Shown here: in pieces, positions 1-64,000 of the stretch
Position numbering within the stretch: position 1 is the stretch's first letter
Layout: every line of letters starts with the position of its first letter
Source of the DNA: Liolophura sinensis
Taxonomy: Eukaryota > Mollusca > Polyplacophora > Chitonida > Chitonidae
DNA length: 64,000 bases
NCBI RefSeq assembly: GCF_032854445.1
Contig: NC_088302.1
Span: 52,544,046 to 52,608,045 of the forward strand
Direction of reading: 5' to 3'
Translations under genes and position numbers: made by a program
The notes under the pieces: generated by a model
Seen by the model: the letters and a program-made list of their open reading frames with translations, nothing else
What the model was told of the DNA's origin: nothing
Database searches by the model: none

Positions 1-59
1 TATGCATATACATGTAGATATACTATGCTTAGGCTTGGTGCTGCAAATAAGCAAAGCAC

Positions 60-106
<47 letters not shown>
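60..106. repeat. (TA)n microsatellite
   Basis: An uninterrupted TA dinucleotide run of about 45 bases, inside CSNK1G intron 3. Confidence 0.97.
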
Positions 107-107
<1 letters not shown>

Positions 108-3100
108 CCCACAGTATCTCAAATGGAGTGATTGAAGAGCATGTACATGACCAGTTTAGTTATTAATAAGATCTATGAAAGAGAACAAAATTTATGTCTG
201 CATTTCAACCCATGCCAAGTTACGAAAGAAAGCAGACAGCTGTACATGTACTTTATTGTACCAAGGAAGTGCAGGTTAGGTGTGGTAAACAAATGGAAGG
301 GACAAAACTCAGAACCAGAAACCTGCAATCACACATCAGCAGCCATGTCCACTTTTAAGAATATATTACAATATGACCAGGCACCTTCACTGCATTTGAA
401 CAAGATCAGTTTAGTCTGGAGAAGACAGAGCTGGTCAGAGTTTCCATGGTAATTGCAGCCAGCTGAAGTTGAATAGGCCAGCTTTTGGCTTCAATTAGGT
501 GCATCTGTGTGCAGTGTGGTGTGCAGGAGTGAGGCAGAGAGGCAAGTAGACACTGACCAGGCTCTATCTATCAACACCCCCTAATGTTCAGACATCAGCT
601 GATCACTTCATAGCCATTACTAAACATGACCTTGCTGGGCGGTCTGTTACAGAAACCATCCGCAAAAACCATATGCAGTCCGTTCAGACAAGGCACAATA
701 CAGGGCCACGGTGTTGTACTCACACCGTGTACATGTACACATATATACATGTACATGTAGGTCTGAAACTAGAAACATTCAGCTATCAGCATAAATACAA
801 TGTACATATACATGTACATGTATTACACCTAAATTAAGTTGGTTCACACATAAGTACGTAAGTGTAGTATACTCTGCTACATGTATTCGTACCTATTACC
901 CTGCATGTTAGAAAATGTTTCCTAACAAAATGAAAATTACATGTATGTCTTCTTTAGTGATCAAACTACAGTTTATACTAGTACAAGAAGAAATTTCTTC
1001 AAAGGCCAAAAAGTGTGAATAAAGATAGGTGTTATAGGCAGCTTACGACGCAGTTCAGCCGCTAATGGCCACAGTGCTATGACCATAGCAAATATGCTTA
1101 ATGACTGAGATGACTGAGGGCCTGTTCAGGAAAGAACTGTGGGGGGACATACCAAAAGGGTCTGGCCGAATTGGGGTGGGGGCGTGGGGAACAGACCGAA
1201 TGGGGCTGGGTGTTGGGGCACAGAGGGGGCACTTAGCTGGCCCGAAGAAGGCATGCAGTATCTGTGTACATGTCACCTTGCCCACACTGTAGCACCATGG
1301 TTCGCCAGGCTCGGACACTTTCGGGGGTGTTCACAGAGTTCCGAACAAGATCAACGACGACGAAATTTCTGAAAAGAATCTGAGCGTTGACGGAAAATAT
1401 GCATACTATAGAGGAGTAATTAACATGTACACGAAAAGACCCTAAATGAAATGTTTCTTAACAAAAATTTCAGGGCAGAATTTTCTTCATTTGGTTTAGA
1501 AACTTAATCTTTGTTTTATAGTTCCTTTTCATGTATCCTTTAAGAAATCTTGGATAATATCTCTGCCTCAGTCAATATACGTTTTGTGGGTGACTGGCAA
1601 GTCCATACAATGATCAATCATACTATGAATTACATGTAAATACATGGATCATACATATGTAATTGTTAAGAATAAACTACATGTCCATGAATAAATGTGC
1701 ATATAAAATTACATGCAAACTACATTACTTGAAGCAAAGGTGATACAATGATTTTAAACATCATACAAAATCTTGCATCAGAACACAGGAAGTAAAGAAA
1801 ACATGACAATGCATTTACTCAAGTAGTATTGAAAAAGTTACTAGCAAAATAGTCTAACATATCTCCCAAATAATTACTGAAACCATCTGGAGTTGATATT
1901 TGCTACAGAATAGAGAATGTTGTACAACTCTTTCAATATGCAGAGATTAATGAATATTACGGCATTATTAAATATCCTATACATGTACACCGCATTGGTT
2001 GTTAATCACACAATTAAGTACCTGTGCCATTTCACTTGTCTTTAAGATGAATCTAACTCTAGGACTGCAACAAAAGGCAACAAGCACATGTGTATAATAC
2101 AATCTTTGCAATGACTGTAAATACAGGTTTTCCTGGGTTAGTTGCACAGGTGTGCGCATACTGAATTGTGCACAGCATTTCACATACTGTACAGATGACA
2201 TATACACATGAAAACGTACATACAGCATAACCATATACTGTACATGTATATGTATGTATGTACCGTATCCCATAAATACACATATACATAGTAGTGTACT
2301 AAAAGCCGTAGTGGTATGGTGTATTTGGTGTGGTCTCCACTTTATATTAGATCAATTATTCACTTGAAAAGTCTGCAACATACAAGTGACCCTAAACCTG
2401 AAGTTACATTTCGGAAAAACCTTCAGTTGGCCTGAATATTGGAATTCAGAAGTTGCAAACAAGACATCCATGGACCAAATGTACTTTTAGAATAGACAAA
2501 ATGCAACAATATTCACTCCATCAAAATGAAGTATGCATAAATATATGGACTTATTCCTAAATTCTGTTACACTGTAACTAGGAGTTTCACCAACTGTGAA
2601 AATATCATGTAATTGTTAGACTATAGGCTTCAAGTCCAATTTACTTGAATGACAACTTGAGTGATAATGACATACTATAGCAGGCTGGGAAGGTGAGATG
2701 GCAAGGCACTGACCGAAAGCAAAAGAGATGATTTCACTGATGTCATGAGGCTGGTTAAGATCAAAGCATTTCATCATGCTAAGTTTTGATAATAATAATG
2801 GAACCTATATTTCAACACTTACAAAAAACTATCTTGAAAGAAAATGAAATTAATATTTTACTCTAATATTTCGCTCAAACAGTATAGGAATCAGCATGTA
2901 GCTAACAGCAGGCTGAAACTACGTGTCAATCTTTTCTATTAGCCCCAGAACAGGATTGCCAAGATTTCCAATCTAAATGCAGGGTGTTCATTATCTTTAG
3001 AAGTTGGAGGATATTTAAGTAAATTAGGAGGAAGAGGTCGGAAGGTTAATCGCCTACATGTAGGTGCCCTGCCACTCTTAGATGCTACATGCTCTCTGCT

Positions 3101-4143
3101 AACTTCATAAGTTCACAATGCATTAACATATGCTTGGATTGGGAAGACTGGCACAGATTTTATTTGAAATTTGTACACACGTTTTGTTAATTCTTTTTTT
3201 TCCAACACTCCGTAGTTTCTCTTTGCCCTTTAGTTTTGTGTCTTGGGACTCCCAAACCCCTTGAGAGATGTCTTGACAAAAATGTCAGAAAGTCAGCATT
3301 GTTTCACTTGGCACCATGCACATTTCGTACCTTGCCAGTCAGATTTATAATCTATGCAAATTTCCAGACAATTTACGAATCACACTCGGTAGGAAGTACG
3401 CTTTGCGGTGGAAAAGCATGTTTTGTAAGTCAACAAAACTGAATAACAAAGCCTGTCTCACAAAATAATATACAGGTTTTTAAATACATAAATACAGTGA
3501 CAGAAGCATCTGAGAATTTGACAGTGACAAAGGTACATAAATATACATGTATTCTATTTCACAATATCATAACACCACCACACAATATATTTGACGTCCT
3601 AAATAGTTTGAGCAGACAGTTGTGACGGCTACTTATGCACACTTTGTACATGCAGAAATACTAGCCATTGACTACACGTTTAATCTAGCAAAACACATCC
3701 TTGGTACTTTCCTTATATGGAATTTTGTCCACTGTATGACAGAAACTTTTATTTCAATGAAGTAGTTATTTCAACTTGATATAACTTGGTATACACTCAA
3801 ATCTGGCCAAAGTAATGCCCAGAGGAGTGCTTATAGCAACAATTTTGCCCTTTTCCTGTGAATATCTTTATACTGGTAACAAAAAAACAAGAAAAACCCC
3901 ATCGCGTTCTGGATGTCACAGTGTAAATCAATCTGTGTAAATCCAAGGGGCCAGTGTACATCTATATGTATAAAAAATGATCGGTTACATATACATGTGC
4001 ACATGTACATGCATAGATCCATTACATGAACACCCCTCTTCCAACTGTTTTCATCAAGCATGGTAGGCAGCACTGTATTATCTGATTTCAACTGTCATCA
4101 TGTAATTTTCTAATGGAAAGATGAGAGGTCTGGGGAAGTTTAG

Positions 4144-4191
4144 TGTGTGTGTTGGGGGGGGGGGGGGGGGGTGGGGGGGGGGGGGGGGGAA
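4144..4191. repeat. GT/G-rich tract with long poly-G
   Basis: A short (GT)n passes into two G runs of about 19 bases separated by one T. It is a strong G-quadruplex candidate on the plus strand (the non-template strand for plus-strand transcription, the template for CSNK1G). Glycine-rich open frames across it are artefacts. Confidence 0.95.
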
Positions 4192-5815
4192 GAGTTTGGT
4201 GGTGGGGAAGTGTTGCTCACTCATCAGCATCCTCATGCACAGATATCCTGTGCATAACAAGCCCACACAAAGTTACACTGAGTATCATAATGATACCAAA
4301 CACCACATTCTGCACATGCTGCTGCCAGATGAAGCCTACAAATAACCATGTGCCGGTTTTGTCTTCAGTACAGTAGGTGCAGCATGTGCGCTATTGCCTT
4401 TATGCTATCTGGTGTGTATCATAGAATAAAATGTTATAACCTCCTCTTATAGTGTTGTTACGGGAAGCAAGTGTACAAACACACTCAGGAGAGGGGCAGA
4501 AAACATCAGAAAATTTGTTTCATAACAGGCATCTAATAACATGGCTTAAAGTAGAGGAGACCAAGACATGACACACTGTAGTATCAATACTAGTAAAGAA
4601 TGGTACTTAACAAGCTCTACAACAGTCAGATCTGTGTATAATAGGAAAACTTCACACCGAATTTTGTTTCAATGTTGTTTCACAGATACGGACAGATACT
4701 TGCATATAGTGAGGCTCCACATATGATTTGTTGTCTGAAGATACTGTACATTTCACACTTGTAAGCAAATATTTGAATGTATGATGGTGTACAAAACAAC
4801 TGACAAGTGGACAAAGGAAGGAAAGGTCATTTCCAGTCAATGCTCTCCAACACAAAATAAAAATGCATGCACTAAGGTTATAGTACATGTATTCTCTGCA
4901 CCACAGGGGAAGCTGCATTGTCATAGAAAACCTTGATACATGAACATGTACCTGTCTTTGCTAGGGGCATACACATGCAGTTGGTAAATTTAATGTACAT
5001 GTAAGGTCAAGAGCTGTACCTGGAGAAGGCACTTTTAGGGGACACAGGAGCAGCTTTTAACAAATGTTGCATATGGCAGACCAGCTTGACTTCCTCACTT
5101 CCCCCACCCCAATGGTGTCCATACATGTATATCATATGGGAGGGTGGGGGGGCTTCCTTGCCATCTGCCTAGGCTCATATACTTACATCCAGTTGAGGGC
5201 AGAACCAGCTAAAAGAATGACTGGGCCAGGAAACTGCTGGGTCATATATGTACTTATCAGCTGGTACTTGGGTGATCATATAAGTTACACTCTGCATGAC
5301 CCACAAGACAAAGAGACATGTAGACATACTGCTCAGACAGCCACACTATACAGTGGCAGATCTGTCAACACTGTCTGCTGCTGATACTTGTACACACCTA
5401 TATGTAGGTGATTACAAAAACAGGTCTTGAACAAAGCAGGACTAGTGGCCTTCATTACTTCTGCTTTCAGCAAATAGGTTGTGGGTTGTTTTCACCACAG
5501 TGTAAAGTGCGCATAAATCTGTGCTAAAGGTAGTCAGAATCAAGGAGTATGGAGTACACCTAGTCACAGTTTGTTTGTACTGACCTGGCTCATTTGACCT
5601 ACATGTTCACTGGTGGTCTTGTGTACAACAGATACATGTAGTAACCTTCACCACAAAACTTGTCCTGGTCCACAAGTCTACCTAAGGACACACACACAAT
5701 CCACTCTGTTATCTCATTTATCACATTTACCTGACCTTAAGACTTGTGTCTCAGGTTTAGGACAATGTTTACAATGTTGAACAAAACTACAGAGTAATGA
5801 ACTGTTCACATTCTT

Positions 5816-6066
5816 ATTTATTTATTTATTTATTTATTTGATAGGTGTTTTAGGCCATACTCAAGACAGCAGCCAGCATTATGGTGCGAGGAAACTGGGC
5901 AGAACCCAAGGGGGGGGGGGGGGGGGGTGTGAACCCACTACCATCCACAGGTTGCTGGAAGACCTTCCTTATACTTGTGACTTGAACTCACAGCGACTGT
6001 ATTGTTAGGATGCTCCTGGGTCATTGGGCTGCCCTGTCGTGCTAAACACATTGGGCACGAAAGCCT
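5816..6066 (-). mobile_element. tRNA-derived SINE, diverged, minus orientation
   Basis: Read on the minus strand it has a tRNA-like head with box B (GAGTTCAAGTC), the common core and a (TAAA)n tail ending at 5816. The usual short internal G run has expanded to about 20 G at 5910-5929. Confidence 0.85.
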
Positions 6067-6177
6067 GTTTACTATCAGAGGTTTGAAGTACACACGTATC
6101 TACATGTACCTAACCTAATCAAACGTGGACTCATCAACAAATAACACAGCCATCACTGCCAGCAAGTCTAATACATG

Positions 6178-6222
6178 TATTTATTTATTTATCTGATTGG
6201 TGTTTCATGCTGTTCTTAGCTG
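6178..6222 (-). mobile_element. SINE tail fragment
   Basis: ATTTATTTATCTGATTGGTG followed by a diverged core start. Only the 3' tail of the common SINE remains. Confidence 0.6.
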
Positions 6223-7777
6223 TACTTGTATGTATTGTGAAATTTCATGTCTTACACACATGAGAGAATACTTGTTTTTGAACATTTGAACAATTATAAT
6301 CTGTACATGTTGAAGCACATCAAAGCACAAATTTACAATGAGTATTAAACCTTCAAAATTTTAAAATTTTTTTACTGCTTCAAATAATGAATTCTGAAAT
6401 ACTGGAGCTTTATAATCAATTAACACATACGCCTAACTGGATTACATAAACTACAGGTGCAAATAAATTTGCCATACAGGAAAATTTCAGCCAATTACAG
6501 AGGACATAAATGTCACTAGTTCTGAAAAAAAATTAACAAAAGTTACTAACGTCATTAGGCTGAGTTATACTGGATATCCTACTATGTGCTGTGCTCCTTG
6601 CACAAAAGAAATCTTCAATGAATGCAAAACAATGCCTGATGATAACATTTATAATTATGATCCAAATTCCTTATACTGCTGCCTGAAATGTCTGACAAGT
6701 TTCCCGGAAACATATATGGACACACCTGTTTCACACCATGATTACACCAGCTGTTAGCTGCGAGTATTTATTACAACAGTCTGAGTGCTACGCTTGGAAA
6801 GTTGTGTAACGCAAACAATTTTCGACATTAATTAGCCAAATAAGCCACAAGGCTCTCAGCTTGTCAGTTATGGTTGACTGTGGTTCATTTACAAGTATTG
6901 GTAGGCTGCTAGTTTAATGAGCTATGTATGTGAACAACCATAAAACTGCCAACCACAAAAGCTACATGTATGTGATGCAAACATGTAAGCACAAGCAACA
7001 TCTCATTATCATAAAGCTATTTCCAGCTGGGCTGCAAGTCAATCTTCTTTCTCCCTCCTTTAACCCCTATTAAAGCTTCATCTGCACTGGCAGTGAATGA
7101 TCCCACCTTTGGCCCCCAGGCTGACACAACAAAGGCACACTGACACAACAAACACATCCTCTTCTACTGCAGCACATCACTGACTTGGTGGATCCCTAGA
7201 GGATCTGAATTTAGTGGGTGTCTGTTTTAAACTTTGAGATACCTGTAACTCAGTAAGAAGCCAATACACATTAGAGATCATTTACCTCATTACAAAAGCT
7301 GCTGGAATCCATAAATAAAAAAAAAAATGATTCGTCCAGTTGCCTCAAATCAACTCAGCAGTCATTAAATGTTGCTCTCACTAATAGCGCATACATGTAT
7401 ATGTCAATCCCTTGGCATTTTATGTTTGCCTCTGGTCCAGTCAATTAGAATAGATCAGACATCACACCTTAAAGATAATATGTACATACTGAATGGCAGT
7501 AGCAACCTGTAAGGCACACCACTAAGCCAGTTCATTTTGCGTCGGCAATCCTGACAAAGTGCTTCCTGATAGGAAGTTTAGTCATATCAAGACTGTTTAA
7601 GAGATATCTTGTACAGGCCCATATACATCACCATTAACAACCATGACATAACTGTATATGTACATAGCTGATAGTTGCACGTACATTTGTACACAGTGAC
7701 ATTTTGTCAACAAATATTTAAAGGAATGCATCTGGCTCTCAGTTTTACTTATTAATACTATGTACATGGATATACCT

Positions 7778-7868
7778 TTTCCCCCACATACAATACATGT
7801 ACATATTAACACATTCTGGTAATTTTCCCCTACATACAATACATGTACATATTAACACATTCTGGTAA
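7778..7868. repeat. 46-bp tandem duplication
   Basis: Two nearly identical copies side by side (7778-7823 and 7824-7868). Each ends ACACATTCTGGTAAT and contains ACATGTACAT. They differ by one indel and one substitution, so the duplication is recent. Confidence 0.95.
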
Positions 7869-8179
7869 TGACTGAAACTAGAAACTGAAGATGGCAGTAT
7901 TAACCATTTGCTTTACACACCTACATGTACTTTATGTTTGCTGAAACGCAAACCCACCTATCCTCTGATTGATGTTATTGTATACCACATACTTTCGTAC
8001 GACGCACTGTTCAAATGATGTGAATATACACTGCAGGCTAATTCAGCTCTGTGTACATGTTACCAGCAGGTCATGAACCGATACAAGTTCATACACGTCT
8101 TTCCATCAGGCTACTTCTGGTTGTCTTCGATGTATTTGCATGTATGTATTTAACACAGCTTTGAATCCCTCTAATTGTA

Positions 8180-8392
8180 ATGTATTTATTTATCTGATTG
8201 GTGTTTTACGCCACGCTCAAGGCAGCCACCATTATGGTGGGAGGAAACCGGGAAGAGCCTACAAGAAATATACGACCATCCACAGGTTGTTGGATTAGAT
8301 GGACTGGAGTTCACATCGACTGCATTGGTGTGATGCTCCTCGGTCATTGTGCTGCACTTGCGCTGCACTAACCACTAGGCCACGCAAGCCCC
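8180..8392 (-). mobile_element. tRNA-derived SINE, minus orientation
   Basis: Tail TATTTATTTATCTGATTGG at the left, the shared core (GGTGGGAGGAAACCGGG) and a degraded tRNA head ending GGCCACGCAAGCCCC. It lies 220 bp downstream of CSNK1G exon 3. Confidence 0.85.
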
Positions 8393-8612
8393 CAAATGGT
8401 AACCTAACATATAACAGAATCTATATTTACATGTATATGTAAGACACTTCTTGAAATCCTTTATAAACAAAGAATTCACTTCAGATGAAAGATGTAATAG
8501 AAAAAAAGAAAACGAATTCTGACAATCATATCAAAGCATGGCTAACTCCTACAGATAGTTTCCTTTGAAGGTAAACCATTAGAACTTTGGGGTCTGATCT
8601 GAAAAAACATAC

Positions 8613-8682
8613 CTGCTTGCCCAAGTTGTTTGTAGAAGCGATATTCCAGATGTAGCTGAGGGGCTCGGGATTTCATGGGTTC
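8613..8682 (-). CDS. CSNK1G: CSNK1G coding exon 3
   Basis: A 70-nt exon encoding [20 protein letters not shown] and then GQA, a highly conserved CK1-gamma segment around the alpha-C helix. The acceptor is TTTTTGCAG and the donor GTATGT; it ends in phase 1. Confidence 0.92.
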
Positions 8683-11600
8683 CTGCAAAAATAAAGCAAG
8701 ATTCATGAGAAGATACAACTATGAAATCAAAGACTAGTAGAAATTGTGATCAGGACAAGAATTTGCCTTTTCTGCATGTCAGAACTAAAAAATATGCACC
8801 TTTAATGGTACATGTATAAGACATTCACACACACGTTCATGTTTATTTCTCAAAAAAGTAGAGGACATCACCAAAAACTAAGAGTACAGGAAACCTAGCA
8901 GTCATGAAACCACTACAGCTCACCGTCATGAAACCAATAAAGCTTGTGAGTCATGATTATGTGGTACAAAGACCACAACAATTCTGGCCAAGGGGTACAA
9001 CTGTTATTAGTATGGTGTTACATCAATCAAATCAAATAAAACTGACTTCTGGTTGGCTGAAGTTGTTGTCCAGTATATCAGAGCTGCAGAGTATTGCACG
9101 AAAAGGATTAAGAGATAATACGGATTTAACGTAAATGTGCTTTTGTACATACGTTAACAAATTCACAGGTGATTCACATGAACAGTAAACAAATCTCAGT
9201 AACTCTGTTAGTATCACCATCATCTGTAACTACCTCAACAAAATTACATTAGCTTTGAAGTTATAAAGAGTTTATCAACGATGACGCCGTGAATTGTTTC
9301 ATGACTTTCACTTTATTTTCTTATAAATTTACATTTCATGTACAACACATTATTTAATCTTAAATAACAATTTGATTAAAGCCAATTTGTTGTAACACGG
9401 TTAGAGTACTACAACAATTCTGATGATTGAAATTGACAGTATGTTCATCACCATGCTCTTGAACAAGGAAAAAAATCAGAAATTTATTTATATTACTTGT
9501 GATTTAGGCTGTTTTCAAAACCACATCACTAATACGATGGTGGCCAGCATTATAGTGAGAGGAAACTGGGCAGAGCCCAAGGAAAAACCCATGACCACCC
9601 ATAGGTCAAAATTAAGCTAAAATGCCTAATGTCCAAGGTAAAAGACCTACCAGTAACTTGCTACCTAGTAAATGTGAAACTGACACTGGTCCCACTGGTG
9701 TTTGCACTGTTCTTCAACCAGGCAAACAAGTCTAACGTACCCTGTGTACAAACATTTGGCATAGCTCTCGCTCAAGACACAATCTGGGGTCTCCTATATC
9801 TTTGTAGGAGTTTGATGCTCTAATCACCCTGCACCATAGTGAACCTCACGCTAATTACCACACTGTGTCTACACCTACATGAATATGTTAAGCCCTAATA
9901 AATGTTCATCCCTCTCTGTATCATATGCCATCAGAGGCTTATTTCTGTCTTTCAAACTAGTATATTAAATGAACATGTATTACACTGCTAAGTGTATGAC
10001 TTAAACTTGGAAATTGTAAACAATATCTGCAGTAACCAACACAACCCATCTGAAGAACATATATGCAAGGAAAGCCGCTTGAAAATCACAAAACCACGTA
10101 TTAAACTGGTAAACCGGTGAATCAATAGAATCATTGTACATGCACTGACCAATACATACATGCACATTACAGCCTTATCAACCTTCACATTCCAGTAAAA
10201 AGATCTGGACAGAAACTGAACATTTCGGCATTGACTGGTATTTGAAAGTAAAGCCAGTCGGAGATGATGTGAGCAAAGAAACTAATTGATCATGGCCATT
10301 AAACGTCACAAAATCTATCCTCAGCCTCATTCAGTGAGAAAGAAAGCATGGGACAAGATTCGGTATAATCTCTTTATCCAAACGCCTGCTCTGTTTCCAT
10401 GCATACACTATGAAAGATAATTTTCCATCTAGTCTTGTTTCTAAACCCTTATTTTGAATGAGGAAGGTAAATTATACTGTTATGAGTGTATGATTCATGT
10501 TTGCCTCAATACATCATATTTTCACACTTGAATTACAGTACTGTACAGTGTGCCTTGTTTTACAGTGAAATGGAGGAGAATAAATAAGTCAAAACAATGG
10601 ATATTAAGTGAACCATATCAAATATTTATACACTAAAAAGAGAGCATTATAGGACAAATGCCAAAAGCAATTACACAGAAGTATCAGTCATAAGGTATTA
10701 AGACATTTGGAGACTACCCTAATTCTTCTAATTTTTGGGACACCTGACCTGCTCTTTTCAGCCATGGTTAGTCCATTCAACGGCACGTTCATACTTCTCA
10801 ATAAAATTGGGAAAGAATGTTATTCTTTCCTTTCAGCACTACTAATACCTGTCCAAAAATTACAAGAATTAGGGAATACACTGTCCATACATGTGCCTAT
10901 GGTGTTCATCAACATTTAGTATATACATACCTCAGGAATCAATTCTTCACAGCTTTATGCTCATTCAAAGACAGAGTATATGAGAGGTATACTGTATAAT
11001 CATCACTAACTACTGAAGCTCTGTTCAACTGATTTTGTGTTTCTTGTCATTTGTACTCTTAGGTTAAGATGTGTTTTGTCTACAACATAACCTCTTGCAC
11101 ACAAATAATTTGCAGGCAAACAGGAGAGCATCTACATGTAAACAGAAATTCCACAAGATGGAAGAATTGGACCAAATGTAACAGCTACTTGTTATTGTTC
11201 TCCATGTATAATTACATTTTTCTCTTTATTCTTCAGTACTGGTTGTGTCTGTTATCCCCAGCACATGTACATGCACATACAGAATTACAACTGATTTTAA
11301 GAATATTTATACAGTAGAACATGTTAATGTGTGGTAAAAGCCAATGCATTATGTTTCATGCGATCGCTTGTAATGTACAGGAGTACTAAAGCGATTGAAT
11401 ATGGCTTAATATGTAACCAAAACCGGCATATTTACACATGAGGATGTGTACACACATGTACTGCATTTCATGTTCAGGTAAAATAATAACAGTAATATTA
11501 GAATAAAATTAAGTAGTATTGTACTCTCATGTATGCTTAAGGGTTTAGCGTCTTACTAAGCAATTTTCCAGTCATGATCATGTGACGTTGTGGAGTCATT

Positions 11601-14600
11601 ACGTCTTTGTGTACATATACTATGTCTTCTTGTGACAGGGCGAGTCCATGCCCTACAAGTGAAGCTGTCACTGAAGTTTCATGCCGAAGACAACACACAT
11701 TACACCATAACGAGTCACATTATACTAACACTGAGCCAACGATTCCTTGCCTTAACCTTTCAGTGCTGAGCGCAAAGGGAGGCAGCAGCAAGTATGATTT
11801 TAGAAGTCCATGGTACTACCTGGCCCGGATTTGATCCCTGAGTCTCCAAGCTTCAAGGCTTAAGAAGAAATGCATAACCACGTAGTGCATGTACATGTAA
11901 ATTATGCATGACATTTAGTTGAGTGACCCACTCTTTACTTGACAATAAAGTATTACTTGGCTGGATCAAAGTGCACATACATATAAACATGTCTTCACAA
12001 GCTCATAAATTCAACTTGATGTATGCCATGTTGAAAAGCTACTTAGTCATGTACTACCAGGAGAAAGGCATTGTCAGGCATACATCATTCCCAATAAATC
12101 AAAAGTGTTTTCTAATTCCTTCAAGGTGGAAGTCAAATAGTGGTTCACTTCACGCCTTGTTATTTCTATACATGTTACTTATACATTGCATGGGCTTGTG
12201 TACGTTGTATGTCTTCACACTGCCCTAAAATCACGCCACTTGCATGAACCTTCAAACTACCAGGGATAACCAGCCCCTAAAACTACTGACAACAGTTCTG
12301 TACTTGGTCAACCCTTAAGAGCTGGCGCAGTTACTTGAAACAGCTGGCATCATAAACAACTAGTACAGGGCACTTCACTGTAAATAAAACCTAGTTCTTG
12401 CCTCTTTCACAGATCTTATGTTTTGTTATCCTAGAATACCAGGGTTAGTCTAGATCTTATCCCCATTCACACTAGGAAATGTACAATTTTAATTCCACTT
12501 TGACAATGTACATGCATCTCTTCAAGCATGTAATGAAGATGTGTTGAAGTGCTTCTGGCTAGAAAGACTTACTAGTTGAAGCTTAAACAATGTTTGTCCA
12601 TCCAAGATGATAAGCTGCATGAATTCACATGCATGAAATATGCACATAAGCATATTTATACTAAAGTCCAGCTATATATGTTCATGTATATTGTAGGGCT
12701 GCTCCACAAAAATGTACACACGCAGCAGCACAGACAGGTGTTGCACATTATATATACATATAATCATTAAAGTACTACACTTACATGTACAGGGATTAAC
12801 CTATATAAATCTGTAGTATAAACTTCCTGGTGTCTGTTTTGACGTACAGTTCCTGAAATTAATCCATCCTTATCCTTAACATACAGCTGTAACCTGCAAG
12901 TTATGCTAACTGTTCTTTAACTTGTCAGCCATGGTCTGATTTTGCTCTGTTTGTACACATTGTATGTACACTATCCCACCATCAAGAATACAACAAGACA
13001 TTCATTGACAGTTTTGCGAACTGACTGAAAAAACAGGAGTGATCATCCCTGAATTATCAGTCAGGAGAATTTGTTCGCCTATTGTTCATGTAGGCAAAAG
13101 GATGTACATGTAGCGGTGGCAGGAATTCTCATTTTCAGCTCTCTTATAGTACACGTACACTCATCCTATCACGCCACTGTTCTTTTGTGACACATCAATT
13201 ATGTACATGTACATTGTCCATACATGCTGTCAATGTTGCCTCATCCAACAAGACACCATGCCAAGCGAGTACAGTCTCTGATCATCAAGATGACAACCAT
13301 GCCTTGTTTTTATCTTAGTTATCCTCAGTTGCTTGCAACAAAGATTTCTACATCAATTTTTGTGTCCATCACAACATGCTTATGAATGAACTCATCAAGC
13401 CAGAAAGTTGCAGGAATGTTTTTATATGGATACTGGACATGACAGAATGACAGCATCCTATGAATCGGATTCTTCATATCAATGAAAGCCTGTTTTAAAA
13501 CTGGCAGATTGCTGTCAGGCCTTGACTGAAAGTGTGTTATGATAATATGAGCATAAGTAGCCAAGCTACTGGCTGATCTGGTCTTGAGGCATATATAGCA
13601 AGTCAGGCTGAATCAGTCTTCATCTCCCTCTAAATCAATAACCACATCTACATAACATATAGCTTATTATCACCCGACCCTGGCAGGTTCAGTCATGTCA
13701 AATCACAGCTTGGCCAATCTATCCCCCTATGCGTTGGCCAGCTTACACAACAATGAGTGGAGGCTGCTAACACAATTAATCTTCGAGCTGGGGAAAGCAA
13801 TCAGAATAAAAGGCATTCAGAAATATGTTTTTGTCACAGATATGGAATCCACACAGGTCTAGTTAGATTCTACTATGTACAACAATATTTCATGACTGTA
13901 TAATGAAAGGTCAAATAGACATACATTATACATGTACATACCAATAACAAGCAAATTTATAAACATGTACAGATGGTCTTGAAACTGCAAAACAAAAGTC
14001 AACATGTACTACACAACTGCAGGATGCTTTCTCATCCAACACTGAGAAATGTACTCTGATGTTTTAAATATAAAAATTAAAAATTCACACGAACTGCTAT
14101 CTCCGTTAAGTTAATCTAGTTAATCCATTTGTTTACTTCACGATATTCATGATAAAAGTAGCATACATGTATACATATACTAGTGGAATAAAGTAGGATG
14201 CTGTGAGTTCAAATCTAGCTCTAGCTGGCTTTCCTGAAATTAATAAGCCAATTATTTTCATGTTGTAACATTCTTGGTAAACTTTCACAAAGAAACATTT
14301 CTCCTGGTGGAATAAACACTGCTTCCAGGCATGTACATATCGTCTGCCACACAATTGTTACAAAATTTTAACCTTTCCAAGACAATATGATTTCCCAAAA
14401 GCTGTTGTGGAGGATGGAACGAAAAGTACATATCAACATGAGAAATTGTTGGTGGACACCTAGCATTTATAATCACTGATTTCTGTCAACAACATCCCAT
14501 TTTATAAATACCCTACATGACCTAAAATTTCGTCCATGTCTAAGTTGCTAATTTTTCGAGGTTCTGGGAGTTCTATTGATTTTAGAAAGGCCCTCTGAAA

Positions 14601-17600
14601 GATGTTTGGAAGATAACATTATATCCTACAGAGAAATTATTACTTCTCGCACCTGAAGTATTATCTCATTACATTTATTTGCCTCCAAAAAAGCTTACTT
14701 GTAGTCAAATTTTTAGGTCATTTAAGGTAGACTGTTTTGTTCCATTTAGGTCATCGGACTATGGTTTTGCAGCACAAAGTATATCGAAAATGAGATTTGC
14801 AGTCTTTGGTCGCCTTTTTTTTATTATACAATACCAAAACTGTTAAGGGTTTTATGATCTACTCTATGAGTTGCTGACAAGAGCTGGGTTTAAACAGAAG
14901 ACCTCAATGGTCAGGTATAACTTATGATCAGTCTGAAATAGACAGCAGTGGACCACTTGACTAGCAAGGCAACCACTCCAATCAGCTGCGATATGAACTA
15001 CATGCATTATGAGATCAAGTTAAATTACAGGGCTAGTACTGTAGTGGTGAACATGTATTACCACATGTTGTCAAGGAGCTACCAGTCACACACAACCACA
15101 TATGTACCTTTACTGTAACCCTTGGTTACTACCTGTATGCAGGCAGTACAAGCATCAGGCTCAGAGAGGCACGTATACATGGACCAGATCCAAAACATTG
15201 ACAGAACATTGAATTACTTTGTGCCATGGCCTCAGTTTTGTTGTTTCCTTGGATACGTCTTAGGTGAACAATTAAACAAGAAAAATCCAGATCAAGATTT
15301 CAGTAGTACATGTATGATCTTCAGACAAAAACTGCTTTCAAGTTACGCGCAACTTACAAACGATGAGAGGTTTAGAACATGGCCTTTGCAATAAAGATTT
15401 ACCTATATGCAGGGCTGTATAAATTCGTCACCTCAGTTAACAAATGTCACAGAATGATGGTACATCTACCTCTACACAGGGCTGGATAAATTCATCACCT
15501 CAGTTAACAAATGTCACACATGGACATCTACCTGTATGAAGGGGCTGTATAAATTCATCACCTCAGTTAACAAATGTCACACACAGTACAGCTACCTGTA
15601 TGCTGGGCTGTATAAATTCATCACCTCAGTTAATAAATGTCACACACGGTACATCTACCTCTACGCAGGGTTGTATAAATTCATCACCTCGGATAAAAAA
15701 TGTCACACATGGTACAGCTACCTGTATGCAGGGCTGTATATATTCATCACCTCAGATAACAAATGTCACACATGGACATCTACCTGTAAGCAGGGCTGTA
15801 TAAATTCATCACCTCAGTTAACAAATGTCACACATGGACTTCTACCTGTACGCAGGGCTGTATAAATTCATCACCTCAGTTAACAAATGTCACACACAGT
15901 ACATCTACCTGTACGCTGGGCTGTATAAATTCATCACGTCAGTTAATAAATGTCACACACGATACATCTACCTCTACGCAGGGTTGTATAAATTCATCAC
16001 CTCAGATAAAAAATGTCACACATGGTACATCTACCTGTATGCAGGGCTGTATATATTCATCACCTCAGTTAACAAATGTCACACATGGTACATCTACCTG
16101 TATGCAGGTTTGTATAAATTCATCACCTCAGATAACAAATGTCACACATAGTACATCTACTCTACACACGACTGTATACATTCATCACCTCAGTTAAAAA
16201 ATGTCACAGATGGTACATCTACCTGTATGCAGGTTTGTATAAATTCATCACTTCAGATAAAAAATGTCACACATGGACATCTACCTCTACGCAGAGTTGT
16301 ATAAATTCATCACCTCAGTTAACAAATGTCACACATGGACATCTACCTCTACGTAGGGTTGTATAAATTCATCACCTCAGATAACAAATGTCACTCATGG
16401 ACATCTACCTCTACACAGGGCTGTATAAATTTATCACCTCAGTTCACAAATGTCACACATGGACATGTACCTCTAAACAGGGCTGTATAAATTTATCACC
16501 TCAGTTCACAAATGTCACACATGGACATGTACCTTCCTATAAAATACATTAATTTGTAATTTACATTTGTACATGTATACAGTGGACAAAACTTGACAAA
16601 CACAGGACAACACATTAACTTCTATCAAAATGCAATAAAACCGAGTAGGGCTCAGTTTTTTGACTGTCAAACTGTTATTCAGTTGCTGTGAGATGCAGTG
16701 TATCAGTACATAAAAACAATATAATGCAGCACGCATTGTAAATCTTAACCATAAATGATGTACATAAACTTTAAGTTTAAGGGGCAAGAGCAAAGATTCT
16801 GTTTTATCAGAATCATAACAGACCACTAGACCTCAAAGTAGGCTAAGTCACAAGTCACTTTATGATACAAACAAAACAAGTAGCATACAATGAGCCAATG
16901 AGAGGTGTCAGGTGCTTACATGTTTAAGCATGTTAGATAAATATTTATCTATGCAAGTTTCTCGAAAAAGAAAACAAATACTCACCAGTTTGATTGCTAC
17001 ATGTTCGTTGTTGTACAAGTTTTTACCTGAAAGGATAGCAAAGAGGTAAACATTAACTTTACACATGTTATTGGGTTTCTACTAAACACCAATCTCCTCT
17101 TTTAATAACACTTTTAAAACATGTTCACAAATTAGGCAACATGATAAATTAATCCCAACAAGATTTACTCTACTGAAAACACTGAAGAAATTTGAGAAAG
17201 TGCATGTAATTCCATGTGAAGCCAATATATTGATATTGAATGACTCAAATCTACAAGTACATAATAATTTAAATTACATCATCTGTAGTTTTTATGTTTT
17301 AACACACTGTCCATTCAGTTCAAAGGCTATGCAATCAGGATATACATGTATTTAGACTCCTAGGTATATGTAGGAATCTGAAGAGGGGCCTGTTCAATAA
17401 TGGCATATATCAAAAAAGTTAGAAAGTCAAGTCTCCTCTATAGAAATGTGCTTCACCATCTGAGAAATGCTTATCCCTAGAATGTCTACACCACAGGAAA
17501 GTGCATGTGCACAGTATGAATGTACATGTACTATCAGGCGAATTCCCATGATTTCCCTTGTGACGGAATAAACATTACTTTCATAACTTTCATAAGTCCA

Positions 17601-20600
17601 GTGTGGGATATAAGTGAGCAATGTACATGTACCTCACCACCTTGCACCATTCTTTTGGTTTAGATGTACACAAATGCTAATGTGTTGCACGACATGCCTT
17701 TGGCAAGCTACTCATCAAGTCTCACACAAGTGAAATGCCATATTGGTGGGAGATAAGTGGCTTCCAACTAAAAAAAACCCCTATGTACAATGCACTCAAA
17801 TACAGCACTACATAAGCACTGTTTTAAGAGATAGTGTTTGAAAGGTTATGAAGGCACAAGAAACTTGAAAAAACGTATGAAGGTCAATGAAAAACAAGAG
17901 GGTTCTACATCTACAACATGACTAGGTGCACATGTGGTACAAGTTTAATAAAAATTGTTTAATGTATTTATTTATTTCATTGGTGTTTTACGCCGTGAAA
18001 GAATATTTCACTTATAAGACCAGTATTATCACGAGAGGAAACAAAAATTGTTTAAAGATGTAAAAAGAAAGTAAGTTTACAATCCTGTCACAAAATAAAT
18101 GTTAACCGGTACCAATCACCTTGTGAAAAAAAAAAAAAAAAAAAAAAGGCTACAGTCACCAAAAAGGAAATGGATTTTTTCCCAATGCCTACATGTATAT
18201 ACAGACTAGTGTATTAAAGTTTGGTAAACCTGGTTACGAGCATTGAAGAGAAAATAAAGGTTCAGGCTCAACAACTTTAAAGGAAACTTTAACAGGCACT
18301 ATAGCCTGAAAAGGGCACATTTTTTTCTATCTTGTGGGGCCTGCTGAATAATTTTGAGATTTTTCCTTGCCATATACGTAAAACTTAAAAACAGCAAGGA
18401 GTCCATCGCGTCTTCCATCTTTAACACCTTGTAATTTATGTTGGGGGTGTGTTGCCTCTCAGCCAATGAGAGTCGTTAAAACTGCCGGCTTGTTCGTGCA
18501 CACATGGAACCTACGTCTAAGATTCTGGTTTACCGATCGTCAAGGAGAAATCACTGAAGCAACGCGAAGTACTGGCCATTGGCAGGTCACATACATTTTC
18601 TACCAGAAAAGCACTTTGGCGGTTTATGACAGAAATTCTCCTCCTAACACAGAAGACTTCAGGACTAGTTCTCAGGCAAAATGGAGTCCACAGTGGATTC
18701 TGGCGCTGAATTTATTTACAACTTATCAACGTGAGGCACATGTAAAAAATTTTTTATGGCATGCACATGTGAGGAAATGCATACTCTTTTTCTATGGTAT
18801 TTGTTTGATATTTAAATTTTCTTCTCCTTTACAAAAGTAAGTTGTCACAACAACACAACGTTCTTTAATGACCAGGTGCAAATGACAAGTTTGCTAAAAA
18901 AAATATGTAAAGAGTTCAAGAGATATCATATTTACAAGTGTGTCCCAAGTGAAAATACATGTGCAATGACTCTTCTAGAAAAAACTGGCAAGTCACCCAA
19001 AACGAATATGGTTCTTCGCAATACCTAAGTGTACAATGGGTATAAGTTTGATACGCCTGGCTATCAGTGGTCAAAAGATAATGTTTACAAGGAAGTGGAG
19101 GTACAGGCCCAAAAATCTTCCACATAAACAGTGAAGGTCACTGAAAAACTAGAGGGTTTGTTCTTCTTGTCTAGATGTAAGTCAGGTGGTACAAATGTAA
19201 TAAAAAATCTGTAGACTCCAACAGATACTGTGTTCACAAGCCTCTGACAAAACATTAAATCACCCCATCTGATCACGGTCTACAAAAAAGAACAGGGTTC
19301 TTCCCAAAGGCCGAAAGCCAAAGCGTACATCTAGTGGTAAATCTGGTAAACCTTGCTACAAGTGCCAACTTCAAGAATTTACAAAATCACAATCATAACA
19401 ACAATGTCCCCTCCTCCCCCACACACCCATCATGCACGTGCATGTACCGTTGGCAAGAAGAATTTAATCCCAATAACTAAATGAGGGTTTTAGTCTCTCA
19501 CACCATGAAATTAATCAAAATAAAAAAATTCATCCAAGCTGGAAAAAAAAAAGTTTTGTGTGACAGTGCGCTGAAAATTTTATCCAATGTATATTTTGAC
19601 CCCTGGATACGCAAGTGTTTCAGTCCACTCAATTGCAGTAAGAGATATAATGAAGATGTAACTCAATGATACAAAGTGAGATCCCAATTTCCAGTAAATA
19701 AAGCTGTCATACACAGTTTGAAGAGGCATTGGAAGTCAGAAAACTACAAGTACATGTATGATGATTAAAATTAATTGAAAATAAAATCAGTTTTTCCCAG
19801 CTCTGACCAATTTATTTGTATCAACTATGAGTCTTGAAGATGTATTCAAATTGCCATTGTTAAAATATGTTCTTCAAAAATGCAAACCCTGTATTTGTTC
19901 TTTTCAATTTACATGTGCCTGAATTTCTTCTAATGGTAATCAGATGCGCTTGCTGATGGCAATGAAATAGAAGTACTACACACTCTTCCAGAACTTTTTA
20001 AATCTATGAGATTCACTCAAACACCAGAGTAAGTTGTTCATTTATCTTGCACTAAACAGTTTGCTGGAGAGCTTTGGGCAGTGTGTCTCAACATCTGACT
20101 TGCATTTACTTATAGACAGATAACACACTAGCTTTGTCTAACATCAGGCCTTGCCATTTTCAGCCACACCATATGTGTTGTCAAGCTGTGAAAACTCAAT
20201 GTCCGTTCCCATAGAGAACATGATATATGCATGTACCAGTCGAAAGTTACAATGAACCCCAAGCACAGGCCCCATGGCTACACACAGGCCTCTAAAAGCT
20301 GATCACAGATGTGATGTAATCAATATTGCCATATATTCACATTCACCATAGTTCATGCTTCTCCTTCAGATGACACAACAAAATCATGCGTTTGCAGGGC
20401 CTAATTCTCAACCCTTTTCAGCGTCCGATTACAGGATGCTGCCGTTCCCTCAGAGTTCTCTTTGCATCAAAAAAGAAAAAAAAATCAGCCCGAATTTATT
20501 TTGTACAAGTGAAGACAAGTAAACACAAACTATTTTATTCTTGAGTTTGACTGAGATTTTATGAGGAAATATCCAATAAAGGTCAGTGTCAATGGTTGCA

Positions 20601-22827
20601 CAAGGTACATAAATGTCTTGTGGCCAGACCACGAAGTGAGTGGATTTAGATATTAAATATCATGTATGCAGTGAACTTTGCAGATGGGGTAGTTATGATA
20701 CAGTGTGATGATCAGATGCACATGTCATCCAAGATGGCAGAGTTATCCACATACAGAACAGCTATCCTTGTATATCAGGAAATCGTTAATTAAACATCAA
20801 GAATGAAATTTTCACGACGGCCAGTCATGCACAATAATGGCAGACATTTCATGATATCTGACATGGTTTATTACATAATAGGGCTACACCGAATTACCTC
20901 CCTTGAGGACACTTAAAAGGTGCATTTTTTGCTGTGGTTAGGTGGGACCTCAGAAAATGGCATGTTATGCAAATTAAAGCATTAGTTGAAGTACAGCTTT
21001 AAACATATTTTAATTTTGAAAACTTATTTGGAAAGTCCAGGATAAACATTATGTATTTTTTAATTCATTTGGTGATAATTTTTTGAAATCCTGCCACTAA
21101 TTCAATACAAAAGACAACTCTTAAGCTGAAAACATGGACTTCAAACATGAACATTTCTGCAACTCTCAAAGGCTCATAATGTTTTTTTTCACATTTTGTT
21201 GCCACAGACATGACACAACCTTCATACTACATACCTTAATAGGTGAAGTCCTACTTCTCATAGTGTCACGTCTCAAAAACTAGTCTTGCGTTATGTCATG
21301 GTCGCTGTCGTGTAACAAGGGTGGTAATTCGAAACAGGTCAAGTTTGAACTGCTTTAAACAGTTGAAATTTTGAGTTAAGTTTGGTAAACCTTAAATAGG
21401 AATGAATAAGGTATCAAATATGGGGGCTATTCTGGTCCCGTGTTACAAGTAAGTTCATCAATGAAGTCATTTCCGAAAATTTCCAACCATCAACAGAAAA
21501 TATGCATAAAATAGAGGGGTTAGTAAAAGATCTGTTTTGATATCGCTACCTTCACCACAGGAAAACATACCCCAGAACAAATGCTTCCAATACACTGGAC
21601 AACTTACTGTGGCAGGTTTCTCTGACTGTGACATTCCACAGAAAATACAATCGCCACAGGGAATAATCAATATCACAGTCAGGTATAGAGGACTAGTTGA
21701 TCTTTAGTACAGGGAGTGGAGTACATCATTCAATGGTTTCCATAGGTAGCTTTACAAATGTCAAAACGAGGTCACATATGGCCATGTTGAAAAAAGTTCA
21801 TCCAAAGTTATGACGTTTACCTTCGGGTTTATTTCTAACAAGGTAGGCCATCCGAACAAACAATAAGTGGGTATTACTAAGAACACATGCCATGATTTCA
21901 TGGTAGCTGCTTATGACGCTTACAGACTCAGCTATGCAAGATATGTATTCAGTTTAACAAGTGCCGCAAAATCTCGTCTTTTAGCTGCATTAGTTTGAGA
22001 CAGCCGCCACCCTGTTTTGTCCATATCTGTGCCGACTCGGCTTATTCCGGTCTTTTGGCTGGCACCAAGTGCTTTTACTCACACTGAAGTTAACATCAGG
22101 AAGTGGTCATTCTTGTATGCTGAAGGATTTACTTCCAAACCAAAAACATTACACAGTGCTTTGCAACAGTACAAAAGCACTGTGAATACCCAGTTGAACA
22201 GTATTAACTCACAAGTTATTCAATTGACAGCTAGTGACAAATTCATCTTGCTAATCAATACAGATGATCAGGGACACACTTTCACAAAACTTCAAAAATC
22301 AATTTTTTGTAACTTTTCTTGTAAATGATTTAGCCTTATGGTACTATAACCCAGACATCTTTTGCGAAAATAGTTACGAGAAATATGATTCATGAAGTTT
22401 TGTGACCCAACTCTTAAAGCGTAATGCAAAAAGAATATAGGAGTATCTACACTTTTGCATTCTGTTTAAGTGACACGAGACTTGTCACCCCTCCCAAATG
22501 AAGTCTTACCACTTGCATGGAAGTCAAGACAAACACTGACACTTCAGTCAAATGTCTATGTGCAAACCATACAGAAACCCCGTAAACAAACGTTTGTTTA
22601 ATTCCTATTGCCCATATGGTAGGCAACTTACCAAGCCTCAGTTCACCAAAATTCCCACATCCGATTTTCTTTCCCACTCGAAAGTTTGGCCCTACCATAA
22701 GGACCCCGGAGTTGCCCGAATTGGGCTGTCGGCTGGAGCTATGCATACTTCTTGCACTGCTTTTTGAAACCCTCCGAATCTGTTCGTCACTTCGATTTTC
22801 TCGTTCTCTTTTTTGTAAATTGATCAT
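8613..22827 (-). CDS. CSNK1G: Casein kinase 1 gamma, N-terminal part (three coding exons; gene runs off the left edge)
   Basis: Membrane-associated serine/threonine kinase of the CK1 family; the gamma subfamily is known for Wnt co-receptor phosphorylation and vesicle traffic. Three exons are visible on the minus strand: 22632-22827 (residues 1-65), 16986-17026 (66-79) and 8613-8682 (80-102). All have consensus splice sites and matching phases. The encoded order is a Ser/Arg-rich head, [20 protein letters not shown] (glycine-rich loop, about 55-61), then EHVAIKL with the ATP-binding Lys at about 78, then [12 protein letters not shown]. This is the start of the kinase N-lobe and matches CK1-gamma closely. 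The start ATG at 22827 is supported by an in-frame TGA upstream. The catalytic loop, C-lobe and C-terminal palmitoylation tail must lie left of the window, since no exon for them is seen in 1-8612. Which vertebrate paralogue (G1, G2 or G3) it matches cannot be decided. Confidence 0.93.
9537..9606 (-). mobile_element. SINE core fragment
   Basis: A 70-bp piece of the common SINE core (GGCCAGCATTATAGTGAGAG and CAGAGCCCAAGG), with no head or tail. Confidence 0.7.
11617..11862 (-). mobile_element. Possible SINE of a different family
   Basis: On the minus strand it has a tRNA box-B-like GGGATCAAATCC near its 5' end, then about 200 bp unlike the common SINE core. The assignment rests on the promoter-like box only. 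Confidence 0.4.
15401..16533. repeat. Minisatellite, about 18 copies of a 63-bp unit
   Basis: A head-to-tail array. Each unit contains CTGTATAAATTCATCACCTC and AACAAATGTCACACATGG; units with GGTACATC are 63 bp and those with GGACATC are 62 bp. Because 63 is a multiple of three, stop-free frames of about 109 codons run through it; they are repeat artefacts. It lies in CSNK1G intron 2, 450 bp downstream of exon 2. Outer copies are more diverged than inner ones. Confidence 0.96.
16986..17026 (-). CDS. CSNK1G: CSNK1G coding exon 2
   Basis: A 41-nt exon, too short to stand out as an open frame. After the phase-1 join it encodes [14 protein letters not shown], including the catalytic VAIK lysine. 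The acceptor is CTTTCAG and the donor GTGAGT. Confidence 0.92.
17964..18043 (-). mobile_element. SINE tail and core fragment
   Basis: TTTATTTATTTCATTGGTGT, then ACGCCGTGAAAGAATATTTC: the 3' part of the common SINE in minus orientation. Confidence 0.75.
18126..18148. repeat. Poly-A tract
   Basis: About 22 consecutive A with no element attached that I can identify. Confidence 0.95.
22632..22827 (-). CDS. CSNK1G: CSNK1G coding exon 1
   Basis: Start codon through the glycine-rich loop. The donor is G|GTAAGT and the exon ends in phase 1. Overlapping plus-strand frames at 22552-22864 are antisense shadows. Confidence 0.92.
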
Positions 22828-23682
22828 GGAGGATGTCAGTTGCGATTCCCTTCAATTGTCTTGAATTACACCATACGAAGGCCAGTCACACAGTTGATCA
22901 TGAGAGGGCTGGACTGACTGATAGCCCCAATTTCCTCTCCTTCAATGTGTACTCAGCGAAGACATGTTTTTAGGAATCACTTTTCCCACACCACCCTCTT
23001 TCAAGCCCAGCGGGGTGGGGTGAAGGAAACTCCCGTCAACCTCCTGGGTACCATCTGTCAAAAATCTACCTATTTAGGATGTTTTTCGTGCCCCTGACAC
23101 CCGAAATTTATCCATCTACAATGTGGTTGATTTCCCTGAAATTATCCTAGACGGGATCTCGACTACCGAACAATCGTTGACAGCGTATCACTACGCGCCG
23201 GTCTTTCACCGTCGGTACTTTTTAATATGAGATAGACAGAAAAACTAGAATTCAAATATTTTATGGTAAAATTTAACAAATCAGCTAAAATAACACATAA
23301 ACTTATTCCAATGATTATTTTTATAAACAAGTATTAGAATTATTTGACGGAAGTGAGTAATGCGGTGAGAAACTGTGCGCAAGTCCGTATTACTGGTTTC
23401 CAGGTGTCGTCTGGTTGAGATAACAACATGGTCTGTGTGTCAAAAACTTGGTCTAGCAAACACTGCTTTAAAATCTTACAGCAGCTGTATGGCCACAGTG
23501 CCATTAGAGTTTTCTTTGCTTTTAAAAATGAACATTTAGTTTAGTAGTTTATGACGTCACAACATCACACCAGCTGTCCGTCACTTCCGGGTGTCCTTCG
23601 ACAACAAGTATGGCGGTCGTTTTCAAAACTGTGTGCATCTTGTCAAATTTTTGAAATATTTGTGCGATTTTGAAGTCCAGAT
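22828..23682. promoter_or_regulatory. Head-to-head promoter region of CSNK1G (minus) and CEP120 (plus)
   Basis: The two start codons are 855 bases apart on opposite strands. Near the CEP120 side lie a full palindromic CRE (TGACGTCA, 23552-23559), an ETS-like CACTTCCGG (23582-23590) and a YY1-like ATGGCGG (23610-23616). These are typical of TATA-less housekeeping promoters, and no TATA box stands out. Both 5' UTRs must lie here; an untranslated first exon cannot be excluded. Confidence 0.75.
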
Positions 23683-23734
23683 ATGACAATGGGTGAAAAG
23701 GATCGATTTCTTGTGGTTGTTTCGGTATTAGAAG
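23683..23734 (+). CDS. CEP120: CEP120 exon 1
   Basis: Encodes [18 protein letters not shown], joining in phase 1; donor GTGAGA. A second Met at residue 3 is an alternative start. Confidence 0.92.
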
Positions 23735-26700
23735 GTGAGATTGAGGTACTTGTAAGATTATCTAGCGTAATATATTGTTCTTGCTAAGTCCAAGGTGCTT
23801 GAGTTTAAGATGACAGGTCTGTTCAAGTTCGACGTGAGGCGGCGCGCTCACTGCCGGCGTAGTGAATAGAAGTCCAAGTCATGAAATGCATCGAATAAAC
23901 TTGACTCTGGCACTAATTTGAATGCACTTTTTGATCAAGTCAATGTCTGGTTTAGGTTAGATCACTTTATAAGCCTTAACTCTATGTGGAATGTCCTCAC
24001 TCGTTGTTGTTGTTTTCGAAGTTGTCATTTCGTGATTCGTGTTTAGTCCCATTTATGTAGGCATCACTAAAAATGCCCTCATTTAAGAAGGAAGCTACAA
24101 CTACTTCTTAGTGCAGTTAGAAGGGAATTCTGGTCAAAGTACACTAGCCTAAAGCTAGCTGGGACACTACTTGGGCCTGCTCCTATACAACATGATCCTG
24201 TGTTGTATAGTTTTGACTTGACACAGAGTCATGTCACCATGTTACATTACGACTGTTCGAAAACCACCTATCTGTCAACAACAACAGCATGCACCCAGGA
24301 TATGACCCAAAACATTGTAACTTCGGTACCTGGGGAAGGCCAAATAGCTGAACTGTTTCAAGCCTTAATTTTGATAAACCCAAGTCTGTGTTCAGATCAT
24401 CATCACACATCACACTGGTGGTCCAAGATACTGTCTAATCACATGTGTGGGTAGGTCAATTTCCTGTTTGTCACCTCCAGCTCGACTACGGACCATTTCA
24501 TTTTCATTGGTGCCATTTGTGTTTCTTTCAGGCGACAAGAAATGGTAACGTGGTAATATCATGGACCGTAGCTGATAGTTTTGATATCTGATTATTATCA
24601 CATTGTAGATGATTGGCAGAATTACTTAAAATGAAATTCTTACACCAGTTACCCCAGATCTTTATTCAGTAGTATCCGTTGCATCTTGTTTGACACTCTC
24701 TGTAAATTCCATCCATAGTTATGCCTGTTTTCAGTTATTTTTTTTATTTACAGCATGAAGGAAATAACATGTTCAATTAATTACCACTGTCAATGAAAAT
24801 AATATGAGCAGTTTTGACCATGCCATAATTCTGCCACAGCTGGTCATTAGAGTGAAGGCTATATATTGAATCATTCCGCACCTAAATTGGTATGGAAAGA
24901 TTGGTTAGTTATAATCAAATGCATGTCATCAAGCTTTGTGACTACCTGTACATGCAAGTGATCATGAATATTATTCTAATGATGTCTATTGTACTCTTGT
25001 CCTTCAGGGAGAAAATTCCCAAAGAGACCAAAGCATCAGGTAATTGTTGAGGCTCGATTTGATGGCGAATTGTTGGCCTCTGATCCAGTCGACCATGTGG
25101 AAGCACCGCAATTTACTCAGGAATTGGCCTGGGAACTGGATAGAAAAGGGTTACAACAACACCGTCTACAAAGGACCTCTATTAAAGTCCAGTGTTATGC
25201 ATTTGACCCTGCCACCTCCTTGAAGGAAGCCATTGGTTATGTTGTATTAGATTTGAGATCTGCTCAAGCCAAGCAGGTACATGCTTTTTTGTTTCGTTTT
25301 TGTTCTGGTATTTATTGTGCGCGGAATTATAGGTATAAAGAGTTTGAAAAGCAATTGCAAGCTTAATTGAGGTTTTAGGTCTTGTAATGTGTTACCACAA
25401 ATGACAGCTTAGGATTAGTAATTCAGTCCAGCCCAAAAAGTGGTAAAAAAGTATGTAGTGTGTTGTTAAGCACTGATCACATAAATACATTAAGGAATAT
25501 GAATTTGGAAACATACTCACTGAGCATGTACTATCACCTTAATGGTTAGATTCACAGTGATAGGCCTAGTACCACTACTGCAATTGGGGGGCCTCCATGG
25601 CAGAAAGGGTTAGCTCGCCAGCAGGGTGCAATTTCCCAGAAGCCTCCCACCAATGCTGTCTCTGTAAGTTCAAGTTCAGCTCATGCTGATTTCTTCTGGC
25701 CATACGTGGGAAGGTCTGCCCGCAAATCTGTGGGTGGCCATGGGTTTCCCCTGGGCTATGCCCGGTTTCCTCCCACTATAATGCTGGCCACTTTTGTATA
25801 AATTAAATATTGTTGAGTACGGCGTAAAACACCAATGAAATAAATAAATAAATAACTTCTGCAACCATGTAGGTGTCTTGTCTTTTGTCTTTGGCATTGT
25901 ATTCCATCAAGGAATTTCCGTAAAAATAACAGTATTTACATTTATTGTGACCATCTTCTCACAAGATGCTAATGTAATGTTAATATTATAATATTAAAGC
26001 ACACATCATTTGACCTAAAATGGTATGAACGTCTGTAGTTTATCTAATCAATTATACCCTAAAACCATGTTCACCTTTGGAGTCACAAATTAGTTTATAT
26101 TGCTGGCATGGTATTTGTTAAGTTTAAGGTAGACCTGTAAGGAAAATCAGTGTAGCTAAATGATTTTAATGTATTGTGATATATTGCCATCACAATAAGA
26201 TAAAACATGTCTGATCTTGGGTGGAGGAGGTGAATCGCCCCTCTTCTGATTTTGAGGTCAGAAGAGCCCGCTCTTTGATTGTAGTGTCTTGTTACAGACA
26301 AACAAATGGTACCCATTGCTACATTCAAAATACCACAAACTTAAGCCGGAGTTGCGCCTGGGATTGTATCTGGATGAGGACAAGCCTGGAGATGAACAGC
26401 CAAGTTTTAGGGCTAAAGAAGCCCCAGCTAGGCCAGGTGAGTAAGAACTGGGAGTTCACCAGATAGATGTGAATAATGACACTCACAACACCTATTTCTC
26501 TGTAAAATCAGCTGTTCAGAGATAATTATCAGCCTAACAACTCTGTCTAGTTCTCTGGCTTTTTCTTGTTTCACAGGAAGGATAGTTACCTTGTTGGGCC
26601 ACAAAGAGCTGATTATCTAAGCTGTTCAAGAACCTTCTGATAATAGACTGAACATTTCACCTTATTTCCTACAGAAAACAACAGATTTCTCAGGTGTACA

Positions 26701-29700
26701 CATTCATTATCTGTCTTGTCCTGAGAGTGGACTGGACTGTAATGGTTAAAACAGTTTGGGGCATAAAGTGTGAGTTCAAACCCGGCATTGAGCAGGGAAT
26801 TTGTAGATTCATTCAGTGTCCCTGTCGTTTGTCAGTAACTTGCCTAAAGTCAGTGGTTTACCCCTCACACTCTGGTTTCTCCACCCATAAATCTGACTGG
26901 CGGCGTAAATGACAAATTCTTGAGTGACATAAAATAACAATCAAATAAATAATCAATCGGTCATATTCCATTGTGTTTCAGTTATGGACGAGAGCCTTGT
27001 TTCAGTGACTGGATCAGACTTGAAGAACCTGAAACCAGTGCTGAATGAAGCAGAAGGTTTTTATCAGCTGGGAAATCCCAAGCGCTGCTCTGAGCAGTTC
27101 GTTCTCTCCATCACTATAGCCTATGCTTCCAACCTCTCTCAGGTAGGTTTCGATGAACAGTTGTGTTTGTTGTTCAAATTATGATCCAAAAGACTGAAGT
27201 CATTTTCGTGACGTAATTAAGTCACATTTGCCGCCTCAGGTTGAGGTGTTCAAGCTAGATGATCATCCTGTCAAGGTGGTCTTTTTTTTACAAGCAGCCA
27301 AGGCTGGGGGATAGTCTAGCTTGGACACCGCAACCAAAGACTTAAACTGACTTACACAGTGGTTTCATTGTTTAGCAAGAGTCATTCATTTCATGAAGTT
27401 GCCGTTTTAGAGACTAAAATGGGACAAACTTTTCTAAATATTAAAATTCACTTTAATTAATATGTATGCGACGCACGTGTATAGGGGCTGTAAAACTATG
27501 TTTTTCACTAAAATATCAGTGATATTGGTGTGGTCTGTTATGAAGGTCTTAAGATGCCGTGACACACTACATAGGTTTACCACATTTACTTCGTATTGTC
27601 ATTCATGTTCACATTAACCAATTTAGTAAGTTTTTGGAACAGAGTTCAAAGATACCCAAGTTAACTACGTTAGCCTGAAAGAATCCTTCAAATTTCTATG
27701 TCTATGTAGCCTTAAACACTTTTTACCAGCAGAGTAGCAGAATGATAAATTTTGTGCAGATACATGAAACAGCTCATTTAGAAGCTTCAATAGATATTTT
27801 CTGATTACTGCAAATAACAAATGTGCTTGAAAAAATAAATCCATTAGCTCGTAAAATTTAATCTGCTATGCTGAAAATGGAAACACGTTAACTTTAGTTG
27901 TTTTAAATAGTTGGGACAAAGGGCATTTTGCCCCACATGGCCTTATTGCAAAAAAAATGTGTCAGTACCAAAAAAAAAATATAGTAGGATGGTATGATGA
28001 TGGCCTTACCCAACTTCCCTAAAAGAGTGTAACAGGACCAGCTTTCTAGTGCTTATAAATAAAACAGCCAGTTGTTAAATTGAATCTGCTAAATTAGAAC
28101 ATCGCTTGAACACCTGGTATACGTCACTTTGACACCTGATACGCATTTATTGAACGCTACATTATTTGAACACCCGGTACACATCACTTGAACACCTGTG
28201 ATCCGCTAGCAATGGCCTGTGGCAAACAATGGAGCCAGTGTGTAACTTAATTTAATCACCCAATTTGTAATGAATGTTTAAAAAAGATTGAAATAAAAAA
28301 AAGCCCCCCAATATGCTGATATGGGAATATCATGTAAACCTGTTTGTTTTGTAGTTTAAATATGAGAATTATTGGATATGAAATTTGTCAAGATGGACAT
28401 TTATTTTAATGATGAATTATATTTGGATTCTGAGTAATAATGTGATAATGTGGTTGTTTGTATTTGTAGTTGATCCCTACAACAATGCCACTGCCGGCCA
28501 GTACAAATGGATACTTTTTCTACTATTCCCTATTTGGCAATGATGTGACAAATGAGTCATTCAGTGACCTCCTGAACCCGTCATTCCCAGCAGAGAGAGC
28601 CTCTGTAAGAATACGCAGCTCGGTTGACATGTTACGATCATTCTTCTCAAGTCAACCAGGGGTCCAGGTAGACATCTCTTCCTCTTCTTATCACATAATT
28701 AGTAAAGTTAGCTTGTGCAAGGTGCAAAATGTTGACAAGTTTAAGTGTCATGGACAGGTGAAATTTCCTTGTGATAGGTTGAATGTATAAAATTCTACCT
28801 CTGACTTGTGACAGGTAATAAAAGTTTAAAACACTTCATATCTTGAGATAAAAATGTTAATTGGGTGTTAAAATAACTGGAGAATCAAAATCCATTTTCA
28901 CTGATCGAATTTGCAACTTAGACATGGAAATATGCATAGTCTTTTTCGGCAACATTTCATCGTAACTGGAAGACTCTCATCAGGGGTGATAACTGATGGA
29001 TTTTTAACATGCATGTCAGAGTTATTGCCCATCAAACTTCATTGTAAACGTCAGTGTTTTGTGTGCACAGCGCCATTTAATCGTCTCTTGTTCACAGAAT
29101 TTTTTCATATTGGTATGTTATAACATCTGCATTCCAAAAGCCAGTGAAATGTATCTGTCATCAGATTTGTGACATTGATCAGTGGTGTAACTTAATGTAT
29201 TTTGGGGCCTGCCATCAGAGCACGTAGTAGCCTTAATCTTCTTGCCCACAGCCAATGTTTGACAGAGCCAATTATTACCAACTAAAATGCCTTTAACGGA
29301 ATCAATGACGCAATCAAGGGCAGGCAAAACATATATTATATAAATTGATCTTTCTCCTGTATTGGTCATACTAGCTCAATTAAATTGAACGCTGTGGTCT
29401 GTTGTTTTCAACAATTTCCAATAGTTACCTGTCTCAACATTTAATTGTTGAATTAAAAACCCCAACAGGTCCATTCCACAAGGCACTTGCAGAACGATGT
29501 GGGCATTTAAATTCACTTTGAAATGGCTGCCAATCTCTGTTGTGCATTGAAGAGAATAGGACCTTGATTACCACTCCGTGAGAATAAATCCATTCCAGAG
29601 TCAAAATGTTGTTGAAATTCACAGAAATATGTCCTTCTCCCCCGTCAGAATAAGTTGGTGTTGTCATGTCAAGTCCAGTGATCTTAAATCTCAGAACTGC

Positions 29701-32700
29701 ATGCCAAAAAATACGGAAATCAACCTAACAAAACAGACCACAAAAACAGTCTTAAATGACAACTAACAATGATTTCATTGGTCATCATGGATGTAGAATA
29801 GAAAGAACAATTTGCCGAGTCAGTCGATTCTAAAGATTCCAGTCCAGGCTTGTGGAGGTCATGTGCACAACTGCTTCGTTATCCATGGTTTCTGCCTGTG
29901 ACCTCAACAATCCAAATTTTGGATGCACCCAATGTGTTGTGAGTGCACACGGTGATATTGAAAAGAAAAAAAGTCAGGTTTTCTGCATATAACTAATCTG
30001 AAATTAATTGAAACTTACAGGAGTGATCGAAAAAACCAATATCTTCTCAGTCCACACCAGAAATCTGCATGTGCCGCTCTTTTGGAGTGGATTTAATGGC
30101 CAACTTGGTTCTGCAAAGTGCCCACATTAAGAATTGAGTATCAGAAATTGCTGAAAACAGACCTCAACATTTAATTTAGTTGAACTATGGTTATACAACC
30201 TATTGCGATCAAATCACTCAGGATTTATCACTCAGATGATCATGATCAGAGAACCGTTAGCTTTACATTTGTTTGGATTTTTTGGAGCAAAGTCCGTTAG
30301 AAAACGGGGCACGCCACAAAATTGCAGCTTCTCGTTAGCAACGGATTTTAGGTTAAAAATACGAACTCTCCTACGCTCGGCTTCTCGTACTGGATGTATG
30401 CATTGTGGTTACCATACCACAGGGAACCGAGTCACAGAGGACACAGAAAACTTCTTCACCCATTGTCGAGTTAAGAACAACACGAGTAAAAGTGTTAACA
30501 TGTGACATCCATCAGACATTATGAGTTGGATTTATTTGTAATGGAGAAAATGCTTATCGAGAATAGTGGCTGCTTATAACATGCCAGCAGCGATTTTTGC
30601 CTGCATTTGACATGCACGCAAGCATTAAGTTACACCACTGATTGTTGTGGGGTAATCACAGTGTTAGTAAAGTATGCACCACCAGGACTCCTGTCTGATG
30701 AATTCTTGATAGTTATAGGTTTTAATTCAGCTTTTATGTTACATCACAAAACAATCACTATCTGTGAGCTTGTGTTTTCTTATCTACAGTTCCACCTGTG
30801 CTGTGGTGACCAATCTCTGGGCAGTTGTGAAGTGTCTTTGAACCCACTCCTTAAGAAAGGCAGCACAGAAATCTATATGAAACCAGTCTCCATTGAAGGT
30901 TCATTCCAGGTACAGCGTCAATCCATCCGTATACTCCCATATTAAATGTATGACTGTACATGTATCTGTCATTCTATTTATATGGGGCCTCTGTGGCCCA
31001 CTTGGTTAGCGCGCTATCGCAGCGTAATGACCCAGGAGTCTCTCACCAATGCGGTCGCTGTGAGTTCAAGTCCAGCTTATGCTGGCTTCCTCTCCGGCCG
31101 TACGTGGGAAGCTTGGTCAGCAACCTGCGGATGGTTGTGGGTTTCCCTCGGGCTCTGCCTGGTTTCTACCCACCATAATGCTGGCCACCGTCGTATAAGT
31201 GAAATATTCTTGAGTACGGTATAAAACACCAATCAAATAAATAAATAATCTATTTATATGACAACCCGTTGAATGGTTGTTGCCTTAAAGCACATCACAA
31301 GAGTCCACTTTCTCCTAACTGAGGAGATCAGGAAAATGTGTTTATATCCTTAACTCTGCTCATGCACAGGTTTGACCTATACATGTAACATTGTCAGAGA
31401 AATAGTATTACAGTTAATACAGTTTCTGTCAGAAAGGTTAATATACTGTACATCTTTAGCCAGAAATGGTTTTACTCCCAAACTAATGAAGCTGTGTTAA
31501 AACTAACAGCAAATTGAATTAACATATTACGGTTTTATGAAGTTTAGTTTTCATGCAAATTTCTTTCATTAACAGATTTAAAAGCTCTCACAAAGGATCA
31601 TAATCAGTTGCACTTTACAAACTTTAATACGTAGTCACATTGTCACCTGTAAAGTTTGTGACCAGATCCTTGAAGTTAAGTCTTGATTTAGCCCTGGTTA
31701 AGAATGATTAGTTTGTTTTCAGTATCCTCATATTGATTGTAGTGACTATAAGATAAACAAAAATCAACTCAGTTTTGTCCATTTATCACTCAGGATTGTT
31801 GTCATTGGTGACTCAAACACCCTCCAATTCTGGCGTGTCTGTTCTATTATGTTTAGCTCATACCCCCGAACCGCCTGAAGCAGCAGATGGCCCCAGTTGC
31901 CAGTGACCACGCCCCAGTGCTGGGGGTAGCTATAGTCCTCAGGAAAGAGGACCTGGTAAGCTGGAACTAAACACTTAACATATTACTCATATTGGTATAT
32001 CATGTTCAAATATTATAATGACAATTGTATGGGATGAAGTTAAAAGATAAACCACAGTATGTCTGTGTCAAGATGATAATCTTGTCCAACATATGGATTG
32101 ATTGATTGGTGTTTTAATGTCGTGTTCAGGAATTTTTTTTTTCATCCATATCACAACAGTTAGGCTTATGGGCAGAGGAAACCACGTACCTTCACCGGAT
32201 AATGCAGCTGACACAGAATGAACTTGATTCAAATATGAGAATTCATTGGGCAAGGGACTGATATTCGCAGCAAGCTAGTGCTTTAACCAGCTGAGCTATT
32301 AGTTGGTTGTTTTACTCCATATTCAAGAATATTTCATCTATGCAACGCCTGCCTGCATTTTGATGGGAGAATGCTGGGCCGAGTCATTGAAAAATTGAGG
32401 TCCCTCAAGGATATAAAAGTTTGACAAGATACAAATGCATGTAGGTACATACAACTGTCCAAATTTGTGATGAGAGCTTTCTAGCATGTTGAAAGGTTTC
32501 TGTGAAATGTTGGGAAGATGGGGAAATACTACTACTTTTGTGTAATGTTTGCTGCAGTCTGTTTCTGCAGTGCTTCCCAAAATAAAGACTAGCCTGCCCA
32601 TTGAGTTGGTGGAATAGTTTCTGGGTAAATCCCAGTCTTCACATTTGAATGATCTTCACCTACCTTTGATGTTTTTTTTTTTTAATTTTACGTGTTTATT

Positions 32701-35700
32701 ATCTTTGTAATCTGTCATAATGGATAAAATAGGCTATTTCTCTGTCAGACATTACCCCCAGGCAGTCCTGTGAAGGAGACTCCCCAAACACAAATGTCAA
32801 AGATGACGCAGTCTCCTGAGCAGAGGCATTCCTCTCCTAAACAAAGCCCTGTGTCAAGTCCTAAGGAGAAGACGAAGGCTGTAAGGAGCCCTCCACGACC
32901 TCAGCCCAGAGAAACAGACCAGTACTCAGAGGATAAAACAGAAGATGACCTCAGCAGTTTACAGGGAGGCCTGGATAAAGGTAGATAACTCTTCTGGTGG
33001 CTTCTCGTAAGCTAGCCCCCATTTATTGAAGCTGGCTTCTTACATAGTTTTTTAAAGACTTGTGGAAATTATTTTTTACTATTTTTGGTTTCTCTGTCAT
33101 TTTGTCTGGAATTTAGCAGAAGAGGCTGCCAATGCAAAAGAGAAAAAGAAAATCATAGAACCGACAAACAAGGGAGGTTACCCTAAAGCTCAACCCACTG
33201 GATCAGGTAATGTGAAATGTGTTGTTCATTTATATGCTGATAAATTACAACATTTATACCTTGACATTTTTAATGCTTTTTGATGCTTAATATTTATAGA
33301 ATTTTATGGGCATAAGTGGTTCATTGATTATTTTAAAAGTTTTTGAGTAGATAAGAATGTGTTTACATCATTGATTATTGAAAGTAAAATAATATTTCAT
33401 CTGAAGTGGATTTTGCACAAACTACCTCAGAGTTTTTTTCGAAGACTCTGAACTGGTGGACATTTTGTGTTTTTTAATTTTGAGTGAAATATTAGTACAT
33501 GTACAGTGCTAACTTTCATGAAACGTTTTTTATAAATGCTATTACTTTACCCAGATTACTTCAAGTATAAAAGAAAATTGGGTTATAATTTGATTTGTGA
33601 AAATAGAGCTTGGACATTATTTTGTGTTAAACTTATAAAGGACTATGTAAGAATTGTTGAAACTGACAAAAAAGTTTAAATGATGTTGTTTCATTGCAGG
33701 AGTATCAGTAACGGATTCAGAGAGCACCACCCAGCATCACATCTCCATCCCTCCTCAGTCTCATCACTTCAGCTTCTCTCTAGACTTACGCAGTGTCAAT
33801 AATGTTCAAACAACCCACCCCATCAACATCTTCCTCAGGTAAGGGGGAACACATTACAGGCGAGACTGTTAAACCCTACTGGTTTGTCTGACAACAATGT
33901 ATAAAGATTTGATATGTGTGGAGCATACCAGCTTGGCTCTACTGATATATGACAAGTGCAGCAGTTATTTATGCTATACAGGGACTTTTAAAGCTATATA
34001 TTAAATAATGTACTTAAATCTCGTAAGCATGTATTCTTGCATATTCTCTTCAGTTTGTAGAAATGCTATTTTTTTTTCTCAGATTTTTATCCAAGGTATG
34101 TTTGTTTGGCTTTGTTTTTTTTTTTAATTTCTGATCAAGAGCATTTTGTTTTTGGTCAAAGATTCATGTGATTATTTCAGTTGTCATGTGATCATTTCAG
34201 TGGTCATGTGATCAGTTTAGTATTCATGTGACCATGAAAGCGATTACATCATGTGGTACGACATTTTCGACACATGAAAAAGAACACCAGGTTCAGGTTC
34301 TGCCTGCACTGTAGCACCAGAGGCACCAGAGTTTATTACCCCAAGACCACAACAGGATGTGGTCAATGGATGGAGATGAATGTGAAGAGCATATCAAAGT
34401 TCATTACCATGATTTGTACATGTATACAGGAGCAGGTTTTGTTGGACTATCACGATATAGACTACACATCCATACTAAAGTGGAAAAGGCAGGATATCAT
34501 TGCCACAAGTGGCCACATGAATCTGGATTTCATCAAGTTAATAATTAGAAGCTTTTGACAGAAAAAAGTTTTTTTTAAATGAAAACAAAATTTCTTGGAC
34601 AAAGAAAACAATCTTGGATCAGTATGTATGTTGGGGCTATTAACAAAGCGAAACCAGAAAATTTTATGGCAGCAAAATTTACATACTGGAAAAAATATGT
34701 CTTCTTCTTGAATTCAATGATAGGCCTAATTGTAAATTGTATGTCTAAATTGTTTAGTCAAGGTTTTAAGTTTTGAAAAAAAATATTTTCATTTTGGGCA
34801 TTGTATGTACAGACATGATATGTAAGCCATGTTTGATGGTTTGCTGTGTTTTCTCATCTTGGGGACATATCCCTGTTGAGCTCAGCTTGTGTAAGGCCTA
34901 ATTCCTCCACCTTTTCTCATGTAAAAGAGCAACTTTCAATACAATTTATGCATATTTTTAATTTCATTTTGCGGACAACACAACATTGTTTTTTTGGCCA
35001 AGTTCAGGGCTTCACAAAAAGTATAATTTTATCAGTCTACACAGAATAATGCCGTCAAAGTATCCTTAAATAAACACCTTGCAAACATGTGTAAAAGATG
35101 GAAGAATTACTGTAGTTGTTGCTTACTTGTGAGGTATAGATATCCATTTTGCGGGCACATCCCTGTTTTGCCCAGCATGTGTGCGGCTGTTTTTTTTAGC
35201 TGTCATGTATACAAATCCATTTCATGGAGACATCCCTGTTTTGCTCTTTGTGTATAACTGTTTTCTACTTGTCAGGTATACATTCTCATTTTTTGAGAAT
35301 ATCCCTGTTTTGCCAAGCATATATATTACTGTTTCCTTCTTGTCAGGTATACATACCCATTTTGTGGGCACATTCGTGTTTTGGCTAGAATGCGTATTAT
35401 GCGTTTAATGGTATTTTTCAGGTATACCTACCCATTTTGTGGGTACAGTCGGGTTTTGGCTTCCATGTGTATTCTGCGTTCAGTATTTTTCTGGTATACC
35501 TACCCATTTTGTGGGCACATCTGTGTTTTAGATACTTTGTGTAGTATGCATTTGGTAGTTTTCAAGTATTTTGTGGGTACAGTTGTGTTTTGGCTACCAT
35601 GTGTATTATGCGTTTGGTATTTTTCAGGTATACCTACCCATTTTGTGGGTACAGTCGTGTTTTGGCTACCATGTGTATTATGCGTTTGGTATTTTTCTGG

Positions 35701-38700
35701 TATACCTACCCGTTTTGTGGGCACATCTGTGTTTTGGCTACCACGTGTATTATGTGTGTGGTATTTTTCAGGTATACCTACCCATTTTGTGAGCACATCT
35801 GTGTTTTGGCTACCATGTGTATTATGTATTTGGTATTTTTCTGGTATACCTACCCATTTTGTGTGCACATCTGTGTTTTGGCTACCACGTGTATTATGTG
35901 TTTGGTATTTTTCAGGTATACCTACCCATTTTGTGGGCAAATCTGTGTTTTGGCTACCACGTGTATTATGTGTTTGGTATTTTTCAGGTATACCTACCCA
36001 TTTTGTGTGCACATCTGTGTTTTGGCTACTATGTGTATTATGGGTTTGGTATTTTTCAGGTATACCTACCCATTTTTTGTGCACATCTGTGTTTTGGCTA
36101 CTATGTGTATTATGGGTTTGGTATTTTTCAGGTATACCTACCCATTTTTCGGGAGTGCTGCCCCAATCCTGACTCACCCAGCAGTTGAGGCTAGGAGAGG
36201 CTGTGAGGTATTACTGCCACAATCTCTCTGTGTGTTTGACTTTGCATGTACAACACCACAGCTCCAAGAAACATTCTTGAGGTAGGACACATTTCAAAAA
36301 ACATATCTCAAGAAGATTAAATCCCTGTTCACATAGCAGTCATGTGTGATAGTTTACTGTCCATCAAATGAAGAAAAATAAATTACAAAGGAAAGACTAA
36401 TACAGGCCTTTCGCAAGTTCCATGGTTGCAGGTTCCCTGAGTGGATAATTTTTTGTGTAAAGTTTTGAGCAGTGTTCATGTTATTTTACCTTTGTTCTCA
36501 TTTCTAAGATTGTTAGATACATGTATATCTGATTGCTTTCTCAGGGTGCCCCTGCTGGTGGAATTGTGGCACAGAGACAGACAGCTCTCGAAAGATGTCC
36601 TGCTTGGGGCAGCTCGTCTTCCTTTGGGTAGCCTGCTAACTGCTGAGAAGTCAAGAGTTATGGTCAGTTAATATTCAAACACTTTTTGTAGACAGTTGAT
36701 GTTGCAGTCCAGGTTATGACATGGAATAACTTCCTTCAAATCATTAGTTCTGTTGTTTCCTGCATATTTGCCATGTCAATGCGTGTACCTAAAGTCGGTT
36801 TAGTACATGGGTTGATGACGCAAGCACTGCAAACTAGCCTATCAGTTTAGCTGATGTTGTAATGGAAAATGACTCACCCGAAAAACTGTGTGGCCAAGTT
36901 TTTGCTCTACAAAATTATTTGCAGACAGGGTGAATTTGCATCTAGTGTCTAAATTAACTTTCACTAATGTCACTAAGATGCTGTTTTCAGAAACAGTGTT
37001 TTACCTATTGTTACACATGTGATGAGAACTGTCAGAGAAATAGTCCCGTTTGGTGCATGCATGCAGTTTTTTTCGTTAAAAAGGTCTTTGAATTCCATTT
37101 TTCATTCAGTATTTTTTTCGTAAAAATTGTTTGTAATTAAAATCAAAATCTGCTGAACCTTGGATAGTTTCCTTATCTATAAATACATCTAGCTGTAAAA
37201 CAAATAAAGTTTTAGTATGATCAACAGATCTTAACCGGTATATAAATGTAGATGGATCTGTCATTAGCAGAAGGACGCAGGTTCCTCAGGGTGGAGACAG
37301 GTGCACAGTGACAGGGTACCAGTGACGTCTTCTGATGGGTGAGTAAGTAGGACGTGCATGTAGGCCTAGGATAGTGTTAGTGATGCTGGCTTGCTCTCCG
37401 GCTGTACGAGGGAAGCTACATTTGCGCAGGCGTAATATGTTGCAGATGGTTGTGAGTTTCCCCCAGGCTCTGTCGGTTTCCTCCTATCATAATGCTGGCC
37501 TTCATCGTATAAGTGAAATATTCTTGATTACAGCATAAAACACCAATCAAGTAGATAAATTCTGCTGAATTCCACTAGTAACCAGCTCCCGCTAAATCAT
37601 CATGGTTGAAGGCTACATGTATATAAATCCGAATCTCTCCTTTATTGCAGATCTGTTATTAAACGTTACGGAAATACGTCTGTCAAACTTGATCTTGCAA
37701 GCGAGATATCTTAGCAGTTTTCAACCAATCATGTTCATATGTGCACAGTAGTTTGAGGCCAGTCAGATTTTAGTCAATCTACGTAAGAATATAAGGTTGT
37801 CAAACTGGCGGCCATCTGTTCTCACAAAATTGGCTTGAGGTCATGTCAGTAATGTCATGGTTCTTTCCGTCTGTCCGTCATTGTGTGTATGGGGCCTTGC
37901 AAAACTTGAAAAGTCTGGAATTTAAACTTTTCCAGGCCTTGATTTACAAACAGGCTACTGAACCAACCTTAGTATATACATATATAGTTTTGCTGAGATG
38001 ATCATTGTGACTCTTTTTCAGATCTGTTCTTGCGTTAACTTGCATGTGAACCAGTTTAACAGTTATATCTCTCAAACTATTGAAAGTAAATTCATAAGGT
38101 TTTGCAGAGAAGGTCATCTAAAGCTGCAGGGAATATGTAGGGACGAGTGCTACTGCAGTTCTGCGGCTCATGTTTTAAAAGTGAAAGTTTCTCTTACCCT
38201 AAGTTTTTTTGGCATTTATATTTCTTAGCAAGCCATCAACAGTAGCTGAGGTGACATTTGTTTTGGCTTTGGAGGACTGGGGACCCATCAACAGTGAGCA
38301 AATTGTATTAGTCAATGAGGATTCTGAGGTAAGTCTTTACACACAATGAAAAAAGCAAATAATCTTGACAAATCTGACAGAAATGATCAAGTTTGGAAAC
38401 AGGTTAAATCTGCTGCCTAATGCGACTTGAAAGGCGAAAGAAAGCATTTGTTGTCCAGGTAACTACAGCTATGTTGAAAAACGGTTGTCGGGTGCTCATT
38501 TTCTTATTAATTTTATGATTAAGTAACAATAATATTCTTCCTACATGCCACAGGTGTCACAGAATTGCAGAACATTAAATAGGTAAAAAAGATTTCATTT
38601 ATTAGCTCAAATTACAAAGAAAGAAGAGGTACTGTGAGAGGAAAATCAGATGCTGTCAGTGGCAGTGTCCAGTTTAGTTAAAGGTTTTGGCCAGTCATAG

Positions 38701-41700
38701 GGTTTGCAGTGGCCACCCATGGTACACAGATAGCCGATCATTGGTAGCAATTTGCATATCAAAGACTTGAAGTCTTTTACCTCATAACATTTGGCTCAGG
38801 TATTCACAAGGTTGTAATTAGTACACGGATTGCCAAAGGCAGTTTGTGATTTGCATGTTTAAGACCTCTTAGGTAAATGTATGCACTAAGGAAGCGTAGC
38901 GAAATATTCGCAAATCAATGATTCGTGATTTGAGAATTTTGCGTTTTGTCAATTTTGAAACAGATCAACAGGCCCTCCGCACCTCGCAGTCTGGTCGCAA
39001 TTAGTTTAAACTGTATTCTGATTAAGCCTGTAAAATCTCGGGCAAGGGCGAGATTGCCGTCGTCAGGGGGAAAGAAAGACAGAAGTATTTCCTCGTGGCG
39101 CCTTCGAGAGATGACAAAACGAAATCCGAAGAGTACTGGCGGGATACTGATATTGGCAATCGTGCCGCATTGATTGTTGTTATGGTTACTAAAACTAATA
39201 AAAGCTGTTTGTTAAAATTATACAACATGTTTTTTTTATTTTTTTATTTTTGATTGAAAAGAAAATGTGCGGGTACCGGTACGTCAAATAAAGACGAACG
39301 TGTAGGATACTATAAATTCCAAGTCAAAGTTGAAAGTAGGCCTTCATACAAGAACACTTCTGCCAGTATACATTTAAATAATTTTTTTGCTGAGAGGATG
39401 GTTGCAGAAAATAGTCTCTGCATGAAAACCTATACGTGTTTCAGGACAGTGCACAAATCTTTCGCTTTTCAGGAGTTCTGTGTTGGATGTATAGCATGTG
39501 GTTCTGCTAATGTTGGAGAGCGATCAACAAAGGGAGGTTATACGCACAGATAACAGAGACAGTTTTTCTTCATAGCTGAACTTGTCTTTCATTACATAAT
39601 GTTCCATCATTATTTTATTTTGTTTTGTGCAAGAGCAACATATACTTGCATATTGCAACGGCAGTCAGTGAATGGGAACAGCTAGGTAATTGTTTCAGAG
39701 TTCAGGAAGTCACTTTGAACCTTGATTGATATGGCTTAGTGGTTAAAATTAATATAATATAAAGAATTATGATTAGTGTTCAATTTATTTGTTCTTTATA
39801 GCAAACTGCTCTTTTAGATGTGCCTCTACTGGTGTGTGAGTGAGTTCATATCAGTAACGTATGACACCTGCTAATAATCAGATCATAGATGCGTCAGAAC
39901 ATAATTTCCAGATGCTAATCCCCTCTATGAGCACTTATCACTGATATTGTATATATTGTACTCCATGTCAGTATACTTTCCAAGAAGATAACTACAACTC
40001 TGACCCTGAATATTGAATATTTTATATAGATAAAGACAAATTTCCTTGACTCTTCTGTAAAATGTGGCAACAACTGTGTGACTGTGCATCCAGCAGAGTT
40101 CCACCAAACTGCCAAACTTGGTCAGAATTAGACCAAGAATTATTTCATTTCATTACAGGCAGTCCCAGGTTCAGCTAACACAAAACCAATAATATTTATC
40201 TCTAGTACTGATGCACATAAGCTGCATGGGTAAACATATGCAAGGATGTCTCTTTTATCTGAAATTGAACAGGCTGTCATGAAAGTCTCATTGATAATTT
40301 ATATATTTTCATATTCGACAGAAAACTATACTTTTTCACAAAATTTTTAAAATACTCTTAATTTATAATTTAATCATTGCTGCAACTACTGATATACAAG
40401 TAAATGTTGTAAAAAGAAGATAAGTATGACAGATATGGGCAAAGAGGAACTACAAGTCTGCTATATGGTAAATAAACAACCCAGGTTTATTTTTTATTTT
40501 ATCACAAAGAATATAGCATAAAGTAGCTCAGACTTTCAGTTAAACCAATACATTTTGCCTCATTACTGATTCGCAAATCTGCATGACTGGAGGCAAACAG
40601 CATACAAAATGTGCCATTTCATCGTCAACCACCATATTCCTGGTCGACTGTATGATCTCGGAATATACAGCAAAGCATATATAATGATCACATGTATTTA
40701 CAATAACAATGTGTTATTGTTTTATTGTACATAAATCACAACAGAGCCTGACCCTTTGGAATAGGTGGTATGACAATTTTCTGCAATGTGCTTCTCAGCA
40801 TTCTGTCTGTCACGAATTTTATGAATGGAATCTATGCGTCAAAACAGACCATGCCAAACAGAATAAAGCATATGCGTTACAATAAAATAGGAGGTGTAGA
40901 TCTGAAATGTGACTTCTGTTACTGCCGATGACCCAGTGTGAGCTGACATTGAATAATTGAGAATATCACTCACTAAATACTTGATTTTGAATGGTCAGCC
41001 CTCTTAGTTTCATGGAATCAATTATGGCTGACTGACGCGTGCTTTCACATTTACTTACATGCCCTTACAGTAAACTACCAGTAGGTCTTCAATCTGGGGA
41101 AGATTTTCAGTAATTTTAGTTAGTTTAGCACATTTACGGTTACAACTATTTTATGATGATGACCGTGTTGCGGTCATACTTTCATACATGCATGTTGGCC
41201 TACCGATATCGGAGTTGTGCGGTTTTCAGAGAGGTCATTGTATCACTCCGTGAGAGGACAGTGCTCAAGTCTCATTTGAAACGTGATTTCAGCTAATCAA
41301 GACCAATCCCGTACTTGTCCTAAAAAATTGGAAACAGTATAAAAGTTGCATTTCCTGTGAGGACACTGCTCTGCAATCCTTACGCATAAGATAAAGTGAT
41401 AGTTGTGACAGTATAATAATTTGGTCTTTCTTGTTGATTTAATGGCAAGATCTTAGCACCTTATAATTAGAGAATGACATCTGTGTATGACACTGTCAAT
41501 CATTCTTCTTTATTTTTTAGGCTTATTAGGCTTTTATTTATTTTTTTGGTCAACATAAGAATGTATCACATGATATGAAGGTTACACAGTCTTACAAACT
41601 GCTCAATCAGGCGAACTACCAATATTCTCTGAATGCCTTGTTGTTGATGTTTCATTGTGGATTCTAGCACTGTTGTCAAATGATGCTATATATTAGATCA

Positions 41701-44700
41701 CCATTCAAGTTTTAAATGCGACTAATATCACTTACTGCTTTACATGTCTGTTAATGCAATCATCAAATGTTCACAGTCGCAGAGCTTGGGTCAGGAGATA
41801 CAGGGTAAAGCTAGCAGTACAGCTGTCAATTCTTCCCCACAAAAACCGGTGACAGAGCCACGTGCATCTGCTGAGTATCAGGCAGCCTTGGAGCTAGAGA
41901 TGTGGAAGGAAACACAAGAACAGCTGTTTGAAAAACAAGTATGTGCACGTTTTCTAGAAGGTTTTAGGAGTTTTTTAGGAATTAAAAATTTAGGTTTCAG
42001 GAATTTTACAGCACTAGCTTTCAACTCTGATGTTGGTCATTTGGGGATTAAGAAAGTTTCTTTTGTATTTTATTTAAGTTTTATAGAAAGGTGCATACCA
42101 GTGGTTGCAAATGTACATGTGGCACTGCCCTGGCTCAGCGGGTTTATTGGATGCTGGCAGTTTTCATGTTTAAAATAAGTCAAAGATTTGTGTGGCTGCA
42201 GTCATATCTTTACATCCAACTTTTGTCAGGCAAAGTTTTAGTTAGATGATTGATTTATTTATTTATTTGATTAGTGTTGTATGCCACACTCAAAAACATT
42301 TCACTTACTAGTATGTGGCAACAGCCAGCATTATGGCGGGAGGAAATCGCCCAGAGCCCGGGGGAAACCCAGGACCATCCGTAGGTGGCTGACAGACCTT
42401 TCCATTAACTAGTTTAAAAGATTGCACTTTCCAGTGTTCAGTTGATTTTTGACACATGATATCATATGCTGCCACTTACTGCCACTTACTCATCCAAGTC
42501 TTTTGCACAGGCCAGTGTTTTTCTCTGGCCTCTGTCGAACTTCCTCCTTGTATCGCCATTGTTCTTGCTGAAGTCCCAATCAGATAAATATATGTAAACT
42601 GAATGAGTTCAAATTTCTTTCATTTCAAAAACACTGAATTTTTATTTTGCAGTTGAAAGAAAAAGAGACGTTGTATATGAGAGCTTTGGCCGAGGAATGG
42701 AAGAGAAGAGACAAAGAAAGGGAGTTACTGACAAAGAAAAGAGTAAGTTATTGGTTTGTTTTGTTCCTTTGCCCAGAGTTTAACATCGCTTTCAGCATCA
42801 CTTCCATCAAATTACATGGGTGTCTCCCTGTAGCGGGCAAGGTCGCTGTCCCTATGCCGGTATATTTATAATGCTACCTCACCGAAACACCATGCTGTAG
42901 ATACCTTGCAGAATGTCCCACTCTGTCACTGTATTCTGACTTCAGTTCTTGATTTCTTTGGCAGTTGCTTAGGTGAAAATCAAATATGTGTAATTTCACT
43001 TTCAATCATTGATACTGTGTTTTACTTCTGCTTATGTATGACTAATATTTATAACATGAAACCTTGTTCACCAGATAGATGAGTACAATGCATTGGAGCA
43101 ACAGCTCAAGAAAACCATCGCTGACCAGGAGAAAAGAGAACGACAACTCACAGCAAATGAACAAGAAGTAAGCCTTGTCATCTATTAATCATACCTTTGC
43201 TTATTATGCATATCATGACCACCTCACCGGTTTACCTCACACTGTAGCTAGTATTGCCAGCAGGTCAAATAAGTTTCTTACATAAGAATTCTTTAGCATT
43301 TTTTGTTGAGTGGACTTGTTTTCACAGTTTGCTTTTGTCAGTATTTCAGTACATTTTCTCATGCACATGTAAACCGTCTCCAAACTATTAATGTCGCAAA
43401 CTGGAAAAAGCTATTTGCCAGTGCCAATGTTTTGAAAAGTGGAGAGCATGAGAGAGCATGGCATATTTCATGTTATGTGGATTATGGAATATGTATACCT
43501 TTGTATTTGATGTTATCTAACCCTCATGAAGATATTCTATTGTAATCTCTTCTCTGGAAGTGCAGATATTTGGATTGTAGTTCAATGATTTGAACACAAG
43601 GAATCTTAAGTTCAATTCCAGGCTTGGACAGGGAATCTTCAAGATTCTCTTGTCTTCATTTTTAGCATATGTAGCAATTATGTGGTTGACAGTACTAGGA
43701 ATGCCTTTTAGGTGATCTTATGTAAAGTTTGCTGTTGATCACTCGCCTTCCACCAATACGTCATGTACACACTGACCTTGCTTTGCTGGTGACAATCTGT
43801 GAATATCTCCTGAGAAAAAGATCTCTAGTTACTAGTGGGTGGTTTGCTCAGAGCACTCATTTTAGTTTACCTAAAACATTAGGCATGGTATCTCAAAAAG
43901 TACTACATTTTCTTGAGCACAAAAATATGAGGGGAATATTCCATCGTTGATGCGGTGTGTGCATATTCAATGCTGTAAATTTCCAAATTCCTGACTTAGT
44001 GTATTGTGTGTTAGAATCGGAGTTAAACAAAATGTTAGGGGTAGTATCTCAAAAAGTACAGCATGTATTAACCTGAAGTTTTACATGCATGTAAAGCACA
44101 ACGCAACGAGGGGGAGATTCCATATTAATTACCTTAAATTTCCAAATTCGTGATTTCAGCTCTTTATGCATTGAGCTGATCGAAGTTTTGCAGTCATGTT
44201 TCTTCAGCTGTGATGCTGACTGTTGTTATGCTGTATAATTGAATATCACACTAGACACTCATCAATCCATCTTCCCACAGGTGATCAGGTTAAGAGATGA
44301 TTTACACAGAGAACATAATCGCAAACTACAGGAGATGAAGGACGCCTCACATCGTCTGAAGGAGGACTGTGATCATCAGGTGGAGATGGAGAGGTACAGT
44401 CTAGTTATCATCAAGTCTGTAGTGTAATGTCTACACAATTCTTTCTTTGTAAAAGATGCGTTTGCAAATTATGCTGCATTATCATTTGATTTTTAAGCAT
44501 GATTGATATATTCGTTACTAACTACCAAGTTCATGCATATTGGCTGGTCTGAACTTACATGATAACACTATGTATAAATTTCAAACTCTGTTTGTGCTTT
44601 TCCATTTTAGGGACATTTGCATTGTAGATATTTCACTTGTTAAGCAGTTATAAAGTTTGTCTTTCCTTCTTTCAGGGTTAAATGTCGAGAACTAGAGCAG

Positions 44701-47168
44701 CTGATCACTCGTTATAAACAAGAGGTAAATATCACTAACCTTGTCCTCTGTTGTAAAAACAGTGATTCATGTACATGTATGTACTGTTATTCTAGTCATC
44801 CATTCAACTTTCAGTTTACATAGTGTATTTCTGTTAACTTACAGAAATCAGGAGTTCCCCTTACCTTACCTTATCTGCTTCACAGTTTTCTTTTTTTTTT
44901 TTTACCATGCTGGTACTTGGAGGTATATAAAACAGCGCTTTTCATAAAGTAAATACAAGTGTGAGCCTTTACATACAATCTAAATATAAGTGTGAGCCTT
45001 TAAATACAATCTTAATATAAGTGTGAGCCTTTAAATACAATCTAAATATAAGTGTGAGCCTTTAAATACAATCTAAATATAAGTGTGAACCCTTAAATAC
45101 AATCTTAATATAAATGTGAGCCTTTAAATACAATCTAAATATAAGTGTGAACCCTTAAATACAATCTAAATATAAGTGTGAACCCTTAAATACAATCTTA
45201 ATATAAATATGAGCCTTTAAATACAATCTAAATATAAGTGTGAACCTTTAATCTTGATTCATCTTTTCGGAAAACCTTACACACTTATATGTGTTCAGTT
45301 TATTTTGGGATAGTTTTGCAGTCAAGGTATAAGAGGATTATATCAGCACCATTGCTATAATTCCAGTGTTTCTGTTTTATGTTTCAGTTAGCAGATGCCG
45401 AAAAGAAGTATCACAACCTGGAGAGGGAAATGGCTGTGTTTAGAGAGCAGCAGAGTAACAAACCAGAAGTGCGTCTGCAGTCTGAGATCAATCTGCTTAC
45501 TTTAGAAAAGGTCAGTAAAATTATCTTAACTATATTTAATGTCACTTCAAATGCATGATTTTCATAATGAGTGCTTAAACAGAATATTAAGAGAGAATCT
45601 GTTCAGCCACCCACTGGCACATCAAAGTTTTCACTCAAGTATAATAATGGATCTCAAGGTTTGCTAGAACATGATAGTTCAGTTAAGCTGAGATGCCTCA
45701 TATCATATACCATAAATCATTTAAAATTGAGCAGATCTTAAAATGTGGTACCATCCCAGAGTTTTCAGTAATCTTTATATTAACTTCACATAATGACAGG
45801 CCCTATAGCATGAGACTGGTATAGCTGTATAGTTTGATATATGAAGGCTACCAGTCAATATCTCATGATCTTGGTCATCCTCATGTAACTGCTTGTCATC
45901 CAAAATCTCTTGAAAGCTCACTGTCCTACTAAGCTACCTCAACTCTTCCTCATGTGCCTTAAGGAATGTGACATGCAACTGTCTTAATACCCGTTCGAAA
46001 TTGTTAATGGAAAAGGTCTTCATACGTGTAAAGTGAACATTATTTATATTACGGACTACCAAGAGACTGATGTTCTTCACCAGTGTTGTATTGTTTGACA
46101 CAAACTTTATTTAACATTCTGTTTCTCTGATTGAAGGTTGAACTGGAGCGGAAATTGGACTCCATTACTAAATCTAAGATCCACTACAAGCAGCAGTGGG
46201 GGAGAGCTCTGAAGGAGCTGGCTCGTCTGAAGCAGAAGGAGCAGGCTGCAGCCAGGGCACAGCTGAAACGACAACAACAGGAGCTGGAGCACATGAGGCT
46301 GAGATACCTGGCTGCTGAGGAGAAGGAGGTGATGAAGGGGGAGAAGGAAGAGCTGGAGCATATCAAGAACGAACTCAACAGGTAACATCTCGTGGTGGGG
46401 ATGCATAGGTGGCTGTTAACGAATTAACAGTGATATGAATAGTAGGAAGTGAGACAGTGAACTTTAACCAAATTGGTTGTGAGTAGGGAATGTCAGTGTG
46501 AACTAAGTAAGTTAGATGTTTTAAAAACTTTCTTGGTGTGAGTCAAGGCATGAATTTCCAGATGGATATGGAGGTGTTAAATCCATTACCTAAATTTTCA
46601 CAAATTTGCAAGGACGTCCATGCGTTTATGATGGAAAAATACTATTTACCACATGACTGAATTTGTTTCTGTCTGCCATGGCTACTGTACTGTTGATTTA
46701 TTTTATAATTTATTCCATTGATGTTAAATTCCGTAACTAAAAACTTTTCACTTATATGATGGCTGTCAGGTTTATTAGTAGAGGAAACCAGAGTAAACAC
46801 CTTGCCTGGTAGCAAACAAAAATTGCAGCCCAACCAGCCTTATTCAAGCACCTATAATGTGGAAGTTGAGCAATAAGAAAGCTTGATTTAATTATGTTGT
46901 TTTTTAACAACATTTTGTTTGTCATTGTTGCTGTAGGCTACGTAAGTTAGAGGAAGAGAAGCAGGCAGAGCCTGATGTTACAGGTGGAGGGCAGGTGAAT
47001 GGGATAAAGTCCTTCAGCCTGGATGGAAGCATAGATGAGCACATCACGCGGCTCATAGAGGAGCGGGACACTTTACTGAAGACTGGCGTGTACACTAGCC
47101 AGGACAGGATTATTGCAGAGTTAGACAGGCAGATACGGGAGGCTATTGCCACGAAGTCTGGCAGCTAG
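23683..47168 (+). CDS. CEP120: Centrosomal protein of 120 kDa (complete, 22 coding exons)
   Basis: CEP120 is a daughter-centriole-enriched protein needed for centriole elongation and ciliogenesis. Exons join to 3042 nt, or 1013 residues (human 986): 23683-23734, 25008-25276, 26298-26436, 26982-27142, 28470-28667, 30790-30909, 31857-31955, 32749-32980, 33117-33206, 33700-33838, 36132-36281, 36545-36662, 37271-37338, 38229-38328, 41777-41938, 42653-42742, 43075-43167, 44281-44393, 44676-44724, 45388-45510, 46137-46381, 46937-47168. Phases agree at every junction. Order: C2A (about 1-150; [20 protein letters not shown]), C2B (about 170-345; [10 protein letters not shown]), a Ser/Pro/Lys linker (about 347-455), C2C (about 460-645; [20 protein letters not shown]) and a long coiled coil (about 680-940; [16 protein letters not shown]). 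It ends with the conserved [14 protein letters not shown]. An in-frame TGA lies 12 nt before the ATG. Exon 9 could instead begin at 33120. The exon 11 acceptor is repeated upstream (see 35272-36131). Confidence 0.96.
25008..25276 (+). CDS. CEP120: CEP120 exon 2
   Basis: Core of C2A, residues 18-107: [20 protein letters not shown] through [10 protein letters not shown]. Acceptor CCTTCAG, donor GTACAT. Confidence 0.95.
25587..25855 (+). mobile_element. tRNA-derived SINE in CEP120 intron 2
   Basis: Near full length, with a head containing box-B-like TAAGTTCAAGTTCAG, the core GTGGGAAGGTCTGCC...GGTTTCCTCCCACTATAAT and an (AATA)n tail. It is diverged, so older than the 30984 copy. Confidence 0.9.
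26298..26436 (+). CDS. CEP120: CEP120 exon 3
   Basis: End of C2A, residues 108-153: [20 protein letters not shown] onward. Acceptor TTACAG, donor GTGAGT. Confidence 0.94.
26724..26955 (+). mobile_element. Second SINE family copy in CEP120 intron 3
   Basis: Box B GTGAGTTCAAACCCGGC is followed by a different middle. The 3' part (TTTCTCCACCCATAAA, GGCGTAAATGACAAATTCTT, then AAATAAATAA) is a distant relative of the common SINE core. It lies just before the exon 4 acceptor. Confidence 0.75.
26982..27142 (+). CDS. CEP120: CEP120 exon 4
   Basis: Start of C2B, residues 154-207, ending [15 protein letters not shown]. Acceptor TTTCAG, donor GTAGGT. Confidence 0.94.
28100..28205. repeat. Degenerate short tandem repeat
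   Basis: Four to five diverged copies of a 20-30 bp unit around TTGAACACCTGGTACAC in CEP120 intron 4. Confidence 0.5.
28470..28667 (+). CDS. CEP120: CEP120 exon 5
   Basis: C2B, residues 208-273, including [20 protein letters not shown] and [11 protein letters not shown]. Acceptor TTTGTAG, donor GTAGAC. Confidence 0.94.
29371..30190. repeat. Inverted-repeat-bounded segment in CEP120 intron 5
   Basis: GGTCTGTTGTTTTCAACAAT at 29395 is mirrored by the reverse complement of GGTCTGTTTTCAGCAATTTC ending near 30167, and similarity extends outward through an AATTAAAT-rich flank. The arrangement fits a non-autonomous DNA element. No target duplication was established and the family is unknown. Confidence 0.45.
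30790..30909 (+). CDS. CEP120: CEP120 exon 6
   Basis: C2B, residues 274-313: [20 protein letters not shown] onward to EGSFQ. Acceptor CTACAG, donor GTACAG. Confidence 0.94.
30984..31248 (+). mobile_element. Full-length SINE with target-site duplication, CEP120 intron 6
   Basis: Starts GGGGCCTCTGTGGCCCACTT (box A region), then box B GTGAGTTCAAGTCC, the core and a tail AATCAAATAAATAAATAA. It is flanked by an exact 11-bp duplication TCTATTTATAT (30973-30983 and 31249-31259), so the insertion is recent. Confidence 0.95.
31857..31955 (+). CDS. CEP120: CEP120 exon 7
   Basis: Residues 314-346, from [14 protein letters not shown] to VLRKEDL. It matches the end of C2B in CEP120. Acceptor TTTAG, donor GTAAGC. 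Confidence 0.9.
32092..32312 (-). mobile_element. Diverged SINE, minus orientation, CEP120 intron 7
   Basis: Left end GATTGGTGTTTTAATGTCGT is the reverse of a SINE tail. The right end ACCAGCTGAGCTATTAG reads as a tRNA box A on the minus strand. The middle differs from the common family. Confidence 0.65.
32749..32980 (+). CDS. CEP120: CEP120 exon 8
   Basis: Ser/Pro/Lys/Gln-rich, presumably disordered linker, residues 347-423. It is poorly conserved between species, so the boundaries rest on splice sites and phase. Confidence 0.8.
33117..33206 (+). CDS. CEP120: CEP120 exon 9
   Basis: Lys-rich linker, residues 424-453. The acceptor is a NAGNAG pair (TAGCAG), so one codon may be included or skipped by using 33117 or 33120. 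Confidence 0.82.
33700..33838 (+). CDS. CEP120: CEP120 exon 10
   Basis: Start of C2C, residues 454-499, with [20 protein letters not shown] then IFLR across the phase-2 junction. Acceptor TTGCAG, donor GTAAGG. Confidence 0.93.
34163..34236. repeat. 21-bp short tandem repeat
   Basis: Four imperfect copies of a unit like TCATGTGATCATTTCAGTGG in CEP120 intron 10. Confidence 0.85.
35272..36131 (+). repeat. 72-bp minisatellite made of CEP120 exon 11 acceptor units
   Basis: Units are head to tail, exactly 72 bp apart from 35628 onward. Each has GTATTTTTCAG|GTATACC, then CTACCCATTTTGTGGGCAC, then GTGTTTTGGCTACC and ATGTGTATTATG. The bar marks the acceptor equivalent to the exon 11 acceptor at 36131/36132. 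CAG is kept before positions 35628, 35772, 35916, 35988 and 36060, and replaced by CTG before 35494, 35700 and 35844. One unit near 35566 is shortened and shifts the frame of everything to its left. Older, diverged units continue left at about 35130-35345, with a trace near 34850. From 35590 the exon 11 frame is open through the array into the exon. Confidence 0.95.
36132..36281 (+). CDS. CEP120: CEP120 exon 11 (3' splice site repeated upstream)
   Basis: C2C, residues 500-549: [13 protein letters not shown] through [10 protein letters not shown] to ETFLR. The homologous vertebrate segment begins at the same point, which fixes 36132 as the ancestral acceptor. The preceding 72-bp units repeat this acceptor and about eight codons. 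Confidence 0.94.
36545..36662 (+). CDS. CEP120: CEP120 exon 12
   Basis: C2C, residues 550-589: [20 protein letters not shown] to EKSRVM. Acceptor TCTCAG, donor GTCAGT. Confidence 0.93.
37271..37338 (+). CDS. CEP120: CEP120 exon 13
   Basis: Residues 590-611: [20 protein letters not shown] onward. The WRQ..S..VPV pattern matches CEP120. Acceptor TTAGCAG, donor GTGAGT. Confidence 0.88.
37379..37562 (+). mobile_element. 5'-truncated SINE in CEP120 intron 13
   Basis: Core GATGCTGGCTTGCTCTCCGG through GTATAAGTGAAATATTCTTG and a short tail. The tRNA head is missing. Confidence 0.85.
38229..38328 (+). CDS. CEP120: CEP120 exon 14
   Basis: End of C2C, residues 612-645: [20 protein letters not shown] to NEDSE. 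Acceptor TTCTTAG, donor GTAAGT. Confidence 0.92.
39026..39253 (+). other. Coding-like open segment in CEP120 intron 14
   Basis: A 75-codon frame without a starting Met, in a locally GC-richer patch. It has globular-looking composition ([20 protein letters not shown], then [20 protein letters not shown]). The antisense frame (39022-39228) begins with a signal-peptide-like stretch. I recognise neither. It may be a decayed insertion. Confidence 0.3.
41777..41938 (+). CDS. CEP120: CEP120 exon 15
   Basis: Residues 646-699: a low-complexity linker, then the conserved [20 protein letters not shown] leading into the coiled coil. Acceptor TTCACAG, donor GTATGT. Confidence 0.94.
42247..42416 (-). mobile_element. 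SINE, minus orientation, CEP120 intron 15
   Basis: TTTATTTATTTGATTAGTGT tail at the left, then core GGCGGGAGGAAATCGCCCAG and GAGCCCGGGGGAAACCCAGG. The tRNA head is missing. Confidence 0.85.
42653..42742 (+). CDS. CEP120: CEP120 exon 16
   Basis: Coiled coil, residues 700-729: [20 protein letters not shown]. Acceptor TTTGCAG, donor GTAAGT. Confidence 0.94.
43075..43167 (+). CDS. CEP120: CEP120 exon 17
   Basis: Coiled coil, residues 730-760: [20 protein letters not shown] onward. Acceptor TCACCAG, donor GTAAGC. Confidence 0.92.
43590..43670 (+). mobile_element. Fragment of the second SINE family, CEP120 intron 17
   Basis: TTAAGTTCAATTCCAGGC followed by GGACAGGGAATCTTCAAGAT resembles the head and middle of the 26724 element. 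Confidence 0.5.
44281..44393 (+). CDS. CEP120: CEP120 exon 18
   Basis: Coiled coil, residues 761-797: [20 protein letters not shown] to HQVEMER. Acceptor CCCACAG, donor GTACAG. Confidence 0.93.
44676..44724 (+). CDS. CEP120: CEP120 exon 19
   Basis: A 49-nt coiled-coil exon, residues 798-814: [16 protein letters not shown]. Acceptor TTTCAG, donor GTAAAT. Confidence 0.91.
44951..45250. repeat. 31-bp tandem repeat, about 9-10 copies
   Basis: Units of AAATACAATCTAAATATAAG plus TGTGAGCCTTT, with alternating CTAAATA/CTTAATA and GAGCC/GAACCC variants. It fills half of CEP120 intron 19. Confidence 0.95.
45388..45510 (+). CDS. CEP120: CEP120 exon 20
   Basis: Coiled coil, residues 815-855, including [20 protein letters not shown], nearly invariant in CEP120. 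Acceptor GTTTCAG, donor GTCAGT. Confidence 0.95.
46137..46381 (+). CDS. CEP120: CEP120 exon 21
   Basis: Coiled coil, residues 856-936: [20 protein letters not shown] and [13 protein letters not shown]. Acceptor TTGAAG, donor GTAACA. Confidence 0.95.
46693..46834 (-). mobile_element. Diverged SINE fragment, CEP120 intron 21
   Basis: ATTTATTCCATTGATGTTAA, TTTCACTTATATGATGGCTG and AGTAGAGGAAACCAGAG recall the SINE tail and core in reverse. It is strongly diverged. Confidence 0.5.
46937..47168 (+). CDS. CEP120: CEP120 exon 22 (last coding exon)
   Basis: Residues 937-1013 and stop: LRKLEEEKQ, then [20 protein letters not shown] and [14 protein letters not shown]. The tail of this exon is copied downstream at 47233-48250. 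Confidence 0.95.
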
Positions 47169-47216
47169 TGACATATTTTTACTGAGTTAGCTATGGAAAT
47201 ATGGCAGACAGGTGCC

Positions 47217-47222
47217 AATAAA
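47217..47222 (+). terminator. Proximal polyadenylation signal of CEP120
   Basis: AATAAA 49 bases after the stop codon. If used, it gives a very short 3' UTR that leaves out the downstream array. Confidence 0.5.
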
Positions 47223-47232
47223 CTGTCAGTTA

Positions 47233-47320
47233 ATACAGGATCGTTGCTGAGGTAGGTGTGTGTACTGAAAACAGTTGCCTGTAAAACAGCTAGGCAGATA
47301 TCTGAGGCTCTTAAGTGTTA
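47233..47320 (+). repeat. Diverged copy of the CEP120 last-exon tail
   Basis: ACAGGATCGTTGCTGAGGTA resembles exon 22 ACAGGATTATTGCAGAGTTA, and ACAGCTAGGCAGATATCTGA resembles ACAGGCAGATACGGGAGG, in the same order as in the exon. Confidence 0.55.
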
Positions 47321-47450
47321 TGAGAGGCCAATAAGTCTGTTGGGTTAAGCAGAATGCTTGCCAGAGGGTTTGTTCATAGTGAAGACATGATGTTGGATCG
47401 TGTTGCCATATAGTTTCACGTGTACATGGGTGACAAGATGCCACTAGCAC

Positions 47451-48180
47451 TGATGAACAGCAGATCTGACAAGCTGTTATTTGTCAGTCTAGACAGGACC
47501 CGTGATGAACTGTGCCAGCAGATCTGACAAGCGGTTATGTGTCAGTCTAGACAGGACCCGTGATGAGCTGTGCCAGCAGATCTGACAGGCTGTTATGTGT
47601 CAGTCTAGACAGGACCTGTGATGAACTGTGCCAGCAGATCTGACAAGCTGTTATGTGCCAGTATAGACAGGACCCGTGATGAGCTGTGCCAGCAGATCTG
47701 ACAGGCTGTTATGTGTCAGTCTAGACAGGACCCGTGATGAACTGTGCCAGCAGATCTGACAAGCTGTTATGTGCCAGTATAGACAGGACCCGTGATGAGC
47801 CGTGCCAGCAGATCTGACAAGCTGTTATGTGTCAGTCTAGACAGGACCCGTGATGAGCTGTGCCAGCAGATCTGACAGGCTGTTATGTGTCAGTCTAGAC
47901 AGGACTCGTGATGAGCTGTGCCAGCAGATCTGACAAGCTGTTATGTGTCAGTCTAGACAGGACCCGTGATGAGCTGTGCCAGCAGATCTGACAGGCTGTT
48001 ATGTGTCAGTCTAGACAGGACCCGTGATGAGCTGTGCCAGCAGATCTGACAGGCTGATACGTGTCAGTCTAGACAGGACCCGTGATGAACTGTGCCAGCA
48101 GATCTGACAGGCTGTTATGTGTCAGTCTAGACAGGACCCGTGATGAACAGTGCCAGCAGATCTGACAGGCTGTTACGTGC
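47451..48180 (+). repeat. 58-bp minisatellite after the CEP120 stop, about 12 copies
   Basis: Units contain GTCAGTCTAGACAGGACCCG, TGATGAGCTGTGCCAGCAGA and TCTGACAGGCTGTTATGT. The unit reads DRTRDELCQQI where exon 22 reads [11 protein letters not shown], so it seems seeded by that exon. Copies differ by a few bases (GTGTCAGTCT or GTGCCAGTAT; GAACTG or GAGCTG). Confidence 0.93.
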
Positions 48181-48210
48181 ACATGTAATTGTAAATCCTT
48201 CAGATAAAAA

Positions 48211-48250
48211 TGGGACAGATACGGCAGATACGGGAGGCTATCGCCAAGTG
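48211..48250 (+). repeat. Close copy of the CEP120 last-exon end
   Basis: GGCAGATACGGGAGGCTATC then GCC matches exon 22 (47130-47152) at all but one of 23 bases and is followed by AAGTGACA, like the sequence around the stop. It closes the array on its right. Confidence 0.8.
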
Positions 48251-50708
48251 ACAAACAGAAATGGCAAATTTTTTTTTGAGCATGTATGAGTAGATGTGTG
48301 AGTGAGAAGAGTTACTTTACTGCGCCACATTGTAGATACAGATGATTTGGATCTTCATAGTCTGGTTACAGCATTACAAACATTTGTTTTGAAGCACATA
48401 TAAATCTTTTGAGACAAGCATAACTCTGATTAAGGTTAAGGCTCAAAGGTACAGGCTAATCACAGTGGACGTGACAGTCACAAGCACAGATACAACATCA
48501 GAAATAGGACAGTGATAATGATTTCAGAAGCACACCCTATCAGTGTGCTCAAATAGAATTTGTTCTGTGTCTCTGGCAACTCACCTTATGTGATCATTGA
48601 AACTTTCTTTGAATGTTCTGCCCTGAATTAAAAATAATATAAAGTGCTGATGTTTCTGGTGTGGTTGTCATGTCCATTGTGAATTGCACTTCAGGGGCAC
48701 GTAAACAGTCCACTCATATCCAGACAGTCTGAACAGATAATCCTGCAGCTCTGTATCTCATAAGCTGAGAGCATTCACTGAAACTGACGACATGTGGCTA
48801 AGAATTAGGGCACTTCAATATTTAAAAGTATTCTAGTGTAGAAATATAATTATACAATTTGAAAAGCTGTCCTAAAGTTCATTGGTTCAGAGCACTCATT
48901 CACTCAAAATGTGTAGGCCCAGTGAAGCATACATATAAGGATACATTGGGCTACTTGTAGATGACTCGCCAGGAAACTAGAGTATCATCCAGGTGACTGA
49001 GCTCGTATGTTAAGTATTTTCCGTTGACAGAAAATTTGTTCATAGTTGAAGTGTCAACCAGTGTCGGTCAGATATAGAATACAGTCCACAATATAGCCAA
49101 TTTATTGACTTCACTTTCTGCCAGCTGGATTGGATGATTGGTTGTCAGATAGATGAAAACTTGATTGATTCCAAGTACATGTACATTGTCTCACTTCAGA
49201 TGTTAAATTTATCTCATAAAGCTGATATGATTGGTCACAGTATGCTGTATTCTTGCTGCCGAGAGAATGGCAGGTGTTGTCAGAGAGATTCTTCAGCCTT
49301 TAGGTACTTATCCTTTAGAATTTCACTAAATTTTGGATCATTTCTAACATTGATTTGATGCAAAGATAAGAAAGCAGGCAAGTCATACGCTACAGTGGTC
49401 TTTTTGTTGAAACTTCTGTTGTGAATCAAGGTGTAAAAATCATTGTCAGTGTCATCAGAACATGTTCATCGTTTCCTTCATCACTTATATTTTATCTCAG
49501 ATGAGGCACATTACGAGCGCAAAACTTATACTCTAGTTTTACAGAAAATATATTTATTGTACTTAAGTAGAATAGAACTTTATTTGAGCTTGTCAAAGGT
49601 TTCTTGTAAGATTTTAACTTATCAGTGACAAAAAAGGATGGTTTGAAAAGCCTGCAGAAGTTCCTGTGTGTGATTTCATGAGGATGATATCAGCCGTGGT
49701 GTGATTTGGGTTAGGATGAGACTCACCCATCGTTAAGCATTTTCAGCTAAGGCTCATCAGTTCTGATTTTTCGTGTTTTCGCCCAGATCTGTGTAATGTT
49801 GACCTTGTGGTTTCTGCTTTCACATGTTCCACAGGTCTCAAAAGGCCAAATTTCCACATAAATGCTGTTTTGAAGGCAGGGCATAGTATAGTTCCCATTA
49901 CTCATGTGACAAGTATTCAGGCTACTACAAGGCTTCAGTCTTGTCTTATGTTTAAATGTTATAAGATGTTGATCCATAAAGCCCTGAAGTTGTGTGATAC
50001 TCCCAAATCAACCAAATCAAGTTTTAAAAGCACTTTATTTGTCTGCAATAAAGGTGAGGCAATGGAGAAGCTAACCATATAAACTAAAGCTGTTTTCCAT
50101 GTGTTGCTCTTGGCAGTTTGTATTACTTTGTCTTTAGAATACTTAACAAGTACTGTGCACAAATATTGTAGCCTCACATAGTACTAGGATGTACAATCTC
50201 AGCTGTGGACATACCTTTCACAGTGGGACTGGTTCCCAATGATGTCTGTAGCTTGTAAATTTAAAAGATATCCCCTATATATGATCTACTTTACTAATTT
50301 TTATGGTTTCATTTGTTATCAATCGATAAATGGCCTGTAAATTTGAAAGATATGATATTGTTTCATGTGTATTTTAGTATATAGCTCCAGATCACTTATC
50401 ATTTCATGAGTTGTACTGGTATTTGTTTTACTATCAACAAATGCTTTGTGAGAGACGACCTTTACTGGTATAAGCACAATGACTATATTGGGGTTGTGTG
50501 ATATACTATTTGTGCTATGATACCCATTATCAGCTGTCAAAACTCTGTTCTGCTGTATTCACTACCAGTATGAATGTTTATATTGAACATTAATTTTTAT
50601 ATTTATTTGTACAAATATGTATGATAAGTTGTTGCTCCCAGGCAGCTATCATCATACCTTTGTACAGTGTCTTTGTACAGTCCATTTGACAGTAACACTA
50701 ATATGTGA

Positions 50709-50714
50709 AATAAA
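50709..50714 (+). terminator. Possible distal polyadenylation signal
   Basis: AATAAA in GTGAAATAAAATTCAG. Use by CEP120 would give a 3' UTR of about 3.5 kb containing the 58-bp array. There is no direct evidence of use. Confidence 0.3.
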
Positions 50715-51123
50715 ATTCAGACGTTTTTTAATCCACATCCATATCACTTAGTGTCTTCTGGGATTCATCTAAATTCCAGGTTTCTTGTGGTCCAAAAAAC
50801 TGTTGTTCTGCTTCAAACAGATTGTTGTACTGATTGGTGAGTGTTTCTAGTTATTGGTATACATGTAGTTGTATTGTGATCGCTGTGGTTTCAGAAATGA
50901 TGTAAAACAAAGAGAAACAAACCAACAGTTGTAAGAATGCAACTAGCATAAGAATAAGCACAGGACATCCTTTACTGACTGCCCGAGCGCGGATTTTCTG
51001 CATGTACCTCTGTATGTGTCAAGAAAACGTGTGTGTTCCTTTATGTAGCTTAATAGTTATTTGTAACTCCTGGTGGAGGCATACATTCGAGACAACGTGA
51101 AACAAAATGTTTGATGGAAATTA

Positions 51124-51142
51124 CCCCCCCCCCCCCCCCCCC
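51124..51142. repeat. Poly-C tract
   Basis: About 19 consecutive C; a G-quadruplex candidate on the minus strand. Confidence 0.95.
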
Positions 51143-51351
51143 TCTCAGTATATATAACTATCTTGGCGGTTGATGGCATCCTTTCTTGCATGTCCAAAGA
51201 AGTTGACAAATGCAAATGTCCATGTGCGGATGTCTTCCACTAGGGCTTTCTCATGAATTCTTCCCATGCGCCGCAGGCACACAAGCTTACCGATATACTG
51301 GTGCCATCGTGTTAGTACGTATGAATAACATATTTATTTACCAAATTATTT

Positions 51352-51445
51352 GAATGGGGGTTTTCTCCCATCATATAATGCCGGCCGCTGTCGTATAAGT
51401 GAAATATTCTTGAGTACAGCATAAAACACAAATCAAATAAATACA
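51352..51445 (+). mobile_element. SINE 3' fragment (first copy)
   Basis: TTTTCTCCCATCATATAATG, then GTCGTATAAGTGAAATATTC and tail AATCAAATAAATAC. Confidence 0.8.
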
Positions 51446-51731
51446 TTTGACTGGACTGTTTGCAACGCCGTTCGCAAGAAAGTTTGATTTACATGTATAT
51501 ACATGAACGGAGTTGGTGAGGTTTACGCGTAGAGGAAACCTGAGTGCCGGAAATATACCAGCGTTCGGCTACAGGTAACCGCTAGACCTGAATTTAGACC
51601 ATAACAGAAATATACAGAGAACGGCGTAAAAAGAAGTCTTCTTAACGAATTTAAGCCTATTAGCCTGTCGTTATACAGGCGCCATCGTGTTAGTACGTAT
51701 GAATCAGATATTTATTTACCAAGTCATTTGA

Positions 51732-51815
51732 ATGGGGTTTCCTCCCATCATATAATGCTGGCCGCTGTCATATAAGTGAAATATTCTTGAGTAGCATAAA
51801 ACACAAATTTGATTG
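51732..51815 (+). mobile_element. SINE 3' fragment (second copy)
   Basis: TTTCCTCCCATCATATAATG and GTCATATAAGTGAAATATTC; it has lost the A-rich tail. Confidence 0.75.
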
Positions 51816-52106
51816 AGCAGTGGTTGTTCATATACATGGACGGAGTCGGTTAGATCTACGTGTAGAAGAAACCGGGGCGCCTGAAATATTCCAGCGCACG
51901 GTCACAAGTAGACCTGAATGAAAGTCATAACAGACATTTACAGAGAACGACATGTAAAAAGAAGTCGTAATAATGAATTTAAATCATAGCATATTAAAGA
52001 ATTAGAAGGACATTATTGAGAGGCCATATGTAGCCTATAATTTCAACTGATGCGGCTAATTTTATTGCATGAATGCGTTTCTTTCTATAAACAATTGTAC
52101 ATGGTC

Positions 52107-54679
52107 TCATTTATAATGGTAGAAGTCTGGGATACCATCAGCAAAGATAGTGACTGGATCGTTATAAAAATTTCGGAAGTTTTTCTCACCCGGGTGACCT
52201 TTATACGGCACCCATATGGGACAATGGCCGTCCGAGGAACAGTTGTTGTGCCAGGCCAGCATGTAAGCAATCCTCGGGGCGTTCGGGCGGGGTTTGTGGA
52301 GTCCTTTACCCTTCAGGGGGTTTAACACGTTAGTAAGCCAGAAATCAGGGTGAGTATTGATACCATTCTCCTGGAAACCAACTTCAGTCAGGGCCAGGAT
52401 CTTGTTCCGTTCCTCTGCATGGTCTACCAACATTCTGTCCGCGAAGTTCTGAAATCGCGTTTGATTGATTACATTGGAATAATCATCTACTCCCCAGATG
52501 TCCACGTAGTTATCCCCAGAGTAGGTCTTCATGTAAGACGTTACCCAGGAGTCTGTGTTAAGATCGGTGTACCCAGCGTTTGGGGGAGTAGGCGTACAGG
52601 AAGTTGTGAACGTCCTTGGTGTTCCGTAAATAGTCCACGGTATACCACCATATTTTAATGAAATCGTCAGGCGTGTTGTGAGCTTTGTTTCCTTGACCCC
52701 AGAAGAACCACTTTCCGTTATTCTCATGGAAAGGACGAAATATAATCGGTATAAGTCTTTCATGGTGGTCGCGTAAACTGTGCGCAATATCGGCGATTCC
52801 GTCCAGTCGGTGACGCCAAACGTCGTTGTTCCGCCCTCCGGGCAGATGACGCCGCAGCGTATGTTCTACGCCTTTGTGGTCTTCGTCCACTTTGACAGGC
52901 CCATGAGTGATCGGATTGGACATATGCATAGAGAATGTTATCACAGATCCCCGGGCGTAGGCAAGTTTAGTAAGAGTCTTCAGAGGGGTAATAATCTTGT
53001 CTTGTAGGTCATAAAGATCGAGTGCAATCACGGCTGGGTAATGACCAGTAACACCTTTGACGTCACATAGCTCGTCATATTTGTTTTCTTTGGCAATTTC
53101 AACCTATGGACACAAAAAAGGCCTTCATGGCTATGTGAAGTTTCTATAATTAATATTATATATTAGATATGGACACTTGCTATTTGTATTTTTTATTAGA
53201 GTCAATACATCTTCCAAGATAAAGACACGTTTGTTTCTTTCAGTGCACATCTTATGATAAATTTACTTTTGACGCCTTTTTCGACGCCTATTTGTTGTTT
53301 CAGACATTTGATTTCTAACAATCCGGGAGGATTGACCCTATATACATAGACATACACACTTAATGTTGAAAATCACCTGTTCAGGGAGGTCGCTTTTCTG
53401 TCTGACCGTGTTGATAGATTCAGAATGTCTAAAGTCGTAGAAACATCGTATACATTCAGTGATTTTTTGTTACCCAGTGTCATGCCTCAGTGAGGCTGAC
53501 GTGTGATGTAGTAAAAGTTAACCAATCTAAATCAATTTTGTTTCCCTTAATGCATAATGTAGAGATCACCTAAAATGAAGGCGCTGTTTATAAGACATCA
53601 ATTTATGGCATATATCATTTGTATTTATATTTTAGAAATATGTTTGAAGTTTTGTGTATTAATGTCTTTGGATATGTTTTGGTTGTTTATGTACATGTGT
53701 ATTTCCAGAATTAAGTCTAACCTTGTTTATGTCCAGTGAATTGGACATATGTACCAAAATACGGTTTCGAATGGCCAACAAACAGGAAATAAAAATATAG
53801 ACTATTTTGGAAGGCAACTTGCTCTCAGTCATTCTTTACAGTGCAAATATATTTTTTCCGTTTTGTATATAAGAAACGGTCGCTTTGAGTTCAAGTCTAG
53901 CTCATGCTGGCTTCCTCTCCGGCCGTACGTGGGAAGGTTTGGCAGCCACCTGCGGATGATCGTGGGTTTCCCCCGGGCCCTGCCCGGTTTCCACCCACCA
54001 AAATGCTTGCTGCCGTCGTATACAACGAGTACGGCGTGAAAACACAAGTCACACATCAAACATCTGTATGAGAAAAGCATTGCTCTGATGCAACAGTGGC
54101 ATCTGCATATATTTTGTACACATATTAATGAAACGCGGTATTTCTTGATTTGGACCAAAATAGCTGTGGGGCAGAGAAATATATTATGTTTCTGTTATTG
54201 ATTATGTTATTGACACAAACTATAAGAGACTTGCTCTGTCATTCCATTAGAAACCTTTGTTTTCGATGTAGGGGGCTATTGCGTTGTCCATGTACAATAT
54301 TATATTGCAATAACATAGTCTATTCTGAGATGAATCAAAACGTACCTTACTTTAAATTTAACAGATTTTACCCTAATTTTTAGTTGTAACAAATATCCAT
54401 TGTAATCAACTTACTGTGTATTCCCATCCTTTGGTGTTTGGATTTTGAATTGGGGAAAGTTTGATAGGGACTGTGTCCTCCTTGAGCTCCATGTAGGGTG
54501 GCTTTTTGCATCCCGAATAAGATACGATGTGGATCTTTGGCCAAAGAGTGCAGCTTGTAAAACAAGTTGGCCGTCTCCTTGTTTGCATGTGTGTCAACGG
54601 GCCCCACTTCCGACAGGTGTTTAATACTGACGTACATAACCACCATCGTTGTCAGCACCGTTTTAAATGACCAATCCAT
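52107..54679 (-). CDS. GH26 beta-mannanase-like secreted enzyme, two exons, two apparent frame breaks
   Basis: GH26 enzymes hydrolyse beta-1,4-mannan chains. Exon 1 (54415-54679) begins MDWSFKTVLTTMVVMYVS, a signal-peptide-like start, then ANLFYKLHSLAKDPHRILFG as in the GH26 N-terminus. Exon 2 (52107-53103) has CDVKGVTGHYPAVIALDLYD, then RPFHENNGKWFFWG with the acid/base Glu, then YVDIWGVDDYS, then ILALTEVGF with the nucleophile Glu, and ends PDFYHYK. The splice sites GTAAGT and CCATAG are good. The total is about 420 residues, a normal size. The frame changes twice: inside exon 1 near an A5 run (about 54515) and inside exon 2 near a C5 run (about 52575, after LYAYSP). Both catalytic Glu remain. 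Sequencing error at homopolymers or a young pseudogene are both possible. The gene lies convergent to CEP120. GH26 is mainly bacterial and fungal, so ancient transfer is an inference. Confidence 0.85.
53877..54046 (+). mobile_element. SINE inside the GH26 intron
   Basis: GAGTTCAAGTCTAGCTCATG, GTACGTGGGAAGGTTTGGCA and CCCCGGGCCCTGCCCGG, in plus orientation (antisense to the host gene). The first part of the tRNA head and the tail are missing. Confidence 0.88.
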
Positions 54680-54741
54680 TTTCCTGAAACATAATGATCA
54701 ATCCGGAAGCTTAACATCTGGAAGAATTGAAACTGTTTGTA

Positions 54742-56121
54742 GCAGGGGCGTAGGAAACGGGTGGGGGGTCAAGGGGGCCAGCATATCTTTTGGCCCCCTC
54801 ACTTTTCAGGTTCCGGAAATTATATATACTTGTAACACAAACACGCCCCTTCGCCGAATAAAACATCACATTATTGCAAATATATTTCTCGGTAAACTAA
54901 ACATGGTAAACTGCAATTTTTACAGCGCACATTTTACTATTAATATAGGGCCTACATGTTTTTTTCCGTCCTTGGGCCTCATATTTATATATGTTTATGA
55001 GTTAGCTCCCTTAGATGGGATTCGTCAATCGATTGAAATGGAGCCGTCTGACACACTTCGTCGAGTTCAATGGTCGATAGATTCCTTTTTTACGACATCT
55101 GCAAATCGAACTTCGTCGTCTAGCAACACAAGCCCCTCTGCAAGCGAACAAAGTCAGGCACCAAAACCAAGTGGCAGTGAAGTTACACCGTCAACAGGAA
55201 ATCTAGAGGTAAACAATAACAAAATAAACAAGAAGAACTACTATGGCGTAATACATTTATACATAAATATTACGAACTGCTGACAACTTTGTCATATACC
55301 CGGGTATAATTTAAGTCTACTCACAGTGATAACCTAGGGATAAAACGTCAAACGTGTATGTTGAATTATTTAATATACAAGATCCCAACTTTTCTTAATA
55401 CTAGCTTTAAAATGTTATCATATGCGAAGTTTAGGCTTAAATATGAAACAAAATTAGTGTATAATAACAATCAATAATGAGTGAAAGCGTAGACCTATGC
55501 ATGGGGCGTGCAATCTCTACTGTAGCCCCATTGGCGTTTTTTGAACGTTTTTTAAACTATTATTATTGTTTTGAATACAAACGGCAGATAAAGAATAAAA
55601 AAAATTAAAAAAAAAACATGCATAGTCAAGACATAGGGCTTATAGACCTATGTTCCACAAAGTTATTCTGATGATATGCCTATATTTATTGAGGAGAAAG
55701 GGATGACCGATAATCGAAAGCACGGCAGCGCGAATAGGCCGGCAAGTTTACCACTAAGGCCCAGTAAGAACATGGATGTTTCCATCCACCGATTCTCCTC
55801 CATACAAGTTAAATGCTTGATTAGTCAGTCTACACCAACCTTTCTCCGACATGCATAAATTTAATGTTGAATTCTGTATAAATTGTTACAATGTTCTTTG
55901 TTGACCCGTGGTTCTCCAGGCAAAAGCGTCAACAATTGAGCTAAACGTCTATTTCAATTTTTTCAGGCAGGCTTAAATAGTCAACTGGCATATCTAAGAT
56001 ACGGCAAAGCTCTAAGGCGATACAGCTCCTTCAGAGCTTCCGGGGCATTGGCGGCCCCTGGACCCTCGCCTTTTTTGCTGGGATTCTTGGCCCCCCTACT
56101 TTGAAAATTTTTCGTATGGCC
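54742..56121 (+). mobile_element. Decayed hAT-like DNA transposon with a first-exon remnant
   Basis: The left end CAGGGGCGTAGGAAACGGGT, followed by GGGGGCC and a facing GGCCCCCTCACTTTT, is typical of hAT elements. At 56025-56105, GAGCTTCCGGGGC, GGCCCCTGGACCC and GGCCCCCCTACTTTGAAAAT match the usual right subterminal pattern, but the last bases are decayed. Between them, 55039-55209 reads MEPSDTLRRVQWSIDSFFTT then a Ser/Thr-rich stretch up to a GTAAAC donor, like the first exon of hAT/ZMYM-type transposases. No dimerisation or catalytic domain remains. An 8-bp target duplication was not found. Confidence 0.6.
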
Positions 56122-56217
56122 AGTTATTGGCCCAACAGGGAATGTTCATGCGATCGGCATATCAATATATTAAGGCAAATGAAAAAGTCTCGAATCCATT
56201 TTTTTGCCGTTGTTCTA

Positions 56218-56352
56218 AAGAGGTTTATCAGGTACCTGCCGAAGATTAGTGGTTTACCTCTGGCACTCCGGTCCACTCCACCCACAAACCTGATCACCGA
56301 CGTGATTGTGGAAAGTTCTTGATTTCGGCGTTAAATTCAGACAATGAATGAA
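56218..56352 (+). mobile_element. 3' part of a second-family SINE
   Basis: AGTGGTTTACCTCTGGCACT, then CACCCACAAACCTGATCACC and TTCTTGATTTCGGCGTTAAA. It is the same 3' region as the 26724 element. Confidence 0.7.
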
Positions 56353-57185
56353 GCAATCAGACAAAAATGTCTTGTTACAAGTGCGCATTTCACCGAAGTT
56401 TAATTCATATATATATATACAGGCCTATGCCATGTTTTGTTGGGAGTCAAATAAACCGTAAGTACCAGCATGGAGCACTCTTAATATATTTACGCTAGAA
56501 AGTAGGCATGATTATATAGGCATGTGTGGTTAGTACGGTGCTGTGCAATCTGTTGTTTAGTAACGTACACATGTGTAAGTGCAATACGATCCCAGCCTTG
56601 GGAGGCGGTTTGTATAGATCCATCTGCTCCTATATATTACTGCATATACGTGGAACTGTGGGAGAATACGCACCTACCGGCCGACATAGGCCTACTGTAC
56701 GGGATGATTCACCCAAGGTTTTGTTTAACGTAATAAATTCATACTTAGAGGTATGTACTTTGGTAAATTTCATGTAGTCTCATCTCTAACATCATAGTTT
56801 AAGTCTATATGTCAAGGGTTGCGTGTATTTCATACAAAGAAACGTTAGATGCATAATTAAAGTTAGCGTTTATGCAGACGTCACATGCTATCGTGTGCTA
56901 TCGAGCACGCTTTTCTTATTGTTGTTTATGTTGACCATTTTGTGAAAAAATTTGTTAGTTAAAAGGTAATTCGGTAATGAAATAATGTTTCTTGCAGTTA
57001 GCAAACGGAAATGTAGCTGTTTGAGTTTATTATATTCATTCAAGCCTAGTCGTGCAGTATGAATATATGGTAGCCAGTTTGGAACATATCGCGAATTTAA
57101 ATACTTTCGCTGATAAATTCGTGCGCACAGTTATCATTTGATATGATACACGTGAAGGATAGGTGTATTCATGGAATTACTGTAG

Positions 57186-58511
57186 CATTCATTTGTCATC
57201 ACTGTAGCAGACAAGGCTCCTAATAATGTCATCTTTATTTACAAGAATTATTATTATCAAATTCTTGTTCAAGAGCTATGTGCATCTACAACGACATCCA
57301 CGTATTCTGCTACTACATGTACTCTGGAGGAACTATTTAACAAACACAAAACCTTTCTTAAAGAAAGGCGCATAAATATACCTACCCGTCACACAGAAAT
57401 ACCACAACTTTACTGGATTCCTAAAATGCATAAATCCCCATACAAGGCTCGATTTATTGCAGGTTCAAGAAGCTGTACCACCAAACTCTTGTCAACCCTA
57501 CTTACGAGAGCGTTACAAGAAGTAAAGTCATTTTGGAATAAGTATTGTTGTGCCATAACAAAAAATTCAGGTGTCAACTGCATGTGGATTCTTAACAACT
57601 CCAAACGTCTTACAGGAGAACTCGATGCTCATATGCATATACCGTACAAAGACGTATCCACATGGGATTTCTCTACTCTCTATGCTACGATTCCTCACAA
57701 AGATCTTATTGAAAGAATATCGTCGTTAATTGTCTCGGTATTTACTAAAACAGGTCACCGTTACATTAACGTCAGAAGCAATAAGGCTTTCTTTAGTTCT
57801 ACTCTTTATAAAGGTTACCACTCATGGGATGTTACATTATTTATTGAATTACTTGAATTTCTCATTAATAACATCTATGTGAAATTCGGAGATACCATTT
57901 ACCAACTGTGCATAGGTATTCCAGTGGGTACCAATTGTGCGCCTCTTTTGGCAGACCTACACCTGTTTTCATATGAATGCGACTATGTGCAGAAATTACT
58001 TAAAAGTAATATCTTTAAAGCTCGATCCTTTTCATTTACCAAGCGGTATATTGATGATCTACTGGCGTTAAATAATCCCCATATTGCTGAAGCGGTGAGG
58101 GAAATCTATCCGCCTTCATTGGATTTAAAGGAGACAACAGATAGTCCTGATGGTACATCTTATTTGGATCTATATCTGTACAAAGACGAACAAGGTCTCC
58201 TTTCACGCCGCCTTTACGACAAAAGAGATAATTTCAATTTTGATATTGTAAATTATCCTTATTTAGACAGCAATATACCAAAGGGTCCTGCGTATGGCGT
58301 ATACATATCTCGCCTTGTAGCATTTGTCAGATCTTGCGTTAATTGTGATGACTTTAATCTGCGTCACAAGTTGCTAGTTCAAAAACTAGTTTGTCAAGGA
58401 TACTCCATCAAACGCCTTCATTCTAAGTTTCTCAAATTTTACAATGAGTATAACACTCTCGTTGGCAGGTATGGACAGAGCGTTCAGAATCTCTGGCGAT
58501 CTGCATTGTGA
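57186..58511 (+). mobile_element. Penelope-like reverse transcriptase (441-codon open frame, 5' truncated)
   Basis: The open frame starts FVITVADKAPNNVIFIY and the first Met is at 57426. RT motifs in order are LYWIPKMHKSPYKARFIAGS, WDFSTLYATIPHKDL, the palm segment GIPVGTNCAPLLADL, the catalytic RYIDDLLALNN (YIDD box) and SYLDLYLYKDEQG, then YDKRDNFNF. The PKMHK and LY.TIPH signatures favour a Penelope-like element over a LINE or an LTR polymerase. No GIY-YIG or other endonuclease domain is visible in or after the frame. Plain open reading over this length suggests a fairly young or still constrained copy. Confidence 0.75.
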
Positions 58512-58513
58512 TC

Positions 58514-58650
58514 AACCACATAGACGGCGCTGTTACCCCTGTGTACATATCTATCACGTACATGGTATTTAACAACATAGATGGCGCTGGTTGCCCAGTG
58601 TAACCGTCTATCTTGTATGTCATGTGTAACATCATAGATGGCGCCTCTTG
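58514..58650 (+). repeat. 57-bp direct repeat, about 2.4 copies, just after the reverse transcriptase
   Basis: Units begin AACCACATAGACGGCGC (58514), AACAACATAGATGGCGC (58571) and AACATCATAGATGGCGC (58628), exactly 57 bp apart. They start two bases after the RT stop codon, so they are probably the element's 3' tail. Confidence 0.85.
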
Positions 58651-59149
58651 TAGCATGAGATCTACATATTAACGGGAAGACGTAATCGTCCGTTACTTTT
58701 GAATCATAATCTGATCGGTTAGGGCCTGTAACGCTCGTCATTTTCAAACTGTATCTAATACTGCTTAACCTGGGGCTAGGGGCCGTAAAGGTAGCCATGC
58801 TAATTACATCAGTATGATGCCTTTATGAACAGTTGCAATTAAAGCGCGACTGAGATACTTGTTTAGCTGTTATTTGACATGGAACTCATTCACGGACTAC
58901 GAATTTGAACTTTGATATGGAATTCATGCCTGGAATATTCATTGTCTGCCCGGCATCATTGAAAACTGATGACCGCTTCTCTCTTGTGTGTTACCGGCTT
59001 TATTTCTTATTTGTATAATTGCTTACATACCTTTGCCTTCGGGAGTTAATGTTAAACGTTGTAGTTGGAAATGGATCTTGCGATTATCGACTTGGAACGC
59101 CCTTTACGGACTACGAATGGTATAGGAATGTCGGACTTGACGCTTATAT

Positions 59150-59394
59150 ATTTAACGCCGTACTCAAGAATATTTCACTTATATGACGGCGGCCAGCATT
59201 ATGGTGGGTGGAAACCGGGTAGAGCCCGGGGGAAACCCACGACCATCCGCAGGTTGCTGAAAGGCCATCGCACGTACGGCCGGAGAGAAAGCCAGCATGA
59301 GCTGGACTTGAACTCACAGCGACCGCATTGGTGAGAGACTCCTGGGTCATTACGCTGCGCTAGCGCGCTAACCAACTGAGTCACGGAGGCCCCT
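59150..59394 (-). mobile_element. Near-complete SINE, minus orientation
   Basis: Starts at AACGCCGTACTCAAGAATAT with no A/T tail and ends at a well-kept head, read in reverse as GGGGCCTCCGTGACTCAGTT. It is close to the 60897 copy. No clear target duplication was seen. Confidence 0.92.
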
Positions 59395-60586
59395 GACCCT
59401 GGTTACAGAACTGCGGTGACAATAAGCGGTCAACGGCGCTCCTGCGGCCATTTGCGCAATCTATCGATCTTTCAAAGCGGCATGTACGCCTTCCGGCAAC
59501 ATATATGTCAAGTGGATCTGTGCGTCACACGTGAGAAAGTTCTTCAGCAACGTGCACAAGGTCGATGGTTTTAGCCCGCGGTCATTCTGATTTCTTCCAC
59601 CTAGGAAAGTGCATGACATACATCGTTTCAATAAAAAATACCCTAAGGACGGCGTTAAACAACAATGTAAGAAATTTAAATATAGCGAAATCGGATGAGT
59701 TCTTGTCTGGACTAATTACAAGCCTTACGTTGGTAGTTCCGTCTTATGTTAGTTCCCAAGTGTTGGACACTGCAGGGAATATTACTAGGTTATATATATT
59801 GTTGTGGGATATAACAGGTGCATGGTATGTGTATATTTGTTGGCGATAAGACCGGATATCATCATGTATCTATGTTTAGAGGCCAAGGACGCGGTAATCC
59901 AGTTAGTCCATCCAGTTGGTCCGTGTAGATCTTGGTGATGAATACATATGCACGAACTGAAATACATGCATGTATGAATTATCGTAAGCTGATCATATAC
60001 GATATAGGTACATATAGTTGCAGGAATATCGAAGATTTCATGGAATTCTAAAATAACGTCATCTTTTTTCAATGGCTAATAGCAAAGTACATAAATACAC
60101 TATGCCACATTTGCATCTTTGGTGACATAAACAAATCATTTTATATAATTTTCATAATAGCTGTAATCATAAATTCCGCTGTGAAAAAAAAAAAACTGCT
60201 TTAAAGGCTGAAGATTTACAGTAGCCCTATCAATGTGCCGGTAAACGTAACCCGTACATAAGTACCGGTATCGGATCCAACCACAATGGGGGTGATATGG
60301 TGAAAAGCAGGAATTGCTGAATCTGTGAAGGTCTTTTGGTGCGATGGTGTATGTTTAGCCTGATAGGCCAGCAGTTTATATCTCCATGGCAAAGTGTTCA
60401 TTTCCCAAGGCTTCATAAACAACAATTATTCCAGCGATGAAATAAACGAAACACACATGTCTGATTCGTGCTTCATATTTTCAGCTTTTCCTTACAGGCC
60501 ATACTTCTTCTTACTATTTAAAAGACTTTCAAATTGTCGGATTTTGATCACTTACCTTAGGTTAACACGACTGTCGTTTCCGACAA

Positions 60587-60670
60587 ATGGCGGAAACTGT
60601 CGAGTTGAGGTAACCATGAGAATCACGTGACAATGTAAACAACACGAAGGACGAGTCGTCTGTCACAGTG
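60587..60670 (+). promoter_or_regulatory. Candidate promoter of the TTC24-like gene
   Basis: ATGGCGG (60587-60593) and an E-box CACGTG (60624-60629) lie in a short GC-richer patch about 2.8 kb before the start codon. A spliced 5' UTR is expected, because an acceptor precedes the coding exon. The position is an inference. Confidence 0.35.
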
Positions 60671-60896
60671 TGAGTTCTTCATTGCGACGTGTTGGTGTTT
60701 TTATCTTCTTTTATTGACTTGCCATTTGTCTGCCTGGTGTCTTGTGTTGATGCTAACTCATTAATGTTTTTTTCAGGTATATTTACATGGTAAGGCCACG
60801 GATTATGTGCAGTGAAGCTGCCGTAACTGAGCAGGTGCTCCTTTGTTGTTGTTGTATGGGCTCTAGGCCTATATGTATGCTTTCGTTTTCATTTGA

Positions 60897-61161
60897 TTTA
60901 TTTATTTATTTGATTGGTGTTTTACGCCGTACTCAAGAATATTTCACTTATACGACGGCGGCCAGCATTATGGTGGGTGGAAACCGGGCAGAGCCCGGGG
61001 GAAACCCACGACCATCCGCAGGTTGCTGGCAGACCTTCCCACTTACGGCCGGAGAGGAAGCCAGCATGAGCTTGACTTGAACTCACAGCGACCGCATTGG
61101 TGAGAGGCTCCTGGGTCATTACGCTGCGCTAGTGCGCTAACCGACTGAGCCACGGAGGCCC
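60897..61161 (-). mobile_element. Full-length SINE with 15-bp target-site duplication
   Basis: Tail TTTATTTATTTATTTGATTG at the left, the whole core, and a head read in reverse as GGGCCTCCGTGGCTCAGTCG. An exact duplication TTCGTTTTCATTTGA flanks it (60882-60896 and 61162-61176). It is the best-preserved copy in the window. Confidence 0.96.
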
Positions 61162-61176
61162 TTCGTTTTCATTTGA

Positions 61177-63350
61177 GTAAGGAATATTATGTGCAAGAAA
61201 CTATTAGGCCTGCTTAACATAAGTAAGATATTAAAAGTGAGAATAATTATCGAAGTTACTAATACAGACAACACACATGCTTCGTTGAGCGATCCCATCG
61301 CTATCGGAATAATCAAATAATGATACGTACAGATAACAGTGCCACTGAGTTGAGTTTGCATTAGCTCTGTTTGGCTGCGTTTAAGAATACTATCACAGCT
61401 CTGCCTTGATCCATAAGCAGACCTTGAACACCTTTATTCCTCCTTTTCTGGCTTCAGTACACTTCTGTTGGCCACCAAATGATGTCTGTTCGTACTCATG
61501 GTCGTCTTAGTCCGAGTACACTGACTCTCTGTTGAGAAATATTCTGATATGTCATATTCATGGGTGCTCAACCTACAGTCAGAGACGAGCAAGTTTGTCC
61601 GAATGTTGTGACACAAGTAACACCTCCATTAACCACTCCACCTACCTCTAGCTGTTTAAATCATCGTCGTAACATCTCCCCTTCCATTAGCCACAAAAAT
61701 TTTTTTTTAATTACGCTTGGAGTTTGAATTTATCCAACTTCCACCAGTTTCATGCTTGTGAGGATTTACTAGAGATGATGCATGGGGACACCTAGCAGGA
61801 ATCGATAGCTGAAATGACTGTGTGTATGTACAGACACATTATTTAACAGCCAACAGTAGTGTATTGAAGCCAGCACTGGGAGTATAGAGGTGTTCAAGAT
61901 AAGCTTATGGATCAAGACAGGGCTGTGATAGTAAACATATTAACAGCCCCACAGAGCTAAGTTATGTGCCAAATTATAGTGTCATGTTTTCACTGGATGC
62001 TGATTATGTCATGATTAAATTGACAAAGTTTATATATGTTTTCACCTTTAACTTTGGACACAGTGTTATTAGGCTGCTCATTGGGTAGCAGTATGCAGTA
62101 TTAGGCTGTATGACATTTGCAATAGTATTGTGAATCTGTTTAGGATAATTACTTGCTGGTTCAACAATCTCATGAATATGTCAATCTCTATGGACACTTT
62201 CTGTACCTTTCAATTATTTGCAAAGTTCAGGTGAATGCTTCACTGTCTCTAGACGTTATAATAAAATCATCAAAATGGATGGAACACACAGTCTGTGAGA
62301 AGAAATCTGTACAGGATTATATCCTGGTCTTAGCAAGAAATGGTGCAATATTCTATTCTGTCATTGTAAACTGTTAGACTCTGGACCACTGGGCTTACAT
62401 AAATGTTCTTCACTTGCTTTCTTCACTGTCATCCAAACTAGTATGCTATTATACATAGTAAGGAATTGTGTGGAGTAGCTAGCCTACATGTACTGTCTGT
62501 CTAAGTCAGCTTCTGCCATTTGCTCCATCCTTTGATTATTGTTGCTTTATTAGTTAAATATTATTGTATATGATACACAGGTAAACGAAACTTAGAGGAG
62601 CAAAGGTCTGAGTTAGCTCTTAGTTCATCATCAAAGCCGTTTCTACATGTACATATAAAACATTAAAGTGGGTTTCTTGAATCATGTTTTCCATATCTAA
62701 AGCTCTTTTCCTTTACTACCAGCATGCGCAAATTTATTTTATTTAACTATTGATCCAAGATTACTTTTTATTAACTGTTGATGGCTGCATATCAAATATA
62801 TTTTGAGGAATGGTAATTGAAAAATGTTTGATGTCTCATCACTTGCACTGTATTGCCACAAATCATCAAAGGTCTTTCTTTTTAAATGCATTCGATTCCC
62901 AAGAAAACTTGAAGAAATTTAAATTCATACAGAACAGTCATGTTGATAATTGTTTTGAATTTTTTTTTTAATTATTATTATTTTTTCTAATATAAATATT
63001 ACTACTTCACATGATACTTTTTTCTCACTGTTAAGAATTTGTAGGTCCAGCAATGGTGTTTATACATGTACATGTAACAGAATTCAAAATTGCAAAATCC
63101 TCTTGTCCTTGAGATTTCACTATTTTGTCTCTCAGAGAGGTTTCAGCTAATTTGAATTGACCTTGTCTGTGCGATGTGTATATATATATATATATATATA
63201 TATGTTGGAAATTTAAGTGAACTGATTACTTTGATTGGTACATGTATTGGTCTTTTATCTTTCCATGCCTATTGTGGTTGGCTTTTTCTCGGCTTAGACA
63301 TCCTTGTTGGTGATAATATTATCTTCATGTGTTAATCTTAGTTATTTTCT
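61177..63350. other. Probable 5' intron of the TTC24-like gene, no gene seen
   Basis: AT-rich with only short frames that resemble no family. It contains a (TA)n run at 63178-63202. Confidence 0.6.
63178..63202. repeat. (TA)n microsatellite
   Basis: About 25 bases of TA repeat. Confidence 0.95.
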
Positions 63351-63362
63351 TATTTGCAGTCA

Positions 63363-63419
63363 TGGCAACCTGCATGCATATCCTGAGGGTAGCTGATGTG
63401 CGTGACAGCAACTCATGAC
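63363..63419 (+). promoter_or_regulatory. Upstream open reading frame in the TTC24-like leader
   Basis: An 18-codon frame starting MATCMHILRVADV begins three bases into the exon and ends 39 bases before the main ATG. It could lower translation of the main frame if the leader is used as predicted. Confidence 0.4.
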
Positions 63420-63458
63420 ACAATGAATCATTAACTACATTGTAGTTAAGGCAGTAAA

Positions 63459-64000
63459 ATGGAGACAGAAAGTCGAGAGAGGAAGTTCAAGGAGGTTGAA
63501 AAGCTCGCTAAGCAAGGGGCTGAATTTGTGAAAGAAGGCAAGCTAAAGAAGGCACTCACAGTGTATGAATCAGCATATGGCTATACTGAGGACTTGGGCG
63601 ATGAAAAGGCAAGAAGAGCATGTGCCTTTAATGTAGGTGCTGTGTATATTGCACTGGGATTTCCAGAGAAGGGCATTGAGATGCTAAGAGTAGCAGAGCG
63701 CTCTAGCCCTAACTCCCTCTGCTCCACGCCCTCTGGGGATCTGTATTTCAACTTGGGAGTGGCCAATGAAAGTCTACAAAATATGGAACAGGCCATCAAC
63801 TTCTACAAGCAAGCTCTAGAGCTGTACGACAAAGAGGATGACTATCCCAACCAAGGAAGCATCTGTATTAAACTTGCACGCATCTACTCCCAGTTGAAGT
63901 ATTTTGCTGATTCTGCCAACTACTATGGAAAGGCTGCCAGAGCTTTTGGAATTCACCAGGATCTGGGGAAGCAGGTGTCTTGCAAGTGCGAACAGGCCAA
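63459..64000 (+). CDS. TTC24: TTC24-like tetratricopeptide-repeat protein, N-terminal part (runs off the right edge)
   Basis: The frame starts METESRERKFKEVEKLAKQG and stays open for 180 codons to the edge. At least four helical-pair TPR units are visible, at about residues 12-45 (ALTVYESAYGYTEDLGD), 50-83 (ACAFNVGAVYIALGFPEKGI), 94-127 (DLYFNLGVANESLQNMEQAI) and 134-167 (ICIKLARIYSQLKYFADSAN). The ACAFN.GA.Y...G.P.KG and YFN.GVA motifs resemble vertebrate TTC24 more than other TPR proteins. TPR arrays bind protein partners; the partner here is unknown. The exon probably starts at the acceptor TATTTGCAG (exon from 63360), and the leader holds a short upstream frame (63363-63419). Assignment to TTC24 rather than another small TPR family is moderate. 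Confidence 0.8.
   Translation, partial: METESRERKFKEVEKLAKQGAEFVKEGKLKKALTVYESAYGYTEDLGDEKARRACAFNVGAVYIALGFPEKGIEMLRVAERSSPNSLCSTPSGDLYFNLGVANESLQNMEQAINFYKQALELYDKEDDYPNQGSICIKLARIYSQLKYFADSANYYGKAARAFGIHQDLGKQVSCKCEQA

Follow-up and report, generated by a model that had tools for sequence, protein, structure and literature searches.

In the chiton Liolophura sinensis, CEP120 carries a real 72-bp minisatellite where intron 10 meets exon 11, and each unit of it combines the tail of the intron with the first bases of the exon. The array has the structural features of the amphioxus minisatellites called mirages, and is known here from one sequence, the 64,000-nucleotide stretch of DNA that was analysed (the window; the CEP120 exons and repeat units described below lie on its + strand). 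Its copies are probably silent intronic decoys, with the donor at 33838 joined to the acceptor at 36132 in productive splicing. A first-pass annotation of the same DNA had described a minisatellite whose unit contains a 3' splice site together with the opening codons of an exon for the third C2 domain of CEP120, and this description was confirmed by TRF, by the register of the units and by a profile made from them. Two readings had been offered there, a copy-number-tunable switch of protein length and a splice-decoy array, and the latter proved the better of the two.

The protein joined from the exons of the window matches L. sinensis CEP120 isoform X3 (P0001) at 94%, a value that reflects the absence of some exons from the joined query. 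When P0001 was mapped onto the window, exact translation was obtained at 20 of 21 introns; the remaining one, the phase 2 intron 10 (33839–36131), was read directly, with the donor CTCAG/GTAAGG at 33838 and the acceptor TTTTTCAG/GTATACC at 36132 (the slash marks the junction). Exon 10 (33700–33838) has its acceptor at 33700 and ends in ...IFL-AG at the donor CAG/GTAAGG; exon 11 (36132–36281, 150 bases) starts at the true acceptor 36132 and has its first ~22 bases in common with the array units; exon 12 (36545–36662) was placed by the P0001 mapping. From R500 on, across exon 11, P0001 is identical to the translation of the window. The match assigns the window to L. sinensis or a very near relative, and tells against an amphioxus host, which the mirage literature had suggested. 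The third C2 domain matches the solved CEP120 structures 6ewp and 6flk, and P0001 matches the Pfam family PF12416 (Cep120 protein), with no Pfam family found for exon 11 alone or for the 230-residue ORF of the array. An Rfam search returned no matches at gathering scores within 33600–36800.

TRF reports a 72-bp period over 35343–36148, with 11.3 copies and an 87% match. Cut at the AG/GT register, the array yields 14 units (35134–36131), and the start of exon 11 continues this register. A profile made from the 14 units, whose own matches are thus by construction, was run with nhmmer and also found sequences absent from it, namely the exon 11 start (36132–36153) in exact register (E 0.0033) and, at 34853–34895, what is probably left of a very old unit (E 0.0013). 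Seven older units, starting at 35134, 35206, 35276, 35347, 35422, 35494 and 35566, occupy 35134–35627, the last of them measuring 62 bp only, and seven young in-register units of 72 bp fill 35628–36131. Each unit consists of ~50 bases of the tail of intron 10, with polypyrimidine tract and AG, followed by ~22 bases of exon 11. The earlier account of the unit as polypyrimidine tract, CAG and about eight exon codons holds for its content, the exonic share being reduced to those ~22 bases (7 codons); likewise, an array is present at 35590–36285 as had been proposed, with its 5' limit shifted ~450 bp further 5'. The motif CAG/GTATACC occurs at 35628, 35772, 35916, 35988, 36060 and 36132, CAG standing just before each position. 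Elsewhere the triplet before the unit start is CTG (35494, 35700, 35844), CAA (35566) or TCA (35206), and AG precedes the older units 35134, 35276, 35347 and 35422, all four out of frame with exon 11. Altogether, AG is found before 9 of 14 unit starts, with GT after it in all nine, and is missing from five; 5/9 AG-bearing copies are in frame with exon 11 and 4/9 are out of frame.

Tandem arrays were also observed elsewhere in the window. Upstream of CEP120, a 63-bp array of 18 copies (15400–16534) has a period that is a multiple of three and is crossed by long ORFs. A 31-bp array of 9.7 copies (44950–45251) is intronic in CEP120, between 44724 and 45388, and touches no exon, and a 58-bp array of 12.4 copies with 94% match (47458–48179) begins ~290 bp past the CEP120 stop codon. 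In addition, similar translated stretches at ~25550–25798, 30946–31221, 37347–37535 and 53740–54036, compared by eye, may belong to a dispersed repeat, conceivably a SINE. The 441-residue open frame at 57186–58508 matched no Pfam family; inspected by eye, it resembles a reverse transcriptase, with a YIDDL-like motif.

No stop interrupts the exon 11 frame over 35545–36282, and the CAG acceptors pointed out by the first-pass annotation at 36060, 35988, 35916, 35772 and 35628 are all present, in frame, with potential gains of 24, 48, 72, 120 and 168 residues. An in-frame length switch, in which alternative acceptors insert 24–168 residues into the third C2 domain, could draw on this open frame and on the strength of the acceptors. 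The claim that acceptors lie in frame is borne out for five copies, and does not extend to the four additional AG copies (35134, 35276, 35347, 35422), whose use would shift the frame, nor to the 5/14 units that lack AG. Openness itself was expected from composition and was rejected as evidence of function: in dinucleotide shuffles of the unit, which preserve its scarcity of GA and AA, a given frame stays open in 75–79% of cases (P 0.75–0.79) and all three frames in 28–34%. The last unit contains no GA, no AA and a single AG dinucleotide, and for this reason can hardly contain a stop. The open frame noted earlier is thus real, and unremarkable.

Substitutions among the seven young units give no sign of purifying selection on the array frame, at the low power of only 14 variable sites (the 62-bp unit 35566 was excluded from these codon tests and from the comparison of old and young units below). 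Variable sites fall on codon positions 1/2/3 as 5/5/4, and synonymous, nonsynonymous and stop changes number 3/13/0 against 3.04/12.22/0.74 expected without constraint; the other two frames, with 5/11/0 and 3/12/1, are near expectation as well. At this low power, the unit substitutions look neutral, with no coding selection visible.

Protein searches point in the same direction. P0001 uses 36132, and its junction sequence contains no insert; isoforms X1 and X2 could sit in its 3-member cluster at 90% identity. Isoforms with X numbers are predictions, and may have been built from protein homology rather than from reads. None of the 120 CEP120 proteins listed (of 1079 matches) contains the YxYP[FH] motif twice, and the inserted part of the hypothetical +168 isoform, used as a query without positive control, found nothing among 788 candidates at E<=10. 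With the 234-residue ORF as query, 10 proteins were found among 6511 candidates, and the best alignment of every one lies over exon 11. These searches covered length-bounded candidates in a database clustered at 90% identity, where a slightly longer isoform could hide in the P0001 cluster. For P0123, P0124, P0126 and P0127 the alignment extends upstream by at most 38 residues, with 44–54% identity overall, an extension taken for probable hydrophobic read-through of their own introns.

The structure model adds a further consideration. In P0001, modelled with a mean pLDDT of 75.2, the junction residue R500 lies inside a predicted strand (495–502), and pLDDT is 90 for the block 491–500 and 75 for 501–510; the alignment and model took in 48 of the 120 CEP120 proteins fetched. 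An insert at this point would fall within the strand, yet its consequences for folding are uncertain, as the insert supplies its own copy of YTYPF and could preserve the strand. Considering a protein model that lacks the insert, the lack of array-bearing proteins in the searches, a substitution pattern that appears neutral at low power, the frame-shifting copies and the position of the junction, the tunable length switch suggested earlier is unsupported and must be regarded as quite improbable.

The array is polarised, with the oldest copies at its 5' end and the youngest against exon 11. Identity between adjacent units climbs from 0.68–0.74 at the 5' end to 0.99 beside the exon (Spearman 0.90, p 2.6e-5). 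Measured against the last unit, identity climbs in the same direction (Spearman 0.98), from a minimum of 65%; neighbouring units are not independent, so p values here serve as guides. In the six old units starting at 35134–35494, mismatches with the consensus number 16/132 in the exonic part and 81/295 in the rest (Fisher p 0.0004); in the seven young units, the corresponding counts are 6/154 and 19/350 (p 0.66). The lower divergence of the exonic part in old units would be expected if the templates copied had been an exon held under coding constraint and an intron free to drift. Both the gradient and the conservation of the exonic part would be explained most simply by growth at the edge of the exon. 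The ordered gradient also bears on whether the array was produced by the assembly. Assemblies do err in tandem arrays, and a single haplotype was seen here; misassembly does not, however, create non-identical units in an ordered series of divergence reaching down to 65% identity, which makes an artefact very improbable. The assembly may nevertheless have miscounted the youngest units.

The position of intron 10 seems to be older than the array. Exon 10 is also represented in two of the ten ORF-search matches, P0124 and P0127, and in both the ORF reads across a short in-frame intron that sits, as judged by eye, at this very point of CEP120, between FLR and YTYPFFG (23–24 codons by hand count). 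Given this short intron in both, birth of intron 10 by AGGT duplication was considered unlikely. We infer that a segment comprising ~50 bases of the intron tail and ~22 bases of exon 11 was duplicated in tandem repeatedly, that new copies would arise at the exon-proximal edge, and that older ones would be displaced 5' into the pre-existing intron. The copies would then have been kept as silent intronic decoys, probably in all tissues, under normal splicing from 33838 to 36132.

How the splicing machinery would distinguish the true acceptor from its copies is a genuine question in such an arrangement. The acceptors 36060 and 36132 agree at 72/72 bases from -54 to +18. In a matrix trained on 20 other acceptors of the CEP120 gene itself, both score 15.27, and 35916 and 35988 both score 15.11; of the 99 AGs in 33860–36129, none but 36060 scores as high as the true site. 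Since 36060 is locally identical to 36132, the latter must be selected by features other than the local sequence. The most probable of these is exon definition, through the 150-base exon and its downstream donor, which would pick 36132 over 36060. Equal local signals nonetheless speak against complete silence, and some use of 36060 would not be surprising. Among the seven young units, 2/30 sites vary in the splice-site core versus 12/42 elsewhere (p 0.03), a weak result in that the limits of the core were picked after the alignment had been viewed.

Another way of tolerating the copies would be recursive splicing, in which AG/GTATAC copies act as both acceptor and donor, so that an early splice is corrected onward and the mRNA remains unchanged. 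AG/GT indeed occurs at nine of the 14 upstream unit starts and at the true acceptor, a juxtaposition of acceptor and donor like that described for ratchet points in the accessible text of PMC8605326. As a donor, CAG/GTATAC scores 7.05 in a 20-donor matrix, within the leave-one-out range of the gene's own donors (2.43–11.51), and of 207 GT sites in intron 10 and exon 11 only 11 score at least 7.05, nine of them being CAG/GTATAC copies, the true exon start included. The motif deviates from GTAAGT at +4 to +6, however, and regenerated introns would measure 72 bases or small multiples of this; moreover, the true exon start has the identical donor motif, so that the end of the ladder would be unmarked. 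Such recursive correction is considered unlikely, and silent decoys remain the preferred reading.

The original mirage paper is reportedly that of Canestro in 2002, known here through the papers that cite it. According to the accessible text of later reports, mirages are tandem duplications of an exon-intron boundary, found in amphioxus Adh3 and in the globins BflGb6 and BflGb9 (PMC3087553), with PGBD5 and troponin C also named as members (PMC3087553, PMC3902484). Unit lengths are given as 10–72 bp for Adh3 and 150–160 bp for BflGb6; many units contain AG/GT, and Adh3 data together with globin RT-PCR suggested regular splicing (PMC3087553). In lancelet PGBD5, repeats of 60 and 108 bp are described across splice sites (PMC3902484), and length polymorphism and somatic instability are reported for mirages in the text available. 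The chiton array resembles these systems in a unit that spans the exon-intron boundary, with the exon start in register with the profile, in the presence of a splice signal in many, though not all, units (9/14 AG/GT), and in a length of 72 bp that falls within the range of tens to ~160 bp. It differs in its host, a chiton and not a cephalochordate, and in a unit whose length is divisible by three and whose young copies preserve the exon frame, a point not discussed in the accessible text on mirages.

Comparable boundary repeats have been described in human duplicated genes, where internal tandem repeats lie at exon-intron boundaries, as in the chiton, and may permit alternative splicing; the accessible text counts 27 intron modifications (PMC2812944). 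These differ in belonging to recent primate segmental duplications, and in that alternative transcripts are supported for 66% of the intron modifications, whereas none was seen for the chiton in protein searches. In Cryptococcus, as far as the available text goes, introns were gained through DNA repeat expansion (PMC2395259); there too, the growth of a tandem repeat multiplies splice signals in a gene, but whole introns were gained, whereas one old intron was enlarged in the chiton. Recursive splice sites share the AG/GT juxtaposition (PMC8605326, accessible text), and differ in that the chiton's candidate sites lie within a tandem minisatellite and have a GTATAC donor. With the amphioxus mirages (PMC3087553, PMC3902484) and the human boundary repeats (PMC2812944) in the literature, the first-pass statement that no similar case had been described does not stand. 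For molluscs, no boundary array was found in a literature search with few queries on molluscs or Liolophura and thin coverage of subscription journals. The accessible text of a hemocyanin intron paper mentions no minisatellite (PMC7931591), and that on amphioxus huntingtin reports tandem repeat elements in scaffolds and no boundary arrays (PMC2206037).

Altogether, the CEP120 array extends mirage-like boundary minisatellites, reported from amphioxus in the text available, to a mollusc. It provides a natural competition test, in which acceptors are identical over 72 bases and only one yields the normal protein, and its graded units resemble layered deposits that document the changes of a 3' splice site through time. 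An improbable but far-reaching possibility is that the array would work as a ladder of recursive splice sites that corrects its own premature splices, so that the gene could bear an ever longer series of perfect decoys. If so, this would account for the survival of boundary minisatellites in unrelated animals, and tolerated arrays at 3' boundaries should favour exons that start with GT.
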